A DNA stretch of 64,000 nucleotides from a virus, in IMG/VR virus record IMGVR_UViG_3300037628_000643, positions 40,022-104,021 of that record. One strand, given 5' to 3'. Position numbers and translations under genes: made by a program. The notes beneath the pieces are model-generated. The model was not told where the DNA came from and made no database searches. It worked only from the letters and a program-made list of their open reading frames with translations. This document shows, piece after piece, positions 1 to 64,000 of this stretch. Positions within the stretch are counted from its first letter, which is position 1. The number at the start of each line of letters is the position of its first letter.

Positions 1-1
1 T

Positions 2-685
2 TATTCGGTGGGCATAGGACATAACGTTTTGCGGGATGCATCAGGCGCTATCAGAACAACAGCAGTAGGTTATGGAGCTGGTGAAAGCGCTGCTTGCAGA
101 GATGGAGTATATTTAGGATACTTAGCAGGACAATATGAGACCCAGAACAATAAACTTTGGATTTCAAACGATACAAATAATTTGATAGAAGGTGATTTTT
201 TTAGTCAATGGGTGAAAGTACACGGTGATTTAGAAGTGACCGATAAAATTGGTATTGGAATACCTGAACCTTCTCAAAAAGTACATATTTGGGAGAACTC
301 TGTTAATCCTGTAGGTATGGCAATTCAGAACTCTGGTACTGGAGACCCAATTCTTCAATTCAAAACTTCTACCTCTACTTATGTTATGGGTATAGATAAT
401 GATAATGGAGACATCTTTAAGATAGATGTTGGTAGCGATATAGGAGTTGTGCCTGCTTTATCAATTGACTTAAATAGGAATGTCGGTATTGGGGTAGATC
501 TTCCAGATGAAAAATTAGAAGTTAATGGTACAATAAAGGCTGCTCAGAATGTTTTGTGTGGCACCTACTTTTATTTAGGTGATCCCGATACTGATGGTTC
601 AGGACGTATATTTATGAGCGGAGGGACTATGATGTTTGAGCATAGATCAGCAGGGCTTTGGGCGGCTATTGGCGGCTTTGGTTAA
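2..685 (+). CDS. Tail fibre/adhesin-like protein, 5' end outside window
   Basis: The frame is already open at base 2 and the GTG at 8 has no convincing ribosome site, so this is probably the 3' part of a longer gene. The visible part has two units of the type Gly-Ile-Gly-x-x-x-Pro-x-x-Lys-Val-x-Ile (GIGIPEPSQKVHI, then GIGVDLPDEKLEVNGTI), the repeat seen in phage tail spikes and fibres with trimeric beta-rich shafts. The product is therefore likely a virion surface fibre. The end is odd: three 10-bp repeats at 652-681 put the frame onto a TAA at 683, while the next frame carries a believable C-terminus up to 744. Family call is by motif only. Confidence 0.6.
   Translation, partial: YSVGIGHNVLRDASGAIRTTAVGYGAGESAACRDGVYLGYLAGQYETQNNKLWISNDTNNLIEGDFFSQWVKVHGDLEVTDKIGIGIPEPSQKVHIWENSVNPVGMAIQNSGTGDPILQFKTSTSTYVMGIDNDNGDIFKIDVGSDIGVVPALSIDLNRNVGIGVDLPDEKLEVNGTIKAAQNVLCGTYFYLGDPDTDGSGRIFMSGGTMMFEHRSAGLWAAIGGFG
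652..681 (+). repeat. Three imperfect 10-bp tandem repeats at fibre 3' end
   Basis: Copies are AGGGCTTTGG (652-661), GCGGCTATTG (662-671) and GCGGCTTTGG (672-681). Removing copies 2 and 3 (20 bp) joins codon TGG at 659 to TTA at 682 and continues 20 codons to TAA at 742-744, including STGIEYTINSGSNW. Copy number therefore decides which C-terminus the fibre has. Confidence 0.6.
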
Positions 686-814
686 GAAGTACAGGTATTG
701 AATACACAATCAACAGCGGCTCGAACTGGATTAGCCTAATATAATAAATATGAAGCATTCTGTCCTGAAGGCCATATTCAGAACATTCAAATGGAATGAG
801 CGCAAGAAATTTAA

Positions 815-823
815 TGGTATAAT
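815..823 (+). promoter_or_regulatory. Extended -10 promoter in 686-863 gap
   Basis: TGGTATAAT is an extended -10 box with no good -35 hexamer, 41 bp before the ATG at 864. The rest of the 178-bp gap has no ORF beyond the out-of-frame fibre tail (682-744). A similar TGnTATAAT box precedes several other late genes here. Confidence 0.45.
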
Positions 824-863
824 TACAATAATTAAAATACTCTATTAATATTAAGGGATACAC

Positions 864-1652
864 ATGAAAAGATTCAGGCCTGCACATACACCAATAGAAG
901 TTGGCCCTACAGGAACGATGGGGGTTCCAACTTTCATTCAAGATCAGACGACATTTCCTCTTGACTTATGGTTTTTGGAGAGATTAAACGATGCAACAAT
1001 TGCAGTTGACACTGTTCTGGGAGCAGCTTCATTCACTGCAACTGCAGGACATGGAATTGTTGATGGAAATGTGATAGAGATAAATAACACTACTACGTTT
1101 ATTCAAGCGATTGTAACGAATGTCGCTACTAATGTAATTACCATTGATCAGCCAATCAATCATGTGTACTTGGCAGCTAGCCAATTAATTGTCAGCAATA
1201 AAAATATGAATGTACTTGGCACTCAAGGGTCTCCTAGGATATTCACTATAGCTCCCGAAGTCGGACAGAAAGGAGATTTTACTCGTATCATCTCTACGCT
1301 AAGTGATGCGTCAGCTATGGATTTCACTACGTTTGGCGGACAGTCTGCTCTTGCTAATGGATGCGTCTTGAGACTTAAACTTGCCGGAGGAGACTTTTTT
1401 AATTTATTTAACTGGAAGACTAACGGTGAGTTCATTGTACGAGCTTTTGACCATAGCTTCCAGACAAAAATAGGAGGCGGTGAGCATAGCTTCACAGCAA
1501 GAAGCACATGGGGTGGTCAAAGCAAAAGAGGCGTGGTTTTAAGGGTAGAAGGAACCCGACTGGAAGAGTTGCAAATACTAGTCCAAGATAATTTAACTGG
1601 CTTGACAGACTTTAATATGGTTGCTCAAGGCCATGCACTACAAGAAGATTAA
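864..1652 (+). CDS. Virion structural protein, unknown (262 aa)
   Basis: A soluble, beta-rich 262-residue protein without membrane segments or recognised motifs. It begins MKRFRPAHTP after a TTAAGGG ribosome site. It lies between a fibre-like gene and the head-tail connector genes, all on one strand, so a head decoration or minor structural role is likely. This is inferred from position only. The residues around 40-110 (ATIAVDTVLGAASFTATAGH and following) resemble the Ig-like or carbohydrate-binding folds of phage surface proteins, but I cannot assign a family. Confidence 0.6.
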   Translation: MKRFRPAHTPIEVGPTGTMGVPTFIQDQTTFPLDLWFLERLNDATIAVDTVLGAASFTATAGHGIVDGNVIEINNTTTFIQAIVTNVATNVITIDQPINHVYLAASQLIVSNKNMNVLGTQGSPRIFTIAPEVGQKGDFTRIISTLSDASAMDFTTFGGQSALANGCVLRLKLAGGDFFNLFNWKTNGEFIVRAFDHSFQTKIGGGEHSFTARSTWGGQSKRGVVLRVEGTRLEELQILVQDNLTGLTDFNMVAQGHALQED

Positions 1653-1665
1653 AGGATAACAAATT

Positions 1666-2196
1666 ATGGCAGTCACGGCAGATAATGTTCCATCAGCAAC
1701 TGCGAACTCATACGCCAGCTTAGTTGACACAAAAGCTATCTGGGATAATGATCCGTATAAAAATGATTATACTGCTTTCCCAGATGATGATATTAGTCGT
1801 GCATTAATTTCGGCTACATCGCAACTTGACGGTGAGTATGGTCATAGATATAAAGGACTGCTATTTGATGATACCTTTGCGTTATTTTATCCAAGAACAA
1901 ATATCGTTGACTCTCGTGGCGTATCAATAACTGACTTTACTATATTCCCACCAGAGGTTGCTTTAGCGGCATCTACTCAGGCTTGGTATATACTACAGTC
2001 TGATAGGGAGGCAGAGGTAAGCGTGTCAGGAACAAAAAAGCAAAAAATGGATGGTTTAGGGGAACTCGTCTTCTTCTCTCCTTCAGAGCAACAATCTGTC
2101 AAGGTAGCATTAATTCATAGTGAAACAAGAGCAATTATTAATCCATACGTTACTGGTGGAACAAGTCAATATGTAACTTTGGTAGGTAGAGGCTGA
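1666..2196 (+). CDS. Head-tail connector of the DnaT-like (DnaT_2) family
   Basis: The N-terminus has the pattern of a phage neck family often annotated as DnaT-like ssDNA-binding: a short Ser/Asn-rich start, ANSYASLVDTKAIWD, then a helical region with DDDISRALISATSQLDGEY. In structural operons this family sits right after head genes and works as a head-tail adaptor; the ssDNA-binding label is historical. The order here (connector, head closure, tail completion, tail terminator, tube) fits the adaptor role. The ATG at 1666 follows AAAGGATAAC. Gap to the next gene is one base. Confidence 0.65.
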   Translation: MAVTADNVPSATANSYASLVDTKAIWDNDPYKNDYTAFPDDDISRALISATSQLDGEYGHRYKGLLFDDTFALFYPRTNIVDSRGVSITDFTIFPPEVALAASTQAWYILQSDREAEVSVSGTKKQKMDGLGELVFFSPSEQQSVKVALIHSETRAIINPYVTGGTSQYVTLVGRG

Positions 2197-2197
2197 T

Positions 2198-2578
2198 ATG
2201 GCTGGCGCAAATGAAATCTTTAATAATCTGTTTGATACTTTTCAGGCTACAGAATTCTTCCAAGATGCCATCTACCCGTTCTCGTGGACAGAATCCGTAT
2301 CTGGTGGAATAAATAGGGATACAGGTGCACAAGTAATTACAGATACAATTTATTCGTCTGATGCTTTTTTATTGAACCCATCAAAAAGTGAACGTCCAAG
2401 CCAGTCTATATTCAAAGATATTCAAGCAGGTGACGTTGTTGCTATGGTACAGACAAATGAGCTAATAAAGAAACCACCAATAGACACTACTGTGACATTC
2501 AATGGCGAAGATCATGTATGCAAAGAAATCGTCAGCGACCCTGTCGGTGTATCTTGGAAGTTCTTACTTAGGAGATGA
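2198..2578 (+). CDS. Probable head-closure/neck protein (126 aa)
   Basis: A small acidic beta-rich protein placed between the connector and the tail-completion gene. The end (TTVTFNGEDHVCKEIVSDPVG) is typical in style of head-closure proteins such as those of the gp16/SPP1 group, which have a small beta-barrel. I see no decisive motif, and the call rests on order and size. Its TGA at 2576 is one base before the next start, and an AGGAGA ribosome site for that gene lies inside this frame. Confidence 0.5.
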   Translation: MAGANEIFNNLFDTFQATEFFQDAIYPFSWTESVSGGINRDTGAQVITDTIYSSDAFLLNPSKSERPSQSIFKDIQAGDVVAMVQTNELIKKPPIDTTVTFNGEDHVCKEIVSDPVGVSWKFLLRR

Positions 2579-2579
2579 T

Positions 2580-2984
2580 ATGTTCAATATTGATGCAAGA
2601 GACTTATTGAATATCCCTGATGATATAATCAAAGAAATTGATCCTGCGATTCGCAAAGGTGCTATTATGGGTTCAAAATCAGTGGTCGCTAATAGTCCCG
2701 TATTAACAGGCTTATTCAAGGGAAACTGGAATGTTTCTCTAAACGAAACTTTTGATGGATCATTCTCAACTGAAGATCCATCAGGAAAATCAACACTTTC
2801 AAAAATGATTCAAAAAATAAATTCTTTCTCTATAAAGAAAGACAAGATGCTTTTTATACAAAATAATGTTTTAAATTCTGAAGAGCATGAATTTTATGCA
2901 GAGACAGTGGGCTACGACTTTAGCAAAAGCACTGCACTTAATATCGTAAAAAGCGCAGTCGTATCAGTGGATGCAATTAGATGA
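2580..2984 (+). CDS. Tail-completion protein, HK97 gp10-like (134 aa)
   Basis: The start chosen is ATG 2580, because AGGAGA lies just before it and an earlier in-frame ATG at 2502 would lie deep in the previous gene. The protein starts with acidic helices and has VANSPVLTGLFKGNW around residues 38-52; the Ser-Pro-Val-x-Thr-Gly-x-Phe/Leu-Lys/Arg-x-x-Trp signature is common in HK97 gp10-type tail-completion proteins. It overlaps the next gene by ATGA, which suggests coupled translation. Confidence 0.65.
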   Translation: MFNIDARDLLNIPDDIIKEIDPAIRKGAIMGSKSVVANSPVLTGLFKGNWNVSLNETFDGSFSTEDPSGKSTLSKMIQKINSFSIKKDKMLFIQNNVLNSEEHEFYAETVGYDFSKSTALNIVKSAVVSVDAIR

Positions 2985-3478
2985 ATTCATTTAAAAAAGA
3001 CCTTACAGCAATTTTCGTAGAGAATTTCAGTGAAGATATAATTGCTTATTTTGCTGATGGCTATCACAACGGGCCAACCGATTTCGGTAGTAGCTTTATT
3101 GATATGTCGGACTTCACCCCAACAACTCCAAATGAACAGCCTACGGAAGGCTCGTGGATGCGCATATCGATTGATGAAGGAGTGGTCGCCAATGACGCAA
3201 TTACGAATGGGGTAATAAAAGCAAAGCGAATGATTGGATTCGTTCAGTTCGACCTACTTTGGCATGAAGATGTTTCAAGCAAAGTTATTGATGAAACAAT
3301 AGAACCAGCGTTAGACCTGCTGTACCTAAATACAAGCTTTCGAGGTAGTGATGGAGATTCAGAAATATTTAATCAGCAGGATGTTCCCAAAGATACCATA
3401 ATAACAAGGGCCACAGGTAATAATGTCTGGAGTAAAAAGGAGCTCATATACCCATTTGTTTTGAGATATCTAGCTTGA
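2981..3478 (+). CDS. Probable tail terminator protein (165 aa)
   Basis: The gene follows the tail-completion gene by an ATGA overlap. Its length and pattern (Trp-Met-Arg-Ile-Ser near residue 59, then a beta strand FVQFDLLWHED) match the gpU/DUF4128-like tail terminators that cap the tube and join it to the neck. It is separated from the tube gene by an inserted endonuclease gene at 3532. Its TGA stop lies inside the TTGACA box of the next promoter. Confidence 0.55.
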   Translation: MNSFKKDLTAIFVENFSEDIIAYFADGYHNGPTDFGSSFIDMSDFTPTTPNEQPTEGSWMRISIDEGVVANDAITNGVIKAKRMIGFVQFDLLWHEDVSSKVIDETIEPALDLLYLNTSFRGSDGDSEIFNQQDVPKDTIITRATGNNVWSKKELIYPFVLRYLA

Positions 3479-3502
3479 CATGAAATAGCTTTGTGGCATA
3501 AT
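3475..3502 (+). promoter_or_regulatory. Strong promoter for inserted endonuclease
   Basis: TTGACA at 3475-3480, 16-bp spacer, CATAAT at 3497-3502 with an upstream TG making an extended -10. The -35 box includes the TGA stop of the previous gene. It would give the endonuclease gene at 3532 transcription independent of the tail operon. Confidence 0.7.
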
Positions 3503-3531
3503 TAATTATTATTTATGATTAGGAGTCATTA

Positions 3532-4620
3532 ATGCCAAAAAAACTTTCACAAGATGAAGTTATTGAAAAATTCAAGGAAGCCCATGGAGATGGTACTTAT
3601 GACTACTCTCTTGTGGAATATAAATCAAGTAAACTAAAGGTAAAAATAATATGCAAAAAACACAAAGGGGTTTTTGAGCAAGCTCCAGTGGCTCATTATA
3701 ATGGGCACAGGTGTGTGGTATGCTATGGGACACTGCTAAAAAACACAGAGTCATTTGTAGTTTCAGCGAGAAAAGTTCACGGTTATGAATTTGACTACGG
3801 CGAATCGAATTACAAGGGAAGTACCGAAAAAGTCATAATTACATGCAGCAAGGGACACAGGTTCAGTCAAACAGCGGCTGTGCACCTTTCTGGTAGTGGC
3901 TGCAAGGTATGTAACTTTGCTGGTAACTCACCTCCGATGATGACTCAGGAAGAATTTATCTCAAGATCTAAAAAAATACACAAAGGGAAGTATAATTACT
4001 CATCGGTAGTGTATCTTGGTTCAGCGTTAAACGTGGAAATACTATGTGATTGTGGGCATACATTTCACCAATCAGCAACCAACCATTTACAGGGGGCAGG
4101 TTGCGTCAAATGTAGAGATAAAAAAACTAGCGAAACAAGCAGGTTGACACAAAAAGAGTTCATAGATAGGTGCACCAGTGTTCATGGGGATAAATATAAA
4201 TACAACAAAACGAAATATAGACTATCTACAGAAAAGGTGACAATAACTTGTCGAGAGCATGGTGATTTCCGCCAAAATGCAAAAAACCATTATTCCAGCG
4301 GGGCAGGGTGTCCATCTTGTGCCAGCCATGGTTTTGATGGAAATAAAGACGGATACTTATACTTGATTCACTCTTTATGCGGTAAATATATGAAGATAGG
4401 AATTACAAGAGATATAGGTAGCAGACAAAAATCTATTACTAGAGACACTCCATTCGGAATTGTTCTTGTGGATAGCATAAAGATGGGCGGGTACGAAGCA
4501 ATGGATCTAGAGAAAACATTACACAAGCTATTTACGCCAGCGGGCTTCTCTGGATTTGACGGGTACACAGAATGGTTTAAACGAGACCTTGATGATCTCA
4601 AGGCATTATTCGTGTTATAA
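3532..4620 (+). CDS. GIY-YIG/T5orf172-like endonuclease with four zinc-ribbon repeats
   Basis: Four repeats of about 60-70 residues fill residues 1-270. Each has the order F-x-x-x-x-x-x-HG-x-Y-x-Y, a beta strand ending in Cys, His-x-x-x-Phe-x-Gln, and a closing Gly-x-x-Cys-x-x-Cys, the layout of DUF723-type zinc-binding repeats. The last ~95 residues (YLYLIHSLCGKYMKIGITRD and on) match the T5orf172/MUG113 branch of GIY-YIG nucleases. The repeats probably bind DNA and the C-terminal domain cuts it. It sits between two tail genes that normally adjoin, has its own promoter and is likely a free-standing homing endonuclease. Nuclease activity is inferred. Confidence 0.75.
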   Translation: MPKKLSQDEVIEKFKEAHGDGTYDYSLVEYKSSKLKVKIICKKHKGVFEQAPVAHYNGHRCVVCYGTLLKNTESFVVSARKVHGYEFDYGESNYKGSTEKVIITCSKGHRFSQTAAVHLSGSGCKVCNFAGNSPPMMTQEEFISRSKKIHKGKYNYSSVVYLGSALNVEILCDCGHTFHQSATNHLQGAGCVKCRDKKTSETSRLTQKEFIDRCTSVHGDKYKYNKTKYRLSTEKVTITCREHGDFRQNAKNHYSSGAGCPSCASHGFDGNKDGYLYLIHSLCGKYMKIGITRDIGSRQKSITRDTPFGIVLVDSIKMGGYEAMDLEKTLHKLFTPAGFSGFDGYTEWFKRDLDDLKALFVL

Positions 4621-4627
4621 TCACACG
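4611..4627 (+). promoter_or_regulatory. Extended -10 in small hairpin before tube gene
   Basis: TGTTATAAT (4613-4621) lies between arms CGTGT (4611-4615) and ACACG (4623-4627), so the TATAAT is in the loop. It overlaps the stop codon of the endonuclease gene and is 38 bp before the tube gene. No clear -35 is visible. Confidence 0.45.
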
Positions 4628-4658
4628 ATACATTAATTTTTTTCAAAAGGTGACTTAA

Positions 4659-5846
4659 ATGGCAGGCTCTTCTATCCAAGGAAACTCGATTGTCCACGCT
4701 ATGGTACTTCAAGCAAGTGCAGTTTCTGGGAGTCCTTTAACGCCTACGTTCGACATCCTTCCAAGGACGAGCGGTGACATTGATATCGCCAAATCGTTCA
4801 CTCAAAGTGAACTGGTAGATCCGACCAGACAGCCTTCGTTCAATGTGACCACAGGTTCTGAAATTGCAGGCTCCATCGAGAGTGAACTTGCGGTAGATAC
4901 TCCCGTGCTTCAGACGATAGTGCAAGGCACCATGCAGAATACATACGTTACTGCTATATCATTCAATGGTTCGGCGACATTTACCAACGGAACGTCAAGT
5001 ATTCTTGCAATCGGAGCATTTACTAACGCAGTCGTTGGTCAGTTTATCGGCGTCTTTGGAACTGTAAGCAATGACGGGGTATTCAAAATTACTACGGTTA
5101 CGGACAACGACAACGTGGTGGTGAGCGGAGCACCAACAGATGAAACAATCTCTTGTGATATAGTCTCAAAGGCAATCAGAAACTCCAATGTACAGCAAGG
5201 TTTAACGGTACAGAAACGAATTCCTACTGACTCTGGTATCATTTACAAGACTTTCGAAAACTGTCAAATAGGTACTTTAAATCTATCTATTACTACTGGC
5301 TCAATTGTTACTCTTAATTATGATCTTATCGGACTGGACAAAATCGCTGGCGATGCCATCGTCTCTGGCCAAACAGATAATCCCCTTGATGCATCTCGTG
5401 TAGCTGGTTCTGTTAATGATGTTGTTGAGTTCTGGATTGATGGAATCGCACAAACCACTGATTCAGTTTGCTTTACAGATTTTACGATTTCCGTCGACAA
5501 TTCAGCTCAGTCAAATCCAGCGATTGGCAAGGAAGGTGCTTGTTCTATCAGTTTCTCGCAAGCAGTAGTAACCGGAACTTTAGTATCTTATGTAGACGGA
5601 ACTGACACAACTACAGCAAATAGCGAAGTAGCAAAGCGTGATGCTGAAACACTCTTTAGTCTTGCAGTCGTAATGAAAGATGTTGATGGAAACATTCTTG
5701 TTATCTCAATGCCTTCTATCCAGTACACTGAACTTACTCAGTCTGATACAGCCAACGGCGATGTGCTGAAAAACAACGGAACCTTCTCTGGAAACGGAAA
5801 AGCTTCTGGGTACGCAATCGAGTTTGACTTTATCGCTGCACCATAA
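4659..5846 (+). CDS. Major tail tube protein (395 aa)
   Basis: This protein is Ser/Thr-rich and beta-rich, with no transmembrane helix. Its N-terminus (SFTQSELVDPTRQPSFNVTTGSEIAGSIESEL) has the arrangement common in siphovirus tube proteins, and the segment at about residues 90-165 (AISFNGSATFTNGTSSI and following) looks like an inserted Ig-like or surface domain. It is followed at once by a terminator, as expected for a highly expressed structural gene, then by chaperones and the tape measure. The order gives most of the confidence. Confidence 0.75.
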   Translation: MAGSSIQGNSIVHAMVLQASAVSGSPLTPTFDILPRTSGDIDIAKSFTQSELVDPTRQPSFNVTTGSEIAGSIESELAVDTPVLQTIVQGTMQNTYVTAISFNGSATFTNGTSSILAIGAFTNAVVGQFIGVFGTVSNDGVFKITTVTDNDNVVVSGAPTDETISCDIVSKAIRNSNVQQGLTVQKRIPTDSGIIYKTFENCQIGTLNLSITTGSIVTLNYDLIGLDKIAGDAIVSGQTDNPLDASRVAGSVNDVVEFWIDGIAQTTDSVCFTDFTISVDNSAQSNPAIGKEGACSISFSQAVVTGTLVSYVDGTDTTTANSEVAKRDAETLFSLAVVMKDVDGNILVISMPSIQYTELTQSDTANGDVLKNNGTFSGNGKASGYAIEFDFIAAP

Positions 5847-5869
5847 ACATAACTGTAGTATACTGCTTT

Positions 5870-5897
5870 GGCGTACATATGTGCGCCATTTTTTTTA
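5870..5897 (+). terminator. Rho-independent terminator after tube gene
   Basis: Stem GGCGTAC (5870-5876) with GTGCGCC (5881-5887), one G-U pair, loop ATAT, then nine T residues. Probably partial, because the chaperone and tape-measure genes follow on the same strand. Confidence 0.75.
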
Positions 5898-5917
5898 CCA
5901 AAACTAGGAGTTATAAT

Positions 5918-6256
5918 ATGAAAATTGCCATAACATCTCATACTGGTTTTTATGATGCACAAGATGAGCATGATTTCACTGGCGAAGGGTTTGTTATTAA
6001 ACCAATCGATAATACATCAGAGGAATGGGCTGAAGGCTGCATAACTGGAGTCTCTGAGTTAATGACCATATTATCTAGCGAACTAATGTTTATTGCAATT
6101 GACGATAACGAAATCGATGACTTCGTTGGGATTTCAGAAGAACTAGCAACAACTTTAACAGGGACTGCTTTTAGTGATATAGAAATCATTGATTGCAGGA
6201 ATAAAAATGCAAAAGAAACCGTTTCAATTTTACTTGCACAGGAAAAAACACAATGA
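5918..6256 (+). CDS. Small acidic tail-region protein (112 aa)
   Basis: The start is ATG 5918, after CTAGGAG; an upstream GTG at 5879 would lie inside the terminator hairpin. The protein is acidic, with HDFTGEGFVIKPIDN near the N-terminus, and lies between tube and chaperone genes. It ends by an ATGA overlap with the chaperone gene. I recognise no family; a tail-assembly role is possible from position. Confidence 0.6.
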   Translation: MKIAITSHTGFYDAQDEHDFTGEGFVIKPIDNTSEEWAEGCITGVSELMTILSSELMFIAIDDNEIDDFVGISEELATTLTGTAFSDIEIIDCRNKNAKETVSILLAQEKTQ

Positions 6257-6624
6257 AGAAAAAGTTAAAAATCGGCTTTAAAGATCGGAGTCCAAAAGAA
6301 GTAATAATCGATAAAGTTACTTTCATGGTCAAGCCAATGGCTCAAGAAACCATGACAGGACTGGCTCTTTATAGTCAAGGCATCAAAGACACTCTATTGT
6401 CATTAGGTATGAAAAAAGAGTTCGTAAAGACTCATATTACCGGATGGTCTGACCTTTACGATGAAGACGGAGACGAGGTTGAGTACACACAGGAGCTTGC
6501 TGTAGAATATCTAACAGACGATGATTATGACGATCTTCTTATGATGCTTTACTGGAAATCAATCGAGTCTGCAAACATTGATGCAGAGGAAAAAGAGAAA
6601 AATAAAGACAAAGCAAAAAAGTAA
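6253..6624 (+). CDS. Tail assembly chaperone, upstream frame (gpG-like)
   Basis: A 123-residue protein between tube and tape measure, the standard place for tail assembly chaperones, which coat the tape measure before tube polymerisation. It starts with a beta strand (MKKKLKIGFKD) and ends in a charged Lys/Glu/Asp tail. Its last two sense codons, AAA AAG, form with the preceding A a slippery heptamer directly before TAA 6622-6624. Normal termination gives the short form; slippage gives a longer fusion with the next frame. Confidence 0.75.
   Translation: MKKKLKIGFKDRSPKEVIIDKVTFMVKPMAQETMTGLALYSQGIKDTLLSLGMKKEFVKTHITGWSDLYDEDGDEVEYTQELAVEYLTDDDYDDLLMMLYWKSIESANIDAEEKEKNKDKAKK
6615..6621 (+). 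promoter_or_regulatory. A AAA AAG -1 frameshift site
   Basis: The heptamer A AAA AAG (6615-6621) is in phase with the 6253 frame and abuts the stop TAA. A slip by -1 continues GTA ATT TCC CAG and enters the frame that runs to 6935 without meeting a stop. This is the classical gpG/gpGT arrangement. I did not identify a strong stimulatory pseudoknot by eye. Confidence 0.8.
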
Positions 6625-6935
6625 TTTCCCAGCAGCTTTTTGAGGCAAATGTGAAACCGCATGAGCTTGCAATGCTAAAGTCTCGCGGAATGATAAAAGC
6701 CCCAGAAAGTAATGATGATGTTGACGAAGCTATAAGATGGTATTACTCAACAATCTCTGCCAGAGGCCACGATTATGCTGCTGGGCTTATTATGAAGCTA
6801 ACATGGGATCATGTAAAATCTCTGGTTGGATATGAACCTACATTCCTGTCAACAAGAGATTTGGCTTTTTATTGCTTTGTACTTGATTCTGTATACCTAG
6901 AATTCTTGGTTGAGAACAAAGAGAAGCCTAAATGA
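6621..6935 (+). CDS. Tail assembly chaperone, frameshift extension (gpT-like)
   Basis: After the -1 slip the reading continues ISQQLFEANVKPHELAMLKS to TGA at 6933-6935, adding 104 residues for a fusion of about 227. A separate GTG start at 6651 would give 94 residues, but the ribosome site there is poor and the ISQQLFEAN residues upstream look like coding sequence, so the fusion is the better model. The domain has DEAIRWYYSTISARGHDYAAG and is helical. The tape measure gene follows. Confidence 0.75.
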   Translation, partial: VISQQLFEANVKPHELAMLKSRGMIKAPESNDDVDEAIRWYYSTISARGHDYAAGLIMKLTWDHVKSLVGYEPTFLSTRDLAFYCFVLDSVYLEFLVENKEKPK

Positions 6936-6941
6936 TATAAT
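6933..6941 (+). promoter_or_regulatory. Extended -10 before tape measure
   Basis: TGATATAAT overlaps the TGA stop of the chaperone extension and lies 30 bp before the tape-measure ATG. No clear -35 hexamer; assigned as one of the recurring TGnTATAAT boxes. Confidence 0.4.
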
Positions 6942-6970
6942 AGGAATACCATTAACTGTGAGCATCTATA

Positions 6971-9667
6971 ATGTCTATCGAAAGAAAAATAAAAATAACT
7001 TTAGATGCCTCATCCGCTAAAGCGAGTATTGACGAGCTCGCAAAAAAGCTAAATACACTGACAGGATCAACTGGAAACTTAACTTCTGCTCAAAGAAGGC
7101 AAGCTAGATCTCAAACTAATTTAAATAAAAAAATAGTTGACACCAATAGATCTTTAAATGCCATGAATGGCCTATTAAGGAAAGTTGCTACTGCAGCTAC
7201 AATTTTTACTGGCATACGTTTAGCTGACGACTTTAACGAGTTACAAAACAGATTAAGAATCACGCTGCAAGAAGGTGAGAAATTAGTCGATGTCCAAGAA
7301 TCAATCATTGATGTATCGCTGAGAACAAGATCTGCACTTGCAGAAAATGCTCTGTTATATTTGCGATTATCTAACTCTGTTGACAGAACTGTAACGTCTC
7401 AAGCAGAGTTACTTAAGATAACTGAAACAGTTAACAAAGCCGTACAATTGGGTGGATCATCTGCGCAAGAAGCAGCTGGTGCTGTTCGACAGTTTACCCA
7501 AATTATCTCAGCTGGATTTTCTAGTGGATTCTCTCAAGAAATTAACTCCATATCTGAGCAGACTCCAGGCTTATTCAAATTAATAGAAAATGGATTAAGA
7601 GAGACATCTAAAGAATTTAGAGAGCTTGAAGAGTCTGGGCTTGGCGCTGTTAAAATATTGAAAACATTCTCGGAGGAAGGTATCGGTGACCTAGATACAT
7701 TGCTTGAAGCCATCAACTCTCAATTTGAAGTAACTAATGAAGAGTTCAAAAAGATTGATGTAACAGTATCAAAAGCTTTAGGAAACCTGAAGACAGGAAT
7801 AGAAGCTTACATTGGTAGAGCTGATGACGCATTAAACATAACACCAAAGCTGGCTCAAAAAATAAACGATCTAGCCATAAATTTTGACGATTTTGCATTC
7901 GAAGTAACGGTATTGACCGCAGCCATGGGAGCAGCACTTGCGGCAACAATATTAATCACTGCAGCAATGGGAGCATTTAATGCCGTATTGCTTGTTACGA
8001 AAAGAAACCTAGTTGGCGTATCCAAGATAGGATTATTATTCGTTAAGTTTGTTCGCATACTAACGCCTATCGGTGTTGCTTTCACCGTTATATCGTTAGC
8101 TGTTGTAGCATTAATAAAAGACATTGGTGTATTTGAAGATGGACTTATAACTGTTGGTGATAAATTCACCGATATAAGTGGTTTGGCAAAAGCCATATTC
8201 AAAACAATTGGAGATAGATTCAAGAATTTTGCATCAAATATAATTGGAACACTATCAGCCGTAGCCAACAACATAAGAATGCTATTGACTGGCTTTTATG
8301 AGCGGTGGTTTAAAAGAGATGTTGATTTAGTAATCGATGCATTCAATTTCCTTGGAAATAAAGTATCAGAGATATTCGGGTTTATATTGGACATAATTCC
8401 TTTTAAGGCTATGGCAGAAGCTGCCAGAGATAACATTAATACCGTAATAGGTTTTTTTGTATTGCTGGGACGATCAGTAAGTATCGTCTTTGAAGGATTA
8501 AAGCAAGGATTTAAAGATATATTCAACAATGGAATAAACCTAATAAAAGCATTGGGCCCAGCGCTTATTGCCGCAGGGAAGCTGAACTTTAAAGAAGCAG
8601 GAGAAATCTTGTCTACAGCATTTGCTGATAGTTTTTCTGGAAGTCTAATAGGTGATTTCGAAACGCTATTCTCCGAGGCAAAAGGTATTTTAGGTGACAC
8701 TGATTTTCTTGGTGAAATAATATCTCAAAGTGAAGTGTCTGTAGAAAAGTTTAAGCAATTTGTTTCTGCGATACCAGAGGCTGTAAGAGATAGCTTTGAA
8801 AGCTCTTTAGATTTCATAACCTTCGCATGGACTGAATTTAAAGAAGATGTAGAAAAAAATATAGACTCTCTGAATAAAAAAATAACAGGGACGCCTTTAA
8901 GTTTAGAGCTTGAAATTGATCCAGAGAAAATAAATCTTTTTGAACAAATTGAACTGAGACTACAACTTCTTGGCGAAAACCTAGCATTCCTTGGCAAGAA
9001 CATAGTGAAAAATTTAGGCAGCTTATTTTCAAAAGAATCTGCTGTTACTGCATTCGGAGGTTTCGCTGACGCGATTGAAGATATATTTAGTAAGATTGGT
9101 AAGTCATTAAACCTTGAATCTATAAAAGATAATTTTGCAGAAATAAGAGATGCTATGGCAGAATCAATCATATCTTTTACAGATCTTTTTTCCACGCTAT
9201 CCAGTATCAGGCAAGACAAGCTTGATGAAGAACTAAGGACATCTGTCAATTTGTCAGACGAGGAAAGAGCTGCTAAAGAAAAGAATGCCAAGGCATCTTT
9301 TGATAACAGCAAGAGACTGACGCTAGCTGGAATAGCATTACAAACTGGCTTAGCGATAATGAATGCTTTAGCCCAGACAACACCGAATTTTTTAATCAAT
9401 CTAGCAAACGCAGCTGGTGCAGCAGCTATGGGCGCAGCTCAATATGCAAAAGCTAATGCACAGCAATATAAAGCTCCAAGTGCTCCATCGGGCGGAGGAA
9501 TTAGTGCTGGATCTTCAAGCATATCCAACAACACTCAGAACGTTACTACCACAGTAAACATCACTGGCGGCGTAGGATTTTCTATAGAAGACCTGCAAAA
9601 GATTTTTGATGACGATGTTGTTATAATAAATAAAGACTCAGCGCAAGGTAGGCAGCTCCGTGGCTAA
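6971..9667 (+). CDS. Tail tape measure protein (898 aa)
   Basis: The longest gene of the tail block after the tip protein. The N-terminus has coiled-coil and low-complexity segments (SSAKASIDELAKKLNTLTG, TSAQRRQARSQTN), followed by the tape-measure core region (LADDFNELQNRLRITLQEGE, SLRTRSALAENALLYLRLS) common to TP901/lambda-H-like proteins. Long hydrophobic stretches near residues 305-385 and a Gly/Ala-rich segment near 780-830 could be the membrane-active parts used in DNA delivery. Family members scale with tail length; 898 residues suggests a tail of roughly 130 nm. The next gene starts 8 bases before its stop. Confidence 0.9.
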   Translation: MSIERKIKITLDASSAKASIDELAKKLNTLTGSTGNLTSAQRRQARSQTNLNKKIVDTNRSLNAMNGLLRKVATAATIFTGIRLADDFNELQNRLRITLQEGEKLVDVQESIIDVSLRTRSALAENALLYLRLSNSVDRTVTSQAELLKITETVNKAVQLGGSSAQEAAGAVRQFTQIISAGFSSGFSQEINSISEQTPGLFKLIENGLRETSKEFRELEESGLGAVKILKTFSEEGIGDLDTLLEAINSQFEVTNEEFKKIDVTVSKALGNLKTGIEAYIGRADDALNITPKLAQKINDLAINFDDFAFEVTVLTAAMGAALAATILITAAMGAFNAVLLVTKRNLVGVSKIGLLFVKFVRILTPIGVAFTVISLAVVALIKDIGVFEDGLITVGDKFTDISGLAKAIFKTIGDRFKNFASNIIGTLSAVANNIRMLLTGFYERWFKRDVDLVIDAFNFLGNKVSEIFGFILDIIPFKAMAEAARDNINTVIGFFVLLGRSVSIVFEGLKQGFKDIFNNGINLIKALGPALIAAGKLNFKEAGEILSTAFADSFSGSLIGDFETLFSEAKGILGDTDFLGEIISQSEVSVEKFKQFVSAIPEAVRDSFESSLDFITFAWTEFKEDVEKNIDSLNKKITGTPLSLELEIDPEKINLFEQIELRLQLLGENLAFLGKNIVKNLGSLFSKESAVTAFGGFADAIEDIFSKIGKSLNLESIKDNFAEIRDAMAESIISFTDLFSTLSSIRQDKLDEELRTSVNLSDEERAAKEKNAKASFDNSKRLTLAGIALQTGLAIMNALAQTTPNFLINLANAAGAAAMGAAQYAKANAQQYKAPSAPSGGGISAGSSSISNNTQNVTTTVNITGGVGFSIEDLQKIFDDDVVIINKDSAQGRQLRG

Positions 9668-10097
9668 TGCAAGAATAGAATTTTTACCAAAAAGAAACCT
9701 TATTTCTCCAGCCCCTGACTTGGAGACCTTATATCCTATAGATGTTACACTAGCTACATATGGTCATGGAATAGACATTAATGTAAAAGAATCAAAAACC
9801 TTGAGTGGTATTGTGTCAAAGTCTCTTTACAGTATTAATGAGACAACCACTTATGAGATCATTCCTATAGCTGGAGAAGCAACTACCGAAGAAATTCAGA
9901 TGTTTCTATACTCTGTTGTCGCTGGTGAGGAATTTACAGCTACAGATATTGATGATCCAGCATTTGATATTGATGATCTGGCAAACAGCCCTACACTAAC
10001 ATTACAACTAACAGACAGATGGTCAAGAGACAGGAGAAGTAAAGTGGAAGTTGGTCAGTTTATTTATAGCTTTAATGGTCGAGAGGTTAATGCGTAG
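9660..10097 (+). CDS. Distal tail protein (145 aa)
   Basis: Starts with GTG 9660 overlapping the tape-measure end by 8 bases. The sequence is beta-rich, with ARIEFLPKRNLISPAPDLET at the start and LTLQLTDRWSRDRRSKVEVG near the end. It lies between the tape measure and the tip protein, where lambda-like phages have M/L-type or DUF1833/DUF2163-type distal tail proteins. It ends TAG TGA, and the TAG overlaps the GTG start of the next gene by one base. Confidence 0.55.
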   Translation: MANARIEFLPKRNLISPAPDLETLYPIDVTLATYGHGIDINVKESKTLSGIVSKSLYSINETTTYEIIPIAGEATTEEIQMFLYSVVAGEEFTATDIDDPAFDIDDLANSPTLTLQLTDRWSRDRRSKVEVGQFIYSFNGREVNA

Positions 10098-13000
10098 TGA
10101 GACAGCTTTCTGATGCGTACAGACAGGCTAACACCGCTTATTCACGCGAGCCTAGGTTTTATGCAAAAATACTAAATGACACCAAAACAATATACATTAC
10201 ATCGCATAGTGACATAACTATTGTTGATGTTGGTTCAGAAATATTTAGTGGTGTATTAACATCGTCTGTCGGTAATTCACAAAAAATAACTCCTGAACGC
10301 GGATACTCTACTATTGGCGGAGCATCTTTATCACTTAAGGATCTTGGTTTTACAGAACTGTTGCGCGATCTTAAAGATAACTTTAATGATACGCTGAACA
10401 ATAACAAGGTAGAACTGTACACTGGGTTCAAGGATTTAGACACTGCAGACTATACACTGATCATTCCAATGTACGTCACTGGCATTGACAACAATGAACT
10501 TGACTACATCTTAAAATTAAGCGACACACAAAGATTTGTAAAAAAATCAATATTCAAGAACTTAGCATTAACAAAAGTCGTAACATCTCTCGGTTATGAT
10601 ACAGGTTCTATAGAGGTTGTATCTTCTGATGAATTTAATCGGGTAGAGCATGACTCAGGATGGACTGATGCCCCAAGCGCTACTGTTGGCTATTTTTCTA
10701 TCAGCGGAACGAATGAATACGGCGAAGACATAGAAGAGATAGCAAGATGGACTTCTGCTCCTGACTCTACACACTTTATTGTTGACGCAAGAGGGCTTTT
10801 TGGCACAAGACCTGTTGACATAGTAGGATCTATTGATGAGGGCAGTAGTGAGTTAAAAGAGCTTGTTTACCTTGATTTACCTGTACCTAAAATGATACTT
10901 GCTTTAATGACTGGAGACCTGCTTAATCAGGTTGGAGCTACACTACCAGATAGTTGGCATGCAGCTGTAGAGGCGTCACTAATAAGTTTATCTTCATTTG
11001 TAAATATAGGCGATGACCTTTCGAACTTTAATCTCCAATTCATTGGTGAATCTGATCAAGAGGCAAAAGGGTTTATAGCTAACCAATGCATGGCGCCAAT
11101 GAATTTGTTTACATTCATCAATCAAAACGGTGAGCTTAATTTAAAGCGTTTTTCTGCGCAATCATTAGTATCTCCAGGAAACTTAATATTAGATTACGAT
11201 AAATTAACAGCCATATCTCCAATCGAAAGAGACGCTAAATCGATAAGAAACATATTTTCTATAAACTGGGAGTGGCAGTTTAGCGGAGAATATTTCGCTA
11301 GAAGAGATATTTATATTGATGGAGATAGCATAGCCAGAAACAATCAGACATCTGTTGATTATCAGCTGGACTTGCGCGGCATAAGAAATTCTGGAAGAGA
11401 AGCAAAAACATCACTAGATAGTTTGGCAGAAGGAATTCGAGCCAGATTCAGCGAGCCAAGAGTTATCCCTACTGCATCATGCTTAATCAGGGATACTATT
11501 GAGCTTGAGGTTGGAGACGTTGTTCTTCTTGACCTTCCAAATCAACCTGACTTCGCGTCTCCAGATACGCTATTCTCTTCATTTGAAGTGCAAGGGATAA
11601 CATGGGATTTTCTAGCTGGAACATCTGTATTAAGTTTATTCGGATCTAGCGGTTCTGCTACACCAATAGGCTTGACTTCTGGAGAAGACATACCACTTCT
11701 TACTCATGATGGTTCATGGACTGATATAACCGGAGTTTTGACGGGAACAGACTCTGGAGGAACATTTACCGTAACTGCAAATGGAAACCTTCCTAGTGGA
11801 AAGTATTTCTATGATGGCAATATAGTTATTAATACTGGAATAACCGTTACGTTTAATGGCTCTACATGGATAGATTGTTTGGATTTCAGTATTATCGGCA
11901 CAGGGAAAATGGACGGCGCTGGTCGATCAGGTGTTCTTACGGCTGGGTTTTTTGGCGGAAATGATTCAGCACAAGAAGGCATGAAAAGAACTTTTGATGG
12001 CTCACTTTTTCCAGACTCGTACTATGTGAGACAAACACCTGGAAAAAATTCAGATAAAATAGCTGCATCTAATACAGTAGTACCGAGTGGTACTCTAGCG
12101 ACAATTGACGAAGCAAATAACTTAACCGGAATAGATTTCTCGGCTGCGCTGTACGGCAATGCTGGAGGGACAGGAGGCACGCTTGTATTCAGATCTCAAG
12201 TGCTTGATAGCGAAGATGATCATCTCGGCGGTGACAAGGTTTCTGGAGGTGCAGGTCTGGGTCTTATCTGTACAAATTTATTCGCTACCAATAAATCAAT
12301 AATAACGAATGGAAGCGACAATGACTTTACAGTAGGTAATGCAACTGCCGCTGGAGGAGGTAGCGGTGACTTCTATGCAGGAGCCGGTGGATTCGGTTGG
12401 CCTGGGGCTGTATTATGCTATCTAAAAGATAGAACCTCAGTTGTTCCGTCTATAAGAAATATCGTTGAAGCACGAACAGGCTCATGGGATGAAGCCGATG
12501 GATTCACTGTGGGATTTAGGCCGAAAACTAATGGGGCAAGAACAAGACAAAACAGATCCTCTGGCGACAAAATTGCACCTATATTCCCTAGCCAAGCTGC
12601 ACTAGCTGATAATGATTTCTCATCAGATGCATCAATTGTTTATCGAATAGCAAAAGCATCTGATCATGTTCCAGTCCCAGGTACGGACATAACACCAACG
12701 GCAAAACTTCCTACATTATCGACTATAGAAGAAGTTAACTTACCAAAGACACCACTTGGAAATCAAACAACAGTAACTATAACGGCAGTCGCAGCAATTG
12801 GAGATGATGCATATTCATATACACAATTCGCCTATAGATTAAAAGGGCAGCTACAGTGGGTTCCTATTTCTTATGGTATCAGAAATGAGTCTACCGTAAC
12901 TGTTGTCGCTGACGGTTCAACCTATGAATTTAGTGGTCAACCTGTAAATAATCAAGGGGTAGCATCCACTGGTCGATCAATTATTGAGCATACAGTAAAA

Positions 13001-14725
13001 TTAGTATCGAAAGATTCTGATGTCGGTGATGCTACGCCATCAATACCTCCAATACAACGCCTAGAGCTGGTTAATAGTGTTACAGGGCAAGGTGGTGATG
13101 GATGGGATCAATGGAAAGGCCCAGATGCTATTTTCAGATGGGCTAAATTATCTATAACAAATAGCGGAAATATTGTTACTCCAAACGGAATACTTGATCT
13201 TCATTTGGATGGATATCGTATTAGTATTTATGATTCTAGCGATAATTTATTGCGCGAAGAAATAGTAAGGGACAGTACCTTTACTTATACTTTAGAAAAA
13301 AATAGAAGAGACACAAATTTAAATCCAGTTCGTAATCTTAAATTTCAAATTCAAGCTGTTACTGTCAGTGGCTTCGAAGGTGAAGTGTCTGAACTGATTG
13401 TTTCTAATCCAGCACCTAGTGTTCCGGCTAATGTTACTTATAATCCTGGGTTTAGCTCTATTGCCATAAATTTTGACTTTCCAAACGATCTTGATTTCGT
13501 TGGTGTCAATCTTTATATAGCTGAAAGCCCTACAGACCCACTTACTATTGATCCTATATTGCTTACTGGCAATAACACAATTCGTGACGCGCTAGATTCT
13601 GGCACAACATACGGAATAGTGCTTGAATCGGTTGACCAATTTGGTATTGGTGCACAGACCACCCAAGCAAATATAGTTACAGACCTAATTAATGCCCAAA
13701 ACATTGGCGACCTAACCGGAACCATTACGCTAGATGAGAATGGCGGTCAGATAATAACTAATAACGATAACTTTATCTCTGTTATGGGAGCAGTTGATCG
13801 AGCTGGATTCGGTAATGGTACGCTAGTATTTCATACGTGGGATGGCAACACTGCTCCGTTTTGGGTGGACAGCGCTGGTGACGCTGCCTTTAGTGGAACT
13901 GTTACTGCCTCTACTTTTGTTGGCGGACTGGTGTCTAATGTGGAGGGAGCTTCCTTTGGAGATGACGGATATCAGCTTGGCGTGTTTGGTGGGATTCCTA
14001 AGTTTCATGTGGGTAATGGTAATAAATTTGTTCAGTTTGACGGCACTAATATTGTAACTGGAAAGGAGTCTGTTTTAAGGGGTGTTCGGTCATTCAATAC
14101 AGATCAGCTTATTTGGTATGACAATATGGTTGGGGTAGACGTAATTCAAAAATCAGCTGGTGCAACATTTTCTTTCAATCAGCAGCAGGGACTTATAATC
14201 ACCGTTCCTAGTAGCGCTCTTGATGAGTGGACTCACACTGTAGTCGGTCGAACAGGAGTATCCCTTACTGGGCAAAAAATAAACATGGAAAAGAATGGAA
14301 GACTTAAAGTTGGAATGACTGGTTCTGCAAGCACCAACGGTACTGTGTATGTATTAGCTGGCAGTAAAAATATATTAATAGACACTACTGGGTCATTTGA
14401 CAGAAATTGGGGCTTCAAGCTTGAAGGGAACGTTGCTTTTGCATACTACCAAGAGGGTAACACTAGGCGAATAGCTACAACTGGAATTACTGTTACAACA
14501 AATAAGTCAATTTTTGAGGTTGAGTACTTTGGCCTTGAAGGGCGGTGCTTAGTTACAGTTATAGATGAGTTTGGCGTTATTGTTGGTACATCACAAGTAA
14601 TCTCAACTCCTGCCACAGGTAGCGTCTTTGAGATATGGACTCATCAGATACATAGAAGTATCGCGCAAGGAGTTGTCTCAAGATCCACTATACTGTCCGA
14701 TATATTTATAGAACAAGATGCATGA
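10097..14725 (+). CDS. Giant tail-tip / central fibre protein (1542 aa)
   Basis: This is the largest protein of the window. The first ~550 residues (SHSDITIVDVGSEIFSG, later NPVGLTSGED-like junction) resemble the hub domains of siphovirus tip proteins. A Gly-rich region follows at about 600-820 with repeated Gly-Gly-x-Gly motifs (GNAGGTGGTL, AAGGGSGDFYAGAGG), then fibronectin-III-like segments near 930-1200 (TVTITAVAAIGDDAYSYTQ), and a beta-rich C-terminus. The design is that of a J-like host-specificity protein with receptor-binding ends. GTG start overlaps the previous stop by one base. Exact domain borders are estimated. Confidence 0.75.
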   Translation: MRQLSDAYRQANTAYSREPRFYAKILNDTKTIYITSHSDITIVDVGSEIFSGVLTSSVGNSQKITPERGYSTIGGASLSLKDLGFTELLRDLKDNFNDTLNNNKVELYTGFKDLDTADYTLIIPMYVTGIDNNELDYILKLSDTQRFVKKSIFKNLALTKVVTSLGYDTGSIEVVSSDEFNRVEHDSGWTDAPSATVGYFSISGTNEYGEDIEEIARWTSAPDSTHFIVDARGLFGTRPVDIVGSIDEGSSELKELVYLDLPVPKMILALMTGDLLNQVGATLPDSWHAAVEASLISLSSFVNIGDDLSNFNLQFIGESDQEAKGFIANQCMAPMNLFTFINQNGELNLKRFSAQSLVSPGNLILDYDKLTAISPIERDAKSIRNIFSINWEWQFSGEYFARRDIYIDGDSIARNNQTSVDYQLDLRGIRNSGREAKTSLDSLAEGIRARFSEPRVIPTASCLIRDTIELEVGDVVLLDLPNQPDFASPDTLFSSFEVQGITWDFLAGTSVLSLFGSSGSATPIGLTSGEDIPLLTHDGSWTDITGVLTGTDSGGTFTVTANGNLPSGKYFYDGNIVINTGITVTFNGSTWIDCLDFSIIGTGKMDGAGRSGVLTAGFFGGNDSAQEGMKRTFDGSLFPDSYYVRQTPGKNSDKIAASNTVVPSGTLATIDEANNLTGIDFSAALYGNAGGTGGTLVFRSQVLDSEDDHLGGDKVSGGAGLGLICTNLFATNKSIITNGSDNDFTVGNATAAGGGSGDFYAGAGGFGWPGAVLCYLKDRTSVVPSIRNIVEARTGSWDEADGFTVGFRPKTNGARTRQNRSSGDKIAPIFPSQAALADNDFSSDASIVYRIAKASDHVPVPGTDITPTAKLPTLSTIEEVNLPKTPLGNQTTVTITAVAAIGDDAYSYTQFAYRLKGQLQWVPISYGIRNESTVTVVADGSTYEFSGQPVNNQGVASTGRSIIEHTVKLVSKDSDVGDATPSIPPIQRLELVNSVTGQGGDGWDQWKGPDAIFRWAKLSITNSGNIVTPNGILDLHLDGYRISIYDSSDNLLREEIVRDSTFTYTLEKNRRDTNLNPVRNLKFQIQAVTVSGFEGEVSELIVSNPAPSVPANVTYNPGFSSIAINFDFPNDLDFVGVNLYIAESPTDPLTIDPILLTGNNTIRDALDSGTTYGIVLESVDQFGIGAQTTQANIVTDLINAQNIGDLTGTITLDENGGQIITNNDNFISVMGAVDRAGFGNGTLVFHTWDGNTAPFWVDSAGDAAFSGTVTASTFVGGLVSNVEGASFGDDGYQLGVFGGIPKFHVGNGNKFVQFDGTNIVTGKESVLRGVRSFNTDQLIWYDNMVGVDVIQKSAGATFSFNQQQGLIITVPSSALDEWTHTVVGRTGVSLTGQKINMEKNGRLKVGMTGSASTNGTVYVLAGSKNILIDTTGSFDRNWGFKLEGNVAFAYYQEGNTRRIATTGITVTTNKSIFEVEYFGLEGRCLVTVIDEFGVIVGTSQVISTPATGSVFEIWTHQIHRSIAQGVVSRSTILSDIFIEQDA

Positions 14726-14731
14726 AAACAT

Positions 14732-14768
14732 TTGACTACAATGCTTTATTATGCTAGCATTGTAGTCA
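14732..14768 (+). promoter_or_regulatory. Promoter within 13-bp perfect inverted repeat
   Basis: TTGACT (14732-14737), 17-bp spacer, TAGCAT (14755-14760) with TG two bases before it. The same DNA holds a perfect 13-bp inverted repeat, TGACTACAATGCT (14733-14745) and AGCATTGTAGTCA (14756-14768), 10-nt loop, without a T-run. It may be an operator or a 5' hairpin for the secreted protein gene at 14788. Confidence 0.65.
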
Positions 14769-14787
14769 GCTAATCAAGGAGAAACAT

Positions 14788-15270
14788 ATGAAATCAATCA
14801 TTTTTTTAATGTTACTAAGCTTTAACTTAAATGCTGCAGAACTAAATCTAGGGTTTTATAGCTTTCACTTGTTTTCTTCTGGGCTAAATGAAAGTAACTA
14901 TCTTATAGGTATATCAACCAAACACGCTGAATTCGGAACCTATCAGAACAGCTATGACGTTAGATCATATTATGTTGCAAGAAAGTTTTCCTATAATGAC
15001 AAAATAAGCTTTATGGGTGGAGTGGTGTCTGGTTATAGCTCTGAATGCATTTTTGCATCTAATAAATCATCGCCAGTCCGAATTGATAAGAACAAAACAC
15101 CTCCAACACTGACAGGCGTCAGCGCCCCCGAATTACCCCCTGAAATCAATACATGCAATGAATCAGATTTATCCCCTCTTATAGCCATGGACATAACCCT
15201 AACAGACAATGTACATGTAATAGTTATGGGCGATGCATTCATGCTGGTACTAAAACTACCGATAAAATAA
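14788..15270 (+). CDS. Secreted beta-barrel-like protein, possibly PagP-like (160 aa)
   Basis: A clear Sec signal peptide (MKSIIFLMLLSFNLNAA, cut probably after NAA) precedes an amphipathic beta pattern: LNLGFYSFHLF, SNYLIGISTKHAEFGTYQNSY, RSYYVARKFSYNDKISFMGGV, and a last strand ending in IK. Two Cys near residues 90 and 124 may form a disulfide. The alternating pattern with GTYxNSYxxRS is like small PagP-type outer-membrane barrels found in phages, so it may change the cell surface or block superinfection; the enzyme call is tentative. It stands alone between two fibre genes, behind its own promoter and a palindrome. Confidence 0.55.
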   Translation: MKSIIFLMLLSFNLNAAELNLGFYSFHLFSSGLNESNYLIGISTKHAEFGTYQNSYDVRSYYVARKFSYNDKISFMGGVVSGYSSECIFASNKSSPVRIDKNKTPPTLTGVSAPELPPEINTCNESDLSPLIAMDITLTDNVHVIVMGDAFMLVLKLPIK

Positions 15271-15274
15271 TTTG

Positions 15275-15283
15275 TGATACAAT
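15275..15283 (+). promoter_or_regulatory. Extended -10 before second fibre gene
   Basis: TGATACAAT, 32 bp before the ATG at 15315. No good -35. Weak on its own; listed because the same kind of box recurs upstream of other late genes. Confidence 0.35.
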
Positions 15284-15314
15284 AGAGAACACTTTATTTT
15301 TCTCAGGTCTCTCC

Positions 15315-16847
15315 ATGTCACAAACGAAAACGGGTTTGTCTTCCCCAACAAATGCCTCTGCTACTGTTCTTGGTAATGGAACTTTGTGGCTCACTGAAGT
15401 CTCTATAGGCGACTTCTATATAAAAGCAGGTAACGCACTACCTATTGTCTACACTGTCGGAGGCATTGTATCCGATACAGAATTGACCTTAACAGCACCA
15501 TATGGCGATGCAACAGAAGTAGATATAGCATACGTCATTCATCGAGATTTTTTCCCAAATGGTAACGGACAATTATTTAGTACTGATGTAGAGACCGCTG
15601 GTATTTATAATGAGACGGCGAAGAGTGAAATTGTCCAAGGTGATCTGGGAACTGCTTCACTTGCAAGCGCAGAACGCTTATCAAACACACCTTATTGCAC
15701 AGATTCAGGTATTGCAGATGCTTACGTCCTAACGGTCGACTATACAAATGCAGCTGTTACCGCATACAATGACGGCGACCAATTTCGGTTTATGGTAACC
15801 AATACACCAACTGGTGGATCGACTATAAAAGTTGGTTCTGGAGCTGTCGTAGCATTAGTCAAAAAAGATGGCACAGCAATTACAGCGAGTTATTTTGCTG
15901 GTGGAGATGAACTTGAGATTCAATACGACCTTGCGAATAATCGGTTTTTTATTACAAGTGGAACATTGGCTCAACTTGATGGACAAATAACTCCAGCTGT
16001 TTCTGGAAACACAGTTGGTGATTTAACAAAAGTTGGCGATGACATTTCAAACTTTACTGGTATTGGTCGAAAGAATTTATTAATCAATGCAGGCTTTAGG
16101 ATTAATCAGGAAGAGTATGTATCGAGTGCAACTTTAGCTGCTGGTGAATACGGTCATGATATGAACAAGGCTGGTTCATCAGGTGGAGACTATACATTCA
16201 CACAATTAGCCAGCACTACTGAAATAACTATTTTGGCCGGCAAGTCTTTAATCAATGAAATTGAGTCCAAAGAAGTAGAGGGCGGCACTTATGTTTTGTC
16301 ATGGGAAGGAACCGCAAAGGCGCGAGCCGGTGTTGATTCATTAATTCCATTAGGAACATTTGTGGTTAGCCCATTAGTAATAAATGCTCAAACAGCATCC
16401 ACTGTAATGTCAGTTGAATTTGATGAAGGCACATTAAAGAAAAAGAAATTGGAAAGAGCGTCAGTACCAACAGAATATAGAGAGGTAAGTATTGGTAATG
16501 ATGAGTATGAATGTTTCCGTCATTTTGAAAGGATAAGGGCTGATGCTGCTGGATATCGTTTTTCTGTAGGGTATCAGGATACTACTATAGCTTTAAATTC
16601 AATATTATTTTACCGAGAAAAAAGAATTGATTCGGTAGTAATAAGCAGCAGTGCTGTATCTAATTTTACGATGATAACCGCTGGCGCAATTGCAAACATA
16701 ACCAGTTTAACCACCTCGAACGCATCACGAAGTCGAGCAAATCTAGCAGGCGGACACAATCCGTTTGGTGTAGCCGGAAACGGGTGTATGGTTCGAGCCA
16801 TAAGCGCTAGTGCATTTATTGACATAGACGCGAGGTTAATAACATGA
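15315..16847 (+). CDS. Tail fibre protein (510 aa)
   Basis: The N-terminus (MSQTKTGLSSPTNASATVLGNGTLW) resembles fibre attachment domains, with beta-rich repeats after it. The middle part from residue ~250 (TGIGRKNLLINAGFRINQEEYVS) has the Arg-Lys-Asn-Leu-Leu-Ile-Asn-Gly/Ala-Gly/Asn-Phe phrase widely shared among tail fibre and collar proteins at the start of their receptor-binding part. The protein is followed by an assembly-type gene by an ATGA overlap. It probably binds the host receptor. Confidence 0.75.
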   Translation: MSQTKTGLSSPTNASATVLGNGTLWLTEVSIGDFYIKAGNALPIVYTVGGIVSDTELTLTAPYGDATEVDIAYVIHRDFFPNGNGQLFSTDVETAGIYNETAKSEIVQGDLGTASLASAERLSNTPYCTDSGIADAYVLTVDYTNAAVTAYNDGDQFRFMVTNTPTGGSTIKVGSGAVVALVKKDGTAITASYFAGGDELEIQYDLANNRFFITSGTLAQLDGQITPAVSGNTVGDLTKVGDDISNFTGIGRKNLLINAGFRINQEEYVSSATLAAGEYGHDMNKAGSSGGDYTFTQLASTTEITILAGKSLINEIESKEVEGGTYVLSWEGTAKARAGVDSLIPLGTFVVSPLVINAQTASTVMSVEFDEGTLKKKKLERASVPTEYREVSIGNDEYECFRHFERIRADAAGYRFSVGYQDTTIALNSILFYREKRIDSVVISSSAVSNFTMITAGAIANITSLTTSNASRSRANLAGGHNPFGVAGNGCMVRAISASAFIDIDARLIT

Positions 16848-17155
16848 TTATTAACAGCGTAAAAATTAGAGGTGATGATTTCTCCGCTGTTATTTGTGGT
16901 CGAGAACACTTTGGTATAAAGAAAGGATCTAGCTTTTATCCAGAAGTAAAAGAATGGATTGAAGCAGGAAATACACCTGAACCAGAATTCACTAAAGATG
17001 AACTTGACCAGCAAGCGCAAGAGAAAGTAAATGCTGACGCAAAGAAGTATTTAGACGATACTGATTGGTATATAACCAGACGAACAGAAGCTAGCAAGCC
17101 AATTCCTAATGATATATTAGAAAAGAGACAACAAGCAAGAGACGCAATCGTATGA
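16844..17155 (+). CDS. Tail fibre assembly-like protein (103 aa)
   Basis: The C-terminal half, DTDWYITRRTEASKPIPNDILEKRQQARDAI, matches the end of Tfa/DUF4376-type tail-fibre chaperones (Asp-Trp-Tyr-x-x-Arg-x-x-Glu-x-x-x-Pro-Ile-Pro). It overlaps both the fibre gene before it and the lysin gene after it by ATGA, so translation of the three is coupled. It is shorter than full Tfa proteins, with only the central helix and tail part. Confidence 0.7.
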   Translation: MIINSVKIRGDDFSAVICGREHFGIKKGSSFYPEVKEWIEAGNTPEPEFTKDELDQQAQEKVNADAKKYLDDTDWYITRRTEASKPIPNDILEKRQQARDAIV

Positions 17156-17685
17156 CTAATTTTAGAGACAACACAATAAAAGAAATCATCCGCATAGAAG
17201 GCGGATACAGTAACGACAAAAATGACAGTGGAGGCGAAACCAAATACGGTATAGCAAAAAAATCACACCCGAACATTGACATTAAGAATTTAACAAAGTC
17301 AGATGCAACAAAAATCTATATTGATATGTATTGGAACTCTATAAGAGGTGATGACTTAACAGCTATCTCCACCCTTATTGCTAATGAAGTTTTCGATACA
17401 GCAGTGAACCTTGGCGTCAACCGTGCATCAAAAATATTGCAAAGAAACTTAAATGTATTCAATAACAGACAAGAGTATTATAACGATATACTTGTAGATG
17501 GAGACATCGGCAATGCGACAATAGTAACGCTACAATCTTATGCTAGAAAACGCTTCAACGATGGAGGCGAAGAAGTATTGCACAAGATGCTTAATTGCCT
17601 TCAAGGTGCGTTTTATGTCGATCTATGTGAGCGCAGAGAGAAAGACGAAAAATATATGTTCGGCTGGGCGAAGAACAGAACATGA
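17152..17685 (+). CDS. Endolysin, GH108 muramidase family (177 aa)
   Basis: The motif IRIEGGYSNDKNDSGGETKYG at residues 14-34 is the signature of glycosyl hydrolase family 108 N-acetylmuramidases; Glu16 is the predicted catalytic acid. The C-terminal part (VDGDIGNATIVTLQSY) matches the PG-binding_3 domain usual in this family. It would cut the glycan strands of host peptidoglycan at lysis. There is no signal sequence, so export needs a holin; a two-helix membrane protein is encoded next (ATGA overlap). Confidence 0.9.
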   Translation: MTNFRDNTIKEIIRIEGGYSNDKNDSGGETKYGIAKKSHPNIDIKNLTKSDATKIYIDMYWNSIRGDDLTAISTLIANEVFDTAVNLGVNRASKILQRNLNVFNNRQEYYNDILVDGDIGNATIVTLQSYARKRFNDGGEEVLHKMLNCLQGAFYVDLCERREKDEKYMFGWAKNRT

Positions 17686-17903
17686 GTCTTCCAACCAGAA
17701 AAAATAGAAGATTAATAGCTATTTGGACTATGGTACTAATTTCAATGGTAGTGCTTAGGACATTATTTTTACCTGATCTTCCACCACAGGCATCAGGCCT
17801 TCTTATGGTCATTGTGCCATCATTGATCACTATTATTGCTGTATTTATCTCAGGTGAGACATATAGTGATCATTCTGCTAGAAAGCATAAAGAGGATGCG
17901 TAA
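17682..17903 (+). CDS. Small two-helix membrane protein, holin candidate (73 aa)
   Basis: Two hydrophobic helices are visible at about residues 10-30 (IAIWTMVLISMVVLRTLFL) and 38-58 (ASGLLMVIVPSLITIIAVFI), with basic N-terminus (PTRKNRR) and a charged His/Lys-rich C-terminus. This size and layout, directly after an endolysin, fit a class II-like holin. The family is not recognised. Overlaps the endolysin by ATGA and the next gene by TAATG. Confidence 0.6.
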   Translation: MSLPTRKNRRLIAIWTMVLISMVVLRTLFLPDLPPQASGLLMVIVPSLITIIAVFISGETYSDHSARKHKEDA

Positions 17904-18304
17904 TGGAAATCATACTGTCAATAACAATCATCCTCTCATTGCTTGGAAACTTTTTTCAGCATAATAAAATACAAAATGTAAAAGAAGACAACAAAATAAT
18001 AACAATTGCCGCAGAAAAAAATTACAACGCATACATTATCGCTATAAAGGCAAATGAAGAATATGAATATATTATTACTGATATGGAAAGTGCTAGCGAG
18101 TCCTGCAACAAAGATCTTGAGTTCGCTATTAACAAGTTCGACAGGTGGCAAGATTCTGAACGTCTCCAAGAGAGCATTATCAAAGATCTCGAAGAAAGAC
18201 TTAGCCATATTGATTATAGCGATAGCTGTGTCGTTCCCGCTTGGGTGGATTTTGAAGCCGGAGAAGCAAGTATTAGTAGTGTCGGAACCGGAGATGATCA
18301 GTAG
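17903..18304 (+). CDS. Spanin-like inner-membrane protein (133 aa)
   Basis: An N-terminal uncleaved anchor (IILSITIILSLLGNFF, residues ~3-18) is followed by a long charged helical region (KIQNVKEDNKIITIAAEKN...SERLQESIIKDLEERL), the layout of i-spanins (Rz-like). It sits after the endolysin and holin candidate. Its 3' half overlaps another frame, 18054-18497, which reminds of nested Rz/Rz1 genes. The stop is TAG at 18302-18304. Confidence 0.55.
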   Translation: MEIILSITIILSLLGNFFQHNKIQNVKEDNKIITIAAEKNYNAYIIAIKANEEYEYIITDMESASESCNKDLEFAINKFDRWQDSERLQESIIKDLEERLSHIDYSDSCVVPAWVDFEAGEASISSVGTGDDQ

Positions 18305-18497
18305 GCCCGTATATGTAACTAAGATACAATATGAGATGCCACTTCTTTTGTGTCCAAAGCCAACAATTAATGGCAAAGTTGGTGGCATGACAATGGTCGA
18401 ATTTCAATTATGGGGACAGAAATCATGGAACTGGATTTCAACTTGTTATAATTCTATTATCACAGAAAGTGATATAATACGCATAAATAACTCTTAA
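18054..18497 (+). CDS. Overlapping +1-frame protein, o-spanin-like candidate
   Basis: This frame overlaps the i-spanin-like gene for 250 bases and continues alone to 18497, so at least the 3' part is needed to explain the DNA between 18305 and 18497. It has one hydrophobic segment (DLAILIIAIAVSFPLGWIL) and then a Pro-containing part. No proper lipobox is seen; Cys in PLLLCPKP is the only candidate. The start is uncertain: ATG 18054, or ATG 18295 giving MISRPVYVTK. Assigned as a possible Rz1-type partner by position. Confidence 0.4.
   Translation: MKNMNILLLIWKVLASPATKILSSLLTSSTGGKILNVSKRALSKISKKDLAILIIAIAVSFPLGWILKPEKQVLVVSEPEMISRPVYVTKIQYEMPLLLCPKPTINGKVGGMTMVEFQLWGQKSWNWISTCYNSIITESDIIRINNS
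18470..18478 (+). promoter_or_regulatory. Extended -10 TGATATAAT
   Basis: TGATATAAT at 18470-18478, 37 bp before the ATG at 18515. No -35 hexamer is evident, which the TGn extension can partly replace. Confidence 0.5.
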
Positions 18498-18514
18498 CAT
18501 TCAAGGAAATAAAC

Positions 18515-18937
18515 ATGCAGTCTTTAACAGCCTTTTTTCAAGGTATTTTTCAGCATAAAGCAACTACTCCAGCCAGTATTATTTTTGCAGTAATTGTTTA
18601 TTGGTCTGGATTTCAAACCACACAAGAAACAGCAGAAACAAATGCAATTGAGGTGTCACAGCTTGTTATCCAAGTATCTAGTCTTACCGATCAGATTGGC
18701 GAAATAAGCGATCAATTGTATGAAATGAAATATGAACCCGCGTATAAAATTATTAAACTCGGTCTCGCAGGAAAAAGCCATGACGAAGCAATTGAAAGGA
18801 TCAAATTTTGGGTCGATGAAGATTGGGTTGCAAAAATAGTAAATCTAACAGAACTATGCGAAGAGCCTAGTCGAAAATATCTAATGAAGATTGGCGGGCC
18901 ACAAGGCGCTGTAGATTATTGTAGGGCACTTTCTTAA
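18515..18937 (+). CDS. Membrane-anchored coiled-coil protein (140 aa)
   Basis: One transmembrane helix near residues 19-34 (TPASIIFAVIVYWSGF), then a coiled-coil (SQLVIQVSSLTDQIGEISDQLYEMK) and a helical C-terminus with two Cys (LTELCEEPSRKYL, VDYCRALS). It is the last gene of the late operon, after the lysis genes and before the convergent terminator, so a role in lysis or in lysis timing is possible. I know no family for it. Confidence 0.6.
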   Translation: MQSLTAFFQGIFQHKATTPASIIFAVIVYWSGFQTTQETAETNAIEVSQLVIQVSSLTDQIGEISDQLYEMKYEPAYKIIKLGLAGKSHDEAIERIKFWVDEDWVAKIVNLTELCEEPSRKYLMKIGGPQGAVDYCRALS

Positions 18938-18943
18938 AAAATT

Positions 18944-18971
18944 ATGCCCACTATTATGTGGGCATTTTTTT
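18944..18971. terminator. Bidirectional terminator between convergent operons
   Basis: Perfect 8-bp stem ATGCCCAC (18944-18951) / GTGGGCAT (18958-18965), loop TATTAT, T-run on the plus strand and A-run (T-run on the minus strand) on the other side. It ends both the late operon and the leftward replication operon. Confidence 0.9.
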
Positions 18972-18972
18972 G

Positions 18973-19242
18973 TCAATACTTAAATGTATCTATCGTTTTC
19001 CCAGACTCATTCATGATATAGACTTTTTCATCTTTGAATACAGTGTGATCTATTCTTCTCTGCATGCCTTCGCCATGATGCTCATACTGAACTATCGCCT
19101 GAACATCATCGTGCGCACTAATATTAAGTGCTTCAGCTAGTGGCTTAAAATCAATATGACCCTTTGCGGTAATATTTATACCTCCGTCTTTAACCTCGTC
19201 AATCATTATTCCTCTCTTTCTTTCTATCTTTATAACAAACAT
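18973..19242 (-). CDS. Hypothetical protein, last leftward gene (89 aa)
   Basis: No family recognised. The protein is mixed alpha/beta, with HIDFKPLAEALNISAHDDVQAIV and a C-terminal beta pair (DEKVYIMNESGKTIDTF). Two starts have ribosome sites: ATG at 19242 (GGAAG) and ATG at 19206 (AGAGGA, protein MIDEVKDGG). It has its own leftward promoter signal in the 64-bp gap to the helicase gene, and its stop abuts the bidirectional terminator. Confidence 0.55.
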   Translation of the reverse strand: MFVIKIERKRGIMIDEVKDGGINITAKGHIDFKPLAEALNISAHDDVQAIVQYEHHGEGMQRRIDHTVFKDEKVYIMNESGKTIDTFKY

Positions 19243-19281
19243 ATCTACTTCCTTCTTCTATGTGCGTTATTGCACGGTAAT

Positions 19282-19310
19282 ATTTAATCACAAACAAAAA
19301 CACTTGTCAA
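19282..19310 (-). promoter_or_regulatory. Leftward promoter after helicase gene
   Basis: On the minus strand TTGACA (19310-19305), 17-bp spacer, TTAAAT (19287-19282) with TG before it. The -35 box contains the TGA stop codon of the helicase gene, as at several other places in this genome. Confidence 0.5.
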
Positions 19311-20935
19311 TACTCTCTTGTCAACACCTTATGCCCCATGTAATTCCCTCCGCTCGTTATCTTTACTCCAGTGTAATCAACCGTCAAAGATGTAGCTTTC
19401 TTATACCCATGAGCTTTAAGTTCTGCTATCGCTGTCAATAACGACTTAGGGCAATGATCAATAAGATCATCCGATGATACTTCAGCCCACCATCTGCACG
19501 CATCTGATCTTCTATGAGGATTTCCTTCAAAATGAAAGTACTCATGAATCTTCTCTATGCCACAATGATAAGTGACACGTAGAGAGTTCTTTTTGCTCAC
19601 TCTTGAATGGTGATTATCAACGGTGACGTTGAGCACCTTGATATCTTTTATCGGTGATGCGCCTTCAATAATATCATCTGTTGATGCTTCAACACCGTGA
19701 TTTGGCGCTATATCTCCTCCGAATTTAGTAAAGCAAAACGGACACTCGGATGCGAGGTATTTTACTAGCTTGTCACAACATCCACACTTCTTAAATGGCG
19801 TTCTCTTTGCTTGCTTTTGAGCCTCTTTTGTTGGAGGTGGGCCCAATTTTGTAATATCTCTGAACCTAGAAATATTTTCTCCATAATCAAGCACCATGGC
19901 GTTTATTTTTGAAAAATGAGTACGAAGAAGTCTTCCAATTATCTGAAGCCATAAAGCCGATGACTGAGTTGCGCGAAGCACAATCCCACAGTCAATTGAC
20001 TTCACATCGAAGCCAGTTGTTAAAGTATTAATACTTATCAACCATCTTAATGAAAAATCTTCGAAGCGCTCTATAAATCCAGTTCTATCATCTAGCTCCG
20101 TATCACCTGTAATTACTTCTGAAATCTCACCCCTCTCAGCAAGAGCTGCCTTAATCTTGTATGCATGCTCAACTCCACAAGCAAAAACAAGAATGCTTTT
20201 TCGGTCAGAAGCATACTTCATTGCATCATCAAGTGCAGCTTCAATGAGGTAATCATCGTCCATTACCTGCTGCATTGCTTCGTCATTAAACTCTCCATTA
20301 GCGTTCAGCTTTATAGATGACGTATTTGCAGATAAACTAACCTCTGGAGTAATTAATGGACAAAGGAAGCCTTCATCAAATAAAGTTGTCATTGATATTT
20401 CGTAAACAATATCATCAACAAGCCAACTCCCTTCCAATGTTCCGCTTTCCATCTTCCAAGGACTAGCGCTTAAAGTTACAATTCGAACATGAGGATTTTT
20501 TTTCTTTAAATTCTCGAAAAATATGTAATACATCGAATCTTTTTTTAAGGAAACCCTATGGGCCTCATCAACATAAACCACTGATACATTTTCGAATAAA
20601 CTTGCTTTCCTGTATACCGATTGTATGCCAGCGAAGACAATATCTCCTGTGTGGTCTTTTGATTTATATGACGCAGAAAATACTGTAGTCTTAGCGCTTG
20701 GCCACTGTTCTAGCATAGCTAAATTGTTTTGTAAAATTAATTTGGTAATATCTGTCAAGACAATCTGCTGAAATCCAGAAGATATGTCATGTATCCTTTT
20801 TGCAAGCTCAGCTATAATTAAGCTCTTGCCACTTCCTGTCGGAGCTTTAATTAACGGGTTTTTATCCGTGGAAAATAGATAGTCAATCGTAGCGTCAACT
20901 GCTTCTTGTTGATAATAATGTGGCTTGTATGCCAT
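19307..20935 (-). CDS. SF2 DEAD/DEAH-type helicase with zinc finger (542 aa)
   Basis: Motifs of superfamily 2 are in order: Walker A APTGSGKS (31-38), DEAH (123-126), SAS motif III near 155, and motif VI QIIGRLLR near 335. A four-Cys cluster CGCCDKLVKYLASECPFC follows the helicase core, and ~120 residues of unknown fold end the protein. It belongs to the type III restriction/UvsW-like group of phage helicases, and likely unwinds DNA or remodels forks. It overlaps its upstream neighbour by one base and ends the replication block. Confidence 0.88.
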   Translation of the reverse strand: MAYKPHYYQQEAVDATIDYLFSTDKNPLIKAPTGSGKSLIIAELAKRIHDISSGFQQIVLTDITKLILQNNLAMLEQWPSAKTTVFSASYKSKDHTGDIVFAGIQSVYRKASLFENVSVVYVDEAHRVSLKKDSMYYIFFENLKKKNPHVRIVTLSASPWKMESGTLEGSWLVDDIVYEISMTTLFDEGFLCPLITPEVSLSANTSSIKLNANGEFNDEAMQQVMDDDYLIEAALDDAMKYASDRKSILVFACGVEHAYKIKAALAERGEISEVITGDTELDDRTGFIERFEDFSLRWLISINTLTTGFDVKSIDCGIVLRATQSSALWLQIIGRLLRTHFSKINAMVLDYGENISRFRDITKLGPPPTKEAQKQAKRTPFKKCGCCDKLVKYLASECPFCFTKFGGDIAPNHGVEASTDDIIEGASPIKDIKVLNVTVDNHHSRVSKKNSLRVTYHCGIEKIHEYFHFEGNPHRRSDACRWWAEVSSDDLIDHCPKSLLTAIAELKAHGYKKATSLTVDYTGVKITSGGNYMGHKVLTREY

Positions 20936-21258
20936 TATTCCTCCATTCCCTCAAGCTTATCGCCAATAACTTCAGCTAAACTACCTCCGCCATTATAGTG
21001 ATATGTGAAAAAAGAAATAGACCCATCATTATTTTTATCTACAATAGCAAAGCCGAACTCGTCTCCGTTAAATTCCTCTATTTCAATTGTGTATGCGATA
21101 CCGTTGATGACTTCGATATTATCAATCTCATCTCTCGCCCAACTAGTGTATGTCTTATGCCATGAAGGTAGTCTTGATCCCTCGAACTTCTTTTCGAAAT
21201 ATTCTTCCGCATCTTTGATAGGTATTAACGTGCCTTTATTTAATTCCATGTCGCTCAT
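20935..21258 (-). CDS. Hypothetical protein (107 aa)
   Basis: Acidic, with beta strands typical of a small alpha/beta fold (AYTIEIEEFNGDEFGFAIVDKN) and no known motif. Directly upstream of the helicase (1-base overlap), downstream of another unknown gene with a 14-base gap that carries a TAGGAAAA ribosome site. Operon member with unknown role. Confidence 0.6.
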   Translation of the reverse strand: MSDMELNKGTLIPIKDAEEYFEKKFEGSRLPSWHKTYTSWARDEIDNIEVINGIAYTIEIEEFNGDEFGFAIVDKNNDGSISFFTYHYNGGGSLAEVIGDKLEGMEE

Positions 21259-21272
21259 ATATTTTTCCTAAT

Positions 21273-21725
21273 TCACTTCGACAAATAATGAAGATTTGTA
21301 AATGTGTGGAATAACCCATTACTCTTTCCTTCCCACTCTATGACAATGTCTCCGCATGATGTATATATCTCATATACTGTATTATTAATCTGACGAACTT
21401 TTTTATGTGATCCAAATTGCTCACAGCTTGATTTATTGCTGTCCCAATAAAAATATTCGTCATCGTCATCGTCATCGCTCCAATCGGCATCTCCTTCAAG
21501 GTGTTTAAAGTTAATACCAGTTATGATATTTCCATCTTCAAATACCTCACTACAGTTAAAATCTTTTACTAGAGATGTTTCGCAACAATGCTGATGATGA
21601 AAAATAATATACTCCGAACCATTCTTCATAAAAATAGCTACTCTGTCTGATCCTATGAACAGCCCATCTATTCTTTCTATCTCTGCACCGAGGATACAGG
21701 TTAAATTGACTCTTTCTTCGCTCAT
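21273..21725 (-). CDS. Hypothetical acidic protein (150 aa)
   Basis: A beta-rich protein with a conspicuous acidic run (SDDDDDDEYFYWD near residue 85) and five or more Cys/His residues (HHQHCCETS) that may bind metal. I do not recognise a family. It follows the nuclease gene with no gap. Confidence 0.55.
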   Translation of the reverse strand: MSEERVNLTCILGAEIERIDGLFIGSDRVAIFMKNGSEYIIFHHQHCCETSLVKDFNCSEVFEDGNIITGINFKHLEGDADWSDDDDDDEYFYWDSNKSSCEQFGSHKKVRQINNTVYEIYTSCGDIVIEWEGKSNGLFHTFTNLHYLSK

Positions 21726-22745
21726 TTATTTCTCCTGTTGATTATTCTTGAGTATAAATTCTTTTCTAAAGTCACGAGAATCACAATTAGTAATTTCTTC
21801 TCCATTATCCTTTCTATACAATACACTACCATCTTCATTCTGGCAAATCAAGTCATAACCTACGATTAAGCTGGGATGATATTTATGACAAGGTTTGAAT
21901 CCTTGCATGTCATATGGTTTAATTTCTTTTTTGCTCAAAAAACAATGACCCATTCCTGTTTCAAGAAAAGTTATATAACTACAATTAAAACAATCAGGCT
22001 CAGATATATCTTTACCAGTACAGAACTTGTATGCTTCACAGCTTTGATAGGATTCACTTCCCCAAATGCAAAGCGGCTTCGAAACGGCGAGTGCCCAAGA
22101 TGCTTCTGGCATTTTGTCTGTAGCGATAATGTTTTTTGCTTTTTCTTGGAGTTCCTTGAATTTAACCTCATCGAACAGTGTTTCAACGACAATGGTTCTA
22201 TAGTCACCTTTAGAGTTTTTCCTTTCGCGCCCTCCATGAGCTGAAGCGAATAGTATATGCTTATGAATGCCACTATAGCCCATGTAGAACTGTGATTGAT
22301 TGTAATATAAAGGAGACCACTTCTCAAGTGCTGAATGCTCGTCTTTCGCAATTAACTTTTCAAGCTTGTCTCTTTTTTGCTTGTCTGTTGATTTCATTTC
22401 CCAGACGTACTTTTCACCATCCCACACAAACTCGCCGTCTGAGTGTCCGCGAGTGAAACCATCAATAAACGTAAACTGATTACCGTCCTCATCTACTGGC
22501 TTGAAATCAAAACCAGCCGCCAAAAATCTGTCACCTATGGTTTTTTCTGTTTTATGGCCGTCAAAAAAATGACTAGCTGACTGATAGTTAATAAATGGCG
22601 TATATGCGTGCCTAAAGGATAGCCACTGTTTGCGATCACATCCCCCGAAAGATGACATACCTAAATAAGTTCTTTGGGTATTATCCTTATTAGCTTCCTC
22701 TTCCATAGATTTAAATAATCTATCTAATATTTTTTGATGCTTCAT
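21726..22745 (-). CDS. PD-(D/E)XK nuclease, RecB/Cas4-like (339 aa)
   Basis: The N-terminal motif CDRKQWLSFR (36-45), the GHSDGEF motif (100-106) and WEMKST with Glu116-x-Lys118 form the active-site series of the RecB/Cas4-like PD-(D/E)XK superfamily; QSQFYMGYSG adds the conserved Gln. Extra Cys (near 231-258 and 268) may hold an iron-sulfur cluster or zinc as in Cas4/AddB-type nucleases. It probably acts as an exonuclease with the RecA-like and SSB proteins of this operon. Confidence 0.8.
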   Translation of the reverse strand: MKHQKILDRLFKSMEEEANKDNTQRTYLGMSSFGGCDRKQWLSFRHAYTPFINYQSASHFFDGHKTEKTIGDRFLAAGFDFKPVDEDGNQFTFIDGFTRGHSDGEFVWDGEKYVWEMKSTDKQKRDKLEKLIAKDEHSALEKWSPLYYNQSQFYMGYSGIHKHILFASAHGGRERKNSKGDYRTIVVETLFDEVKFKELQEKAKNIIATDKMPEASWALAVSKPLCIWGSESYQSCEAYKFCTGKDISEPDCFNCSYITFLETGMGHCFLSKKEIKPYDMQGFKPCHKYHPSLIVGYDLICQNEDGSVLYRKDNGEEITNCDSRDFRKEFILKNNQQEK

Positions 22746-22755
22746 TTGTTTTTTC

Positions 22756-23052
22756 CTAAGATTTTGAAAGCCTACCCATTAAAGCTTCAGATATATTTAC
22801 AAGTATTCTTCCTTTTGCATGAATAACCTTTACTCTTTGAGTCGTTTCAATTAAGCCCATTCTAAATGCAAGAATACCAAAAAGCTCATCAGCGAAACCT
22901 GAGGACATACTCATTACGTTAGAAAAGTCTAACCCAACAGTGCTTAAATCAGATATCTGCAAATCCACCTGATCTCTGTATTTTATGGCTAGAACTCTTG
23001 TGCATGGGTCTGTTTCTGTGATAACAATTATGTTGTGAATTGTAGGATTCAT
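22756..23052 (-). CDS. STAS-like DUF4325 protein (98 aa)
   Basis: The segment VGLDFSNVMSMSSGFADELFG (residues ~39-59) is the signature of STAS-like DUF4325 proteins. In bacteria these are often near histidine-kinase-like ATPases or phage/plasmid defence genes, and their function is not settled. Start taken as ATG 23052, which overlaps the HNH stop by ATGA; a longer upstream reading frame would run into the HNH gene. No ATPase partner is next to it here. Confidence 0.75.
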   Translation of the reverse strand: MNPTIHNIIVITETDPCTRVLAIKYRDQVDLQISDLSTVGLDFSNVMSMSSGFADELFGILAFRMGLIETTQRVKVIHAKGRILVNISEALMGRLSKS

Positions 23053-23486
23053 ACAGTTTCTCCATTTAGTCCTTCTCCGTTTTTGGAGTGCCACTCTATA
23101 TGGTGTTTGCTACATAACCATCGCACAGAAAGTGGATCTGAATAGTCATCATGGTGGGCATTAGTTCTATGGGTATTTCCGCAAATTTCACATGGTTTTT
23201 TCTCTAACTTACCGTCTCTCACTGCATTACCCACTATTATTTGAGCATTTCTTTTTAATGGATTATTTTTAATCCATTTTTGCTTGCACTTAGCGCCAGA
23301 CGCCTTTCCTTCTTTTGTCTTGCTGTATTCCTTCCTAGCAACAACCCTTTTCGGATTCATTGCCCTTGACTTGTCATATGTACTCTGGCACTCTTTGCAT
23401 TTTGGAGAAAGACCATCTGGACTAGCTGATCTCTTGCCAAACATTAATGATTCTTTTTCTTTGTTGCATGTCCTGCATAACTTCAT
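23049..23486 (-). CDS. HNH endonuclease, free-standing (145 aa)
   Basis: The first part has a zinc-type CRTCNKEKESLMF...CKECQ arrangement, then a basic linker, then CEICG and the HNH core NAHHDDYSDPLSVRWLC with SKHHIEWH. Start ATG 23486 with AGGAGA; an earlier ATG (23513) would lie in the terminator. It is placed between the SSB gene and the STAS-like gene, behind the SSB terminator, as expected for an inserted mobile gene. Confidence 0.85.
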   Translation of the reverse strand: MKLCRTCNKEKESLMFGKRSASPDGLSPKCKECQSTYDKSRAMNPKRVVARKEYSKTKEGKASGAKCKQKWIKNNPLKRNAQIIVGNAVRDGKLEKKPCEICGNTHRTNAHHDDYSDPLSVRWLCSKHHIEWHSKNGEGLNGETV

Positions 23487-23503
23487 ATATTCTCCTAGAA
23501 AAA

Positions 23504-23524
23504 AAGGCCTCACTTAGAGGCCTT
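23504..23524 (-). terminator. Leftward terminator after SSB gene
   Basis: Perfect 8-bp stem AAGGCCTC / GAGGCCTT with a 5-nt loop; on the minus strand it is followed by TTTTTT. It lies 11 bp after the TGA at 23536 that would end the read-through form of the SSB. Confidence 0.85.
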
Positions 23525-23535
23525 TATATTACCCA

Positions 23536-23586
23536 TCAGAAGGGAATTTCGTCCGAATCGAAATCATCAAAATCGTTACCAGTTAG
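23536..23586 (-). other. In-frame acidic SSB tip after amber stop
   Basis: Directly after the TAG (23587-23589) the same frame reads LTGNDFDDFDSDEIPF and then TGA (23536-23538). Asp/Phe-rich sequence ending in Asp-Glu-Ile-Pro-Phe is the hallmark of the C-terminal tip of bacterial and phage SSBs, used to bind partner proteins. The TAG sits in a perfect 12-bp palindrome AGTTAGCTAACT (23581-23592). It is either read through, the result of a mutation, or a decayed end. Confidence 0.8.
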
Positions 23587-24084
23587 CTAACTTTTATTTT
23601 GAAACGGATTAGCGCCCTGTTGAGCAGGAGAATTCCCCACCGCACCTTGAGCAGGAGCTGCAGTACCACCAATCGCCTTGGGGTTTTTAACCTCGTTTTT
23701 GTCTTCGTAGCCTTGACTCTTAACTACCTTGACCGTACCGGAGATCATTTTGCTAAGCAGATTTTTTGGGTCTAGCATCGCTTTTGGATCTGTTACGCCA
23801 CATGCGTTGCATAGACGTCCATATTCTGAGCGAGCAACCTTATTCTCTGTTCCGTCTTTTTTGACAAGGTAGTAGTTCATCCAGATCTTGCGACCATTGT
23901 ATTTTTCGCCTACAACGTCGAGTACAACCTCAACATAAATAGAACTTTCATTTCCCTGCTTCGACTCAGAGCTTGCAACAAGAAAGGTATTCTCATGCGC
24001 TTCCATCGCACCAAAATCACCGCCTTCCTGCATTTCTTGATCAATATTATCAAAGTTTGCGAAATCACCTAAATTAACTGTCAT
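23587..24084 (-). CDS. Single-stranded DNA-binding protein, DUF669 type (165 aa)
   Basis: Pattern of DUF669 phage SSBs: acidic N-terminus (NLGDFANFDNIDQEMQEGGDF), a beta barrel core with SIYVEVVLDVVGEKYNGRKIW, and a Gly/Ala/Pro/Gln-rich flexible linker (AIGGTAAPAQGAVGNSPAQQ). It would coat ssDNA in replication and recombination, next to a RecA-like ATPase of the usual partner type. The annotated end, NPFQNKS then TAG, lacks the acidic tip of this family; that tip lies in frame right after the stop. Confidence 0.85.
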   Translation of the reverse strand: MTVNLGDFANFDNIDQEMQEGGDFGAMEAHENTFLVASSESKQGNESSIYVEVVLDVVGEKYNGRKIWMNYYLVKKDGTENKVARSEYGRLCNACGVTDPKAMLDPKNLLSKMISGTVKVVKSQGYEDKNEVKNPKAIGGTAAPAQGAVGNSPAQQGANPFQNKS

Positions 24085-24131
24085 ATTTTATCTTCCTATT
24101 GCTTATTAAAAAATTATTTTGTTCTTTTTCT

Positions 24132-24917
24132 TTACCATGCTGCCAAAAGCGCATTAAGATCAAGAGGCATCTCATCAGGCAGACCTTTTTGCGATCTGTT
24201 CTTCGCAAGGAAAGATGGTCGCTCTGTCGTATGAATGACTCGCTCACCTGTTCCAACTGCTTTTGCAATACCGTCTTTATCCATTCCTCCTTTTACTTTT
24301 CGGATAAACTTCTTGTACTTAGCAAAAAGTAATGCATCGCAATTCTTTTGCAAAAATCCAACAGCATCTTTATGAAGCTCTGGAATATAGCGATCATAAG
24401 GCTCGTTCTCTGGATCATTAACAGTTTTTACCTGTGAATGACCAATAAGCCAAACATTGATTTTAAGTTCTGATCGGATAAACTCAATTAACTCGAAAAA
24501 CTCTCCCCAAACTTTCAGAGATCGCTTATAACCTCCTCCATAGCCAAAGTCTTCGATATTATCTTTTGCCACACCTTTTTCATCGCCTTTCTTACACACA
24601 ACGTCATGAATCAGTGGCTCTAATGCGCTAACACTATCGATGACCAAGTTCTCAATGCCAGATGCAGCACCTTGATTATAAATCATGGTCAAAACACCGA
24701 CTACCTCGTCATAGGTCTTAAGCTTAACTCGACCATCTTCAAAGACGTATTGCTGTGCAGTCTCAAGCTCTGCAGTACCATCTTCTACCGGAATAAAGAA
24801 CGTGTTCGGCAGGTTTGCGCAAGATGTTGTTTTTCCAATTCCTGGGACACCATAAAGAAAAATAATCTTCTTATGATCTCTTTTACCAATGGCTACATTA
24901 CCAAAATCAAAACTCAT
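24132..24917 (-). CDS. RecA-like ATPase, AAA_24/Sak4 type (261 aa)
   Basis: Walker A GVPGIGKT (23-30), Walker B-like ENLVIDSVSAL near residue 90, and a GHSQVKTVNDP segment near 160 match the AAA_24/Sak4 group of short RecA-like phage ATPases, which promote single-strand annealing together with SSB. It is directly upstream of the SSB gene, the usual pair. A 47-base gap between the two has no gene. Confidence 0.85.
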   Translation of the reverse strand: MSFDFGNVAIGKRDHKKIIFLYGVPGIGKTTSCANLPNTFFIPVEDGTAELETAQQYVFEDGRVKLKTYDEVVGVLTMIYNQGAASGIENLVIDSVSALEPLIHDVVCKKGDEKGVAKDNIEDFGYGGGYKRSLKVWGEFFELIEFIRSELKINVWLIGHSQVKTVNDPENEPYDRYIPELHKDAVGFLQKNCDALLFAKYKKFIRKVKGGMDKDGIAKAVGTGERVIHTTERPSFLAKNRSQKGLPDEMPLDLNALLAAW

Positions 24918-24948
24918 AAATCTTACTCTCTCTTTTATTGAACGTGGG

Positions 24949-24954
24949 ATTATA
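24949..24954 (-). promoter_or_regulatory. Leftward -10 box before recombination pair
   Basis: On the minus strand the box TATAAT preceded by TG lies between the stop of the 24957 gene and the ATG at 24917. No good -35. It may raise expression of the ATPase and SSB. Confidence 0.4.
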
Positions 24955-24956
24955 CA

Positions 24957-25151
24957 CTACTTTTCTCCTGTTAATTTATCGTACTCTTCTTTTGTGATCA
25001 TAATGAAACTTGTTCCACTAATTAACTCAAAAACTTCATCTGCATCATCGTCGTACTCTTCTAAAAAATCATCCATCTCACTCCAATCCCATTCGAATTG
25101 TTGACTTTGATGATTACAGAAATCTTCAATGATTTCTTTTTTATCGATCAT
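24957..25151 (-). CDS. Small acidic protein (64 aa)
   Basis: Very acidic (WDWSEMDDFLEEYDDDADEVFEL) with Trp residues, no known motif. Overlaps the upstream gene by ATGA. Small acidic phage proteins may mimic DNA, but there is no direct support here. Confidence 0.6.
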   Translation of the reverse strand: MIDKKEIIEDFCNHQSQQFEWDWSEMDDFLEEYDDDADEVFELISGTSFIMITKEEYDKLTGEK

Positions 25152-25429
25152 TTAACTACTCCTAGATTATATTGTTTATTGTAAATATCTACAGGATTTT
25201 CACCTGAGATATTTATTCCTAGCAACTCACTAACCTTATCTATAAACTCTTGATCATCTGACTTAACCACAAAATCAGAAGAATCTATCTCAATCTCAAA
25301 CTGAGACTCCTCACCGATATAGATACTTTTTCCATAGAGTGCTTCTATGTCTTTTTCTTCAGCTATAAACATACCTTCAAAGTCTACGTAATCTCCTTCT
25401 TCATGGTAAAACTCATATAGCTTTTTCAT
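25148..25429 (-). CDS. Hypothetical acidic protein (93 aa)
   Basis: Acidic protein with YEFYHEEGDYVDFEGMFIAEEKD at the start and IDSSDFVVKSDDQEFIDKV later. No recognised family. It overlaps neighbours on both sides by ATGA, so it is cotranslated with the primase-polymerase and the small acidic protein. Confidence 0.6.
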   Translation of the reverse strand: MKKLYEFYHEEGDYVDFEGMFIAEEKDIEALYGKSIYIGEESQFEIEIDSSDFVVKSDDQEFIDKVSELLGINISGENPVDIYNKQYNLGVVK

Positions 25430-27750
25430 TCTTCATCCTCCACATATTTACTCGCAAAATACCTGTAAGCCTTTCTCCCTCTACCTTCTCCTTCTGGCTT
25501 CATTCTCACCTGACAACTTTCATTTATCAGATAATGAATCATTTCAGACCTGTCTTTACTGTTCACTGATTTGAATGGCGATCTCATCATCAAGTCTTTA
25601 TTTAGGACACCTTTTTCCTCATACCTCTCGATTGCCTCATAAGCTTCTTTGTATCTCTTGTCCGTACTGTTCTCTACCATTTCAAACTGAATGTACTCTA
25701 TTAATTGCTCAAAACAAAAATCTACCAACATCACTGCAAATCTAACACTATGCTCTGTTATTTCTGTCGCATAAGGATCTCTTGATAATTCCATAATCAA
25801 GGATATTCTCATTGCTTTTTCGCGGTTACGAACAATCATTAGCTCCAAGCCATCTTTTCTTAATTCTTTTTTACGCTTAAGAATATTATCCTCATACTGA
25901 TCGAGAAGTTCATACGATTCTTCGTTAAACGGAATTTCAATCGGATTCAATGGTCTAGAGTACACGTTCCTACCTTGGCCTCCTCCACTCTTGTTATGAT
26001 GTAAAACTCTTCTTTCAATAGTCTCTATCCACGATAAAACCTCTTGAGGCACTGGGCTTGACAGCCTGTTCTTGCTCATCTTTTGATCACCCTCTTGGGC
26101 AAACATGATAATGAATCGATTAAGGAATCCATCGCTAATCATCATCCTAGTCATTGCTTCAGAAAGTTTTTGTGGTGTTGTAGCTCCCTTTAATGTCACT
26201 GATGGTTTTAATATCGTTATTGAATTTTCACCAATATCTTCTGCCTTACCCTTAAGAATTTCACTTAGATTTGTAAATGAGTCAGAAGAATACGTAGAAT
26301 CCTGCTTGCTAAATAACTCCATCCAAGACTTTACTTCTGACAGCTTATTTTCACTGGCATTCTTTGATCCAACAATTTGCATCCAGTGTGCCATTTCATC
26401 CTTATAGAACAATGCTCTTGGGTTGCTATAGAGCTCAGTAACAATCGCACTCTTGCCTGTAACCTCGCCTTTAATTAGCTGTGCTTGATTGGCAGAATAC
26501 ATAATTTTCGAGATCACCTTAAATGGGTGTTCTTTTCCTGTCCCTGTCTCGGCTACAGACATCACATATAGTGATGTGTAATTGTCAAAATCACTCACAA
26601 AATCACGACCAAGTATTGTAGAACATAGCGCAAGAGCTCCATTAATTGATGGCATATACAGTGGATATTTCGCTGTATTTAGAGTATATTTCACAATTTG
26701 ACCCATAACTCCAGAGATGTTTTGCAGGTCAATAGGAGTGTCATTTAATTCTAATGTAGAATCATCTTCTTTCTTTATAACAAACTTATCATGTTTACTT
26801 TCCTCAAATCTTCTTACAAATTCTGACAAATCAATATCTGCACCATAATCTTGTTCCCAACCATTGTCAAACGCAAATTTGAAAATAGTTCCTGCAGTGA
26901 ATGGTTTCGGAATATTTGATGTGCTTGAGAATGAATCCCATTTCATTGACATTTGTGCATAATCATGTTTTGAAGATTTTCCACTCCACTCATCCCATAG
27001 GGCAAATCCATTATCTGACGAGCCAGTTTCAAATGATAATGCCATACCGATACTTAGCCAAAAATCATAATCAACTGTTTCGTCATTTGGAATTGACATT
27101 AAAGCGCTCTTGAGTTCGTCTATATCGGATGATCCTGCTTCATACGATGACTCCTGTACCACTTCGGTTTTTTCAACATAAGCTATAAGTCGCTCTGGAG
27201 CTTCGCCTATTCTATCTATTGAAGATTTTTTAGCAGCAGTTATCTCATATTCAAATCCACTTTTATGCATTGATCCGCATCCGACAACAAAACTTCCTTT
27301 TGACAGAAAATCAATGCCTTTTAGCTCTCTTATGTTCTTTGAGATTTTTACGTCAGATGGCTTCTTGAAATAGAAATGCTTTCCACCACTACCTGTAGTC
27401 ACAATGAATTCACACTCACTCTCAATGTCAAAACCAACGGCTGCGTTTAAATCTTCTATTGCATTCTCATTATTTCTTGGGTCAAAATCAACAACAAAAT
27501 CTGTATCAGATAGCACAATACCATATGACTGAGCAAAGACTTTATTGTCTATCAGTGCTTGTATTTCATTTGCTGGCTGAACTGGTTTTTTTGTCCAACC
27601 TGATATTTTAGGATGCTTATATTGATTTTGACATTCTGGATGTCCACAAGAACATTCGCCATCACTCACAGATCGGATAGGCATAATGTTAAAGTTTTCT
27701 TCTGCAAAATCTAATATCCATTCGTACATTGTATCTGGATTAAATAACAC
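25426..27750 (-). CDS. Primase-polymerase / DUF3987-type helicase fusion (774 aa)
   Basis: Residues ~1-190 have the prim-pol pattern: Cys cluster CSCGHPEC (33-40), GWTKKP, acidic pair FVVDFDPRN (Asp88, Asp90), and SGGKHFYFKKP with the His of the active site. A PriCT-2-like region follows (WLSIGMALSFETG). The C-terminal ~400 residues look like DUF3987, with a P-loop AETGTGKEHP near 400. The enzyme would prime and unwind DNA at the phage fork. It sits just after the control region on the leftward strand. Confidence 0.85.
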   Translation of the reverse strand: MLFNPDTMYEWILDFAEENFNIMPIRSVSDGECSCGHPECQNQYKHPKISGWTKKPVQPANEIQALIDNKVFAQSYGIVLSDTDFVVDFDPRNNENAIEDLNAAVGFDIESECEFIVTTGSGGKHFYFKKPSDVKISKNIRELKGIDFLSKGSFVVGCGSMHKSGFEYEITAAKKSSIDRIGEAPERLIAYVEKTEVVQESSYEAGSSDIDELKSALMSIPNDETVDYDFWLSIGMALSFETGSSDNGFALWDEWSGKSSKHDYAQMSMKWDSFSSTSNIPKPFTAGTIFKFAFDNGWEQDYGADIDLSEFVRRFEESKHDKFVIKKEDDSTLELNDTPIDLQNISGVMGQIVKYTLNTAKYPLYMPSINGALALCSTILGRDFVSDFDNYTSLYVMSVAETGTGKEHPFKVISKIMYSANQAQLIKGEVTGKSAIVTELYSNPRALFYKDEMAHWMQIVGSKNASENKLSEVKSWMELFSKQDSTYSSDSFTNLSEILKGKAEDIGENSITILKPSVTLKGATTPQKLSEAMTRMMISDGFLNRFIIMFAQEGDQKMSKNRLSSPVPQEVLSWIETIERRVLHHNKSGGGQGRNVYSRPLNPIEIPFNEESYELLDQYEDNILKRKKELRKDGLELMIVRNREKAMRISLIMELSRDPYATEITEHSVRFAVMLVDFCFEQLIEYIQFEMVENSTDKRYKEAYEAIERYEEKGVLNKDLMMRSPFKSVNSKDRSEMIHYLINESCQVRMKPEGEGRGRKAYRYFASKYVEDEE

Positions 27751-28289
27751 TAAATTACCTCTATAATTTCATTGAGTTTCAATCGATCTTCATTAAGATA
27801 AAGATTGAATACTGGAATATCGCTACGCTCAGCTATTGCAATCGCAGTCGATGTTCCTCCTCTTGAATACGGATTATCATTAACCTCTGACCAGCAAATA
27901 ACGCACATTGACGGACTACATAAATCTTTCCCTAACACCTGAAATACATTTCTTGTATGCAATATTTTTGCAGGAGTGTCGATGACATCCCAAAACGGAT
28001 GCACACTTTTAGTTATAGCAATTGCCTTTCTGATATCCAATCCGTCATTAGGAATAATATTATGCAGGCTTCTTTCGTACCCGTTATATGTATTCCATGG
28101 GATAAATATCTCTCTAAAATCATTTTCTGAATCCATGCATCCAGCTTCAAATGCTGAATCTGATCCTACCGCTCCACCTGATCGAAGAATGAAATTTTTG
28201 TCAGCCATTATTTTTCCAATGACTTGCATTTCTTCTAGGATGTTATTTGGAGCTGCTCTTGAGCCTACTCCTGTGTAGTAGTTAGTCAT
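27750..28289 (-). CDS. DprA/SLOG-like nucleotide-binding protein (179 aa)
   Basis: Starts with YYTGVGSRAAPNNILEEM, followed by RSGGAVGSDSAFEAGC near residue 37; both match the phosphate-binding loops of the SLOG/DprA-like Rossmann group found in phages. The end (RGGTSTAIAIAERSDIPVFNL) holds the second conserved Gly-Gly-Thr loop. It could bind nucleotides or DNA-related ligands; real DprA function (loading RecA on ssDNA) is not established for this group. ATG 28289 is used; TTG three bases earlier is less likely. Confidence 0.75.
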   Translation of the reverse strand: MTNYYTGVGSRAAPNNILEEMQVIGKIMADKNFILRSGGAVGSDSAFEAGCMDSENDFREIFIPWNTYNGYERSLHNIIPNDGLDIRKAIAITKSVHPFWDVIDTPAKILHTRNVFQVLGKDLCSPSMCVICWSEVNDNPYSRGGTSTAIAIAERSDIPVFNLYLNEDRLKLNEIIEVI

Positions 28290-28525
28290 CAAGATATCTC
28301 AATAAGTTTGGTTCCATGTTTTTTGTATTCAGACGAATCTTCGTCGTCCAAATCTTCCAGTGTATGTACTTCAATCATACGTTCATCCGGTTCTAAAGTA
28401 TACACAACAGTTGCATGGTCAGCATACATTGATTCCTGACCATGATCCGCCCAAACTAAAATATCAGAGTCACCTTCTTTGTTCACGATGTTTTGTAGCC
28501 TCTCAATCAATTCGCTTGCTTTCAT
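28289..28525 (-). CDS. Small acidic hypothetical protein (78 aa)
   Basis: Begins MKASELIERLQNIVNKEGDSDILVWADHG, a pattern seen in small phage proteins of unknown role (helix, then a beta strand with Asp-His). No catalytic motif is evident. A good ribosome site (GGAG) precedes the ATG. The stop overlaps the next start by one base (TGATG). Confidence 0.6.
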   Translation of the reverse strand: MKASELIERLQNIVNKEGDSDILVWADHGQESMYADHATVVYTLEPDERMIEVHTLEDLDDEDSSEYKKHGTKLIEIS

Positions 28526-28552
28526 TTTTTTCTCCTTTAAGTTCTTTTATAA

Positions 28553-29038
28553 TTAATTGGCAGCTATTGTTTCCAAAAAATACATCCTATCTTCTATGAA
28601 TTCACCAGAGCTAAGTATGCATTTAGCATTAACATTTAGATTTAGATCTAAATAAGTCCAGTTATCCCAATTGTTTATCATCGCCCTAATAAAGCTTTCT
28701 GTATTCCCGCGAACATAGCATCGACCAATCCACTCATCTCTCAGTGATCTATCAGGAATAACTATTGACCAACATAAACCAGACTCACTAAGAGCATTTT
28801 GTACATCAAAATGACTGCTAACAAAAATAATATCTACAGCTCCGATTAAGCTTTTAATATGCTCAATATAGTTAGCGGGAAATCTTGGGTTTCTTACACT
28901 TGTTTGTTGCCCATTACTGTCATATAGCCAACTAAAGCTACTCGAATCGCTATCGCTAATAACCAGACCTTCATATCCTTTGCCTGATAGATATGTTTTG
29001 CCTGTTGCTGGGAATGCGCTAACTATTCTGGTTTTCAT
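28553..29038 (-). CDS. P-loop nucleotide kinase-like protein (161 aa)
   Basis: Walker A AFPATGKT (8-15) followed by VISDSDSSSFSW near residue 27, an arrangement typical for a phage family of kinase-like P-loop proteins. Further on, PDRSLRDEWIGRCYVRGN could be the lid with arginines. It may phosphorylate a nucleotide or act on RNA/DNA ends; substrate unknown. Preceded by AGGAG, downstream of a strong leftward promoter at 29068-29095. Confidence 0.65.
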   Translation of the reverse strand: MKTRIVSAFPATGKTYLSGKGYEGLVISDSDSSSFSWLYDSNGQQTSVRNPRFPANYIEHIKSLIGAVDIIFVSSHFDVQNALSESGLCWSIVIPDRSLRDEWIGRCYVRGNTESFIRAMINNWDNWTYLDLNLNVNAKCILSSGEFIEDRMYFLETIAAN

Positions 29039-29067
29039 TTCCTTCTCCTAATCTTTCATTGGTTGCC

Positions 29068-29095
29068 ATAATACACACTTGTTTTCATGTGTCAA
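29068..29095 (-). promoter_or_regulatory. Strong leftward promoter
   Basis: Minus strand TTGACA (29095-29090), 16-bp spacer, TATTAT (29073-29068). Would transcribe the kinase-like gene and the rest of the leftward operon. Confidence 0.75.
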
Positions 29096-29104
29096 ACGCA
29101 AATG

Positions 29105-29287
29105 CTAATTAATTTTAGTTTTTTCCAGCGACCCACAAAAAAGGCACTCACCTTCGGAATCATCATATGTCTGACACTCATCGCATACATATAACTCTTC
29201 TTCATAAGAATCATCTGGCTTATTCTTTTTTGTGTGAAACCCGCCTTGGTTTATCCCTGCGAATTTTGCAACTGGATTATTCTTCAT
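29105..29287 (-). CDS. Small zinc-ribbon protein (60 aa)
   Basis: Cys-x-x-Cys twice (YVCDECQTYDD and CLFCGS) makes a rubredoxin-like zinc ribbon at residues ~34-52. First gene of the leftward operon, right behind its promoter, so it may be a very early protein or regulator. No closer family. Confidence 0.7.
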   Translation of the reverse strand: MKNNPVAKFAGINQGGFHTKKNKPDDSYEEELYVCDECQTYDDSEGECLFCGSLEKTKIN

Positions 29288-29323
29288 TTAAATTTTCCTC
29301 AATTAATCTCTTGTAGGCCACGT

Positions 29324-29351
29324 ATTATATACCCTTAATCAGAAAAGTCAA
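29324..29351 (-). promoter_or_regulatory. Leftward early promoter (PL)
   Basis: Minus strand TTGACT (29351-29346), 16-bp spacer, TATAAT (29329-29324). Near-consensus sigma70 promoter firing into the leftward replication operon. Confidence 0.85.
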
Positions 29352-29553
29352 TAAAAAGAATAAAAAGGAGGAAGTAGGGAGATATAGGGAAAGTATAAGT
29401 ATATCCTCTAACTGACAGAGAAGAGACTATAGAACTATACTATTTAATCATTTATTACTATTAAATTACTACTATTACTACTACCACTGGGTTCGAACAG
29501 TGTTCGATAAAAAGAATTTTTTATACTTTTAATTCATTTTTATTCTTTTTATT
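29350..29553. other. Divergent control region, possible origin
   Basis: No gene. A 17-bp perfect inverted repeat, AATAAAAAGAATAAAAA (29350-29366) and its complement (29537-29553), frames the region. A third copy of its core ATAAAAAGAA is at 29507-29516. Between them lie CGAACAGTGTTCG, a perfect 13-bp palindrome (29494-29506), the 8-bp palindrome GTTCGAAC (29491-29498), and tandem ATTACTACT units (29465-29482) with a related ATTACTA at 29454. AT-rich DNA, iterons and palindromes between divergent promoters suggest operators or a replication origin. Confidence 0.55.
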
Positions 29554-29560
29554 AAACCGC

Positions 29561-29588
29561 TTGACTAACATTATTTCTTGTGTATTAT
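29561..29588 (+). promoter_or_regulatory. Rightward early promoter (PR)
   Basis: TTGACT (29561-29566), 16-bp spacer, TATTAT (29583-29588). Starts the long rightward set of early genes. Confidence 0.8.
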
Positions 29589-29613
29589 CCTGAGCACACA
29601 TGAGGAAAGAGTT

Positions 29614-29775
29614 ATGGATAGATCAAAAGAAATGGCAGAATCATATTTCTGCACAGGAAGAAAGGTTCGTATTGGAAAGTCTGATGTTATGCAAACAGTT
29701 TCAGGAATCAAAAAACTTGAGATAGCTATAAGCGACAAAAGAAATCTTTTGAAGGAGTTAAGATTATCAAGTTAA
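29614..29775 (+). CDS. Small basic protein, first rightward gene (53 aa)
   Basis: Start ATG 29614 after GAGGAAAG; upstream in-frame codons overlap the promoter. It encodes MDRSKEMAESYFCTGRK and ends KRNLLKELRLSS, a basic, helical protein. It is the first product from PR, so a regulatory role is possible; no motif supports it. Confidence 0.55.
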   Translation: MDRSKEMAESYFCTGRKVRIGKSDVMQTVSGIKKLEIAISDKRNLLKELRLSS

Positions 29776-29831
29776 TAACAGTAGACCAGAAATTTTTACT
29801 CGATGCGTTTATTTTCGATTATGAAACAGGA

Positions 29832-30326
29832 ATGATATATCATAATAAAAACAGACCTAGGAGTCACTTTAAGACCCAAGGAAGTTATGGGTCATGGCTA
29901 GTAAGACACGCTGGTGAGTTTGCAGGGTCTGTGCATAATGAGAATACAATAGGAGGTCTATGCTATTGCAGAATAAGAATTTACGGTAAAAACTATTTTG
30001 CACATAGACTAATATGGCTTTCTAAGTACGGTGTCAACCCTAAAATAATTGACCATATTGATGGTAACGGTTTGAATAACAAGCTTTCTAATTTAAGAGA
30101 AGTTTCTGCAAAACAGAATTCATTAAACCGCTCAGCGCCAGTTAATGGTGTGAAGATAAATGGAGTTTACCATAGAAAAAAGTGTAATAGCTGGGAGGCA
30201 TCAATAAAGGTTGATGGAACATATAAATATCTTGGAAGACACAAGACACTCCTCGATGCAGCCTGCGCAAGAATCTCATATGAAAACTTAGTTGGAGGAT
30301 ATAGAAGAGGTTTGAATAATGAGTAA
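29832..30326 (+). CDS. HNH homing endonuclease with AP2-like domain
   Basis: HNH_3 core: HRLIWLSKYG, DHIDGNGLNNKLSNLREVS (Asp-His and Asn-Asn pair), then an AP2-like DNA-binding end NGVYHRKKCNSWEASIKVDG. ATG 29832 is the first ATG, but the same frame is open upstream and encodes VDQKFLLDAFIFDYETG, the N-terminus normal for this family. The real start is probably the ATT at 29763, five bases after GAAGGAG, or another non-ATG codon. Overlaps the next gene by 8 bases. Likely selfish insertion. Confidence 0.8.
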   Translation: MIYHNKNRPRSHFKTQGSYGSWLVRHAGEFAGSVHNENTIGGLCYCRIRIYGKNYFAHRLIWLSKYGVNPKIIDHIDGNGLNNKLSNLREVSAKQNSLNRSAPVNGVKINGVYHRKKCNSWEASIKVDGTYKYLGRHKTLLDAACARISYENLVGGYRRGLNNE

Positions 30327-30816
30327 ATTCATATCGATAGACGCTGGGATTATCGGTGCCATAGCGTTCTTTGACGGAAAGAAACTAATCGGTGTCGAAG
30401 ACTTCATTTATGAAAAACATGGAAAAAATAATGTTATCGATGCTTTTGACTTGATTTCGAAAATAATTGATTTCAAACCAGAAGCAGCAATTATTGAGCA
30501 GGTTGGATTTATCCGTGGTCAAGGTGGAGTGAGTTCGTTTTCTTTCGGAGGGCGGTTCGCTGAGGTGTGTATGATCTCACGATTAGCAACCAAGAACCTG
30601 ATTTTTCTAACACCAATGAAGTGGAAAAAGTCAGTTGGCCTAATAGGGTCTGACAAAAAACAAAGTGCTATAGTGGCTGCAAAAGTGTATCCTGCGCTAT
30701 ATGATTCTTTTGTTCAAAAAAATAATAGATGCAAAGGCGGCATTAAATATTTCGATGGCAGAGGTGACGCAGTTATGATAGGATTGTCTGCAATTAAATT
30801 GGGAGAGGTTGGATGA
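30319..30816 (+). CDS. RuvC-like Holliday junction resolvase (165 aa)
   Basis: RNase H-fold with acidic residues at the expected points: Asp8 in SIDAGIIGAIAF, Glu60 in AAIIEQVGF, and Asp146/Asp150 near FDGRGDAVMIG. Matches phage RuvC-like resolvases that cut four-way junctions before packaging. It is cotranslated with neighbours (ATGA overlap at 30813). Confidence 0.8.
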   Translation: MSKFISIDAGIIGAIAFFDGKKLIGVEDFIYEKHGKNNVIDAFDLISKIIDFKPEAAIIEQVGFIRGQGGVSSFSFGGRFAEVCMISRLATKNLIFLTPMKWKKSVGLIGSDKKQSAIVAAKVYPALYDSFVQKNNRCKGGIKYFDGRGDAVMIGLSAIKLGEVG

Positions 30817-30998
30817 CCAATATAGAAAAAATGGCTATAGGTAGAATTGAGGCAATAGCCGATGATCTAGTAAGCTTAACGTATACAAGACCAGAAGATA
30901 TGGGGTTGGTATCTGAAAGTGGCACGGTTGCTAACAAAATATCAAGCGGACTAAGAGAGATTTCTAGCTGGGCAGAAGCTTTAAGGAAAAACCAATGA
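30813..30998 (+). CDS. Small helical protein (61 aa)
   Basis: Starts MTNIEKMAIGRIEAIADDLVSLTYTRPEDMG; mostly helical, no motif. ATGA overlap before and after, so the three genes are read as one coupled block. Confidence 0.55.
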   Translation: MTNIEKMAIGRIEAIADDLVSLTYTRPEDMGLVSESGTVANKISSGLREISSWAEALRKNQ

Positions 30999-31162
30999 AA
31001 ATAGTAGCTGGAGATTTAATTACGTATCTAGACTTAAAATCACAAGAAATTAGTGTGGATGCTCCATATTTTGATGGCGATGATTCGTCGCGTGCTGTAA
31101 TTGACGGAGTAGTAGATCTTGATGATTTGGCAGAATATTTAAATTATATAGCGGAGGAATAA
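30995..31162 (+). CDS. Small acidic protein (55 aa)
   Basis: Short coding frame from ATG 30995 (overlapping the previous stop, ATGA) to TAA 31160-31162. It begins MKIVAGDLITYLDLK and is acidic (DGDDSSRAVIDGVVDLDD). Coding is supported by coupling with both neighbours and by a GCGGAGG ribosome site near its end for the next gene. Function unknown. Confidence 0.55.
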   Translation: MKIVAGDLITYLDLKSQEISVDAPYFDGDDSSRAVIDGVVDLDDLAEYLNYIAEE

Positions 31163-31163
31163 A

Positions 31164-32477
31164 ATGATCGAAAGCTACATAGCATTTCTAAATGCCTTAA
31201 GCCAAGGTAACGATATGGTAGCCGGAGCTCTTGTTATGGCAAGTACTGGAGTCGGTTTGTATGTCGCAAGAGCGTTACCAAGCAAAATATTTAATTTTGT
31301 AAAAAGATTCTCTACGATAAGTTTGGTTTATGATAATACTACGCATGCATCTCGTGAACAATACATAGAGTTAGAACAATTTCTTTTGAACAATAAAGCT
31401 TTAGGAAATATAAGAACCTACTCGTTAAATACTATCTGGGATTCAGATAAGCAGGCAAATTCAACAAAATTGGGAATAGGATATGGCGCACACTTAATTC
31501 GACATAATCTCAGCCTAATACTTGCCGTAAAAGAACAATTAGATAGTAGTGGATCAGAACTTCAAAAAGAAAGAGTAACCCTGTATTGTGTTGGGAAGAA
31601 ACCGGTTTTCTTTAATGCGATAGTGGATCACCTTGAAAAGATGAGCTCAGGTTACGGAGCCGATGGGACGATACCAATATTGGATTGGGATAATCATAGT
31701 TGGAGAAAGACAACATCACAGCGTCCTGCGGGATTAGATTCTTTGGCTATAAACAATGACATAAAAGATAAATTTAAGAATGAATTTAAATTCTTCATGG
31801 AAAGCAAAGAAGAGTTTCATCGATTAAATCTACCCTATAAGATGACTTATCTTCTGCATGGAGTACCTGGATCTGGAAAAACATCGCTTATTCGAGCGCT
31901 CGCTAGTGATTATAGTTTATCTATAGCAAGGATAAATCTGAATGACTTTTCCGATGATGGTTTTTACAAGGCCATAACTAAAGTTCCAAAAAAGTCAATT
32001 GTTCTCATAGAGGATTTTGATAGTACCAGCTCAACAAAGAAACGAAAAATAAATAGAGATCTAATTGATTCTGACTCGGACACTAAAGATGACTTTGAAA
32101 CATTTAGTTTCTTAACATTATCTGGGATACTAAACACTTTAGATGGAATAGTTAGCCTGAATGAATGCATAATATTTTTAACAACCAACAATATAGGTGC
32201 CATTGATGAGGCTCTTTATAGAACGGGAAGAGTTGACGTTATACGAGAGCTTCCAAAAATTAATGAAGATGTTGTTAGTGAATATTTTGAAAAACTTTAT
32301 CCAAACATTAAAGATAAGGTCAAATTCAACAGTATGTCAGCCAAGGATATTAACGGAATTGTGTCCTCTGCTAAATCTGATAAAAATAAAGCAATAGAAT
32401 TGTTAAATGAAACGGGAGAAGAAAATGAACAGAGAAGAAATGTTTGCAAATTACCATTACAGAAGAGGCTACCTTGA
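31164..32477 (+). CDS. BCS1-like AAA ATPase with N-terminal anchor (437 aa)
   Basis: An N-terminal hydrophobic helix (MVAGALVMASTGVGLYVA, ~18-35) and a beta-rich domain are followed by an AAA core: Walker A GVPGSGKT (233-240), Walker B IVLIEDFD with Glu283-Asp284, sensor TTNN near 340 and arginine fingers in YRTGR (353-357). This order is that of Bcs1-type ATPases, known from mitochondria as translocators of folded proteins and from some phages and bacteria with unknown roles. It could move or unfold a membrane or DNA-linked substrate. The last 53 bases overlap the next gene. Confidence 0.8.
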   Translation: MIESYIAFLNALSQGNDMVAGALVMASTGVGLYVARALPSKIFNFVKRFSTISLVYDNTTHASREQYIELEQFLLNNKALGNIRTYSLNTIWDSDKQANSTKLGIGYGAHLIRHNLSLILAVKEQLDSSGSELQKERVTLYCVGKKPVFFNAIVDHLEKMSSGYGADGTIPILDWDNHSWRKTTSQRPAGLDSLAINNDIKDKFKNEFKFFMESKEEFHRLNLPYKMTYLLHGVPGSGKTSLIRALASDYSLSIARINLNDFSDDGFYKAITKVPKKSIVLIEDFDSTSSTKKRKINRDLIDSDSDTKDDFETFSFLTLSGILNTLDGIVSLNECIIFLTTNNIGAIDEALYRTGRVDVIRELPKINEDVVSEYFEKLYPNIKDKVKFNSMSAKDINGIVSSAKSDKNKAIELLNETGEENEQRRNVCKLPLQKRLP

Positions 32478-32865
32478 TGGTAGCGGAAATGGAGATAGGG
32501 CGCATGGTAAGACAGGTAGAAATATTTTAGATGCAGTAATGACGGCTTCTGAAACGAAAAGCGATGTGTTTTTTGTTTGCGATAATGATCGAACAATATC
32601 AGTTGAAAAAAGAAAAGTTATGGATATATCTCAAATCATTGGGTTTGATTTTTGTAATAGAATGAACATGTTCGAATTTGAGAACGGATCTACCATTTGG
32701 TTTGTATCTAAGCAAAACATTAGGGGTGCAGCAGAAAGCATGCTCGGATGCCATTATTTGAGCAATCCAGTGGTAATACTTGATATTGACATGACTCAGA
32801 TATGCTGTAGGACTTATGATGATATAGGTGAATTTAAATATATGATACAAGCGAGAACGCGATGA
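32425..32865 (+). CDS. Hypothetical protein (146 aa)
   Basis: Begins [33 protein letters not shown], with Gly-rich basic loop, then [14 protein letters not shown] and [15 protein letters not shown]. Start ATG 32425 after GGGAGAAG is preferred to ATG 32407. It overlaps the BCS1-like gene by 53 bases and thymidylate synthase by ATGA. The loop and following beta strand could be part of a nucleotide-binding fold, but no family is clear. Confidence 0.6.
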
Positions 32866-33698
32866 GTAAACAATATCTAGATCTAATCCAAAGAACAATC
32901 GACACTGGCGAATGGATTGAAAACAAACGAACAGGAAAGAAATGTTTAACTGTTATTAATGCTAGCTTCGAGTATGATTTGTCCGAAAACAAGTTGCCCG
33001 TACTCACGACAAAGAAATCCTATTGGAAACCCGCTATTGCAGAGATGCTTGGTTATCTTCGAGGTTATACCAGTGCAGCTGATTTCAGGGGAATAGGTTG
33101 TAATACATGGGGGTCTAATGCTAATGAAAACGAAGCGTGGCTTAACAACCCTCATAGAAAAGGAAAAGATGATCTCGGCAAAATCTATGGCGCTATAGCT
33201 CGTGATTTTGGGGGGAAAAATCTAATAAGAGAAGTCTATGATGATTTACGCAATGGAATTGATTCACGAGGAGAAATAATTACATTCTATAAGCCGGATG
33301 ATTTCGACAAAGGATGCTTGAGGCCATGCATGCATACTCATACTTTCAGCATCATTGGCGATAAATTGTATCTTACATCTTATCAGAGATCTGATGACTT
33401 ACCTCTAGGTCATGGTTTCAATCAGATTCAAGTGGGGTGGCTACTAATGATTATGGCACAAATAACGGGATTAAAACCAGCTAAAGCATTTCATCATATA
33501 GTGAATGCTCATATATATGAAGATCAGCTGCCGTTCATTTATGAGCAACTTGAGAGAGAGCCATACGATCTTCCGACACTAAAGATTAATCAAAAAATAA
33601 AAACATTAGAAGACTTGGAAACATGGGTAACGCTTGATGACTTCGAATTAATTGATTATAACCATCATGAAGCAATCAAATTTCCGTTTTCAGTGTAA
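32862..33698 (+). CDS. thyA: Thymidylate synthase family enzyme (278 aa)
   Basis: Active-site residues of the ThyA family are in place: Glu61, Trp83, Tyr109, Cys156 in LRPCMH, Arg176-Ser-Asp-Asp, Asn187 in GHGFNQ, and His217-Ile-Tyr219. Asn187 favours dUMP over dCMP as substrate. The enzyme would methylate dUMP to dTMP; a dUMP hydroxymethylase is the alternative, because LGHGFN differs from the usual LGLPFN. It works in dNTP supply with NrdJ at 46238. Confidence 0.85.
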
Positions 33699-33702
33699 AC
33701 GA

Positions 33703-33723
33703 ACCACAAGGATGTGGTATTAT
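33703..33723 (+). promoter_or_regulatory. Hairpin with extended -10 before phoH
   Basis: Stem ACCACA (33703-33708) / TGTGGT (33713-33718), loop AGGA, with TGGTATTAT (33715-33723) overlapping the 3' arm. 29 bp before the ATG at 33752. No clear -35. Confidence 0.45.
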
Positions 33724-33751
33724 TGTTAGACCATTCAAAGCAGGTATCACT

Positions 33752-34462
33752 ATGACCAGACATGCGAGCAAAGATAAAACTGTAACTGAACTCAAAAATT
33801 ACAATAATGCTAATGGTATCGATAGATGGGAGCTGTCAAACGAACAAAAAGAACTATCAAAAATAATCTCCATGAGCGATATGACGCTCGTCAGCGGAAA
33901 GGCTGGAGTTGGAAAAACAGCAGCTATACTTCATAATTACGTAAAAGAATACCTTTCAGATGTATCAAAGCACATAGTTATCATTAGAACGCCAGTTGAG
34001 GTAGGGCTGGATAAGATAGGGTTTTTACCAGGAGATTCAAAAGAAAAGCTTGAACCTCACTTTGCACCTTTCAAGAAAATTCTAGAGTTACTCATGTCAA
34101 AAGATAAGGTTAAGTGTGACCTTAATAAAAGAATACACTTTTCAATTCCTAACTTTTTGCTCGGAGATAGTCTGGACGATTCTCTTATCATTGTTAGTGA
34201 GGCACAACAGCTCCCCAAAGAGGTTGTAAGGCTTATTATGGAGCGAGTAGGAAACAATTCAAAAATAGTCTTTGAGGGAGATGAATCTCAAAAATATACA
34301 ACAACAGGAATTAGAAGCGGTCTTAGTCATGCTTTTGGTTTGTTTCAAAAACACCCAACGGAAGGTGTTGATTTCTATACATTTAGTGGAAATACAAATA
34401 TGAGGTCTGATTTTGTTGGAAGAATAAATAAAGTTTATGAATTAGAAGAAGACCGCGCTTGA
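33752..34462 (+). CDS. phoH: PhoH-like ATPase (236 aa)
   Basis: Walker A GKAGVGKT (49-56), then PVEVGLDKIGFLPGD, KRIHFSIPNFLLGDSL and DESQKYTTTG match the PhoH family. The Walker B segment reads LIIVSEAQQ, with Ser149 where most members have Asp, while Glu150 is kept. PhoH proteins are common phage RNA/ATP-related enzymes of uncertain role. The stop TGA (34460-34462) lies inside a TTGACA box for the next promoter. Confidence 0.82.
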   Translation: MTRHASKDKTVTELKNYNNANGIDRWELSNEQKELSKIISMSDMTLVSGKAGVGKTAAILHNYVKEYLSDVSKHIVIIRTPVEVGLDKIGFLPGDSKEKLEPHFAPFKKILELLMSKDKVKCDLNKRIHFSIPNFLLGDSLDDSLIIVSEAQQLPKEVVRLIMERVGNNSKIVFEGDESQKYTTTGIRSGLSHAFGLFQKHPTEGVDFYTFSGNTNMRSDFVGRINKVYELEEDRA

Positions 34463-34520
34463 CAAGGCATATTTAATGTAAGATAATCCCTGTTGACAAT
34501 TAGTTAACGGGGATTTTTTA
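34459..34520 (+). promoter_or_regulatory. Promoter with built-in terminator hairpin
   Basis: TTGACA (34459-34464), 17-bp spacer, GATAAT (34482-34487). A 9-bp stem ATCCCTGTT (34486-34494) / AACGGGGAT (34506-34514) with one G-U pair and then TTTTTT overlaps the -10. Transcripts from upstream would form the terminator; those starting here (about 34494) would lack most of the first arm. The ATG of the next gene is at 34536. Confidence 0.7.
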
Positions 34521-34535
34521 TGTTTGGAGAATTAA

Positions 34536-34994
34536 ATGACAGATAAACACAAAGCAATATCAGTAGCTGATGAATTATGCGAAAAATATTCATTTACAGT
34601 TCTGCAATTAGTCGCATCAACTCTATTTCAGAGAACAATAGAATTTAAAAGTAAAACAAAATGGATGTCATCAGAGGATGATCTTCTGTCTACATTTTTC
34701 TATCTTTCATCAAAAGAAGAGTTATGCGAGGCATTACAGTGCACAATGGAGTCCCTTTATGTAAGAGCTAGAATGCTTGGTGTTGTGAGTCCGACTTTTG
34801 ATACCTTAAGTTCATATGATCTTGGTATGGCACTTAGTTTATTTCAGGAAGGAAAAACACAAGAAGAGGTATTATCTCTATTTGGAGTTTCAGCGACAAC
34901 AACACCGATAAGAACTTTAACTTTAAGTAATTATAATGACATTGGAAATGCATTGAATCCAAAAGATAGTTCTCAGATGGAGTTGTTTGAATGA
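34536..34994 (+). CDS. DNA-binding protein, Myb/SANT-like plus HTH (152 aa)
   Basis: Region ~48-85 (KWMSSEDDLLSTFFYLSSKEELCEAL, then ESLYVRARMLGV) has the Trp-x-x-Glu-Asp...Leu-Gly arrangement of Myb/SANT-like helices. A second helix-turn-helix like unit, LGMALSLFQEGKTQEEVLSLFGVS, lies near 105-130. Likely a DNA-binding regulator or a partner of the methyltransferase that overlaps it (ATGA). The exact family is not known. Confidence 0.55.
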   Translation: MTDKHKAISVADELCEKYSFTVLQLVASTLFQRTIEFKSKTKWMSSEDDLLSTFFYLSSKEELCEALQCTMESLYVRARMLGVVSPTFDTLSSYDLGMALSLFQEGKTQEEVLSLFGVSATTTPIRTLTLSNYNDIGNALNPKDSSQMELFE

Positions 34995-35764
34995 ATGAAG
35001 GTGTATGGCTAATGCATGGAGACTGCTTAGAGAGAATGAAGGAAATACCAGATGGAAGTGTAGATTTAGTATTAGCCGATCCGCCATTTGGAACAACTCA
35101 ATGTAAGTGGGATTCTATAATTGATTTGGATTTAATGTGGGATCAACTAAAAAGAGTGATTAAGCCTAATGGTGCTATTTTACTATTTGGACAAACACCA
35201 TTTGACAAAGTCTTAGGCTGCAGTAACTTGCCTATGCTCAAGTATGAATGGATTTGGGAGAAAACAAGCGCAACAGGTCATTTGAACGTAAAAAGATCAC
35301 CGATGAAGGCACATGAAAATATATTGGTATTTTACAAGAAGCCACCTACATACAATGGACAAAAAACTACGGGACACAAAAGAAAAACAAGCAAAACAGG
35401 TAAAACATATAACAGCGCCTGTTACGGAGCCGAGTCAAAGAAGCCGGATTACGATAGCGATGAAAGGCACCCAAGAAGTGTTCAGGTGTTTAAAAGCGAC
35501 AAGCAAAAATCGAAACTTGTTCCAACGCAGAAACCACTTGCGCTAATGGAGTATTTAATGAAAACATATTCTAATGAGGGTGAAGTAGTTTTGGATTTTA
35601 CGGCTGGTTCATTTACAACTGGAGTTGCTTGTGTCAATCTTAATCGTAAGTTTATCGGGATAGAAATGGATGAAACTTATTTTAATATTGGAGTTAACAG
35701 GATTGAGGAACGTATAAAGTGCCTAGATTTAAAGACAGAACTAATGACAAGCACGGAAGATTAA
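34991..35764 (+). CDS. DNA methyltransferase, beta class (257 aa)
   Basis: Motif IV DPPF at residues 30-33 comes first, and the AdoMet motif (VVLDFTAGSFTTG, later RKFIGIEMD) near 195-220, the order of the beta class, which makes N6-adenine or N4-cytosine. The motif I loop is unusual: Ala-Gly-Ser-Phe-Thr-Thr-Gly instead of Phe-x-Gly-Ser-Gly-Thr-Thr. The last 46 bases overlap the start of an HNH gene, and a second copy of its 3' end lies at 36287. It probably protects phage DNA from host restriction. Confidence 0.82.
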   Translation: MNEGVWLMHGDCLERMKEIPDGSVDLVLADPPFGTTQCKWDSIIDLDLMWDQLKRVIKPNGAILLFGQTPFDKVLGCSNLPMLKYEWIWEKTSATGHLNVKRSPMKAHENILVFYKKPPTYNGQKTTGHKRKTSKTGKTYNSACYGAESKKPDYDSDERHPRSVQVFKSDKQKSKLVPTQKPLALMEYLMKTYSNEGEVVLDFTAGSFTTGVACVNLNRKFIGIEMDETYFNIGVNRIEERIKCLDLKTELMTSTED

Positions 35765-36303
35765 CTGTGATATCTCATGCAGGTAAAGACCATAGAAATA
35801 AGCATCTATGGCTTTGTTTATGCGACTGCGGAAATGAAAAAATAGTCGTCTCTGATAACTTGTCTAGCGGAAAGTCAAACAGTTGCGGGTGCTTAAAGGC
35901 TGAGTTTTTGGCTAAAAAAGGAAACCAATGGGGTCTTTACGAAGATAGGGAGGTAGCATTATTAAAGGTTCAGTATAGCCACTTAAAAAGAAGAAATAGA
36001 AAGATGGGGTTTATTGGCGAGCTTAGCTTTGATTCTTTCTCATTAAAAGTGAAGTCTCCTTGCAGATATTGTGGTCTTGAGCACTCAAAGGAGGTTGAGG
36101 ATAGATTAAATGAAAGCCCTAAGCAGAAAAGGCTATCAGACCATGTTCTGAAATGTAACGGCATTGACAGAGTTGATAACAAAAAAGGATACGAAGATGA
36201 GAATTCTGTTTCTTGCTGTAAGTTTTGTAACTTTGCCAAGCACACAATGTCAGAAGATGATTTTTATTTATGGATAAAGAGGGTTTATGAATTTAACTTT
36301 TAA
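35719..36303 (+). CDS. HNH endonuclease inserted in methyltransferase 3' end (194 aa)
   Basis: GTG start inside the methyltransferase gene. N-terminal domain: HGRLTVISHAG, then WLCLCDCG and SNSCGCLKAE, a zinc-type DNA-binding unit. C-terminal HNH-like domain: CRYCGL, CNGIDRVDNKKGY and CCKFCNFAK. This pattern is common in phage HNH homing endonucleases. The insertion separates the methyltransferase from a leftover of its 3' end. Confidence 0.82.
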   Translation: MPRFKDRTNDKHGRLTVISHAGKDHRNKHLWLCLCDCGNEKIVVSDNLSSGKSNSCGCLKAEFLAKKGNQWGLYEDREVALLKVQYSHLKRRNRKMGFIGELSFDSFSLKVKSPCRYCGLEHSKEVEDRLNESPKQKRLSDHVLKCNGIDRVDNKKGYEDENSVSCCKFCNFAKHTMSEDDFYLWIKRVYEFNF

Positions 36304-36412
36304 CAGCACAACTGGGGTAGCTGCAAAAAAGCTCAATAGAAAGTTCATTGGAATAGAAAAATTCGAAAAAGAATTCAATATCGCAGAAAAAAGAATTAAG
36401 GAGTCTAAATGA
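36287..36412 (+). pseudogene. Displaced methyltransferase C-terminal fragment (41 codons)
   Basis: ATG 36287 opens a frame ending TGA 36410-36412 that encodes STTGVAAKKLNRKFIGIEKF and continues in the same way. It matches the methyltransferase end upstream (FTTGVACVNLNRKFIGIEMD) residue for residue in most places, so it is a second, diverged copy. Likely the original end of the methyltransferase, cut off when the HNH gene came in with its own copy of the 3' end. Confidence 0.75.
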
Positions 36413-37509
36413 AATTCACAATCAAAGTCGAAGACCTAAGATCAGCACTTTCTTCTTTATCTTCTATAATACCCAAGAAGCACTTCAACACATACATCAC
36501 CAATACGCTAGCATGTGTTAGTGATTCAGTTGTGGCTTTTACTGGTTACAATGAAGCTATACAGAAGACTGTAAGAGTGGAATGTACAGCGCAGGATTCA
36601 ATGGAAATACTGTTTGACTACAACAAGGTCAACAACCTTTCAAAGATGCTTCCAGATGGAAAAATGGTGACTTTTACTGTAAAAGACGGTAAGCTTGTGG
36701 TCTCGTGTGGTAAAAGCAGAAGCACGCTATCATTGTCTGATGTTAGTTCGTATCCAAGCATGACTATTGATGAGCTCACTGTTATTGATCATGATCCAAA
36801 GGAGTTATCAGAAAGTATCGATACTGTTTTTCATGCATCTGATCGAGATAATGCCAAGCACGAGATAAACGGCGTAGCAATGATATCTGGAAACGGAACT
36901 GTTGATGTGGTTGCCACAAATACAGCAAGATTATCAGCCTGCAAATTACCAACAAGCAGTAGCGAATCTTTTTCCATGATAATTCCGTACTCATCCGTAT
37001 CGTCTGTTTCAAAATCACTAGCTGCAGCAACTAATGTTGGTACTGATGGAAGGAATTTAGTGGTAGCAGGAGATGACTTTTTGCTTGTTTGTCAGCTTTT
37101 TGATGGCAAATATGTGCCATATGATAGGGTGATACCTAGTGATAATACCATCACTAATAAGTTAACTTTTAGCAAAGAAAATATGGTTAACGCATTAAAG
37201 AGAATTATTGCAATAGCAGAAAATTCATACGCAACAACGTGTGTTATTACAGCTGATACCGGAACAGTTGATGCAACGATTCAGGGTAACAACTCTTTAG
37301 GAGGTAAAGATGAAATTATTGAAGTTATACCAATGACAAACGATTCAAAAGAGTCTTTTTCTATTGGATTTAATCCAAGGTTTATTATGGATGCATTATC
37401 CAAGATAAGCAACGAGACTGTGAACTGTACTATTCATTCAGGTGGATTTTCTATGTTAAAGTTTTCTGAAGGAAATTTCGTAGCCATTATCACTAAAAAA
37501 ATAATTTAA
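36409..37509 (+). CDS. dnaN: Sliding clamp, DnaN-like (366 aa)
   Basis: Three-domain length and order of beta clamps: FTIKVEDLRSALSSLSSIIPKK at the start, ISGNGTVDVVATNTARLSACKLP in the middle (the clamp consensus is Thr-Asp-x-x-Arg-Leu), and FNPRFIMDALSKI in the last domain. It would tether the polymerase to DNA. Starts by an ATGA overlap with the methyltransferase remnant. Confidence 0.82.
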   Translation: MKFTIKVEDLRSALSSLSSIIPKKHFNTYITNTLACVSDSVVAFTGYNEAIQKTVRVECTAQDSMEILFDYNKVNNLSKMLPDGKMVTFTVKDGKLVVSCGKSRSTLSLSDVSSYPSMTIDELTVIDHDPKELSESIDTVFHASDRDNAKHEINGVAMISGNGTVDVVATNTARLSACKLPTSSSESFSMIIPYSSVSSVSKSLAAATNVGTDGRNLVVAGDDFLLVCQLFDGKYVPYDRVIPSDNTITNKLTFSKENMVNALKRIIAIAENSYATTCVITADTGTVDATIQGNNSLGGKDEIIEVIPMTNDSKESFSIGFNPRFIMDALSKISNETVNCTIHSGGFSMLKFSEGNFVAIITKKII

Positions 37510-37515
37510 TATTAG

Positions 37516-37524
37516 TGGTAGTAT
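37516..37524 (+). promoter_or_regulatory. Extended -10 before ClpP-like gene
   Basis: TGGTAGTAT, 31 bp before the ATG at 37555. No clear -35. Low weight alone. Confidence 0.3.
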
Positions 37525-37554
37525 TTAGCGTGTTAATTAATAATGGAGAACTAA

Positions 37555-38130
37555 ATGGAAGATAATAGAGCAGTACTTGAGCCATATAATGAGCCTGTTG
37601 AAATTAACAGGTACTCATTTCACTTAGACGAAGATATTGAAAGACCTTCTTATTACAGAACCATGATAGAGGTAATGACTGGATGCTCTCGCGCTGATGA
37701 AGTTACAATCTATTTTAATACTGATGGTGGTAGTTACGATGGAATGATTTCAATCATACATGCGATTAAGGCTTGTCAATGCCCAGTTGTTGGAATACTA
37801 TACGGTAAGGCATATAGTGCGGGAGCTGGAATACTGCTTAATTGCACTGATATCTATGTTGGAGAAAATGCCTCTATCATGGTGCATTCTGGATTTGACG
37901 GTATTGGAGGGAAGGTGTCTGACATTAAGGCTTATGTTGATTTTTCAAACAAAGAAAATACAAGGTTTATCAATAATGTTTATAGTGACTTTTTGACAGG
38001 TGACGAAATGAACAGGGTTGAAAGGGGTGACGATCTTTTCTTTGACTCTAAGGAATCAAAAGAAAAACTTGATTTAATGTTCAAGAAAAAACACGCAAAT
38101 GCTATTGTGAATAATGAGCCTGTTCATTAA
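37555..38130 (+). CDS. ClpP-like serine protease (191 aa)
   Basis: ClpP fold markers: FNTDGGSYDGMISIIHAI (in place of NSPGG...), the catalytic Ser88 in GKAYSAGAG, and His111 in IMVHSGF, with a likely Asp further on. The family includes ClpP and the signal peptide peptidases; phage capsid proteases of this group sit in head operons, but this gene is among early genes next to the clamp. It could process phage or host proteins. Ribosome site GGAGAA. Confidence 0.8.
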   Translation: MEDNRAVLEPYNEPVEINRYSFHLDEDIERPSYYRTMIEVMTGCSRADEVTIYFNTDGGSYDGMISIIHAIKACQCPVVGILYGKAYSAGAGILLNCTDIYVGENASIMVHSGFDGIGGKVSDIKAYVDFSNKENTRFINNVYSDFLTGDEMNRVERGDDLFFDSKESKEKLDLMFKKKHANAIVNNEPVH

Positions 38131-38144
38131 ATTTAGGAGCGAAT

Positions 38145-38504
38145 ATGAGTACAGCAAGCGGAGCAGAAATATGGGTTGGCGTTGGGTATGATGTTTTGGC
38201 AGAAAATCTAGGATGGAAAAAAGAGGTTAACGAGTACAAGGAGGTAGAATGGGAAGTGCCAGAAGATTTTGACATGTATGATTATACTGAAGATATTGGC
38301 ATAGGTTACCCTGTATCTTATGATAGTCAAGATAATGAAGATAGGGTATACGGCATTGAAATCAAATCAGTAGAGTGGGGAGCAACTGAGTTTGATCCAC
38401 TTGAAATATTGAGAAAATCTGGCGCTGAGCGACTTAATGTATCAGAAAGACTTGGTATTGATATTAATAAAGTAGAAGTGTTCTTGGTTTCAACGTACTT
38501 TTAA
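38145..38504 (+). CDS. Hypothetical acidic protein (119 aa)
   Basis: Begins MSTASGAEIWVGVGYDVLAENLGWKKEVNE, and is acidic with several Trp and Tyr. No recognised family. Good ribosome site (AGGAGCG). Followed by the HTH-phosphoesterase gene after 19 bases. Confidence 0.55.
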   Translation: MSTASGAEIWVGVGYDVLAENLGWKKEVNEYKEVEWEVPEDFDMYDYTEDIGIGYPVSYDSQDNEDRVYGIEIKSVEWGATEFDPLEILRKSGAERLNVSERLGIDINKVEVFLVSTYF

Positions 38505-38523
38505 TGTATTGGGAGTAATCCGC

Positions 38524-40116
38524 TTGGCAATATTTACAAATGACGAACTAATAGAAATAGAACGCCTCTCCGAGCAAGAGGGTCGTTCTAGCAGGTACAT
38601 AGCAACAGTTTTTGGATGTGGTAAGAGTACAATTTCTGATTTTCTCAGAGGCGATACGTATGCAGAATATCGGGAATCAAAGAAACCGACAGCCTCTGGA
38701 TCAATATCTGAGCCATACAAAAAAAGAAGACGACTGTCAGGAAGTAAGTTTGTCTTTACTTCTGCTCAAAACAATACGTATGTCCATGACAATTTTCTAA
38801 AATCACTCGAAGGATATTGTATTGATAATGATGCACAACTCATAGTCGGTACTTTTCATTATAATAAAAACGCCTATCAAAAACACGATGAGCAAGATGA
38901 TAATTGTTGGTTTGATCCAAAAATAAGAAAGTACATTCTTGATGAGGATATGGATATCGCTGATGATTTGATGTGGTGTGGAGAGCTTGATATTAATCCA
39001 ACGGCAGTGAATCCTATGACTGGCTTTCATAGCTATACAAAGCAGTCATGCGGCATTATTCCTCATGTAAAGGTGCAGCTAGAGAGCGTTCCTACTCCAA
39101 AGTACTTGGATGCAAAGATTCTTTATACTACAGGAGCGATAACGCAAAGAAACTATATTCAAAGAAAAACAGGGCAAATAGCATCTTTTCATCATATTTT
39201 TGGCGCATTGGTCGTTGAAGTTGATGAAGATGGAGATTGGTTTGCTCGTCAGCTTTCCGCAGAGTCAGATACAGGTGAGTTTTACGACCTTGATAGAAAA
39301 TATACACCTCATGGATCTGAGTTTTTAGATCACATTAAGGCTGTTAATTGGGGAGATATTCACGCTGCAAACCTAAACAAAACAGTTGCCAATGTAAGTT
39401 GGGGGTCAAACGACTCGATGCTCGACACACTAAAACCTAGACATCAGTTTCTACACGATGTATTTGATATGAATTATCGGAATCACCACAATATTAAGAA
39501 TGCTTATTTTAGATATAAAATGTTTATAGATGGGACAGAAAGTGTTCGAGATGAAGTTGAGATGACATCTAATGTTATGCTTGATATGACAAGGGACTTT
39601 TCAGAGATAATTGTCGTTCAGAGCAACCATGACTTGGCACTTAAGAAATGGTTAACCGAACAGGATTATCGAACAGATCCAGTGAACGCAGAGTTTTTTC
39701 TTGAGATGCAACTCGCTTCTTATCAGGCTATTAAAGGCGGCGGTAAGTTTGCCGTATTTGAGCATGCATGCAAGACGATAAATGAGAAATTAATTGACGT
39801 AAGATTCTTGGGTGAGGATGAGTCGTTCATTGTTTGTGGCGATATCGAGTGTGGACAACATGGCGCGAATGGAAATTCAGGAGCCAGAGGGTCTGTGCGA
39901 GCATTTCAGCTTCAAGGTCGCAGGTTCAATGTGGGTCATTCTCATTCAATTTCGATAAAAGATGGCGTCTATACAGCAGGCGCATGTATGTCTGCAGAAG
40001 AAACATCTTACGCAAAAGGAGGTGGAAGCTGGAGCTTTGGACACATCATTACCTATCCAAATGGCAAACGTGCAATTATTTCTATTAAGAACGGAAAGTG
40101 GCGAAAAAATGATTGA
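38524..40116 (+). CDS. HTH plus calcineurin-like phosphoesterase protein (530 aa)
   Basis: Start TTG 38524 after GGGAG. N-terminal helix-turn-helix (IERLSEQEGRSSRYIATVFG, then GKSTISDFLRG). The metallophosphoesterase motifs follow: NWGDIHA near residue 275, VVQSNHDLALKKWL near 360 (the GNHD position), and VGHSHS near 475. The fusion looks like a DNA-guided phosphoesterase or nuclease. T5 A1, a pre-early protein with DNA-related roles, is a possible relative, but I could not check it. Its TGA lies in a TTGACA box and a strong terminator follows. Confidence 0.7.
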   Translation: MAIFTNDELIEIERLSEQEGRSSRYIATVFGCGKSTISDFLRGDTYAEYRESKKPTASGSISEPYKKRRRLSGSKFVFTSAQNNTYVHDNFLKSLEGYCIDNDAQLIVGTFHYNKNAYQKHDEQDDNCWFDPKIRKYILDEDMDIADDLMWCGELDINPTAVNPMTGFHSYTKQSCGIIPHVKVQLESVPTPKYLDAKILYTTGAITQRNYIQRKTGQIASFHHIFGALVVEVDEDGDWFARQLSAESDTGEFYDLDRKYTPHGSEFLDHIKAVNWGDIHAANLNKTVANVSWGSNDSMLDTLKPRHQFLHDVFDMNYRNHHNIKNAYFRYKMFIDGTESVRDEVEMTSNVMLDMTRDFSEIIVVQSNHDLALKKWLTEQDYRTDPVNAEFFLEMQLASYQAIKGGGKFAVFEHACKTINEKLIDVRFLGEDESFIVCGDIECGQHGANGNSGARGSVRAFQLQGRRFNVGHSHSISIKDGVYTAGACMSAEETSYAKGGGSWSFGHIITYPNGKRAIISIKNGKWRKND

Positions 40117-40148
40117 CAACAAGGCTACATTCGTGTAGCCTTTGTTTT
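40113..40148 (+). terminator. TTCG-loop terminator with TTGACA in front
   Basis: Perfect 9-bp stem AAGGCTACA (40121-40129) / TGTAGCCTT (40134-40142) closed by a TTCG tetraloop, followed by TGTTTT. TTGACA (40113-40118) includes the previous gene's TGA and lies 17 bp before TAGCCT in the 3' arm, a weak -10. Confidence 0.85.
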
Positions 40149-40174
40149 AATTATTGAATTTGAGGAGGTTAATT

Positions 40175-40435
40175 ATGAAGATTGCAAAAGTGTACGATCC
40201 CAAAACTAACCAAGTGACAGCTTGGAGTCAGGTTTTTCATGTAAGTTGGTGGTGCGAATGGATATCAATAGATGCTGACGGAGAAATAGTTTTCTGGGAG
40301 GATAAACCGATAGCAAGGGCTGATAGCTGGGTTGGGTATGGAGACATAATATACAAAACAAAACACTACGGGAAAGCTGAAGATTTTGGAGATTGGCGCA
40401 AGTGCTTAGTGCGTATTGGTGACAAGGAATTTTAA
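40175..40435 (+). CDS. Hypothetical Trp-rich protein (86 aa)
   Basis: Begins MKIAKVYDPKTNQVTAWSQVFHVSWWCEWIS, with many Trp and Asp/Lys. ATG 40175 follows GGAGG; an upstream TTG at 40154 is less likely. No family. Confidence 0.6.
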   Translation: MKIAKVYDPKTNQVTAWSQVFHVSWWCEWISIDADGEIVFWEDKPIARADSWVGYGDIIYKTKHYGKAEDFGDWRKCLVRIGDKEF

Positions 40436-40437
40436 TA

Positions 40438-40632
40438 ATGGCACTCCCATGCAATCGTGAGGCGACAGACTTTATTGTAAAGAAAATACTGGAAAACGAA
40501 TGCTTTTTTACAAAAATTATATCTCAAAGTTTTTATTTTTTCAGAGAAATATTTGACAAGACGCCCCATAGTGAGTTAAGGTGGGATTGTATGAGTAATG
40601 AAGCCATGAGAACAACGATGTTGGAGTTTTGA
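40438..40632 (+). CDS. Hypothetical small protein (64 aa)
   Basis: Starts MALPCNREATDFIVKKILENECFFTK two bases after the previous stop. Helical, with two Cys. No motif and only a weak ribosome site. Confidence 0.45.
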   Translation: MALPCNREATDFIVKKILENECFFTKIISQSFYFFREIFDKTPHSELRWDCMSNEAMRTTMLEF

Positions 40633-40645
40633 ATAGGAGGAGATT

Positions 40646-41008
40646 ATGGATTTTGACGAAATTAGCGATGCACAAATAGCAAAATCAGTTGGCGAAAGTT
40701 TAGGTCATGTATGCGTAATTAAAGATGATGAATGCTTGATTATTAGCCGCCCTAAATCACGCAAGCCACTCAAAAGGCGAACAATAACTACAAAATTCGA
40801 TCCTTGTAATGTATGGAATGACGCTGGGCCTATTATCGTTAATGGCTGTATCGAGCTGACGCCTTTATTTCGAGGTGCGTGGTGCGCAAGCAAAATAGAT
40901 AATTATACATATGATGAAGCTCCAATATATGGCGACAACCAGTATGTTGATGAGAATCCATTGCGTGCAGCTATGATCGTTTTTCTTATGATGCAGGAAA
41001 ACAAATGA
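40646..41008 (+). CDS. NinX/DUF2591-like protein (120 aa)
   Basis: Pattern of the phage ABA-sandwich family (NinX): FDPCNVWNDAGPIIVNGCIELTP, then YDEAPIYGDNQYVDENPLRAAMIVFLMM. Members are small phage proteins of unknown role in lambdoid nin regions. It overlaps the phosphatase gene by ATGA. Good ribosome site (GGAGG). Confidence 0.65.
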   Translation: MDFDEISDAQIAKSVGESLGHVCVIKDDECLIISRPKSRKPLKRRTITTKFDPCNVWNDAGPIIVNGCIELTPLFRGAWCASKIDNYTYDEAPIYGDNQYVDENPLRAAMIVFLMMQENK

Positions 41009-41502
41009 GCACCGTATACTTTATCTCTGACACGCATTTTGGTCACAGAAACATTTGCAAGTACAGAACAGAATTTAACTCTGCCGAAGAGCATGATGAG
41101 TTTGTGTTCGACAATATTATGTCAACTGGAAGTAAGCGGGATACGCTCTGGATGCTAGGTGATCTATTTTTCACTGAAGAATCAATAAAAAAATTTGACG
41201 AGATAAACAATAAATTCAACTGTGTCAACGTTATTTTTGGTAATCATTGTACCGAGGGTAAAGGAAAAATTATTAGCAAATACATAGCTAATAATTGCAA
41301 TCGGTTTGGATCTATGTTTAAGTATAAGGGTTTCTGGTTGACTCATGCACCGATACACGCAAATGAACTGAGAGGAAAGTATAATATTCATGGGCATACG
41401 CATCATCATATTATTGATGATCATCGGTATATAAATGTTTCCGTTGAGAATATTAATTATAAGCCAATTTCATATAACGAGATAATGGAGAGAGTGAAAT
41501 GA
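41005..41502 (+). CDS. Calcineurin-like metallophosphatase (165 aa)
   Basis: All motifs in order: SDTHFGH (Asp9, His11), MLGDLF, FGNHC, LTHAPIH and HGHTHHH. This is a short, stand-alone phosphoesterase of the YfcE-like/phage type, with substrate unknown. Overlaps neighbours by ATGA on both sides. Confidence 0.85.
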   Translation: MSTVYFISDTHFGHRNICKYRTEFNSAEEHDEFVFDNIMSTGSKRDTLWMLGDLFFTEESIKKFDEINNKFNCVNVIFGNHCTEGKGKIISKYIANNCNRFGSMFKYKGFWLTHAPIHANELRGKYNIHGHTHHHIIDDHRYINVSVENINYKPISYNEIMERVK

Positions 41503-41816
41503 AGAATATATTGTATGAAAATACACATGGACTAATAGAGTTTCTTATTGAGATAGGAGAGGATGTGGAGTACTCAATGCAATTTAAGGTTTTCGAAGTG
41601 ACCAGCCGGAATTTAGATGACTCTCCGTATGGTATGGAAGAATATTTAACTGGATCAGTTAAGTGGGACGGATGTTCGAATTTTAATTTCGGAGACGAGG
41701 GATATATTCATCTTTGTGGAAAGAGTGGGATTATTACTCATAACTTTATAGTCAGTAAAGTATTTGAGCTGGCTGAAAGCACTATAACCAATTTTGATAT
41801 GGATGTTGCGTATTAG
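41499..41816 (+). CDS. Hypothetical acidic protein (105 aa)
   Basis: Starts MKNILYENTHGLIEFLIEIGEDVEYSMQFK. The sequence is beta-rich with no motif. Ends with TAG, and the next start lies 24 bases downstream in the same frame, which is probably chance. Confidence 0.55.
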   Translation: MKNILYENTHGLIEFLIEIGEDVEYSMQFKVFEVTSRNLDDSPYGMEEYLTGSVKWDGCSNFNFGDEGYIHLCGKSGIITHNFIVSKVFELAESTITNFDMDVAY

Positions 41817-41840
41817 CAGGATATCGATAGGAGAATAATT

Positions 41841-42041
41841 ATGCGATTAATCGAAGATCTACACAATCAGATATTTGAAATACAAGACAAGATAAAGACA
41901 ATACAGAGCCAGTGTTCACATCCAGAGTCTGCTGTCGAGTCTAAAAATAGTTCTGCTACGGGAGACCCCTATAGTAATGATGAATATTGGACAGATAACC
42001 ATTGTCAGTTGTGCGGTAAAAAATGGCGCGGAAAACAGTGA
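41841..42041 (+). CDS. Small zinc-binding protein with coiled-coil (66 aa)
   Basis: An N-terminal helix (LIEDLHNQIFEIQDKIKTIQSQ) is followed by CSHPES and CQLCGKKW, forming a Cys-His/Cys-x-x-Cys zinc site. Good ribosome site (GGAGAA). Confidence 0.65.
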   Translation: MRLIEDLHNQIFEIQDKIKTIQSQCSHPESAVESKNSSATGDPYSNDEYWTDNHCQLCGKKWRGKQ

Positions 42042-42051
42042 GGAGGAAAAT

Positions 42052-42315
42052 ATGAGCTATACAATCGAAATGTACTATAAGGGTTCATTAGTGTTTCGTT
42101 TTCCTTACAGTAGCGCACAATCTATAAATGACGTTGAGATCTTTCGCGGTTCCGATGCAAGGGATTTTTATAATGATGTGCGGCGTAATAATATGCCGTA
42201 TACGAGCAATTGGTCTATATGGAGCGAATTAGCAGATGTTGATCTTGATAGACTTCGTCTGTTTTTGATGCCTATTCGTAAGATGCCGAATCGCAAAAGC
42301 AGGAGGCTAGTGTGA
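42052..42315 (+). CDS. Hypothetical protein (87 aa)
   Basis: Begins MSYTIEMYYKGSLVFRFPYSSAQ and ends with a basic tail (NRKSRRLV). Start ATG 42052 is set by the GAGGAGG before it. No family seen. Confidence 0.55.
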   Translation: MSYTIEMYYKGSLVFRFPYSSAQSINDVEIFRGSDARDFYNDVRRNNMPYTSNWSIWSELADVDLDRLRLFLMPIRKMPNRKSRRLV

Positions 42316-42692
42316 GAGAAATTAAATTTAGAGGTTGGTTCCAAGGAAAGATGTACTACAGGACATTACATGATCAATCTTGGGTCGCTGATCGAGATAG
42401 TGTTCTACCTGTAGTATATAGTGATGATGATAAATTTGAAATCATGCAGTATATAGGATTAAAAAACAGTAAGGGTGTCGAGGTATTTGACGGTGATATT
42501 ATAAAGATGGAAGGTGTAGAGCCTACTGAAGTATTTTATTCTAACCCTGATTTTGGGTATGTAGTCTGGATAGAGTCTATGCAGGCGTATATGTCTATGG
42601 CATTTCTTAATGGTTACAAAAATTTTGAAGTGATCGGTAATAAATTTGAGAACCCAGAACTGATAACTAATAATGATGATATAGGAGGCTAG
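42312..42692 (+). CDS. YopX-family protein (126 aa)
   Basis: REIKFRGWFQGKMYYRTL at the N-terminus and QYIGLKNSKGVEVFDGDIIK near residue 50 are the signatures of the YopX family, found widely in phages and of unknown function. GTG start overlaps the previous stop. A second YopX-like gene is at 50287. Confidence 0.82.
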   Translation: MREIKFRGWFQGKMYYRTLHDQSWVADRDSVLPVVYSDDDKFEIMQYIGLKNSKGVEVFDGDIIKMEGVEPTEVFYSNPDFGYVVWIESMQAYMSMAFLNGYKNFEVIGNKFENPELITNNDDIGG

Positions 42693-42693
42693 C

Positions 42694-42918
42694 ATGGAAG
42701 AGAATGGTGTACACAAAGAAACATTTTTCCAAAGTGCCAGCGATGGAATCCCGTCTCATTGGGTTGTTTTCTATTGGCCTGAAGACTTACACCCAATGCA
42801 TGACACACATGAAGCTGAGTATTTTGGAGACTATAAAAAAGCGCAAGAGTTTGAGGCTTCATTACAGGCTTTTGATGATTGGTGTTCAGTTCAAGAAGAG
42901 CCGCTTGCAGTTCAATGA
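42694..42918 (+). CDS. Hypothetical acidic protein (74 aa)
   Basis: Begins MEENGVHKETFFQSASDGIPSHWVVFYWPED; no motif. Ribosome site GGAGG lies in the end of the previous gene. Confidence 0.55.
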   Translation: MEENGVHKETFFQSASDGIPSHWVVFYWPEDLHPMHDTHEAEYFGDYKKAQEFEASLQAFDDWCSVQEEPLAVQ

Positions 42919-42934
42919 TATGGAGGAGAATAAC

Positions 42935-43135
42935 ATGAAACAAACACCAGTAACGCCTCAGATTTCAGATTGCTTTTGTGGCTCCAAAGCAAAAGCAATC
43001 GATTGGGATTTCAAAGATATGTGGCAAGTTATGTGCGATAAAAATCATACGCTTACAAAAGAATGCGGAACTAGGCATAGAGCGACCTGTCTTTGGAATA
43101 ATAGGATAGCAGAAATAATTGGTGTAGGAGAATGA
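42935..43135 (+). CDS. Lar-like zinc-finger protein (66 aa)
   Basis: The pattern CFCGSKAKAI...WQVMCDKNHTLTKECGTRHRATCLWNNRIA matches the Lar family (restriction alleviation), where Cys-x-x-Cys-Gly, a Trp-x-Val-x-Cys core and a final Trp-Asn are conserved. Lar lowers type I restriction by stimulating methylation in Rac prophage; the function here is inferred. Start ATG 42935 after GGAGGAG. Confidence 0.65.
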   Translation: MKQTPVTPQISDCFCGSKAKAIDWDFKDMWQVMCDKNHTLTKECGTRHRATCLWNNRIAEIIGVGE

Positions 43136-43136
43136 T

Positions 43137-43400
43137 ATGACAACACATTATACAGTAGTTTATACAATCCATGATAGAGAAGCTTTTGAAGAAACGCGGA
43201 AAAGGCTGAATGCAGACATGAAACCTTCTGAAGGTGAGCCGTTCGCAATTACAGCTATTAGTTGTGATCATGAAATACAAAGATGCCACTGGTATGAAGT
43301 GGCTTCAGAGACAGTTGATGATGATTTGCTCAGGGACACGATGGATGACATTGCTTCTCGCGTAGATATTGGAAGTATCGAATCTTTGGATGACCTTTAA
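43137..43400 (+). CDS. Hypothetical protein (87 aa)
   Basis: Begins MTTHYTVVYTIHDREAFEETRKRLNAD, an alpha/beta protein with acidic C-terminus. No motif. Preceded by GGAGAATG. Confidence 0.55.
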   Translation: MTTHYTVVYTIHDREAFEETRKRLNADMKPSEGEPFAITAISCDHEIQRCHWYEVASETVDDDLLRDTMDDIASRVDIGSIESLDDL

Positions 43401-43426
43401 TTCATTTATACATAGGAGATAAAAAT

Positions 43427-43621
43427 ATGGGCGAGTATCTTAAAGAAATTAACCATAAATGGAGCGATAATAACATGTGTGGCTCTTACAAAGATGGTAA
43501 GGGCAAAAACTTTCGCCTCTTATTGCTTGGTAGTGGCAATCCTAATATGTCACTAAAGAAAAAGGATGTTATTGCTTTAGCCAAATATTTCAACCTCACG
43601 CAAGAGGATATAAGACAATGA
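43427..43621 (+). CDS. Small basic protein with HTH-like end (64 aa)
   Basis: Begins MGEYLKEINHKWSDNNMCG; the end KKKDVIALAKYFNLTQEDIRQ looks like a short helix-turn-helix. May bind DNA. Overlaps next gene by ATGA. Confidence 0.5.
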   Translation: MGEYLKEINHKWSDNNMCGSYKDGKGKNFRLLLLGSGNPNMSLKKKDVIALAKYFNLTQEDIRQ

Positions 43622-43896
43622 AATATTTACCTCACATAACAGATTGTGAGGACACCTGCTGGCACCTGCTGGAGATGCATTTTTGTATTGACTTCGGTGG
43701 AAGGCAGATACAGATGGAATTCCAGAGAGAAGAAGAAGGTAACTACATTACTAAATCAGCTACATTCTACTATCTTGAAAATTCATTTGAGACAGAAATC
43801 GATGTAGATAGATCATCAGATGAGACTCAGAAAATGTTTGGCATCTTTGATGCTGCTTTCGGTGCTTTCGCTGAATATGATGTTAAGGAGGATTGA
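43618..43896 (+). CDS. Hypothetical acidic protein (92 aa)
   Basis: Starts MKYLPHITDCEDTCWHLLEMHFCIDFGG. Acidic, beta-rich, with three Cys near the start. Function unknown. Followed directly by another small Cys-rich gene. Confidence 0.55.
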   Translation: MKYLPHITDCEDTCWHLLEMHFCIDFGGRQIQMEFQREEEGNYITKSATFYYLENSFETEIDVDRSSDETQKMFGIFDAAFGAFAEYDVKED

Positions 43897-43898
43897 TC

Positions 43899-44075
43899 AT
43901 GAGTAACAAGGTAGTAAAGAGGCTTGTTGGAGCAATAGAGCACTCTTGTAGAAATTGTGTTTTTGACGATGACGATATTGCTTGTATTGCTACAGACTGT
44001 ACCGATGATGAATGCGAGTGTATTTATGTTTTCAGCGATACGGACAATCTCACACCAGAAGACATAAACCAATGA
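43899..44075 (+). CDS. Small Cys/Asp-rich protein (58 aa)
   Basis: Starts ATG 43899 (MSNKVVKRLVGAIEHSC) and contains five Cys among many Asp residues (CRNCVFDDDDIACIATDC...CEC). Likely metal binding. Overlaps next gene by ATGA. Confidence 0.55.
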   Translation: MSNKVVKRLVGAIEHSCRNCVFDDDDIACIATDCTDDECECIYVFSDTDNLTPEDINQ

Positions 44076-44266
44076 AGGATTGCAATAGCTGTAGATATAG
44101 GCCATGCACGTCCATCTCTGAGTATTGCTTGCAAATTTTAAGTAAGCAGCAAATAAAAGACGCATTAAGTGGAAAAGAATGCAGCTTGTTCAAATGGCCT
44201 TTAGACTCTGACGGTAATGAAGTCAAGGGCAGTGAAGCCTATTTGTATTATGAGAGATTAGACTAA
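44072..44266 (+). CDS. Small Cys-containing protein (64 aa)
   Basis: Start ATG 44072 (MKDCNSCRYRPC), with a Cys-x-x-Cys-x4-Cys cluster and later Cys residues, so zinc or iron binding is possible. No family. Confidence 0.55.
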   Translation: MKDCNSCRYRPCTSISEYCLQILSKQQIKDALSGKECSLFKWPLDSDGNEVKGSEAYLYYERLD

Positions 44267-44287
44267 CAATTTAACAGGAGAAACAAA

Positions 44288-44446
44288 ATGAAAACATTTG
44301 AATGTATTGAAGATGGAGTTGTGCCAAAAGAATTTTATGAGGCAGAAAAGAATGGGTTGATTCAGGTTTTTACTGCAATCGGTTGGATTGATGTCGATGA
44401 AACTGAGTTTAGGAATTCACTGCTGTATAGAATTAAAGAAGACTAA
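44288..44446 (+). CDS. Small acidic protein (52 aa)
   Basis: Short frame, MKTFECIEDGVVPKEFYEAEKN, behind a leader TTTAACAGGAGAAACAAAA that is repeated almost exactly before the next gene. The strong ribosome site supports real translation; function unknown. Confidence 0.55.
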   Translation: MKTFECIEDGVVPKEFYEAEKNGLIQVFTAIGWIDVDETEFRNSLLYRIKED

Positions 44447-44466
44447 TATTTTAACAGGAGAAACAA

Positions 44467-44808
44467 ATGATATATATCGCATCACCGTACACATCGGTAT
44501 TGCCGAACAAGAACGGAATTAATGTAATGCAACGCCGTTATGAGGTTGTTATGGAATTCGTTGCAAATAATCTTGAGATGCCATTTTTCAGTCCGATACT
44601 CTATTGCCATGAAATGGCAAAGAAGTACGAGCTGCCAAAAACATTTGGTTACTGGCAAAAATTAAATCATCATTATATTGATATATCCACTGAGGTGTGG
44701 GTATTAAAAATGAATGGCTGGGAGGAGTCTAAAGGTGTTAGTGATGAAATACAATACGCAACAGAGATAGGTAAGAATGTTATTTACGTTAAAATGGAGG
44801 ATTTATGA
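44467..44808 (+). CDS. DUF1937-like nucleoside deoxyribosyltransferase-type protein (113 aa)
   Basis: Starts MIYIASPYTS, with RRYEVVMEFVANNLEMPFFSPILYCHEMAKKYELP and EVWVLKMNGWEESKGVSDEIQYA. This is the DUF1937 family, related in fold to nucleoside 2-deoxyribosyltransferases; the Glu of SKGVSDEI fits the nucleophile place. It could handle nucleosides. ATGA overlap with the next gene. Confidence 0.75.
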   Translation: MIYIASPYTSVLPNKNGINVMQRRYEVVMEFVANNLEMPFFSPILYCHEMAKKYELPKTFGYWQKLNHHYIDISTEVWVLKMNGWEESKGVSDEIQYATEIGKNVIYVKMEDL

Positions 44809-45953
44809 GTTATAGAATTAAAAGCATTAATGAGGAAAAGAAGTTAGCAGCATTACTTTCGTATAATTCAGTTGAGCTTTTTAAGGAAGCAGGATGTATT
44901 ATTGCTGGAGGCGCGATAACTTCTGTGTTTACAAACCAAGAAGTTAATGATATTGATGTGTATTTTAAATCTGAGGAGAGCTTGTTTCGAACATTAGCTT
45001 CTATCTTTTGTGCGGAAGAATATCACAACTTTACAGAGATGGAACAGTTTGAATTTATCTATAATGGCAGTAGTCTTCGGACGCTGATGTTTCAGTGCGA
45101 AGGGCAGCAAGAAGTTCAGTTCATGACATTCAAATATTTTGATTCAGCAGAGGATATTTTTGAAGCATTTGATTTTACATGTTGTATGGGTGCTTTCGAC
45201 TGCGCCTCTGGCGAATTTGTGCTTCATGATGACTTTATGAAACATAACTCACAAAGATATCTTAAGTTCAATAATGGGACAGATTACCCGTTAATGTCAC
45301 TTTTGCGTGTTGATAAATACCGGAAAAAGGGCTTTTCAATATCAAAAGCTGAACTGCTTCGCGTTGCATTTTCATGTATGTCATTGAATATTTCGACATG
45401 GGAAGAGCTACGAAATCATATTGGTGGTATGTACGGGTATGATATGAGTGATGTTTTTGACGAAACTCAAGACTTTGATATCGCTAATGCTTGTGATCAG
45501 CTGAGCAACCTTGACGAGAAAGACATTAAGGTAATCGTTCTGGATGATAAAAACTTAAGTTTGTTTAAAATAGCTGAAAAGTTTTGTGATATCGAGATAG
45601 ACAATAAAGAGGAGGTTTTCGATGACAAGAAGTACATTTACAAATGCGTAAATTCAGCTTGGAAGTCACCGATATCAAGCTCTAAGATATCCTATAAGGA
45701 GGGCGATATTATTGACACGAAAAATACTGGCAAGCTGTTTTTTAATAAAAATTCAGATAACTTGTATTTTGAGTCATGTTATTGGGTTGAGGCCGAGATA
45801 ATATCTGGAGATTCAGAGCCTTTAGAAAATAATAATGAGAAAATAGTTATAAACGGGCAGATAAAAATAGTCAGGACTTTTATTTATGACCGTAGAAATG
45901 GTGAAAAAATACAGAAAATTATGGATAAGTATTTAATAGATTTTGATGAGTAG
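44805..45953 (+). CDS. Nucleotidyltransferase-fold protein (382 aa)
   Basis: The segment CIIAGGAITSVFTNQEVNDIDVYF near residues 28-50 has the Gly-Gly...Asp-x-Asp pattern of polymerase-beta-like nucleotidyltransferases. The rest has no recognised motif. It may transfer a nucleotide to RNA or protein. ATGA start overlap; ends TAG before an extended -10 box. Confidence 0.55.
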   Translation: MSYRIKSINEEKKLAALLSYNSVELFKEAGCIIAGGAITSVFTNQEVNDIDVYFKSEESLFRTLASIFCAEEYHNFTEMEQFEFIYNGSSLRTLMFQCEGQQEVQFMTFKYFDSAEDIFEAFDFTCCMGAFDCASGEFVLHDDFMKHNSQRYLKFNNGTDYPLMSLLRVDKYRKKGFSISKAELLRVAFSCMSLNISTWEELRNHIGGMYGYDMSDVFDETQDFDIANACDQLSNLDEKDIKVIVLDDKNLSLFKIAEKFCDIEIDNKEEVFDDKKYIYKCVNSAWKSPISSSKISYKEGDIIDTKNTGKLFFNKNSDNLYFESCYWVEAEIISGDSEPLENNNEKIVINGQIKIVRTFIYDRRNGEKIQKIMDKYLIDFDE

Positions 45954-45966
45954 TGTTATAATACAC
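45953..45966 (+). promoter_or_regulatory. TATAAT in GTGT/ACAC inverted repeat
   Basis: GTGT-TATAAT-ACAC (45953-45966), with TGT before TATAAT giving an extended -10. It lies 27 bp before the thioredoxin start. No strong -35. Confidence 0.5.
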
Positions 45967-45992
45967 GACCAAAAAACAACATAAGGAACAAC

Positions 45993-46241
45993 ATGAACTT
46001 AATTCTTTTTAGTGCGCCTGCGTGGTGCACTCCTTGTAAGATGCTTAAAAAATACGCAGATGAGAATAACGTTGAGTTCACTGCAATATATGATATTGAT
46101 ACAGAAGAAGGTGCAGCTATCGCTCAAAAATACGCCGTGAGAGGTGTGCCAATGGTGATTAGGTTGGATGATGACGTGGAAAAAGGAAGGTTACTAGGTA
46201 TGGATATTAATAAGTTTAATGAATTGAGGAATGCAAGTTGA
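45993..46241 (+). CDS. Thioredoxin-like protein (82 aa)
   Basis: Short thioredoxin/glutaredoxin fold with active site WCTPC (11-15) and cis-Pro in RGVPMVIRL. It overlaps the ribonucleotide reductase gene and is the likely electron donor for it. About the size of NrdH/glutaredoxin-like proteins. Confidence 0.85.
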   Translation: MNLILFSAPAWCTPCKMLKKYADENNVEFTAIYDIDTEEGAAIAQKYAVRGVPMVIRLDDDVEKGRLLGMDINKFNELRNAS

Positions 46242-47165
46242 GAACAGAGTTTACAAATGACTTCTCAGAAGAAGTATGGGCGTCAACATATAAGTACCAT
46301 AAAGATAAAAATGTTGACGATACATTAATGCGAGTAGCCAAGGCTGCAGCATCCGTAGAAAAAACAGAAGCAAAGAAGGAGGAATGGACTGAAAAGTTTT
46401 ACGATATGCTTGGTGGCTTCAAGAATACATCAGGTGGTCGCATATATGCAAATGCCGGTACTGATTATAATGGAGTCACACTTCTGAATTGCTATGTTGG
46501 CCCAGAGGTTACAGGCACTAAAGACAGCTTGGATGGCATACTTAAAGTCTTAAGAGATCAGGCGCAGACATTAAAATCAGAAGGAGGCTGGGGTTATAAT
46601 TTTAGCTTCATACGGCCCCGTGGAGCATTTATATATGGCGTTGGAGTAGAAACGCCTGGAGCCGTGCGATACATGGAGCTCTTTGATAAGTCCTCAGATA
46701 TTATAACTTCAGGAAGTGGGCTTAATGGCTCTGATAATAAGAATAAAAAAGGAAAGATTCGCAAGGGAGCTATGATGTCAGTTTTGGACTGTGCCCATCC
46801 CGACGTGATTGAGTTTATACAGGCGAAACAAACATCTGGCAGATTGTCAAAATTTAATATGTCTGTTAATTGCACTGATGAGTTTATGAATCTAGTTGCT
46901 AAAAACGATGACTCATTAGATTGGGATTTGATTTTTCCAGAAACAACACACCCTAATTATGACGAAGAATGGAAGGGTGATCTATCTGATTGGATAGAAA
47001 AAGGCTATCCAGTAAAGGTGTACAAAACAGTAAAAGTCCAGTGGTTATGGAATTTGATTATGGAGTCAACGTATAACAGAGCCGAGCCTGGAGTGCTTTT
47101 TTTAGATAGAGCAAATGATCTTAATGAGCTTAATTATTTGGTAAAAATAGTCGCGAGTAACCCGT
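46238..47165 (+). CDS. nrdJ: Class II ribonucleotide reductase, exon 1
   Basis: TTG start overlaps the thioredoxin stop. Key class II parts: GGRIYANAGTDYNGVTLLNCYV with the Cys of the redox pair, LKSEGGWGYNFSFIRPRG and ESTYNRAEPGVLFLDRAND. The exon ends SNPC (AAC CCG T), with the rest of the Cys codon coming from exon 2. Without splicing the frame stops at 47182. The spliced protein is 838 residues and reduces ribonucleotides with adenosylcobalamin; class II is inferred from the length, the motifs and the zinc-type C-terminus. No separate NrdB-type gene was seen. Confidence 0.85.
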
Positions 47166-47395
47166 TAAACCTAGCGGCCTGATGTAGTGATGCATCTTGA
47201 ATAACCCTGAATATCGGTGGAAGTCTGGAGGCAGATAATACCGAGACACAAGCGTAATGGCGAGGTCGTAGAGACTACCAAGGGGAATCTTTATAAGATT
47301 GTGGTATAGTCCGATCTGCATTTATAACCTAAAAAGAAGATGCAGAGACTAGCAGAGATGACTAGTCCACTCAGAGATGAGTAGTAACAATAATG
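47166..47395 (+). ncRNA. Group I intron in nrdJ, no ORF (230 nt)
   Basis: The exon 1 end CCGT (47162-47165) pairs with GCGG (47174-47177) as P1, with the usual U-G at the splice site. R and S cores are recognisable: GTCGTAGAGACTA (47265-47277) and the TATAGTCC element (47305-47312), joined by P7 GACTA (47273-47277) / TAGTC (47307-47311). The last intron base is G at 47395. Splicing 47165 to 47396 restores Asn-Pro-Cys-Gly-Glu-Gln in frame. No endonuclease ORF inside. Confidence 0.9.
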
Positions 47396-48984
47396 GTGGT
47401 GAACAACTATTAAGCCCAGCAGGAGTTTGCAATCTTGGTAGTATGAATATTGCAAAATTTGTAAAGAATGGAAAATTAGACAAAGAAGGTATTGAAAAAT
47501 ATGCAAGATACCTAACAAGATTTTTGGATAACATAAACTCACTAACGCTTGCTCCTTTGAAGGAATATAAAGAGTTTGCAGAGAAGTCCAGAAGAATAGG
47601 TGTTGGTATTTTAGGTTGGGCTTCTGCTCTGTACCTAATGAAAACACGATTCGGCTCCGATGAAGCTCAAGCCATACGCGACGACATGATGAAATTAATT
47701 TCTCATACGGTTGTTGATGAGAGTATCAATCTTGCGGAAGAAAAAGGCATGTTCGAATGGTGTGATCCAGAAAAGCATGCAGAAGCTAAGTGGTTTAAAC
47801 AGATTGGATTGCCTCAGTCACAGATTGAAAGAATTAAAAAGGTTGGCATACGAAATAGCTCTTTAATGAGTATTCAGCCTACTGGAAATACTTCTATATT
47901 TGCCAATATCGTATCTGGTGGATTAGAGCCTATTTTTGCAAAAGAATACGTAAGAACAAGTATTGTTAATGATATTCCAGAGAACCTAAAAGGAAAGATG
48001 CCGTCGTACTGGGAAGGCGAATTCGAAGAGACCGATTGGTTTAAAATGGAGAAAGAGGGCGATGATGATATTCTTAAATACACTGATGAAAACGGTATCG
48101 TATTTAAGATTGACAAGTCAAGAGGGTTAACGAAAGAAACTCTTTGCGAAGATTATGCAGTGCATAAAATGAAAGAGTCTGGCGAATGGGATTCGGATGC
48201 TGACTGGGCTGTAGATGCTATGAGTCTGGATGCTGAGCATCATATTAATGACTTTAAAGGTTTTGCTAAATATATAGACTCTGCAATTAGTAAGACAATC
48301 TGTCTTCCATTTGATTACAGTTTTGAGGACTTTAAAAATCTGTATTTAGATGGATACAATACCGGATATATCAAGGGTTTGACTACTTACCGATCTGGAA
48401 CCATGGCATCTGTTCTTTCTGAGAAGAAAGATAATGATGCAAAAGGTATTGATAGTGAGGTTATTATTCCGACTGACGTTAAGCTGCCGGATGACTCTCC
48501 TGCTCGTGTGAAGGTGCTAAGGGCAGAAGGAAGGAAGTGGTACTTAACCGTGACATATCATAACGATACTGATCAGCCGTTTGCCTTGTTTTGCAGAACT
48601 AACAGTAGAGAGAAGTCTGCTCAAACAAGTGACGCTGTTGAGCGGTTTGAATCTCTTGCAAAACGGAAAGGAATCAATATTGAGCATATTGAAAAAACTG
48701 TCGAGAAAACTTCTCACGAGAACAATATCGATAAGCTGACAAGAATGCTTAGCTTACTTCTTAGGCATGGAGTATCAATAAAAAATATTGTTAAAGAAAT
48801 CGATTGCATGGATGACGTTTATGCTGGGTCGTTCCTTTTTCAGATAAAGAAGTTTCTTAGTCATTATATTAAGGATGGAGAAGCTGTCGAAGGAGTTAAA
48901 TGTGAGTCCTGCGGATCTGAAAAAATAGTGTACAGCGAGGGTTGTAGTAAGTGCCTAGAATGTGGGTCAAGTAAATGTAGTTAA
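47396..48984 (+). CDS. nrdJ: Class II ribonucleotide reductase, exon 2
   Basis: Starts GT GGT GAA CAA CTA, completing PCGEQLLSPAGVCNLGSMN. It carries the large part of the barrel, KGLTTYRSGTMASVLSEKK, and a four-Cys C-terminus (CESCGSEKIVYSEGCSKCLECGSSKCS), a zinc ribbon typical of NrdJ proteins. Any ATG inside the intron that would open this frame alone is not expected to be used. It is followed by a terminator-promoter. Confidence 0.85.
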
Positions 48985-48991
48985 AAAGTAG

Positions 48992-49034
48992 TTGACTAAA
49001 CAGTAGAGCCCGCGTATAGTGGGCTTTATTATTT
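48992..49034 (+). promoter_or_regulatory. Terminator overlapping a promoter
   Basis: TTGACT (48992-48997), 17-bp spacer, TATAGT (49015-49020). Stem AGCCCGC (49007-49013) / GTGGGCT (49019-49025), one G-U pair, then TTATTATTTA. The -10 covers the loop. Upstream transcripts can stop here while new ones begin past the hairpin. Confidence 0.7.
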
Positions 49035-49051
49035 ATAGGAGGAAATTAATC

Positions 49052-49393
49052 ATGGATCTTAAAGAGGAATTCAACAAGATTACTTGGATAAGTCATTTAA
49101 TTTTAGGTAATAGGGAATTATGTAAAAAAGTTAAGGCCACAGAAGGTTATGATATAGAAAATGTTGAGATTTCATTTAAGGTAAATGGAGTTGAGTTCGC
49201 TGTAGATGCGTTCGAGCAGATAACTAATGAATGGTCTGATCGAATTGAGGAAGAAGTAAAAAAGAAATACGACTTTCTTGAATCTGAACAAGCTGTAATC
49301 AAAAAAGCAGAAGAGTTAATAAAGGATAAATTAAGTGCTACTTGGGATATGCTTAATAATATCGAAGACAATCTTTGGAAGCTGGAGGAATAA
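49052..49393 (+). CDS. Hypothetical helical protein (113 aa)
   Basis: Start ATG 49052 after AGGAGG. Begins MDLKEEFNKITWISHLILGNRELCKK; long helices, no motif. May be a coiled-coil partner. Confidence 0.6.
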   Translation: MDLKEEFNKITWISHLILGNRELCKKVKATEGYDIENVEISFKVNGVEFAVDAFEQITNEWSDRIEEEVKKKYDFLESEQAVIKKAEELIKDKLSATWDMLNNIEDNLWKLEE

Positions 49394-49396
49394 ATT

Positions 49397-49474
49397 ATGG
49401 ATCACCAGTGGAGTGAAACGGATAAATCTTTGACATTAAGTATGTATGCATTTAGTATGCATACAATCAATTAG
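49397..49474 (+). pseudogene. 5' fragment of a split small gene
   Basis: ATG 49397 opens MDHQWSETDKSLTLSMYAF and stops at TAG 49472-49474 where the opposite-strand endonuclease gene ends. An 8-bp inverted repeat GTATGCAT / ATGCATAC (49444-49463 region) lies near the end. A probable 3' fragment is at 50162. Likely a gene broken by the insertion. Confidence 0.4.
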
Positions 49475-50114
49475 GGCATGTTTTTAAGTGCTCTTTAATC
49501 TCTTTTGGTCTTCCATAAAAATCGCAGTTAACGCACTGCGATTTTGTCATCGCTTCTTTTATTCTAGCCCTTCTAAGCCTTCCTTTTTCGCCTTCCCATC
49601 CGTTTTCTGATATCTTCTTTTTTGTTTCTTCTGTATGTTTTTTGCCATAAAATGAATTTCCCGCACCAGTTCTAGTTCCTTTTCTTACTAGTGAAAGATA
49701 GTCCTTTGTTTTTTTGCTATGTTTCTTTCCATAGAATCCATTTAGCTCTCCAGAACATGCATCTGATATTTTTTTTCTTGTGTTTTTGCTAAACCTTATA
49801 TCAATAGGCGCATTATTCCAATTACTCCATCCTGTGGTTCCTCCTAAGTCTCCACCAAGAGCCTGATTATATGTGTCAGCCCTTTTTATGAATTCAATAT
49901 CAACTATTTCAGCTTCTTTCTTATACATTTCTTCTTCTGATTCAAATGTATAGAGAACCTCTCTCGCAAAGTCATTCTTGTTGTATTTCTTAAGTGCGTC
50001 TAGGATTCCTTTTCCAGAGCCGAGATATCCATCATTTATGTCTTCTGTTTTATGTACACCAATATAGATCTTCCCATTGATTTTGTTTGATGTTTTGTAT
50101 AGTATATATAGCAT
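49467..50114 (-). CDS. GIY-YIG homing endonuclease (Seg-like, 215 aa)
   Basis: GIY-YIG core: ILYKTSNKINGKIYIGVHK and YLGSGKG, with Glu-containing AEIVDIEF. Two NUMOD3-type repeats follow (NGFYGKKHSKKT, NSFYGKKHTEET), and a C-terminal zinc unit with CVNCDFYGRPKEIKEHLKTC. It lies on the minus strand within plus-strand genes and appears to have split a small gene. Confidence 0.85.
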   Translation of the reverse strand: MLYILYKTSNKINGKIYIGVHKTEDINDGYLGSGKGILDALKKYNKNDFAREVLYTFESEEEMYKKEAEIVDIEFIKRADTYNQALGGDLGGTTGWSNWNNAPIDIRFSKNTRKKISDACSGELNGFYGKKHSKKTKDYLSLVRKGTRTGAGNSFYGKKHTEETKKKISENGWEGEKGRLRRARIKEAMTKSQCVNCDFYGRPKEIKEHLKTCPN

Positions 50115-50161
50115 TATGACTTACCTTTTTCTATAGTATATCACTTTTAGTAATTTGTTTG

Positions 50162-50251
50162 CGACAATCTCAAGGTGATGTTATATCCGGTAATAATCAC
50201 AATGACAGATTTAATTCTGCAGTAAAGCTTGTAAATGGGCTTCTGAAATGA
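50162..50251 (+). pseudogene. 3' fragment of a split small gene
   Basis: The open frame to TGA 50249-50251 encodes RQSQGDVISGNNHNDRFNSA and seven or so more residues, with no own start or ribosome site. It looks like the end of a protein whose start is at 49397, with the endonuclease between. Weak evidence. Confidence 0.35.
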
Positions 50252-50257
50252 TAGTAT
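50249..50257 (+). promoter_or_regulatory. Extended -10 before 50287 gene
   Basis: TGATAGTAT overlaps the stop of the split gene fragment. No -35. Low weight. Confidence 0.3.
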
Positions 50258-50286
50258 GTTTTTAAATATAATTTAGGAGAAAGACC

Positions 50287-50706
50287 ATGAACCTTAAATT
50301 CGAAGCTTGGGATACAGAAAATAATATTATGTATCGAGTTGGAGATGATTATGGAACGACATCACATCTAGAACCAATTAAATATCTATCCGAGGGTCAG
50401 CCGGTTATTGTGAGGCAGTATATTGGTATTGAATACCCTTGCGGCAGAGATATTTTTTCTGGAGACATTTGTCATATTGTAAAAGATCGCTTCGGAAAAG
50501 GCAAAGATGAAATATGGACTATTGAGTATGGATGCTTTGGTGATGCGAAGTATTATGTTTATAATCAGCTCAATTCATGCAGAGAGATAGAAACGGAATA
50601 TGGTGATGTTTATTTTATTGCATCAGAAGAAAGAGTATACATTGAGTATTTTGGTAATAAATATGAGAATAGCGGTATTATGAGTGGAGGAGTAAGTCAT
50701 GACTGA
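50287..50706 (+). CDS. YopX-like protein 2 (139 aa)
   Basis: MNLKFEAWDTENNIMYRVGDDYG and VRQYIGIEYPCGRDIFSGDICHIV follow the YopX family layout. More diverged than the one at 42312, in particular in the first strand (LKFEAWD instead of IKFRGW). Function unknown. Confidence 0.7.
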   Translation: MNLKFEAWDTENNIMYRVGDDYGTTSHLEPIKYLSEGQPVIVRQYIGIEYPCGRDIFSGDICHIVKDRFGKGKDEIWTIEYGCFGDAKYYVYNQLNSCREIETEYGDVYFIASEERVYIEYFGNKYENSGIMSGGVSHD

Positions 50707-51730
50707 CGCATACAAATTAAAAGCATACACATCAAAAGAGGGTGTTTTTGTAGCTGAGGTACAGAAGTATAGCTATGGATACTACCCAATTAAGTTTGAT
50801 GTTTATAGAATCAACGATAAAGACCCTAAATTAACAGCAAGCGGTTATTGGTTTTTCTTTCCAGATAAAGATATTTTTTCTGTCAAAAGAAAAGTTAATC
50901 CAAAGAATATTAATCATAGATACATCCTAAAAGATGATTCCATGAAGTCAAAAAAAATACCGTTAAAGCTATCGAGAGAAGATGTTGGGTATAGTCAAGA
51001 TAGTGACTATGATACATACTGGAAAAACTTTAGCAGCCTAAGATCATTGTATAAAGAAATATATGATACAACTGAAGGATCGTGGGAAGAGATTGATTTT
51101 ACCGTTGATGTAATCGGTGATATTGAAATTAGTGATTTATCTAAACCTGAGTCAATGGTGGTTTCTGTGCTTAATGATGAAAGTTGGACGCACCAAGGGG
51201 TAAAAGAAATAGATATAATGGATGTTGCTATATTTTCAGAGTTAGAGCAAATGCTCGTTCCAGAGTTTGCAATCCACAAGCGACCATGCTCTATTTCCTC
51301 AAAAATTACTTACAGTATCGTGCGACAGTATGTAAAAGATAATTTGAACTCATCAGTAGCTTTGATTACGTCTGATTATAAATTTTGCTTCACTGTTAAA
51401 AAGAAAGTAAAGATAAAGCCATACGAATTACGATCTGAACAAAAAAAATCAAACGGTAGAAGTTACGCAAAACCAAGAATATCTTCAAAGAATGTAGACC
51501 ATAAGCAAATTGAAGTATTTGCTATGACGCATGCTGGCGAAAATTACAAAGGATACATTCCAATTAAAGGATTCAAAGGTGAGTCCATTAACGACCTCAT
51601 TGAGAATGTTAAATTATACTTGGATGAACTAATGCAGCACATTAACTCAGACGTAAGCGAATGCGAGCATTGTAGTGGGTATGGGCACGTAATGACAGGG
51701 AGCCATAGTTTAAATGGAGAAAGAGTATGA
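50699..51730 (+). CDS. Hypothetical protein with C-terminal zinc-like motif (343 aa)
   Basis: The first 200 residues are beta-rich with many Tyr/Lys/Asp (YKLKAYTSKEGVFVAEVQKYS). The end has CEHCSGYGHV, a Cys-x-x-Cys pair. No family recognised; among the largest unknown genes in the early region. Confidence 0.55.
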   Translation: MTDAYKLKAYTSKEGVFVAEVQKYSYGYYPIKFDVYRINDKDPKLTASGYWFFFPDKDIFSVKRKVNPKNINHRYILKDDSMKSKKIPLKLSREDVGYSQDSDYDTYWKNFSSLRSLYKEIYDTTEGSWEEIDFTVDVIGDIEISDLSKPESMVVSVLNDESWTHQGVKEIDIMDVAIFSELEQMLVPEFAIHKRPCSISSKITYSIVRQYVKDNLNSSVALITSDYKFCFTVKKKVKIKPYELRSEQKKSNGRSYAKPRISSKNVDHKQIEVFAMTHAGENYKGYIPIKGFKGESINDLIENVKLYLDELMQHINSDVSECEHCSGYGHVMTGSHSLNGERV

Positions 51731-52161
51731 AAACACTAGAAAAGTTAAATGCCTTTGCCAAAAAGCATGAGGTTACTTTAATTGAAAAAGGAGAATGTGG
51801 ATTTGGGCGACCATGTGTAGGGTTCACCTCAGAGAGTGGAAATTATGTCGATTATAATCCAATACGCATGCATGGCGATTATGACTATATTCTTGAATAC
51901 GATGACAAGCTAGAGCCACCAGATAATATAGATGCATACCATAAGCACGAATGCTTTGCTGTATTGGTATCACACGATAATTATGCTACAGCACTGGGCG
52001 AACTTCTTGAATGGGTTGAGCATCTAGATTCGCAAGGTTCTTTATATCTATCTCCCTATTCAACTGGAGCAACTGGAATGCAGGCAATGATATCGGGAGC
52101 GACAGGATGGGCATTTAGATTTGAAGAAGATGATTTGAAATTGCCAGTAAAATTTGTATAG
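51727..52161 (+). CDS. Hypothetical protein (144 aa)
   Basis: Starts MKTLEKLNAFAKKHEVTLIEKGECGFGRPCVGF and includes YDYILEYDDKLEPPDNIDAYHKHECFAVL; alpha/beta. ATGA overlap with the previous gene. No known motif. Confidence 0.6.
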   Translation: MKTLEKLNAFAKKHEVTLIEKGECGFGRPCVGFTSESGNYVDYNPIRMHGDYDYILEYDDKLEPPDNIDAYHKHECFAVLVSHDNYATALGELLEWVEHLDSQGSLYLSPYSTGATGMQAMISGATGWAFRFEEDDLKLPVKFV

Positions 52162-52171
52162 GAGAAAGAAT

Positions 52172-52372
52172 ATGAAATTAGAAATTAAAGTAACTGGCCC
52201 TACTGGAAGCGGCACTGGATTCACTATTATTAAAATATTAGATTTTCTTAAAAATAGTGATGAATTTCAGTTGGCAAATCTTAAAGAGTGGGGAGATGAT
52301 GGTTATCATAATGAAAGTGTTGAGTGTGATATCTTGTGTCTCCTCGGTAATGAGAAGGACAATAAATCATGA
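52172..52372 (+). CDS. Hypothetical protein (66 aa)
   Basis: Start ATG 52172 after GGAGAA. Begins MKLEIKVTGPTGSGTGFTIIKILDF; the Gly-rich GPTGSGTG resembles a P-loop but lacks the Lys-Ser/Thr. ATGA overlap with the macro-domain gene. Confidence 0.5.
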   Translation: MKLEIKVTGPTGSGTGFTIIKILDFLKNSDEFQLANLKEWGDDGYHNESVECDILCLLGNEKDNKS

Positions 52373-52806
52373 AAACACTAACAAACACAAACGCAATTGA
52401 CTACATGCTAGCTGATGATAATCGTGCTCTTTTGCATGTTGTTAATTGCAAATCTGTGATGGCCTCTGGAATCGCATTGGAAATCAAAAACAGGATTCCA
52501 GAGGCATATAAAGAGTACTTGAAAGCAAATCAAAAGCTTGGTAATATTTCCTTTGGTGGTCGAGTGGTCAATCTTTATGCGCAAGACCTCTACGGAATAG
52601 GCAGGCGTCAACTGAATTACGGTGCTTTATCTGCGTGCTTCTCTTATTTCAAAATGCTTTGTGAAAATGAAACTTTTGAAATCGTAATCCCTTACCTAAT
52701 GGGCTGCGATAGAGCCGGAGGTGATTGGGAGGTCGTCATGGAATTAATTGAATTTGGATTAAGTGATTTTAATGTGACTATTTGTGCTATTGGAGATGTG
52801 AAATGA
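52369..52806 (+). CDS. Macro-domain protein (145 aa)
   Basis: Macro fold markers: LLHVVNCKSVMASGIALEIKNRIPEAYKEY (ADP-ribose-binding loop with Asn, Ala, Gly), FGGRVVNLYAQDLYG near residue 68 and PYLMGCDRAGGDW (the second loop). Such domains bind ADP-ribose or remove it from proteins or nucleic acids, or process ADP-ribose-1''-phosphate. Close to PRPP synthetase-like and NAMPT-like genes downstream. Confidence 0.8.
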   Translation: MKTLTNTNAIDYMLADDNRALLHVVNCKSVMASGIALEIKNRIPEAYKEYLKANQKLGNISFGGRVVNLYAQDLYGIGRRQLNYGALSACFSYFKMLCENETFEIVIPYLMGCDRAGGDWEVVMELIEFGLSDFNVTICAIGDVK

Positions 52807-53165
52807 GAGATATTTTATTCGAAATATACTTATGGATTCGTGTAACATTTAATCCTAAATATTGGCTGTCAAATTATTCAATATCAAAAGAATGGGATAT
52901 TCAAGTTAGGGCTGCAATATCCCATGGGGCCATAATTAAGAGGGTTGATCAGTACCGCATATCTATTGGTTGCTTGCAGGGTGTATGGGGTGCAAGCTAT
53001 CCTTGCGCATACTGTGAAGACCCTATAAAGAACGGTGTTCCAACAAGAAGAACAAGGCTGTTAGTTAGGATGCTTGAGGATAACTCTGAATCAGAAAATG
53101 CACAGAAGAAGCGGAGAGAGGATGTTTTTGATAAGATTATGGGGAGGCAAAATGAAACACGCTGA
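52803..53165 (+). CDS. Hypothetical basic protein (120 aa)
   Basis: Start ATG 52803 (MRDILFEIYLWIRVTFN) overlapping the macro gene stop by ATGA. Two Cys in YPCAYCED and a basic tail (KKRREDVFDK). No family. Confidence 0.55.
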   Translation: MRDILFEIYLWIRVTFNPKYWLSNYSISKEWDIQVRAAISHGAIIKRVDQYRISIGCLQGVWGASYPCAYCEDPIKNGVPTRRTRLLVRMLEDNSESENAQKKRREDVFDKIMGRQNETR

Positions 53166-53310
53166 AAAAGCCATCTGCTGCATTGACGCAGCTCTAGCTG
53201 AAATTGAGAGCGCTATAAAAGAAGATCCTGCTCATATAGATTGGTACTTAGCTGCGAAGGAAAAACTTATTTCCGCAGATAGTTATCTTACATATTGCAT
53301 TGAAGATTAA
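53152..53310 (+). CDS. Small protein (52 aa)
   Basis: Start ATG 53152 after GGGAGG, MKHAEKAICCIDAALAEIES; helical, three Cys. Directly upstream of the PRPP synthetase-like gene. Confidence 0.55.
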   Translation: MKHAEKAICCIDAALAEIESAIKEDPAHIDWYLAAKEKLISADSYLTYCIED

Positions 53311-53327
53311 TTAGGAGGAACTAATAA

Positions 53328-54197
53328 ATGAATTTCAAACTAATATGCACAACAAGAAATAATTATGAAATCAAATACAGCCGCAAGACATTTGCAGGAG
53401 GTGAGGTTCAAGTAAAGCTACTTAAGTATCCTGTCGGAGACACTTTTGGGCCAGTACTGATTGATGGCTTAATTAAGTCGTCTGATATGTTGATGGAGTT
53501 ATTACTGCTAGCTAATGCACTTCATCACTCAGGCAAGAGTGGGAAAATATCGGCTAATATTCATTATTTGCCGTATGCTAGGCAAGACAGGATATGTACT
53601 TTAGGAGAGTCTTTTGCATTAGAAAACTTCATGCATACACTGACTAATAGTTGCTTGGAGCACATTATAGTTGAGGATGTTCATTCTGACGTAGCCATAT
53701 TGTTGGCAAATAAAATTCACTCCGGTGGATGCTGGAGCTTTATCAGTCAGACGGATATAGTCTCTCCGCACATTCCGCAAGGAGTCACACTAATTTCTCC
53801 AGACAAAGGTGCTTTAAGAAAAACAATTGCATCCGCCATTGCTACTGATAATAATTTTGTCACCTTTAATAAAGTTCGAGATCCGCATTCTGGTTCTATT
53901 TCTGGTACAGAGATTATTGATGGAGAGGAATTTGTTGATGGCAAAGTTTGTTTGATACTGGATGATATTCTCGATGGAGGGCGTACGTTTGTGCCAATTA
54001 TAGAAAAACTGTTTGACAAAGGAGCTAAGGCAGTATATCTTTACGCAACTCACGCAATCCTTCCTTATGGGTTAGATGCTGTAATGAATGTAGGATGCGA
54101 TGGAGTCTTTTACAAAAACAGCTTTAGAGATGACACTGATGGAGAATTGTTCTATCATGTCTCAAAAATGAAATCAACACTGGAGGAAAAACTATGA
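53328..54197 (+). CDS. prs: PRPP synthetase-like protein (289 aa), possible Adps
   Basis: Motifs of ribose-phosphate diphosphokinases: NIHYLPYARQDRI (ATP site), FNKVRDPHSGSISG, and the PRPP loop LILDDILDGGRTFVP. In cells it makes PRPP from ribose-5-phosphate. In the described NAD+ reconstitution pathway 1 of phages the homologous enzyme, Adps, makes ADPR-pyrophosphate from ADP-ribose for a NAMPT homolog. The next gene is such a homolog with an ATGA overlap. Which substrate is used cannot be told from motifs. Confidence 0.82.
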   Translation: MNFKLICTTRNNYEIKYSRKTFAGGEVQVKLLKYPVGDTFGPVLIDGLIKSSDMLMELLLLANALHHSGKSGKISANIHYLPYARQDRICTLGESFALENFMHTLTNSCLEHIIVEDVHSDVAILLANKIHSGGCWSFISQTDIVSPHIPQGVTLISPDKGALRKTIASAIATDNNFVTFNKVRDPHSGSISGTEIIDGEEFVDGKVCLILDDILDGGRTFVPIIEKLFDKGAKAVYLYATHAILPYGLDAVMNVGCDGVFYKNSFRDDTDGELFYHVSKMKSTLEEKL

Positions 54198-55957
54198 CTA
54201 AAATTATTACATCGCCGATCTTTGACACCGATTTTTATAAAGTAGGACACGCCAGCCAATATCCAAAAGGCACTAAAAAAATCTACTCAAACATGACGCC
54301 AAGAAGCGCTCGGCTATTCAAGGGGAGTAAATTCTTTGACGATAAGGTTGTTGTGATTGGCTTGCAGTCATTTGTCCAAGAGTATTTGATTGATACTTGG
54401 AATAATGAATTCTTTAAAAAATCGAAAGAAGAGATTATAGAAGCATATATCGAAACCATGGATTTTTCCTTGGGCGAAGGAGTTGTTCTTCCAGATCACG
54501 TTGTAGCGCTTCACGACTTGGGTTATTTGCCGTTACGAATCAAAGCAATCGAAGAAGGTAACCGAGTCAATATCCGAGTTCCAATCACTACGATTACCGA
54601 GACTATCAGCGAGTTTTTCTGGCTTGTTAATTACCTTGAGACTCCAAAATCTTCAGAACTGTGGCACCCAATGACAAGCGCAACAACAGCCTTTGAATTT
54701 AAGCGTATCTTTGTAGATGCAGCCATTAAAACAGGATCTCCAGTTGATTTCGCAGCTCTACAGGGTCACGATTTTTCAGCTAGAGGGATGCAAAACAGGC
54801 AGTCTGCCTCTAAAAATATAGGACACCTACTCCCTTTTATTGGTACAGATACTATTTCGGCAATCCAATGGATTAAGAAGTATTACTTTCCTTCTGAAGG
54901 AGATCCAGTAGGGGTTAGCGTGCCAGCAACAGAGCATTCTGTTAGCTCTCTGAATATTGCGCTAAATATGATTCGAACAGGATGCTCACAACTGGAAGCT
55001 GAGCGTCAATTCATTAAGCGACTAATTACTGAGCAATATCCCACTGGAATTGTGTCAATTGTTAGTGATACATATGATTATTACAGCATTATAACCGAAG
55101 TAATTCCTTCGTTAAAAGAAGAAATTATGTCTAGACAGCCTAATGCTATTGGCTTGAACAAGGTTGTTGTTCGACCTGATAGCGGAGATCCAGTCAGGAT
55201 TATTTGTGGCGATGAATTCAAGACTATAAAGAACGAACCAGACACGTTAGATGAATGGAAGGAGTGGGTAGCAGAGTCTATGGACGACCAGTTCCGCACT
55301 AATCTTGATGCAGAAGAGCCTCATTCGTCAGAAACAGAGCTATGGCAGCGTGGAAATGAATACTACAAAGTAACATACGAGCCAGATCTAAATCGCCATG
55401 ATAAGCAATATTATTATGTTGATAACTACGGCTCAGCTGTTAGTAGGTGCGAATTCACTGGAATTACTCCAACACCTGAGCAAAAAGGCTCAATCCAGTG
55501 TTTGTGGGAAACATTCGGTGGCACAATTACAAGTACTGGGCATAAGTTGCTCGATGAGCATATTGGTCTTATCTATGGTGATTCAATCACTCTGGCGAGA
55601 GCTCAAGAAATTATGGATCGACTAGCTGATAAAGGTTTTGCTAGTGGTAACGTAGTTATGGGTATCGGGAGTTATGAATATGGGATGAAATCACGAGACA
55701 CCTTCGGCTTCGCAATCAAGGCAACGTATGCAGAAGTTGACGATTTAAAGATCGATATCTACAAAGACCCAAAAACTGGAGATGGAACAAAGACTTCGGC
55801 AAAAGGTTTGTTACGAGTTGAAAAAGAAGGCGATGACTATGTGCTTTATGATCAACAGGAAACAGATGAGGGCGGAGAGCTGAAGGTCGTCTTCGAAGAT
55901 GGAGTTGCGCACAACATCCAAACTTGGGATGAAATTAAAGCGCGATTAAATAAGTAA
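54194..55957 (+). CDS. nadV: Nicotinamide phosphoribosyltransferase-like (587 aa), possible Namat
   Basis: NAMPT signatures: DTDFYKVGHASQYPKG, LQGHDFSARGMQNRQS, GTDTISAI, VPATEHSVSS, VVRPDSGDPV, GDSITLARAQEIMDRL and MGIGSYEYG. It would join nicotinamide with PRPP (or with ADPR-pyrophosphate if this is the Namat type) to restore NAD. It is a two-gene unit with the PRPP synthetase-like gene. Length is slightly above the usual 490-residue enzyme, with an insertion of ~90 residues near 350-440 (DEWKEWVAESMDD and on). Confidence 0.88.
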   Translation: MTKIITSPIFDTDFYKVGHASQYPKGTKKIYSNMTPRSARLFKGSKFFDDKVVVIGLQSFVQEYLIDTWNNEFFKKSKEEIIEAYIETMDFSLGEGVVLPDHVVALHDLGYLPLRIKAIEEGNRVNIRVPITTITETISEFFWLVNYLETPKSSELWHPMTSATTAFEFKRIFVDAAIKTGSPVDFAALQGHDFSARGMQNRQSASKNIGHLLPFIGTDTISAIQWIKKYYFPSEGDPVGVSVPATEHSVSSLNIALNMIRTGCSQLEAERQFIKRLITEQYPTGIVSIVSDTYDYYSIITEVIPSLKEEIMSRQPNAIGLNKVVVRPDSGDPVRIICGDEFKTIKNEPDTLDEWKEWVAESMDDQFRTNLDAEEPHSSETELWQRGNEYYKVTYEPDLNRHDKQYYYVDNYGSAVSRCEFTGITPTPEQKGSIQCLWETFGGTITSTGHKLLDEHIGLIYGDSITLARAQEIMDRLADKGFASGNVVMGIGSYEYGMKSRDTFGFAIKATYAEVDDLKIDIYKDPKTGDGTKTSAKGLLRVEKEGDDYVLYDQQETDEGGELKVVFEDGVAHNIQTWDEIKARLNK

Positions 55958-55965
55958 ACAAATAA

Positions 55966-56004
55966 GTTGACACAACATGTATATAAGTATACTGTTGTGT
56001 TGAC
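55966..56004 (+). promoter_or_regulatory. Palindromic promoter of pilin-like unit
   Basis: TTGACA (55967-55972), 17-bp spacer, TACTGT (55990-55995), or TATACT (55988-55993) at 15 bp. A near-perfect palindrome covers 55970-56000: ACACAACA...GTATA TAAG TATAC TGTTGTGT with one extra T. GTTGAC repeats flank it (55966-55971 and 55999-56004). This looks like an operator or a strong hairpin. Confidence 0.7.
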
Positions 56005-56026
56005 TTAAATAGATAGGAGAGTGAAT

Positions 56027-56446
56027 ATGGGAAATAATGTTCCAATTGGAAAATCAATAAAAATTGGACTATCAGTTTTAGCCATTATATTGGTTATTTC
56101 AGTTACTGGTTCGTGGCTTGGTGTTTTCGGAAAAGCGCTATCTGCTCCAGCACGAGTAATCTCAAAAACGTTGGATACGGATAACATCCTACATAATTAT
56201 GAGTTATTTTTTGATCTGAATGCAGGGTATATTTCAAGAACTGGTCAGATTGATTCTTACAAGACATTAATGGCAGGAGAGACAGATAAGGGAGAGCAGC
56301 GTAAATTACGGATTGAAATGGTAGCTATGCAACAAACATGCAGATCGCTTGTGGTTAAATACAATGCAAATGCGGAGAAATTAAATAGAAAACTGTTCAA
56401 GGCGAATTCTTTGCCAGAGCAATTACAAATCGCTAACTGCGAATAG
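56027..56446 (+). CDS. Membrane-anchored protein (139 aa)
   Basis: Start ATG 56027 after AGGAGAG; a GTG at 56021 is too close to that site. One helix near 12-30 (IGLSVLAIILVISVTGSWLG), then a mostly helical part, LFFDLNAGYISRTGQIDSY, with two Cys (QQTCRSLV, IANCE). It precedes the pilin-like gene by 8 bases, so a joint role at the cell envelope is likely. Confidence 0.6.
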   Translation: MGNNVPIGKSIKIGLSVLAIILVISVTGSWLGVFGKALSAPARVISKTLDTDNILHNYELFFDLNAGYISRTGQIDSYKTLMAGETDKGEQRKLRIEMVAMQQTCRSLVVKYNANAEKLNRKLFKANSLPEQLQIANCE

Positions 56447-56454
56447 GAGATTAT

Positions 56455-56994
56455 ATGAAGAAGATAAAATCTGGATTTACATTAATTGAGTTAATGGTCA
56501 CCGTCGTGGTTATTGGTATTTTAGCAGCTGTTGTGATTCCTCAGTTCACAAAAGAAAAGGCTCCAGTATCCACAAAAATTGAACAGTCGCAGAAAGCCGC
56601 TGAAGCCGCTGAAAGTATCTCCTTTTCAGCAAATGCTGAGATTGATAACATTAAGAGTCGTCTTGAGCTAACTAGCGATCCAGCTTTGACGGGATTTGTC
56701 TTGCTAATGAATGAAGCTGGTCAACCGATTATGTATTCTGGGGTAGTTGGAAAGATTACGTCTGGTGGTAAGCGATTAACAAAGCCATACAAGCTAACTA
56801 GAGGTGATAAAGGTCAATACTCAGGTGATTTTGTGACAGATGCCCCATCAGACGAAGGTACGTGGGGTAGCTCTTCGCCGTATATCTATTTTTGGACGCC
56901 TACTGGTCAATATATCCAGTGGAATGGAAAATACTTATACAGTGATCAGCCATTTAGAACAACTGTCGAGCCTTTAGTTATTAGTGTTCAGTAG
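56455..56994 (+). CDS. Type IV pilin/pseudopilin-like protein (179 aa)
   Basis: A class III signal: MKKIKSG then FTLIELMVTVVVIGILAAVV, with cleavage after Gly7, Phe8 as new N-terminus and Glu12 as the +5 Glu. Then a helix (SQKAAEAAESISFSANAE) and a beta-rich C-terminus (SSPYIYFWTPTGQYIQWNGK). It should be processed by the host prepilin peptidase. Pilins are rare in phages. It might insert into host type IV pili or a type II secretion pseudopilus and block phage or DNA uptake. Its terminator follows. Confidence 0.82.
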   Translation: MKKIKSGFTLIELMVTVVVIGILAAVVIPQFTKEKAPVSTKIEQSQKAAEAAESISFSANAEIDNIKSRLELTSDPALTGFVLLMNEAGQPIMYSGVVGKITSGGKRLTKPYKLTRGDKGQYSGDFVTDAPSDEGTWGSSSPYIYFWTPTGQYIQWNGKYLYSDQPFRTTVEPLVISVQ

Positions 56995-57003
56995 CATACC
57001 AAC

Positions 57004-57029
57004 GCGCACATATAGTGCGCATTTTCTTT
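57004..57029 (+). terminator. Terminator after pilin-like gene
   Basis: 6-bp stem GCGCAC (57004-57009) / GTGCGC (57015-57020), loop ATATA, followed by ATTTTCTTT. Confidence 0.7.
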
Positions 57030-57039
57030 GGAGGAAAAT

Positions 57040-57267
57040 ATGGCAAATCCGAGTACGACTATAGGTGAAAATATGTATATATTGAACATAGGGTCTGGCG
57101 TCATATTAAGAATGTATATGACGCATATATCTAAATCAGGGGATTCAGTTTTGACAGAATTCGGAGATGTACTCAGAACGCAAACAAAGTACAGGAAGAT
57201 ATTTTACAGTCTAGATATTGCAGAATTTGAAGCTGATTATCTTCTAGAAATGAGGAGAAAATTATGA
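57040..57267 (+). CDS. Hypothetical protein (75 aa)
   Basis: Start ATG 57040 after GGAGG. Begins MANPSTTIGENMYILNIGSG; beta-rich with no motif. Overlaps next by ATGA. Confidence 0.55.
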   Translation: MANPSTTIGENMYILNIGSGVILRMYMTHISKSGDSVLTEFGDVLRTQTKYRKIFYSLDIAEFEADYLLEMRRKL

Positions 57268-57506
57268 AAGTAGAAATAACTACACGCGCAGAAGAGTTTT
57301 ATGATGAGTACGATTATCGTAATTTTTGTCGTATAACTGTTAATGGTAAGGAGGAGTTTAGTGTATCTGATGGAGAGCCTGAAGATTCAAATCTTTCTCG
57401 TGACTTTTCAGAGGTTCATAATATTGACGCTCTTATGGAGATGGCATACGCGGCTGGAATGAATAAAGAAAAACTTGAATTCACATACACTCAAGCGGAG
57501 TATTAA
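57264..57506 (+). CDS. Hypothetical acidic protein (80 aa)
   Basis: Begins MKVEITTRAEEFYDEYDYRNFCRI; acidic, alpha/beta. Overlaps previous by ATGA. Confidence 0.55.
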   Translation: MKVEITTRAEEFYDEYDYRNFCRITVNGKEEFSVSDGEPEDSNLSRDFSEVHNIDALMEMAYAAGMNKEKLEFTYTQAEY

Positions 57507-57508
57507 TT

Positions 57509-57688
57509 ATGGCAAAAGCAAAACAAAGCGAACCGACATTTACACTTGAAATAAATTCTTTAGAGGCTCATTTAATTATGGGTATGTGTCAGAATCCACC
57601 AGAAGATTTTGGTCAGAAAGAAAAAGATGCTATGGAAAGCATTTTTAATGCACTAAAACGTGCTAATCCAGATTGGGGGATTCGATAA
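57509..57688 (+). CDS. Hypothetical protein (59 aa)
   Basis: Begins MAKAKQSEPTFTLEINSLEAHLIM, with DWGIR at the end. ATG two bases after the previous stop, and one base before the next ATG, so it fits a compact operon. Below common gene-size cut-offs. Confidence 0.55.
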   Translation: MAKAKQSEPTFTLEINSLEAHLIMGMCQNPPEDFGQKEKDAMESIFNALKRANPDWGIR

Positions 57689-57689
57689 C

Positions 57690-58169
57690 ATGAAAAGTAC
57701 AGATAAAAAAGACATAAAAAACACAATACTAGCGGCCCTTAGTGATATAGAATGCGCACTTGAGAGCGATAGGTATGAGCCATCAGAAAGAGGGGCAGGA
57801 ACTGCGCCGACCCAAACAGCATATGACAATGCTGAAGATGTCATCATCACCATGACAGAGTATCTCATGTCTAATTACGGAGTGTTTGATGTTAATAAAG
57901 CCATGCGAGATTATTCTTTCGAAGAAATACTTGCCATAATTAATGATCATAACGCTGATGATTTCGATGAGTTGAAAGAGATCGATTCATTTTCAGTGGA
58001 TAATGGTGAACGAAAATATAAATATGTTACTACTGTTTATGAATTTAAGAATACAGGAAGGCATATTGCTGTCAACGAACAAAGATCAGCTGATGGCGAA
58101 GAGGTTATTGCTTTTACTGGCGCTAACGAAACTGAAAAGAAAGAAATAAAAACTTACGAATGGAGTTGA
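57690..58169 (+). CDS. Hypothetical acidic protein (159 aa)
   Basis: Start ATG 57690; a GTG-like start at 57660 would overlap the gene before. Begins MKSTDKKDIKNTILAALSDIECAL. N-terminal helical part followed by an acidic C-terminal domain. No family. Confidence 0.55.
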   Translation: MKSTDKKDIKNTILAALSDIECALESDRYEPSERGAGTAPTQTAYDNAEDVIITMTEYLMSNYGVFDVNKAMRDYSFEEILAIINDHNADDFDELKEIDSFSVDNGERKYKYVTTVYEFKNTGRHIAVNEQRSADGEEVIAFTGANETEKKEIKTYEWS

Positions 58170-58170
58170 T

Positions 58171-58683
58171 ATGAATAAAAAAATATTAATAGCAGGAATG
58201 GCTCGTCAAGGAAAAGACAGTCTGTGCGAAATCCTCCGTGACAAATACGGATTAACATTCGCAAGCTCAAGCTATACAGCTGCAGAAGAGTTCATCTTCG
58301 ACAAGCTTAAGAAAGAAAAACATTATCAGTCTGTCTCTCAATGCTTTAACGATAGGCATGCAGGAGAAAACAGGAAGCTCTGGTTCGACTTAATCACAGA
58401 GTTTAACCATGAAGACCCTGCGAGACTAGCGAAGATTATCACGTCAAAAAACGACATCTACTGCGGACTTAGAAGTAAAGTAGAGCTAGAAGAATGTATG
58501 AAGCAGGGCGTGTTTGATCTAACATTTTGGGTTGATGCATCAGATCGCGTCTCATATAGAGAAAGCCCTGACTCAATTACCATTTCAGCTAAAGATTGTA
58601 TGCATATTATTGATAACAATGGCACACTTGATGACCTTGAAGCTCAGGCTGATAAAATATATCAGATGATCAATTTGTGCTAG
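58171..58683 (+). CDS. P-loop dNMP-kinase-like protein (170 aa)
   Basis: Walker A GMARQGKDSL (9-18) and CGLRSKVELEECMKQGVFDLTFWVDAS near 90-125 match phage deoxynucleoside monophosphate kinases (T4 gp1/T5 dmp-like in layout). Likely prepares dNDPs for replication. Stop TAG is inside the next extended -10. Confidence 0.7.
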   Translation: MNKKILIAGMARQGKDSLCEILRDKYGLTFASSSYTAAEEFIFDKLKKEKHYQSVSQCFNDRHAGENRKLWFDLITEFNHEDPARLAKIITSKNDIYCGLRSKVELEECMKQGVFDLTFWVDASDRVSYRESPDSITISAKDCMHIIDNNGTLDDLEAQADKIYQMINLC

Positions 58684-58712
58684 AATGTTTCTACGTTTTT
58701 AATGAGTAGAAA
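58678..58712 (+). promoter_or_regulatory. Extended -10 followed by hairpin leader
   Basis: TGCTAGAAT (58678-58686), then stem TTTCTAC (58688-58694) / GTAGAAA (58706-58712), 11-nt loop, and TATTTATG at the start codon. The stop of the kinase-like gene overlaps the -10. Confidence 0.5.
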
Positions 58713-58717
58713 TATTT

Positions 58718-58981
58718 ATGTTAGATTTAGAGTTAGAACACTTCCCTAATTCTGGGGATTCGGGTGATATGGCTTCAATAAGTTCGGATAATGATTTGAA
58801 GCTTGCCATGTATAGGCATAAGATTGATAACCATAATGATGAGCTTCCGTCTAACGGATTCTGTAATTATTGCGGAACTTCTGTTGAAAGTGGCAAATTT
58901 TGTCCTGCTGAAGAAAATGGCTCATGCGCTACGGATTATCAGCGCGAACAAGAGGCTAAGATGAGAAATGGCAGACGATAA
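58718..58981 (+). CDS. Small zinc-binding protein (87 aa)
   Basis: Residues ~48-68 read FCNYCGTSVESGKFCPAEENGSC, a Cys-x-x-Cys...Cys zinc unit. Basic tail (EAKMRNGRR). The ribosome site is weak and partly in the hairpin leader. Confidence 0.65.
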   Translation: MLDLELEHFPNSGDSGDMASISSDNDLKLAMYRHKIDNHNDELPSNGFCNYCGTSVESGKFCPAEENGSCATDYQREQEAKMRNGRR

Positions 58982-59141
58982 GAAGATTAGATTTAAAATT
59001 AAATTGAGATTTGGGTATATGCCTATGCTTTATTTTGTGTACTTCTTAAGTGAACTTAGGTTTATTGATATTGACAAAGGCGTAAATTTTGTTTGTAAGC
59101 ATTTTACGAAAATAGTTGTTGACAAAGATTTAAAGGCGTGA
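58968..59141 (+). CDS. Small hydrophobic/basic protein (57 aa)
   Basis: ATG 58968, overlapping the previous gene by 14 bases. MADDKKIRFKIKLRFGYMPM, then a short hydrophobic part (LYFVYFL). Its end overlaps a strong promoter. Could be coding or chance; the overlap with neighbours argues for coding. Confidence 0.45.
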   Translation: MADDKKIRFKIKLRFGYMPMLYFVYFLSELRFIDIDKGVNFVCKHFTKIVVDKDLKA

Positions 59142-59158
59142 GATGATAGCCTTAAATC
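59119..59158 (+). promoter_or_regulatory. Promoter with -10 in a hairpin loop
   Basis: TTGACA (59119-59124), 17-bp spacer, GATGAT (59142-59147) with TG before it. Stem GATTTAAAGGC (59127-59137) / GCCTTAAATC (59149-59158) with one bulged A holds the -10 in its loop. 22 bp before the ATG at 59181. Confidence 0.65.
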
Positions 59159-59180
59159 AATCGCACATACGGAGATTTAT

Positions 59181-59414
59181 ATGTCATTCTATTCAACAGA
59201 CAGCCAAGAACATCAAGAAGCAATAGGTTTTTTACCAAAGGAACATGAGTGGATCGATGATTGGCTTGATGAGCCTGTTGGAGCTATTTTAAGTGAAGAG
59301 ATTCGTTTTGTAGAAAACGAACAAATATTAAATGACATTGATGATCAAATCGGTGATCCAGATAGGTTAGCAATTCATGATATATTGCTTGAACAAGAAT
59401 TTTTAGGAGGATAA
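59181..59414 (+). CDS. Hypothetical acidic protein (77 aa)
   Basis: Begins MSFYSTDSQEHQEAIGFLPKEHEWID; very acidic with Trp residues. No motif. It and the following gene are behind a strong promoter. Confidence 0.55.
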   Translation: MSFYSTDSQEHQEAIGFLPKEHEWIDDWLDEPVGAILSEEIRFVENEQILNDIDDQIGDPDRLAIHDILLEQEFLGG

Positions 59415-59416
59415 TA

Positions 59417-59983
59417 ATGAAAATTACACTAAGAAAATCAAAGGCACTTCAGAGTGCAATTCTGGAGCAAATGGAAGACATTTTTGCACCAGATTCTGTG
59501 AATATTGGTGAATTCGAAGATTTAGATTCCGTGATGGTTGTTGCAAAATCAGCTCATGAGAGTTACGTTAATCAATATACTGAGCTTAATGGTGTTTTTT
59601 ATGAGCTTCGTAAGTTGACATCTGATGAGAATTATCGTAGCGGCGTAAGTGAAACATTATCTAATGTTGCTATGGTCGAAAAAAGGATTATCTTCCTTGT
59701 GCAATTTTCAAAGGCAAAGCCAGCCTTAGAGCAGACTTTGTTGAGCGGTAAGATTGCAAAATTATCACTCGGAGACACAACAGGAAGCTACGGAAGGTCA
59801 GTTGATTCTGTGTCAACGGGGATTTTATCTCAAGGTGCCATTGATATTTTTAAGACAAATGTATCTGATCTTAAAAAAGAAAAGATTAAATTACAAGATC
59901 ACCTCGTAAATGTTAATTCGTCTGCCGAGATTGAAGTTTCTGAACATGTAGAAAAGGTGCTAACTAAGCACAATTTGATTTAA
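59417..59983 (+). CDS. Helical protein (188 aa)
   Basis: Begins MKITLRKSKALQSAILEQMEDIF. Long helices with a coiled-coil near 145-160 (IFKTNVSDLKKEKIKLQDHL). No family recognised; could be a structural or regulatory protein. Last gene before a non-coding stretch. Confidence 0.6.
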   Translation: MKITLRKSKALQSAILEQMEDIFAPDSVNIGEFEDLDSVMVVAKSAHESYVNQYTELNGVFYELRKLTSDENYRSGVSETLSNVAMVEKRIIFLVQFSKAKPALEQTLLSGKIAKLSLGDTTGSYGRSVDSVSTGILSQGAIDIFKTNVSDLKKEKIKLQDHLVNVNSSAEIEVSEHVEKVLTKHNLI

Positions 59984-60286
59984 AAGGTTTTGCGTGTTTT
60001 GTTGTTTAAAAATGCGCCGTAGATAGAAGGTCTGGTCAAAAATATTCAGCTTTACAGCTGAACTAATGGAGATCGTGCTCTCTGGATATATAGGCTTAGG
60101 CCATGCTATTTGCTCCAGAATATAAGATCATGATGCTATTTGAACCTTGACTATTGATATTTGTCTTTTGCTTAGACTAGATCTTTTGTTTTCGTTAATG
60201 TATAATGTGACACGATTTAGGAGTCTCTCGCATATATCCAGATGAGCGGTATATTTTGCCAAGCTCCATTTTTACAGGAGGCACTC
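59984..60286 (+). other. Non-coding stretch, possible small RNA
   Basis: No ORF of any size with a ribosome site until 60287. It contains a 7-bp hairpin TTCAGCT (60045-60051) / AGCTGAA (60056-60062), a direct repeat ATGCTATTTG (60103-60112 and 60132-60141 region), and TATAAT at 60201-60206 in front of the next gene and the tRNAs. A leader or regulatory RNA is possible, but no named RNA family was recognised. Confidence 0.35.
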
Positions 60287-60562
60287 ATGACAATAGTAAC
60301 CAAGCATGCTTTCGAAAGATGTAAAGAGCGCGTAGGATTGCCAAAAAGAGCAATACTAAGAATGGTTGAGTCTGCATATGTCAAAGGCAAGTCTCATTCT
60401 AATTTTCATGGTAGCTTCGGACGATATCTTGATGGTATATACCTGAAGGAAAGAAATGCAAATAATTTAAAAGTATGGAATTACAATGTGTTCTTATTCC
60501 ATGATGATGTTCTTATAACGGTTTTTGATGTTCCTTCTAAGTATAAGAAGGCTTCAAGGTGA
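60287..60562 (+). CDS. Hypothetical protein (91 aa), nuclease/toxin-like in style
   Basis: Start ATG 60287 after GGAGG. It has TKHAFERCKERVGLPKRAILRMVESAY, then WNYNVFLFHDDVLITVFDVP, a layout like small phage proteins of the DUF4258/RelE-like kind, but with no clear active site. Placed directly before the tRNAs. Confidence 0.5.
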   Translation: MTIVTKHAFERCKERVGLPKRAILRMVESAYVKGKSHSNFHGSFGRYLDGIYLKERNANNLKVWNYNVFLFHDDVLITVFDVPSKYKKASR

Positions 60563-60566
60563 GTTC

Positions 60567-60643
60567 GGGCCAATAGCTTAATTGGTAAAGCAGACCCCTC
60601 ATAAGGGTAAGAAGGAGCGGTTCAAACCCGCCTTGGCCCACCA
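60567..60643 (+). tRNA. tRNA with CAU anticodon (Met or Ile2)
   Basis: Full cloverleaf, 77 nt with encoded CCA. Acceptor GGGCCAA/TTGGCCC, anticodon loop CTCATAA with CAT at 60600-60602, T-arm GCGGTTCAAACCCGC. A CAU anticodon may be elongator Met or, after lysidine modification, Ile for AUA. AUA codons are frequent in this AT-rich phage, so Ile2 is a real alternative. Confidence 0.92.
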
Positions 60644-60649
60644 TTTTCA

Positions 60650-60726
60650 GCATCTATAGCTCAATTGGACAGAGTAGCTGCCTTCTAAGCAGTTGGTTCC
60701 AGATTCGAATTCTGGTAGATGCGCCA
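60650..60726 (+). tRNA. tRNA-Arg (TCT anticodon)
   Basis: Full cloverleaf, 77 nt with encoded CCA. Acceptor GCATCTA/TAGATGC, anticodon loop CTTCTAA with TCT at 60684-60686, T-arm CCAGATTCGAATTCTGG. It reads AGA, a codon rare in many hosts but common in this phage. Spacer to the other tRNA is 6 nt. Confidence 0.95.
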
Positions 60727-60744
60727 CCAACTTAGGAGAGACTT

Positions 60745-60915
60745 ATGCAATGTTTAGATAGAGATAAGAGCCATAAGCTCTGCGGTTGTGATAGAAAAAC
60801 TTGTGAGCGCACAGGAAGAGATGTTCGTTGCAAACATCCAGAGGATATGGTTTTCTTTGATAATAAGTCAAATTATGTTTGTTTGTTGTGTGCAGAAAAA
60901 ATTATAAAGGAGTAA
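60745..60915 (+). CDS. Small Cys-rich protein (56 aa)
   Basis: ATG 60745 after AGGAGAG, 18 bases after the tRNA. Seven Cys (MQCLDRDKSHKLCGCDRK and CERTGRDVRCKH, YVCLLC) indicate a zinc-bound fold. Below the usual size limit of gene finders. Function unknown. Confidence 0.6.
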   Translation: MQCLDRDKSHKLCGCDRKTCERTGRDVRCKHPEDMVFFDNKSNYVCLLCAEKIIKE

Positions 60916-60917
60916 AT

Positions 60918-61148
60918 ATGTTTCAATACAGAATTAAACCAACATCAGACTATATCCTTCTTGAGGGGTGGTATAGAAACCATTCGATCATGCGTGTATG
61001 GAATACTTTATCTAACTTAGGGTTTCGTTTTGAGATAGAAGAAGTAGAGGAGTTCATGGCAGCTCTAGATAAAGTTAAGCACCATAATGAACTTAGAGAG
61101 AGATGTATGAATGAAATTATCGCAAGAGCTAATGCATTGCCGTGGTGA
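60918..61148 (+). CDS. Hypothetical protein (76 aa)
   Basis: Start ATG 60918 two bases after the previous stop, with AAAGGAG. Begins MFQYRIKPTSDYILLEGWYR, then LGFRFEIEEVEEFMAALDKV. No family. Confidence 0.55.
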   Translation: MFQYRIKPTSDYILLEGWYRNHSIMRVWNTLSNLGFRFEIEEVEEFMAALDKVKHHNELRERCMNEIIARANALPW

Positions 61149-61294
61149 AAATCAACCTTGAAGAAGCGCTAAAGAAAAGAATAAAAGATCTTGAGTCTGG
61201 CAAGGTGTCGAAAGAAGACATAATAAAGACACTAATAAGGGCTGGGATATTAAACCATAAAGGAGGAGTAAAGCGTCTTGTCAAGATCGACTAA
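61145..61294 (+). CDS. Small basic protein (49 aa)
   Basis: GTG 61145 overlaps the previous stop. MKINLEEALKKRIKDLESGK; helical and basic. It overlaps the next gene by 17 bases, which carries its ribosome site GGAGGAG in this frame. Coding likely but not certain. Confidence 0.45.
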   Translation: MKINLEEALKKRIKDLESGKVSKEDIIKTLIRAGILNHKGGVKRLVKID

Positions 61295-61712
61295 AAAGCA
61301 TTGGATAACAAAAGATTGCAATTCTTTTATGAAGAACTATGCCAACAGGAGACTTCGAAGGATTGCGATCAATGTTGATTGGAATAGGTGGTATGGACAT
61401 CCGTACGGATATATCGATCCTCACGGATGGTTTAATGACTGGCAAGAATCAGATGCAGAGGACGGCTACGCAGTAGAGACAAATATTCCTCTAAGTAATA
61501 ATTCATACAGAAAATATACTTCTCCATATGAGATTTCTGACCAAAAAGATAGGACATCTTTAAATGAAGTTAAAAGAGATGCTTATGAAGAGTTACATCC
61601 TACGGCAAAAGATTATTACTATTCATTTGTCAGGGTAAAAAGACCAGAGTCAAAGTTTAAAAGCGAACAGGATTACATTAACCACTACACGGTAATGTAC
61701 GGGAGAAAATAA
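61278..61712 (+). CDS. Hypothetical basic Tyr-rich protein (144 aa)
   Basis: TTG start about 10 bases after GGAGGAG. MSRSTKKHWITKDCNSFMKN, with HPYGYIDPHGWFNDW and many Tyr/Lys in the C-terminal half. No motif. Confidence 0.55.
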   Translation: MSRSTKKHWITKDCNSFMKNYANRRLRRIAINVDWNRWYGHPYGYIDPHGWFNDWQESDAEDGYAVETNIPLSNNSYRKYTSPYEISDQKDRTSLNEVKRDAYEELHPTAKDYYYSFVRVKRPESKFKSEQDYINHYTVMYGRK

Positions 61713-61722
61713 TGGAGGATTT

Positions 61723-62055
61723 ATGCTTGATAAAGTTAAAGAATTTTTCAGTACAGCTGAACCATTTGTGCCAACTGTAATATCACATTTTTGCCCGAAA
61801 GACAATTTCTGGGGAAACCACATCTCATGGAGCGAGTACAGTACACTTAGTTTTTATGGGCACAAAAATGTGTTGAAAGTAAATGATGTGTTTGCTCAAA
61901 AAATGAATAGTAACGAATATTGTGTTTTTCAGATTTTGAAAATAGGGTACAGTAGAGATCCGTCTGACATGTTTTTCGGTAATGCAAAAAACCTAGGGTA
62001 TATCAGTGATTTTCCTGATCTTTTGGCAAAATACCCACAACTTAAGGCTGGCTAG
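61723..62055 (+). CDS. Hypothetical protein (110 aa)
   Basis: Begins MLDKVKEFFSTAEPFVPTVISHFCPKDNFWGNH. No transmembrane segment or motif. Upstream of the phosphatase gene by 2 bases; may be cotranslated. Confidence 0.55.
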   Translation: MLDKVKEFFSTAEPFVPTVISHFCPKDNFWGNHISWSEYSTLSFYGHKNVLKVNDVFAQKMNSNEYCVFQILKIGYSRDPSDMFFGNAKNLGYISDFPDLLAKYPQLKAG

Positions 62056-62057
62056 AT

Positions 62058-62714
62058 ATGGAACCACTTCAAAAATTCAAAAAGAACAGCTACGGAAATG
62101 ATTATGTTGTAGGCGATATTCATGGTATGTATGATTTGTTATTTGAAAAACTAAATAAAGTAAATTTTGTTTTTGACACAGATAGATTATTCTCTGTAGG
62201 CGATCTAATTGATAGAGGCCCAGATTCACAGAAATGCATGGATCTTTGTTATGAACCATGGTTCTTCGCAGTACGTGGTAATCATGAGCAAATGATGTTT
62301 GATGCTGTAGTTCATAAATTTGCAGATGGAGGTATGTGGATTGGCAATGGAGGTATGTGGTATATCGATGAGTGTTGTGATGATTTAGATGTCGTTATAC
62401 AGGACTTAAGTGAGAGGCTTCCGCTAGGTATTCAGGTTGAAACTGACAATGGGTTAGTTGGTATTGTGCATGCAGATGTTTATGTTAATGAGTGGGAAAA
62501 GAATTTTCAAGACATTGATTATAATCAAGCCCAATACATTCTTTGGAGTAGAAGTAGGATTGAGGGTCATAGTCATTTGACAGAAGTAATTGGGCTTGAT
62601 CGTTTGTATGTCGGTCACTCTGTCAGAAAAGAAAAAGTCATCATTGATAATGTTCATCATATTGATGCTGGATCATGTTTTTATAAAAATATTCATATTG
62701 AAAAAATATCTTGA
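62058..62714 (+). CDS. Ser/Thr protein phosphatase, lambda-PP-like (218 aa)
   Basis: PPP family motifs: VVGDIHG (18-23), SVGDLIDRGPDS near 47-57, VRGNHEQM near 72-79, and later GIVHADV and VGHSV. Closest in layout to the lambda phosphatase/PrpE group. May act on phosphoproteins or on phosphate ends of nucleotides. Its TGA is inside the TTGACT box of the next promoter. Confidence 0.88.
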   Translation: MEPLQKFKKNSYGNDYVVGDIHGMYDLLFEKLNKVNFVFDTDRLFSVGDLIDRGPDSQKCMDLCYEPWFFAVRGNHEQMMFDAVVHKFADGGMWIGNGGMWYIDECCDDLDVVIQDLSERLPLGIQVETDNGLVGIVHADVYVNEWEKNFQDIDYNQAQYILWSRSRIEGHSHLTEVIGLDRLYVGHSVRKEKVIIDNVHHIDAGSCFYKNIHIEKIS

Positions 62715-62771
62715 CTTTTAAGATAAGGTAATTTAGAATCCTCTTAGATTAATATTTAAGAGGATTTTTTT
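62711..62771 (+). promoter_or_regulatory. Promoter with hairpin and U-run before RNA ligase
   Basis: TTGACT (62711-62716, includes the phosphatase TGA), 17-bp spacer, TAGAAT (62734-62739). Stem AATCCTCTTA (62737-62746) / TAAGAGGATT (62757-62766), 10-nt loop, then TTTTT and ATG at 62772. The AGAGGA ribosome site is in the 3' arm. Read-through RNA would fold and hide it; RNA starting near 62746 would lack the 5' arm. Confidence 0.7.
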
Positions 62772-63731
62772 ATGACAGAGTTCAAGAAGTTTCCATCAAT
62801 AGAGCAGTTTCGCCATACAGTTAGAGCTGTAAAAAAGCATTGTGAGTACAATGAACTTAAGCTGCCGACTATCGAGTTTAAAGGCACAGTTAAACTTCAC
62901 GGGACAAATGCTGCGATAGGTTACGATCCAGTTGCGAACGAAGTGTTTGTTCAGTCAAGAAAGAATATCATTACGCCAGAGAATGATAACTACGGTTTTG
63001 CGGCTTTTGTTGAAGAGCGTAAGTCAAAAATATCAAAAGATATGTGGCTCGCATTTGGAAATGGCACAGAGACAGAGCATGTATTCGGAGAATTTTGCGG
63101 AGGAAATATCCAAGGTGGAGTTGGTGTTAGTGGGCTGGAAAAGATGTTTGTTATCTTTGATGCAGATCCTTTTGTGACGCAAAGCATGTGTATTCGACAC
63201 GAGAATATCCACTCTATCAATGACTTTACAACATTCAAATGCGAAATCGACTTCAATAACCCTGAATTTTCAATTGAAAAATTGCAAAAAATAACAGAAC
63301 AAGTTGAAGCGGAATGCCCTGTAGCCAAACACTTCGGTGTCGATAACGGAGTTGGCGAAGGTGTAGTCTGGAATGCAGAGTTCGAAGGTATGCATCTTTC
63401 ATTTAAAGTTAAAGGCGAAAAGCACAGCTCGTCAAAAGTGAAAAAATTAGCTTCTGTTGATGTGGAAAAAGTAAATTCCATCAATGAATTCGTTGAAAAA
63501 ACAGTGACAGAAAATCGCTTAAATCAAGGTGTCGAAGTGGTGTTTACTATGAATAACGAATCTCCAGACATCAAAAAGATGGGTGACTTCATTCGCTGGG
63601 TGTTTAATGATGTATTGAAAGAGGAAGTGGATACCCTGACTGAAAATGGATTGAGCAAAAAAGACATCGGGAGTAAAGTTTCATTAGCAGCACGAGATTG
63701 GTTTAAATCTTACTTGGATAAAAATCTATGA
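62772..63731 (+). CDS. RNA ligase, Rnl2-like (319 aa)
   Basis: Nucleotidyltransferase motifs of RNA ligases: Lys41 in KLHGTN (motif I, adenylated Lys), GEFCGGNIQ, EGVVWN (IV) and SFKVKGE (V). The size is close to T4 Rnl2. The enzyme would join broken RNA, for example tRNA cut by a host anticodon nuclease. It is downstream of tRNAs and the protein phosphatase. Confidence 0.85.
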   Translation: MTEFKKFPSIEQFRHTVRAVKKHCEYNELKLPTIEFKGTVKLHGTNAAIGYDPVANEVFVQSRKNIITPENDNYGFAAFVEERKSKISKDMWLAFGNGTETEHVFGEFCGGNIQGGVGVSGLEKMFVIFDADPFVTQSMCIRHENIHSINDFTTFKCEIDFNNPEFSIEKLQKITEQVEAECPVAKHFGVDNGVGEGVVWNAEFEGMHLSFKVKGEKHSSSKVKKLASVDVEKVNSINEFVEKTVTENRLNQGVEVVFTMNNESPDIKKMGDFIRWVFNDVLKEEVDTLTENGLSKKDIGSKVSLAARDWFKSYLDKNL

Positions 63732-63967
63732 ATTGCATAAACTGCAAAGATGCAAGGAAGGTTGTTAACCGTAAGGATTCAGATAAGGTTGGATGTAGCT
63801 TGGCTCTTGTTGTTTCAAGAGTCGAGGAGGAAATAATAGCATCTGATATAAGTCATAAAAACGGATATATGTATGTGAACACGCTGCCATGCTCGGATGA
63901 TAAGGGTTTAATGAAAGTAGGTGTGCTTGTTCCTCATGATTATCTTTGTAGTATTCGTACACAATAA
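63728..63967 (+). CDS. Small Cys-containing protein (79 aa)
   Basis: Begins MNCINCKDARKVVNRKDSDKVGCSLALVV with Cys-x-x-Cys at the start. Overlaps RNA ligase by ATGA. Function unknown. Confidence 0.55.
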   Translation: MNCINCKDARKVVNRKDSDKVGCSLALVVSRVEEEIIASDISHKNGYMYVNTLPCSDDKGLMKVGVLVPHDYLCSIRTQ

Positions 63968-64000
63968 TCATTTGTACATTAATAATGAACAGGAGGAAAT
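63968..64000 (+). promoter_or_regulatory. Ribosome site of a gene past the window edge
   Basis: ACAGGAGGAAAT ends the window: a strong Shine-Dalgarno, so another plus-strand gene likely starts just beyond 64000. Confidence 0.6.

Follow-up and report, generated by a model that had tools for sequence, protein, structure and literature searches.

An SSB gene interrupted by an in-frame amber codon

The stretch of DNA analysed here (the window, 64,000 nucleotides) is contained in an IMG/VR virus record of 104,021 bases, which represents a single consensus of an uncultivated phage. On the minus strand of the window, 165 sense codons of a DUF669 single-stranded DNA-binding protein (SSB) extend over positions 23590..24084, starting with an ATG at 24084, and encode a predicted OB-fold core (residues ~30-140) and a disordered linker, at the end of which the motif GANPFQNKS is found. 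The minus-strand translation ends with ...QQGANPFQNKS and is closed by an in-frame TAG (23587..23589, minus strand), four residues past the P-F motif, that is at the usual end of the short form of this family. The same frame, with no frame change, continues with the 16 sense codons of an acidic docking tip (LTGNDFDDFDSDEIPF, 23539..23586, minus strand) and is finally closed by a TGA (23536..23538, minus strand). The amber codon lying in frame between SSB and acidic tip, as proposed in an initial annotation of this DNA, was thus confirmed together with the 16 codons and the TGA. The tail frame contains none of the start codons ATG, GTG and TTG, which makes it improbable that the tip is a separate gene.

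At a distance of 11 bp from the end of the extended frame (23536), a hairpin with a T run resembles an intrinsic terminator (AAAGGCCTCTAAGTGAGGCCTTT, 23503..23525, minus strand). This position had been taken as evidence for the longer gene, and indeed it suits a longer ancestral gene, but it does not prove present translation. The TAG also lies, as previously remarked, inside a 12-bp palindrome (AGTTAGCTAACT, 23581..23592); perfect palindromes of this size are expected by chance about 16 times in 64 kb (64,000/4^6), and their number makes this one unexceptional, so that we rejected it as a signal.

Assignment to DUF669, already made in the initial annotation, holds: the protein matches PF05037 with 30.1 bits, above the curated cut-off of 21, and is also matched by PHROG families annotated as single-strand-binding protein. 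The AlphaFold model has a confident five-strand core, in which most of residues 31-140 exceed a pLDDT of 90, and is disordered towards the C-terminus. The best PDB match of the model is PrgE (E 7e-5), an ssDNA-binding protein with an OB fold from pCF10; bacterial SSBs come next with weaker scores; the core is therefore predicted to be an OB-fold ssDNA-binding domain. Directly upstream of the SSB gene lies that of a Sak4-like RecA-family annealing protein (24132..24917, minus strand; phrog_124, E 5e-40), a known functional partner of SSBs of this type, and a primase is located further upstream. Directly downstream of the terminator an Endonuclease VII/HNH-like gene was found (phrog_2340, 23049..23486, minus strand), with a Cas4-type exonuclease and a helicase beyond. 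The gene encodes the SSB that partners Sak4 in this phage. No further DUF669 gene is present, PF00436 SSBs are absent and no second SSB was found.

Some further features of the phage were recorded. The junction between SSB and Cas4 exonuclease looks like an insertion hot spot: in the window (22756-23486) it carries the phrog_2340 gene and a DUF4325 (STAS-like) ORF, in the loci L004, L010 and L011 an unrelated 214-aa ORF with no Pfam match, and in L002, L003 and L005 no insert. Elsewhere in the window there are genes for a DNA transfer protein (38509-40116, phrog_1745; T5-like), for a thymidylate synthase ~61% identical to the enzyme of Vibrio phage SSP002 (32862-33698) and for a nicotinamide phosphoribosyltransferase (54194-55957), and this combination suggests a marine gammaproteobacterial host. 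The left arm of the phage contains a low-complexity repeat of short units (L113:13825-14200, the positions being identical in the phage) that translates as a run of ~15 tyrosines.

The tail and the two C-terminal forms of the family

The tips of SSBs decide which repair and replication proteins reach single-stranded DNA. In the six frames of the whole 104-kb phage the tail is the sole acidic [ILVM]PF-stop end, while dinucleotide-shuffled genomes contain 0.017 such ends per genome (~1.4e-6 per stop), by a criterion that was devised after the tail had been seen. The phrog_378 score of the SSB is 32.9 bits without the tail and 37.3 bits with it, and in the latter case the match reaches the last position of the profile. 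With a profile built from tailed relatives the tail adds only 2.4 bits, so the homology argument by score alone is modest, and the argument from composition is the stronger one. On these sequence comparisons we regard the tail as homologous coding sequence and not as a product of chance; shuffle statistics and completion of the phrog_378 profile both agree with the previous proposal that the Asp-rich tail is truly the partner-docking tip of an SSB.

An alignment of DUF669 homologs had been suggested as a check in the initial annotation. Scans with Sak4 and primase gave ~80 phage loci, most of them with a DUF669 SSB adjoining Sak4, and further loci were obtained from a survey of 399 genomes of one phylum; 75 distinct homologs, from metagenomic and prophage sequences, were counted. 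The xPF tip is absent from 64 of the 75 and present in 11, and an acidic xPF tip behind the stop, searched for in any frame within 60 codons, occurs in none (0/75). As a general pattern, the majority of Sak4-adjacent DUF669 SSBs end just past a P-W/F motif and a minority carry an acidic xPF tip. Phages thus have two forms of Sak4-partner SSB, tip-bearing and tip-less, which differ at one boundary. An acidic end that is related to this tip but distinct from it, GQDDDPGFTPF, was observed in an HK620-type SSB adjoining Sak4 (L148, ~2880-3450).

The position of this boundary was evaluated in a larger set (90 sequences, alignment A4), including named phages and the SSB of the window, using an aromatic end motif (P/A/N/S followed by W/F) that was picked after inspection. 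Among the 73 short forms with such a motif near the end, 72 have their stop 0-6 residues beyond it (median 4), while tailed forms run on for 10-29 residues. In the window SSB the TAG lies 4 residues beyond NPF, as in short forms, and the extended end 21 residues beyond, and the amber therefore falls at the boundary of the two forms of the family. From these sequence positions, the gene retains the coding sequence of the long form, and the product that ends at the amber is probably a normal short-form SSB. That the TAG is located exactly at the usual short-form end had escaped the earlier reading of this locus; the cut product is therefore probably a complete, ordinary SSB, and loss of the tail or a polymorphism is favoured over a switch between two products. 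It is possible that the aromatic motif, too, serves in docking.

Syntenic phages, whose primases are 59-66% identical to that of the window, possess short-form SSBs ending in NAFARR or NAFARK. These SSBs are only about 25-27% identical to the window SSB, so the gene does not come from the close lineage of those phages. No closely similar SSB was found in IMG/VR, GTDB genomes, phages and plasmids with SSB peptides, Sak4, primase, endonuclease and the tip motif as queries (little weight attaches to the negative tip-motif search, whose pattern was strict and unvalidated, and alignment A1 was too divergent to serve as a query).

Decoding of the amber codon

The window gene holds both forms of the family parted by one stop codon, and it may represent a snapshot of a change of form, or both forms may be made. 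If the amber were suppressed by host or phage, or TAG recoded, the codon would be read as an amino acid and the long form would be the normal product. In favour of this there is only the intactness of the tail, together with the reassignment of TAG in some phages (PMC9523058). However, TAG closes 24 of the 168 ORFs of the 104-kb record, and 8 of the 68 with at least 150 codons. A suppressor tRNA (CTA anticodon) was not found in this record, which is possibly incomplete and in which tRNA-Met and tRNA-Arg were the only tRNAs detected. Phage-encoded suppression thus finds no support, and in the rest of the phage TAG serves as a normal stop.

TAG-terminated ORFs with a long in-frame continuation were also checked by family search. 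The pairs at L114:6604-7452 and at 41499-42041 of the window have different families on either side and were rejected as separate genes. The candidate from 44805-45953 to 46241 of the window, promising by its coordinates, was equally rejected: the families again differ on either side, and the extension belongs to a distinct gene, for a thioredoxin, that starts at an ATG of its own. In this region (44805-46241) a TAG-ending ORF runs in frame into the thioredoxin gene, which has a 4-bp overlap with the gene that follows, an arrangement that mimics read-through. A TAG-terminated ORF on the minus strand of L113 (481-1029) is followed by 85 in-frame codons with no family match, and is the sole long TAG pair not resolved as separate genes. 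A second clearly amber-interrupted gene was not found in the phage, and genome-wide recoding of TAG (genetic code 15) was rejected on the basis of stop usage, the lack of a suppressor tRNA and the lack of another demonstrated interrupted gene. As the RNA structure is also not unusual, recoding is unlikely in this phage, and host or phage suppression as a whole appears very improbable.

Another hypothesis is that of a programmed or tuned read-through, in which mostly tail-less SSB would be made together with a few percent carrying the docking tip, and mixed oligomers would recruit Sak4 and partners in a limited ratio. The stop coincides exactly with the border between two functional modules, the tip behind it is undamaged, with only 11 bp between its end and the terminator, and the partner-docking role of such a tip is established for HK620 (PMC5928155); moreover CUA follows the UAG, resembling part of the eukaryotic UGA-CUAG motif (named in PMC9841425). 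However, that motif is eukaryotic and follows UGA, and the match is inexact. The RNA after the stop does not fold unusually (z -1.19 against shuffles), the terminator is its sole stable hairpin, and it has no match among Rfam families. No tail behind a stop occurs in the 75 homologs, which are distant, and in bacteria read-through has been described as rare relative to frameshifting (PMC5373646). Programmed read-through, as advanced in the initial annotation, is consequently without support from these distant homologs or from RNA structure, and we consider a programmed two-form SSB unlikely, its positive evidence being limited to the placement of the stop and the integrity of the tail. If it were true, recruitment of Sak4 and other partners would be set by translational read-through at a tuned amber, and programmed read-through would be found in a recombination module of a DNA phage.

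To evaluate the age of the stop, we simulated the decay of an unselected tail, whose key features survived in 35% of cases at 0.05 substitutions per site, 12% at 0.1 and 4% at 0.15. By these figures, either the stop is of recent origin, or it is an error, or the tail continues to be used; a close relative that would separate these possibilities was not found. An erroneous stop would mean a consensus error or a minority strain, the contig base being atypical of the phage population, in which an ordinary long-form SSB would be made. One base change would be enough, the remainder of the extended gene is intact to the terminator, and the record is a single consensus of an uncultivated virus; however, no signature of error is visible in the sequence, and the agreement of the stop with the end of the short forms would have to be accidental. 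This explanation too is doubtful.

Proposed loss of the tail and comparison with known systems

The most likely explanation, to which we give moderate confidence, is that the tail has been lost or that the nonsense allele is young and read through at trace level. The frame still encodes the long form, with OB fold, linker, P-F motif and acidic IPF tip, but the amber now ends the SSB where most relatives in the family end anyway. The main product would be the 165-aa short-form SSB, binding ssDNA normally and devoid of the docking tip by which Sak4 and further partners are recruited, while the tip would be made only at trace level, as any amber leaks. The underlying event may have been a recent nonsense change, present as a tail-loss allele or a population polymorphism and tolerated since the short form would be viable. 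This agrees with the 64 of 75 homologs having no xPF tip, the SSBs of syntenic relatives among them, and with the use of TAG as an ordinary stop in a phage where no suppressor tRNA was detected. Against tail loss, a perfectly preserved tip would be equally expected if it were still translated. Loss of the tail should also have a cost, because removal of the last six residues of the HK620 SSB reduces Sak4-dependent recombineering 10-fold (PMC5928155) and no other SSB was found in the phage. By analogy, the short-form product should still bind DNA but recruit partners less well, unless contact with Sak4 is made in a different way, as is presumably the case in the many short-form phages.

The closest functional parallel is the SSB of HK620 (HkaK, DUF669), whose gene also lies beside Sak4 and whose acidic, aromatic tip NDYPPF, formed by the last six residues, is needed to stimulate Sak4 and for the binding of Sak4 to SSB-coated ssDNA (PMC5928155). 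In HK620, however, the tip is translated with no intervening stop, and the protein belongs to another PHROG (phrog_743). The tailed DUF669 SSBs of L063 (PNSPFSRPQSDDIPF) and L053 (SAPWPSRQPASAGLDDDIPF) share with the window gene, in the same order, the OB domain, the linker, the P-F/W motif, a short spacer and the acidic IPF tip, but their frame is open from motif to tip. The short-form SSBs of Salicola phage CGphi29 (ending AKPPWAQ) and of L002 (ending GNAFARR) stop a few residues past the aromatic motif, like the window gene at its TAG, but behind their stop no acidic tail is encoded. Among prokaryotic genes, in-frame stops occur frequently and are mostly short-lived, and their over-representation in the mobilome has been remarked (Belinky et al. 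2021, PMC7918605). Our case resembles those in its single in-frame TAG followed by intact coding sequence, but differs in that the sequence behind the stop comprises only 16 codons, which form a complete functional module.

Follow-up and report, generated by a model that had tools for sequence, protein, structure and literature searches.

A probable NARP1 gene pair in an uncultured phage and the recurrence of a macrodomain gene beside such pairs

The window analyzed here (64,000 nucleotides, the final 64 kb of an IMG/VR record of 104 kb from an uncultured phage, i.e. a bacterial virus) carries an Adps-like and a Namat-like gene that, judging by sequence, probably form a NARP1 module (we put this at roughly 0.78), with a macrodomain gene upstream. 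The pair is a known kind of system; NARP1 is a wide-ranging counter-defence by which NAD+ is rebuilt following attack by several unrelated defences. What the present analysis usefully adds concerns the macrodomain, which recurs beside the pair in many unrelated phages and is the testable part.

The initial annotation had called a macrodomain, a PRPP-synthetase-like and a NAMPT-like gene on the + strand, the latter two as a pair overlapping by ATGA. All three genes are indeed found there, and the overlap consists of 4 bases (54194-54197). By profile comparison, the PHROG identities of the three genes are far from chance. Between the macrodomain stop and the Adps-like start lie 521 bases, occupied by two small ORFs, neither of which was matched in a Pfam search. 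The features are as follows:

50287-55957, + strand: coupled run of nine same-strand genes with intergenic gaps of -14 to +17 bases; Namat is the last and is followed by an 81-base gap
52369-52806, + strand: macrodomain gene, 145 aa, ALC1-like class by fold and residues; phrog_335, E 4.8e-31; model pLDDT 96.0
52582-52584, + strand: codon of Gln72, aligned with the catalytic Gln85 of SCO6735
52803-53165, + strand: small ORF, 120 aa, between macrodomain and Adps, its start overlapping the macrodomain stop
53152-53310, + strand: small ORF, 52 aa, 5' of Adps
53328-54197, + strand: Adps-like gene (PRPP-synthetase homologue), 289 aa; phrog_619, E 3.6e-59
54194-55957, + strand: Namat-like gene (NAMPT homologue), 587 aa; phrog_448, E 3.4e-175
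54311-54313, + strand: codon of Arg40 in the selectivity-clamp loop (SCL), corresponding to Arg40 of SPbetaL1 Namat
55190-55483, + strand: 98-residue stretch after RPDSGD (the insert), from the alignment to SPbetaL1 Namat
55667-55699, + strand: selectivity-clamp helix (SCH) motif GSYEYGMKSRD, against the consensus GSXphiXphiXphiTRD (PMC12774641); Tyr494 is kept, Met498 and Ser500 deviate

The Namat-like product, which scores 479 bits against NCBIfam PRK09198 (cut-off 405), is expected to join ADP-ribose pyrophosphate (ADPR-PP) and nicotinamide into NAD+. Its closest solved structures are those of the Namat of Bacillus phage SPbetaL1 (9w5x/9w5w; 39% identity, TM 0.93), followed by HdNadV (34%) and human NAMPT (25%). 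When aligned to the crystallised SPbetaL1 Namat, 18 of 22 active-site positions are the same, including the equivalents of Arg306, Asp215, His245, Asp308 and Arg40 of that enzyme, and the catalytic core residues F194, R197, D219, H248, R327, D329, D463, R501 and D502 match their SPbetaL1 equivalents. The clamp frame is also of the Namat type, comprising the SCL stacking residue R40 (for the role of this clamp-loop arginine, see PMC12774641), S493 and the aromatic Y494 at SCH position 3, and reads GSY...RD rather than the GGGLLQ of NARP2-type Nampt. Tyr396 and Thr398 of the SPbetaL1 clamp are, however, replaced by Met498 and Ser500. As these two clamp residues deviate, the donor preference is one that we infer. 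SCH position 7 is described as "most often aromatic" (PMC12774641) and, across 115 Namat loci, is Tyr or Phe in 79, Cys in 13 and Met in 8; Ser replaces the Thr of TRD in 12 of these loci, while the motif starts with GS[YFW] in 113, the remaining two being gaps. For single clamp mutants, a drop of only 1.3-1.7 fold is reported (PMC12774641). The Namat of the window, whose clamp is naturally Met/Ser, should be useful for learning what sets the choice of ADPR-PP over PRPP. The length and insert of the NAMPT-like product had also been noted as differing from the usual enzyme. This is correct relative to SPbetaL1 Namat, where the insert site measures 17 residues rather than 98, but the insert is no oddity and was rejected as an unusual feature, as lengths of 17-137 are ordinary among phage Namats (measurable in 77 of the 115 loci).

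From its sequence, the Adps-like product is expected to make ADPR-PP. Its loop reads DDILDGGRT where that of E. coli Prs reads DDMIDTGGT in the alignment, such that the canonical ribose-5-phosphate loop DTGGT is absent, and it scores 105.1 bits against NCBIfam TIGR01251, under the curated cut-off of 113. DGGRT was rejected as a strict mark of Adps because the SPbetaL1 Adps carries SSFGGT; it should be noted that of the 132 loops typed, 27 fell outside the search pattern and carry no assigned type.

The same two genes could also be read as a conventional NadV forming NMN out of PRPP and a PRPP-synthetase-like partner that provides the PRPP, with the host then adenylating NMN. We consider this improbable, even though Namats still form NMN in vitro (PMC12774641) and Met498 and Ser500 lie off the clamp consensus. 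HdNadV, whose solved structure contains NMN, is nested alongside SPbetaL1 Namat (all Namat trees cited are quick trees); family membership alone is thus no proof of ADPR-PP use, and tree position was rejected as such proof. The helix of HdNadV, however, reads GAQTYQRNTRD, whereas clamp residues Arg40, Ser493 and Tyr494 are in place in the window, next to an Adps-type partner that lacks the Prs loop and falls under the TIGR01251 cut-off. Of 97 Namat loci with full flanks, 94 have Adps no more than 2.5 kb away, as opposed to none of 59 NARP2-type Nampt loci. The sampled Nampts of NARP2/NadV type have no adjoining Adps, and those of nt-1, KP1 and 50AhydR13PP, while sharing the NAMPT fold and catalytic core, carry GGGLLQ and SRGGKF where the clamp sits and lack TPRSAR in the loop. 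Among 80 Nampt-set loci, the SCH-equivalent starts with GGG in 38, GGA in 36, GSG in 5 and another sequence in 1; the GGG/GGA start does not occur in the Namat-like product. In addition, no NMN adenylyltransferase (PF01467) was found in the 104-kb record, which is possibly incomplete, although the family was detected in 14 of 14 controls. The NARP1 assignment of the initial annotation is accordingly supported by the pairing, the catalytic residues, the clamp frame, the nearest solved structure and the lack of an NMN adenylyltransferase, and the alignment to Adps/Namat versus Prs/NadV that it had proposed favors the former, with Namat 9w5x/9w5w nearest and a loop unlike that of Prs. One observation that counts against the reading proposed here should be considered, namely that NAD+ declines during infection by the related phage PaP1 despite such genes (Adele paper).

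When the macrodomain model was compared with known folds, the Z scores were 20.4 for BT1257, 18.6 for TARG1, 17.7 for Poa1p, 17.6 for SCO6735 and 17.2 for DarG. All of the 40 macrodomains compared share His23, Asn26 and Gln72, residues that align, in a profile alignment, with His24, Asn27 and Gln85 of SCO6735 (numbering of PMC9411070). Both the fold and these residues fit the SCO6735/BT1257 subclass of the ALC1-like hydrolase class, although identity to these bacterial proteins is only about 20% and the available portions of the sources describe no NARP1 link for them. SCO6735 is an enzyme that removes ADP-ribose from DNA (PMC9411070). As Pfam Macro does not match the window macrodomain, Pfam was left out of the macrodomain survey. 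The PHROG label of phrog_335 is "phosphatase".

The suggestion that the macrodomain belongs with the pair was borne out as a recurrent association. Relatives of Namat and of the macrodomain were found by alignment queries of viral contigs, single-protein scans of such contigs with the window Adps and macrodomain having returned none. The genome-wide test used 74 records, mostly longer contigs, from those behind the 115 Namat loci; several contigs of 34-49 kb (among them L030, L052, L065, L071, L088, L094, L107 and L125) fall outside this set, and duplicates among the loci (L022/L122 and L023/L123) were removed by clustering. The phrog_335 profile, which is independent of our own choice of sequences, matched in 42 of the 74 records and not in 32. 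In 19 of the 42, the macrodomain lies within 2.5 kb of Namat, as compared to 3.16 expected (P 1.8e-11), and in 23 it lies 6-217 kb away; when 60%-identity clusters were used and the farthest macrodomain was kept, 10 of 28 were near Namat versus 1.99 expected (P 1e-5), where both expectations come from a uniform null that is blind to the clustering of early genes. Adps is the commonest neighbor of Namat (73 of 79 clusters), followed by the macrodomain (17) and the next family (10). The profiles behind the local counts (A3 and A4) derive in part or in full from NARP1-adjacent macrodomains and, because of this, the reverse comparison, starting at the macrodomain scan, is non-independent and was not counted. 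Every one of the 30 near macrodomains is encoded on the same strand as Namat, with the order Adps-Namat-macro in 17, Adps-macro-Namat in 7, macro-Adps-Namat in 3 and Namat-Adps-macro in 1, Adps being out of reach in 2. On a macrodomain tree of 75 rows, the label "beside NARP1" has to change 11 times, and at least 8 of these changes are forced. The macrodomain is not exclusive to NARP1, a possibility that was rejected, as one is also found 78-81 bases upstream in a Nampt lineage, where there is no Adps.

The activities, substrates and anti-defence role that we infer for the three products would combine as follows. Once a host defence NADase had cleaved NAD+ to nicotinamide and ADP-ribose (ADPR), Adps would move pyrophosphate from ATP onto ADPR, and Namat would couple the resulting ADPR-PP with nicotinamide, regenerating NAD+ in two steps that need no NMN adenylyltransferase. 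For the macrodomain, the likeliest role is to hydrolyse 1''-linked ADPR derivatives (DNA or RNA carrying ADP-ribose, adducts on proteins, ADPR-1''-phosphate) to free ADPR, which would both remove a defence mark and supply the Adps substrate. That the macrodomain feeds ADPR to the pair is, in our estimate, slightly short of an even chance. This idea has already been published as speculation for one phage, Adele (Adele paper), and RyDEP provides a precedent for an ADPR-releasing enzyme within a NARP1 operon (PMC13232231). More tentatively, NARP1 may be three-part in many phages, where a repeatedly recruited Gln-type macrodomain would strip host-made ADPR marks (e.g., those of DarT on phage DNA) and the ADPR so released would serve as direct NAD+ feedstock, making attack reversal and cofactor recovery one coupled pathway. 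The recurrent trio predicts such a coupled reaction, from ADP-ribosylated substrate to NAD+. If the macrodomain does supply ADPR, phages would also recover ADPR locked on modified DNA, RNA and small molecules, and NARP1 would become a sink into which several types of attack feed.

Other roles for the macrodomain have to be weighed against this supply of ADPR. It might be an RNA-repair clean-up enzyme acting on ADPR-1''-phosphate, whose gene only happens to sit in the same early-gene block as NARP1, a role that fits the recurrence of RNA-ligase genes by Namat (two types by Pfam name, each in 7 of 79 clusters), an RNA-ligase-like ORF judged by eye at 62772-63731 and the "phosphatase" annotation of phrog_335. 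We regard this as unlikely, as the macrodomain is the commoner neighbor (17 versus 7) and, in several lineages, lies between or overlaps the two NARP1 genes. Of the same low standing is a DarG-like antidote to DarT, useful alone rather than as an ADPR supplier. DarG and SCO6735 are among the nearest folds and, of three compared, SCO6735 acts best on DNA modified by DarT (PMC9411070); the match to the DarG family NCBIfam NF048014 (E 6.1e-11), however, reaches 42.2 bits, far under the curated cut-off of 250. Anti-DarT factors are known from phages (PMC11481870), although the available portion of that paper has AdfB of ICP1 acting through direct interaction and does not present it as a macrodomain hydrolase; the repeated siting beside Adps and Namat would, moreover, be left unexplained by an antidote. 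Least probable is that the macrodomain acts against Thoeris, binding or degrading its cyclic ADPR signals. Such an activity is known for RyDEP, encoded next to NARP1 in a mycobacteriophage (PMC13232231), and macrodomains are present in Thoeris systems (PMC11204291), but RyDEP is a RyR-domain protein rather than a macrodomain (PMC13232231), and no sequence feature pointing to cyclic ADPR was found here.

Compared with known systems, the window shares with the NARP1 of SPbetaL1 (9w5x, 9w5w) the adjacent Adps and Namat, the active-site positions, R40 and the GS-aromatic start of the clamp, yet differs in the 98-residue stretch, Met498, Ser500 and the upstream macrodomain and small ORFs; no macrodomain was found within the 10.4 kb of SPbetaL1 examined. 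The NARP1 operon of mycobacteriophage DyoEdafos likewise has an ADPR-releasing third gene, RyDEP, which is a RyR-domain glycosidase of cyclic ADPR with another fold (PMC13232231). Pakpunavirus phages of Pseudomonas (Adele, PAK_P2) combine the pair with a macrodomain as well, although the order there is Adps-Namat-macro with the macrodomain downstream, that of PAK_P2 falls in a different tree clade, and PAK_P2 has Cys at clamp position 7. A similar trio is that of IMGVR_UViG_3300028285_000067 (L052), with identities of 44% for Adps (the best match, the next being 36%), 45% for the macrodomain and 50% for Namat, in the order Adps-macro-Namat as opposed to macro-Adps-Namat in the window. Megablast returned short matches only, all to phages named for Salmonella or Shigella, with the features there annotated under the NAMPT gene.

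The window covers positions 40022-104021 of an IMG/VR virus record 104,021 bases long. The initial annotation placed a macrodomain gene, a PRPP-synthetase-like gene and a NAMPT-like gene together in the window, and all three were found as described, as was the ATGA overlap between the last two. They are arranged as follows:

52369-52806, macrodomain gene, starting on the stop codon of the preceding gene and ending on the start codon of the next
directly 3' of the macrodomain gene, two small ORFs of 120 and 52 amino acids, neither with a Pfam match
53328-54197, PRPP-synthetase-like gene, matching phrog_619 (PRPP synthetase)
54194-55957, NAMPT-like gene, matching phrog_448 (nicotinamide phosphoribosyltransferase)

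As the intergenic gaps between 50287 and 55957 range from -14 to +17 bases (the next gap being 81), the macrodomain gene lies in the same run of coupled genes as the pair, without adjoining it. Just 3' of this block, at 56455-56994, a type IV pilin-like protein is encoded (PF07963 N-methylation motif, E 5e-8; phrog_3433, pilin), an unusual cargo for a phage.

NARP1 itself, in which Adps (a PRPP-synthetase homologue) and Namat (a NAMPT homologue) rebuild NAD+ via ADPR-PP, was reportedly described by Osterman et al. in 2024. It is also described in PMC12774641, the available part of which presents crystal structures of the Namat of phage SPbetaL1 with nicotinamide and with NAD+ and names a 'selectivity clamp' as the reader of the ADPR-PP adenine. 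We compared the window protein with SPbetaL1 Namat and, for the other type, drew on loci of Vibrio phage nt-1, Klebsiella phage KP1, Aeromonas phage 50AhydR13PP and Caulobacter phage BL64, for which the label 'NARP2-type' is our own reading from the motif and the absence of Adps. When structure prediction and alignment, a check proposed in the initial annotation, were carried out for the NAMPT-like protein (pLDDT 92.7), the best match was SPbetaL1 Namat, with 39% identity and a TM-score of 0.93 by target, followed by HdNadV, solved as a NadV (34% identity), and human NAMPT (25%). In and near the active site, 18 of 22 positions are identical to those of SPbetaL1, the differences (SPbetaL1 to window) being A362 to S464, F392 to Y494, Y396 to M498 and T398 to S500. 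In contrast, the Nampts of nt-1, KP1 and 50AhydR13PP present GGGLLQ where the window protein has GSYEYG, and SRGGKF or ARGGKF in place of TPRSAR. Of the clamp's three stacking side chains, the window protein retains two, as Arg40 and as Tyr494 (Phe392 in SPbetaL1), and has Met498 as the third. Across 115 Namat loci this third position is variable, with Tyr in 71, Cys in 13, Phe and Met in 8 each, another residue in 14 and a gap in one. In PMC12774641 a single change in the clamp has a cost of just 1.3-1.7 fold. From its sequence and model, the NAMPT-like protein is a probable Namat.

In a quick tree, HdNadV, which has been solved with NMN and with nicotinamide, nests beside SPbetaL1 Namat, and the clade alone therefore cannot decide the donor. 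The HdNadV helix, GAQTYQRNTRD, lacks aromatics at positions 3 and 7, one of which the window helix (GSYEYGMKSRD) keeps. HdNadV itself (PDB 9ke8/9keo, set against locus L040) may have gone back to using PRPP; alternatively, its choice of donor merits a test. The insert that the initial annotation singled out is indeed long, at 98 residues versus 17 in SPbetaL1, but it is ordinary among phage Namats: in the 77 measurable of the 115 loci its length spans 17-137 residues and is often close to 98, and we rejected it as an unusual feature.

For Adps, PMC12774641 states that no structure exists. The window Adps-like protein scores 105.1 on TIGR01251, against a cut-off of 113, and its loop reads DDILDGGRT, as opposed to DDMIDTGGT in E. 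coli Prs. Among 132 Adps-like ORFs, DGGRT is the commonest form (53), followed by DGGGT (19) and DGGAT (15), with 27 outside the pattern. As the SPbetaL1 Adps differs in having SSFGGT, the loop marks only a protein that is not a standard Prs. A search of the 104,021-base record for an NMN adenylyltransferase (PF01467) gave no match, with 14 of 14 controls positive, and this is what NARP1 predicts. The window pair is a probable further member of the already known NARP1. On an Acinetobacter contig filed as phage (L003, 5099-8316), Adps-like and Namat-like genes are followed by one for an NMN adenylyltransferase/ADPR pyrophosphatase. Transporter genes surround this locus, which looks chromosomal.

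Pfam Macro gave no match to the window macrodomain; phrog_335 matched it with an E-value of 4.8e-31. The predicted model (pLDDT 96.0) is structurally closest to BT1257 (Z 20.4), followed by TARG1 (18.6), Poa1p (17.7), SCO6735 (17.6) and DarG (17.2; residues from the available part of PMC5179494). Identity as DarG was rejected, the NCBIfam score being 42.2 versus a cut-off of 250 bits. With a profile of 40 relatives, His23, Asn26 and Gln72, invariant in 40/40, align with His24, Asn27 and Gln85 of SCO6735, a mapping that is our own and has a constant offset of 20 to the chain numbering. According to the accessible part of PMC9411070, Gln85 occupies the catalytic-lysine site of TARG1 and DarG, its change to alanine abolishes activity on both DNA and protein, and, of three enzymes compared on DarT-modified DNA, SCO6735 acted with the highest efficiency. 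Since the His/Asn/Gln set matches and Gln85 is needed in SCO6735, the window macrodomain is probably, by analogy, an active hydrolase that releases ADP-ribose (ADPR). A connection with DarT was also weighed, since DarTG is a phage defence and phage ICP1 encodes an anti-DarT factor, as given in the excerpt of PMC11481870.

Macrodomain hydrolases normally yield ADPR. As this is also the substrate of Adps, the chemistry of the two fits. In the likeliest scheme, host NADases yield ADPR and nicotinamide, from which Adps and Namat remake NAD+, and the macrodomain would open a second source of ADPR: ADPR adducts of DNA, RNA or protein, or else ADPR-1''-phosphate, which might also arise by breakdown of ADPR-PP. 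A comparable helper is RyDEP, a glycosidase in the NARP1 operon of mycobacteriophage DyoEdafos, which converts cyclic ADPR to ADPR and, together with Adps and Namat, forms NAD+ in vitro (PMC13232231, in part). For Pseudomonas phage Adele, the available text of PMC12846349 proposes, from Poa1p residues, that the product of a macrodomain gene downstream of NARP1 may free ADP-ribose for use by that pathway. In Rheinheimera phage Barba19A the three genes stand in a row, with no functional link drawn in the accessible part of PMC6715854. The survey of viral NAD-ADPr systems, as far as its text is available, describes NADAR genes adjoining NAD+ salvage genes and holds no mention of macrodomains beside Adps; the accessible parts of PMC7824862 and PMC13292451 leave the picture unaltered. 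Our literature search, whose coverage excluded most subscription journals, found no survey of the trio, and no priority is claimed.

Two scans yielded 115 Namat loci including the window, 35 of which contain a macrodomain ORF. For 74 whole Namat-bearing records phrog_335 was chosen, so that the profile would not itself have been built from the association under study, and exactly one match was obtained in 42 (27/40 and 15/34). In 19 of these 42 the macrodomain lies within 2.5 kb of Namat, where 3.16 would be expected under uniform placement (P 1.8e-11); taking 60%-identity Namat clusters and the farthest macrodomain of each, 10/28 are near versus 1.99 expected (P 1e-5). Against this, the macrodomain is 6-217 kb away in 23/42, and is absent from 32/74 records. 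In a count of every ORF up to 3 kb from Namat over 79 clusters (70% identity), Adps came first (73), the macrodomain second (17) and a HAD-like family third (10), followed by three families with 7 each, two of RNA ligases and one resembling nucleoside deoxyribosyltransferases, and by others at 6 or fewer; Pfam named some families, and the HAD-like label was given by eye. The HAD-like phosphatase is found at 9278-9721 of L014 and in nine other clusters. The nucleoside 2-deoxyribosyltransferase-like gene (PF15891), seen at 9203-9697 of L027 and in six further clusters, could encode an additional helper that acts on glycosidic bonds.

As a control we used 80 loci with NARP2-type Nampt. Counting loci whose flanks are complete, 3/59 for Nampt have a nearby macrodomain versus 26/97 for Namat (Fisher P 0.00055); by clusters the figures are 1/25 versus 17/73 (P 0.036). 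The near Nampt cases all fall in one cluster, with the macrodomain gene 78-81 bases upstream, and the link, while favouring NARP1, is therefore not exclusive to it. The Nampt genes that have this spacing and no Adps are those of L235, L263, L276, L278 and L283, and macrodomains can thus accompany this type of salvage gene as well.

All 30 macrodomains within 2.6 kb of Namat are on the Namat strand, in the orders Adps-Namat-macro (17), Adps-macro-Namat (7), macro-Adps-Namat (3: the window, L074 and L090) and Namat-Adps-macro (1), with two lacking Adps in reach. Genes of the trio overlap in L039, L052 and L116; judged by Adps, the trio of L052 is the one closest to the window's (44%, with the next at 36%), yet its gene order differs. 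In a macrodomain tree of 75 rows, 33 labelled near (no more than 2.5 kb from Namat or Adps) and 42 not, a supported group unites the window macrodomain with those of L116, L090, L132, L127, L052 and L134, and 11 changes of the near label are required (bootstrap range 11-13), at least 8 of them forced by well-supported branches. Alternatively, the macrodomain could be a clean-up enzyme for ADPR-1''-phosphate in RNA repair, merely sharing an early-gene block with NARP1, on which an RNA-ligase-like ORF at 62772-63731 (KLHGTNAA motif, by eye), about 7 kb downstream of Namat, bears. That the macrodomain gene was acquired repeatedly, or acquired and lost, while adjacency was preserved suggests that it shares a job with NARP1. 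With its shuffled gene orders and catalytic-type glutamine, this general link extends to many lineages a guess published for one phage, and renders that guess readily testable.

Upstream in the window, a ribonucleotide-reductase-like gene (46238-48984) seems to be divided between the ORFs 46238-47182 and 47377-48984, and a nearby ORF on the opposite strand (49467-50114) resembles a homing endonuclease, both by eye; an intron or a disruption is possible.
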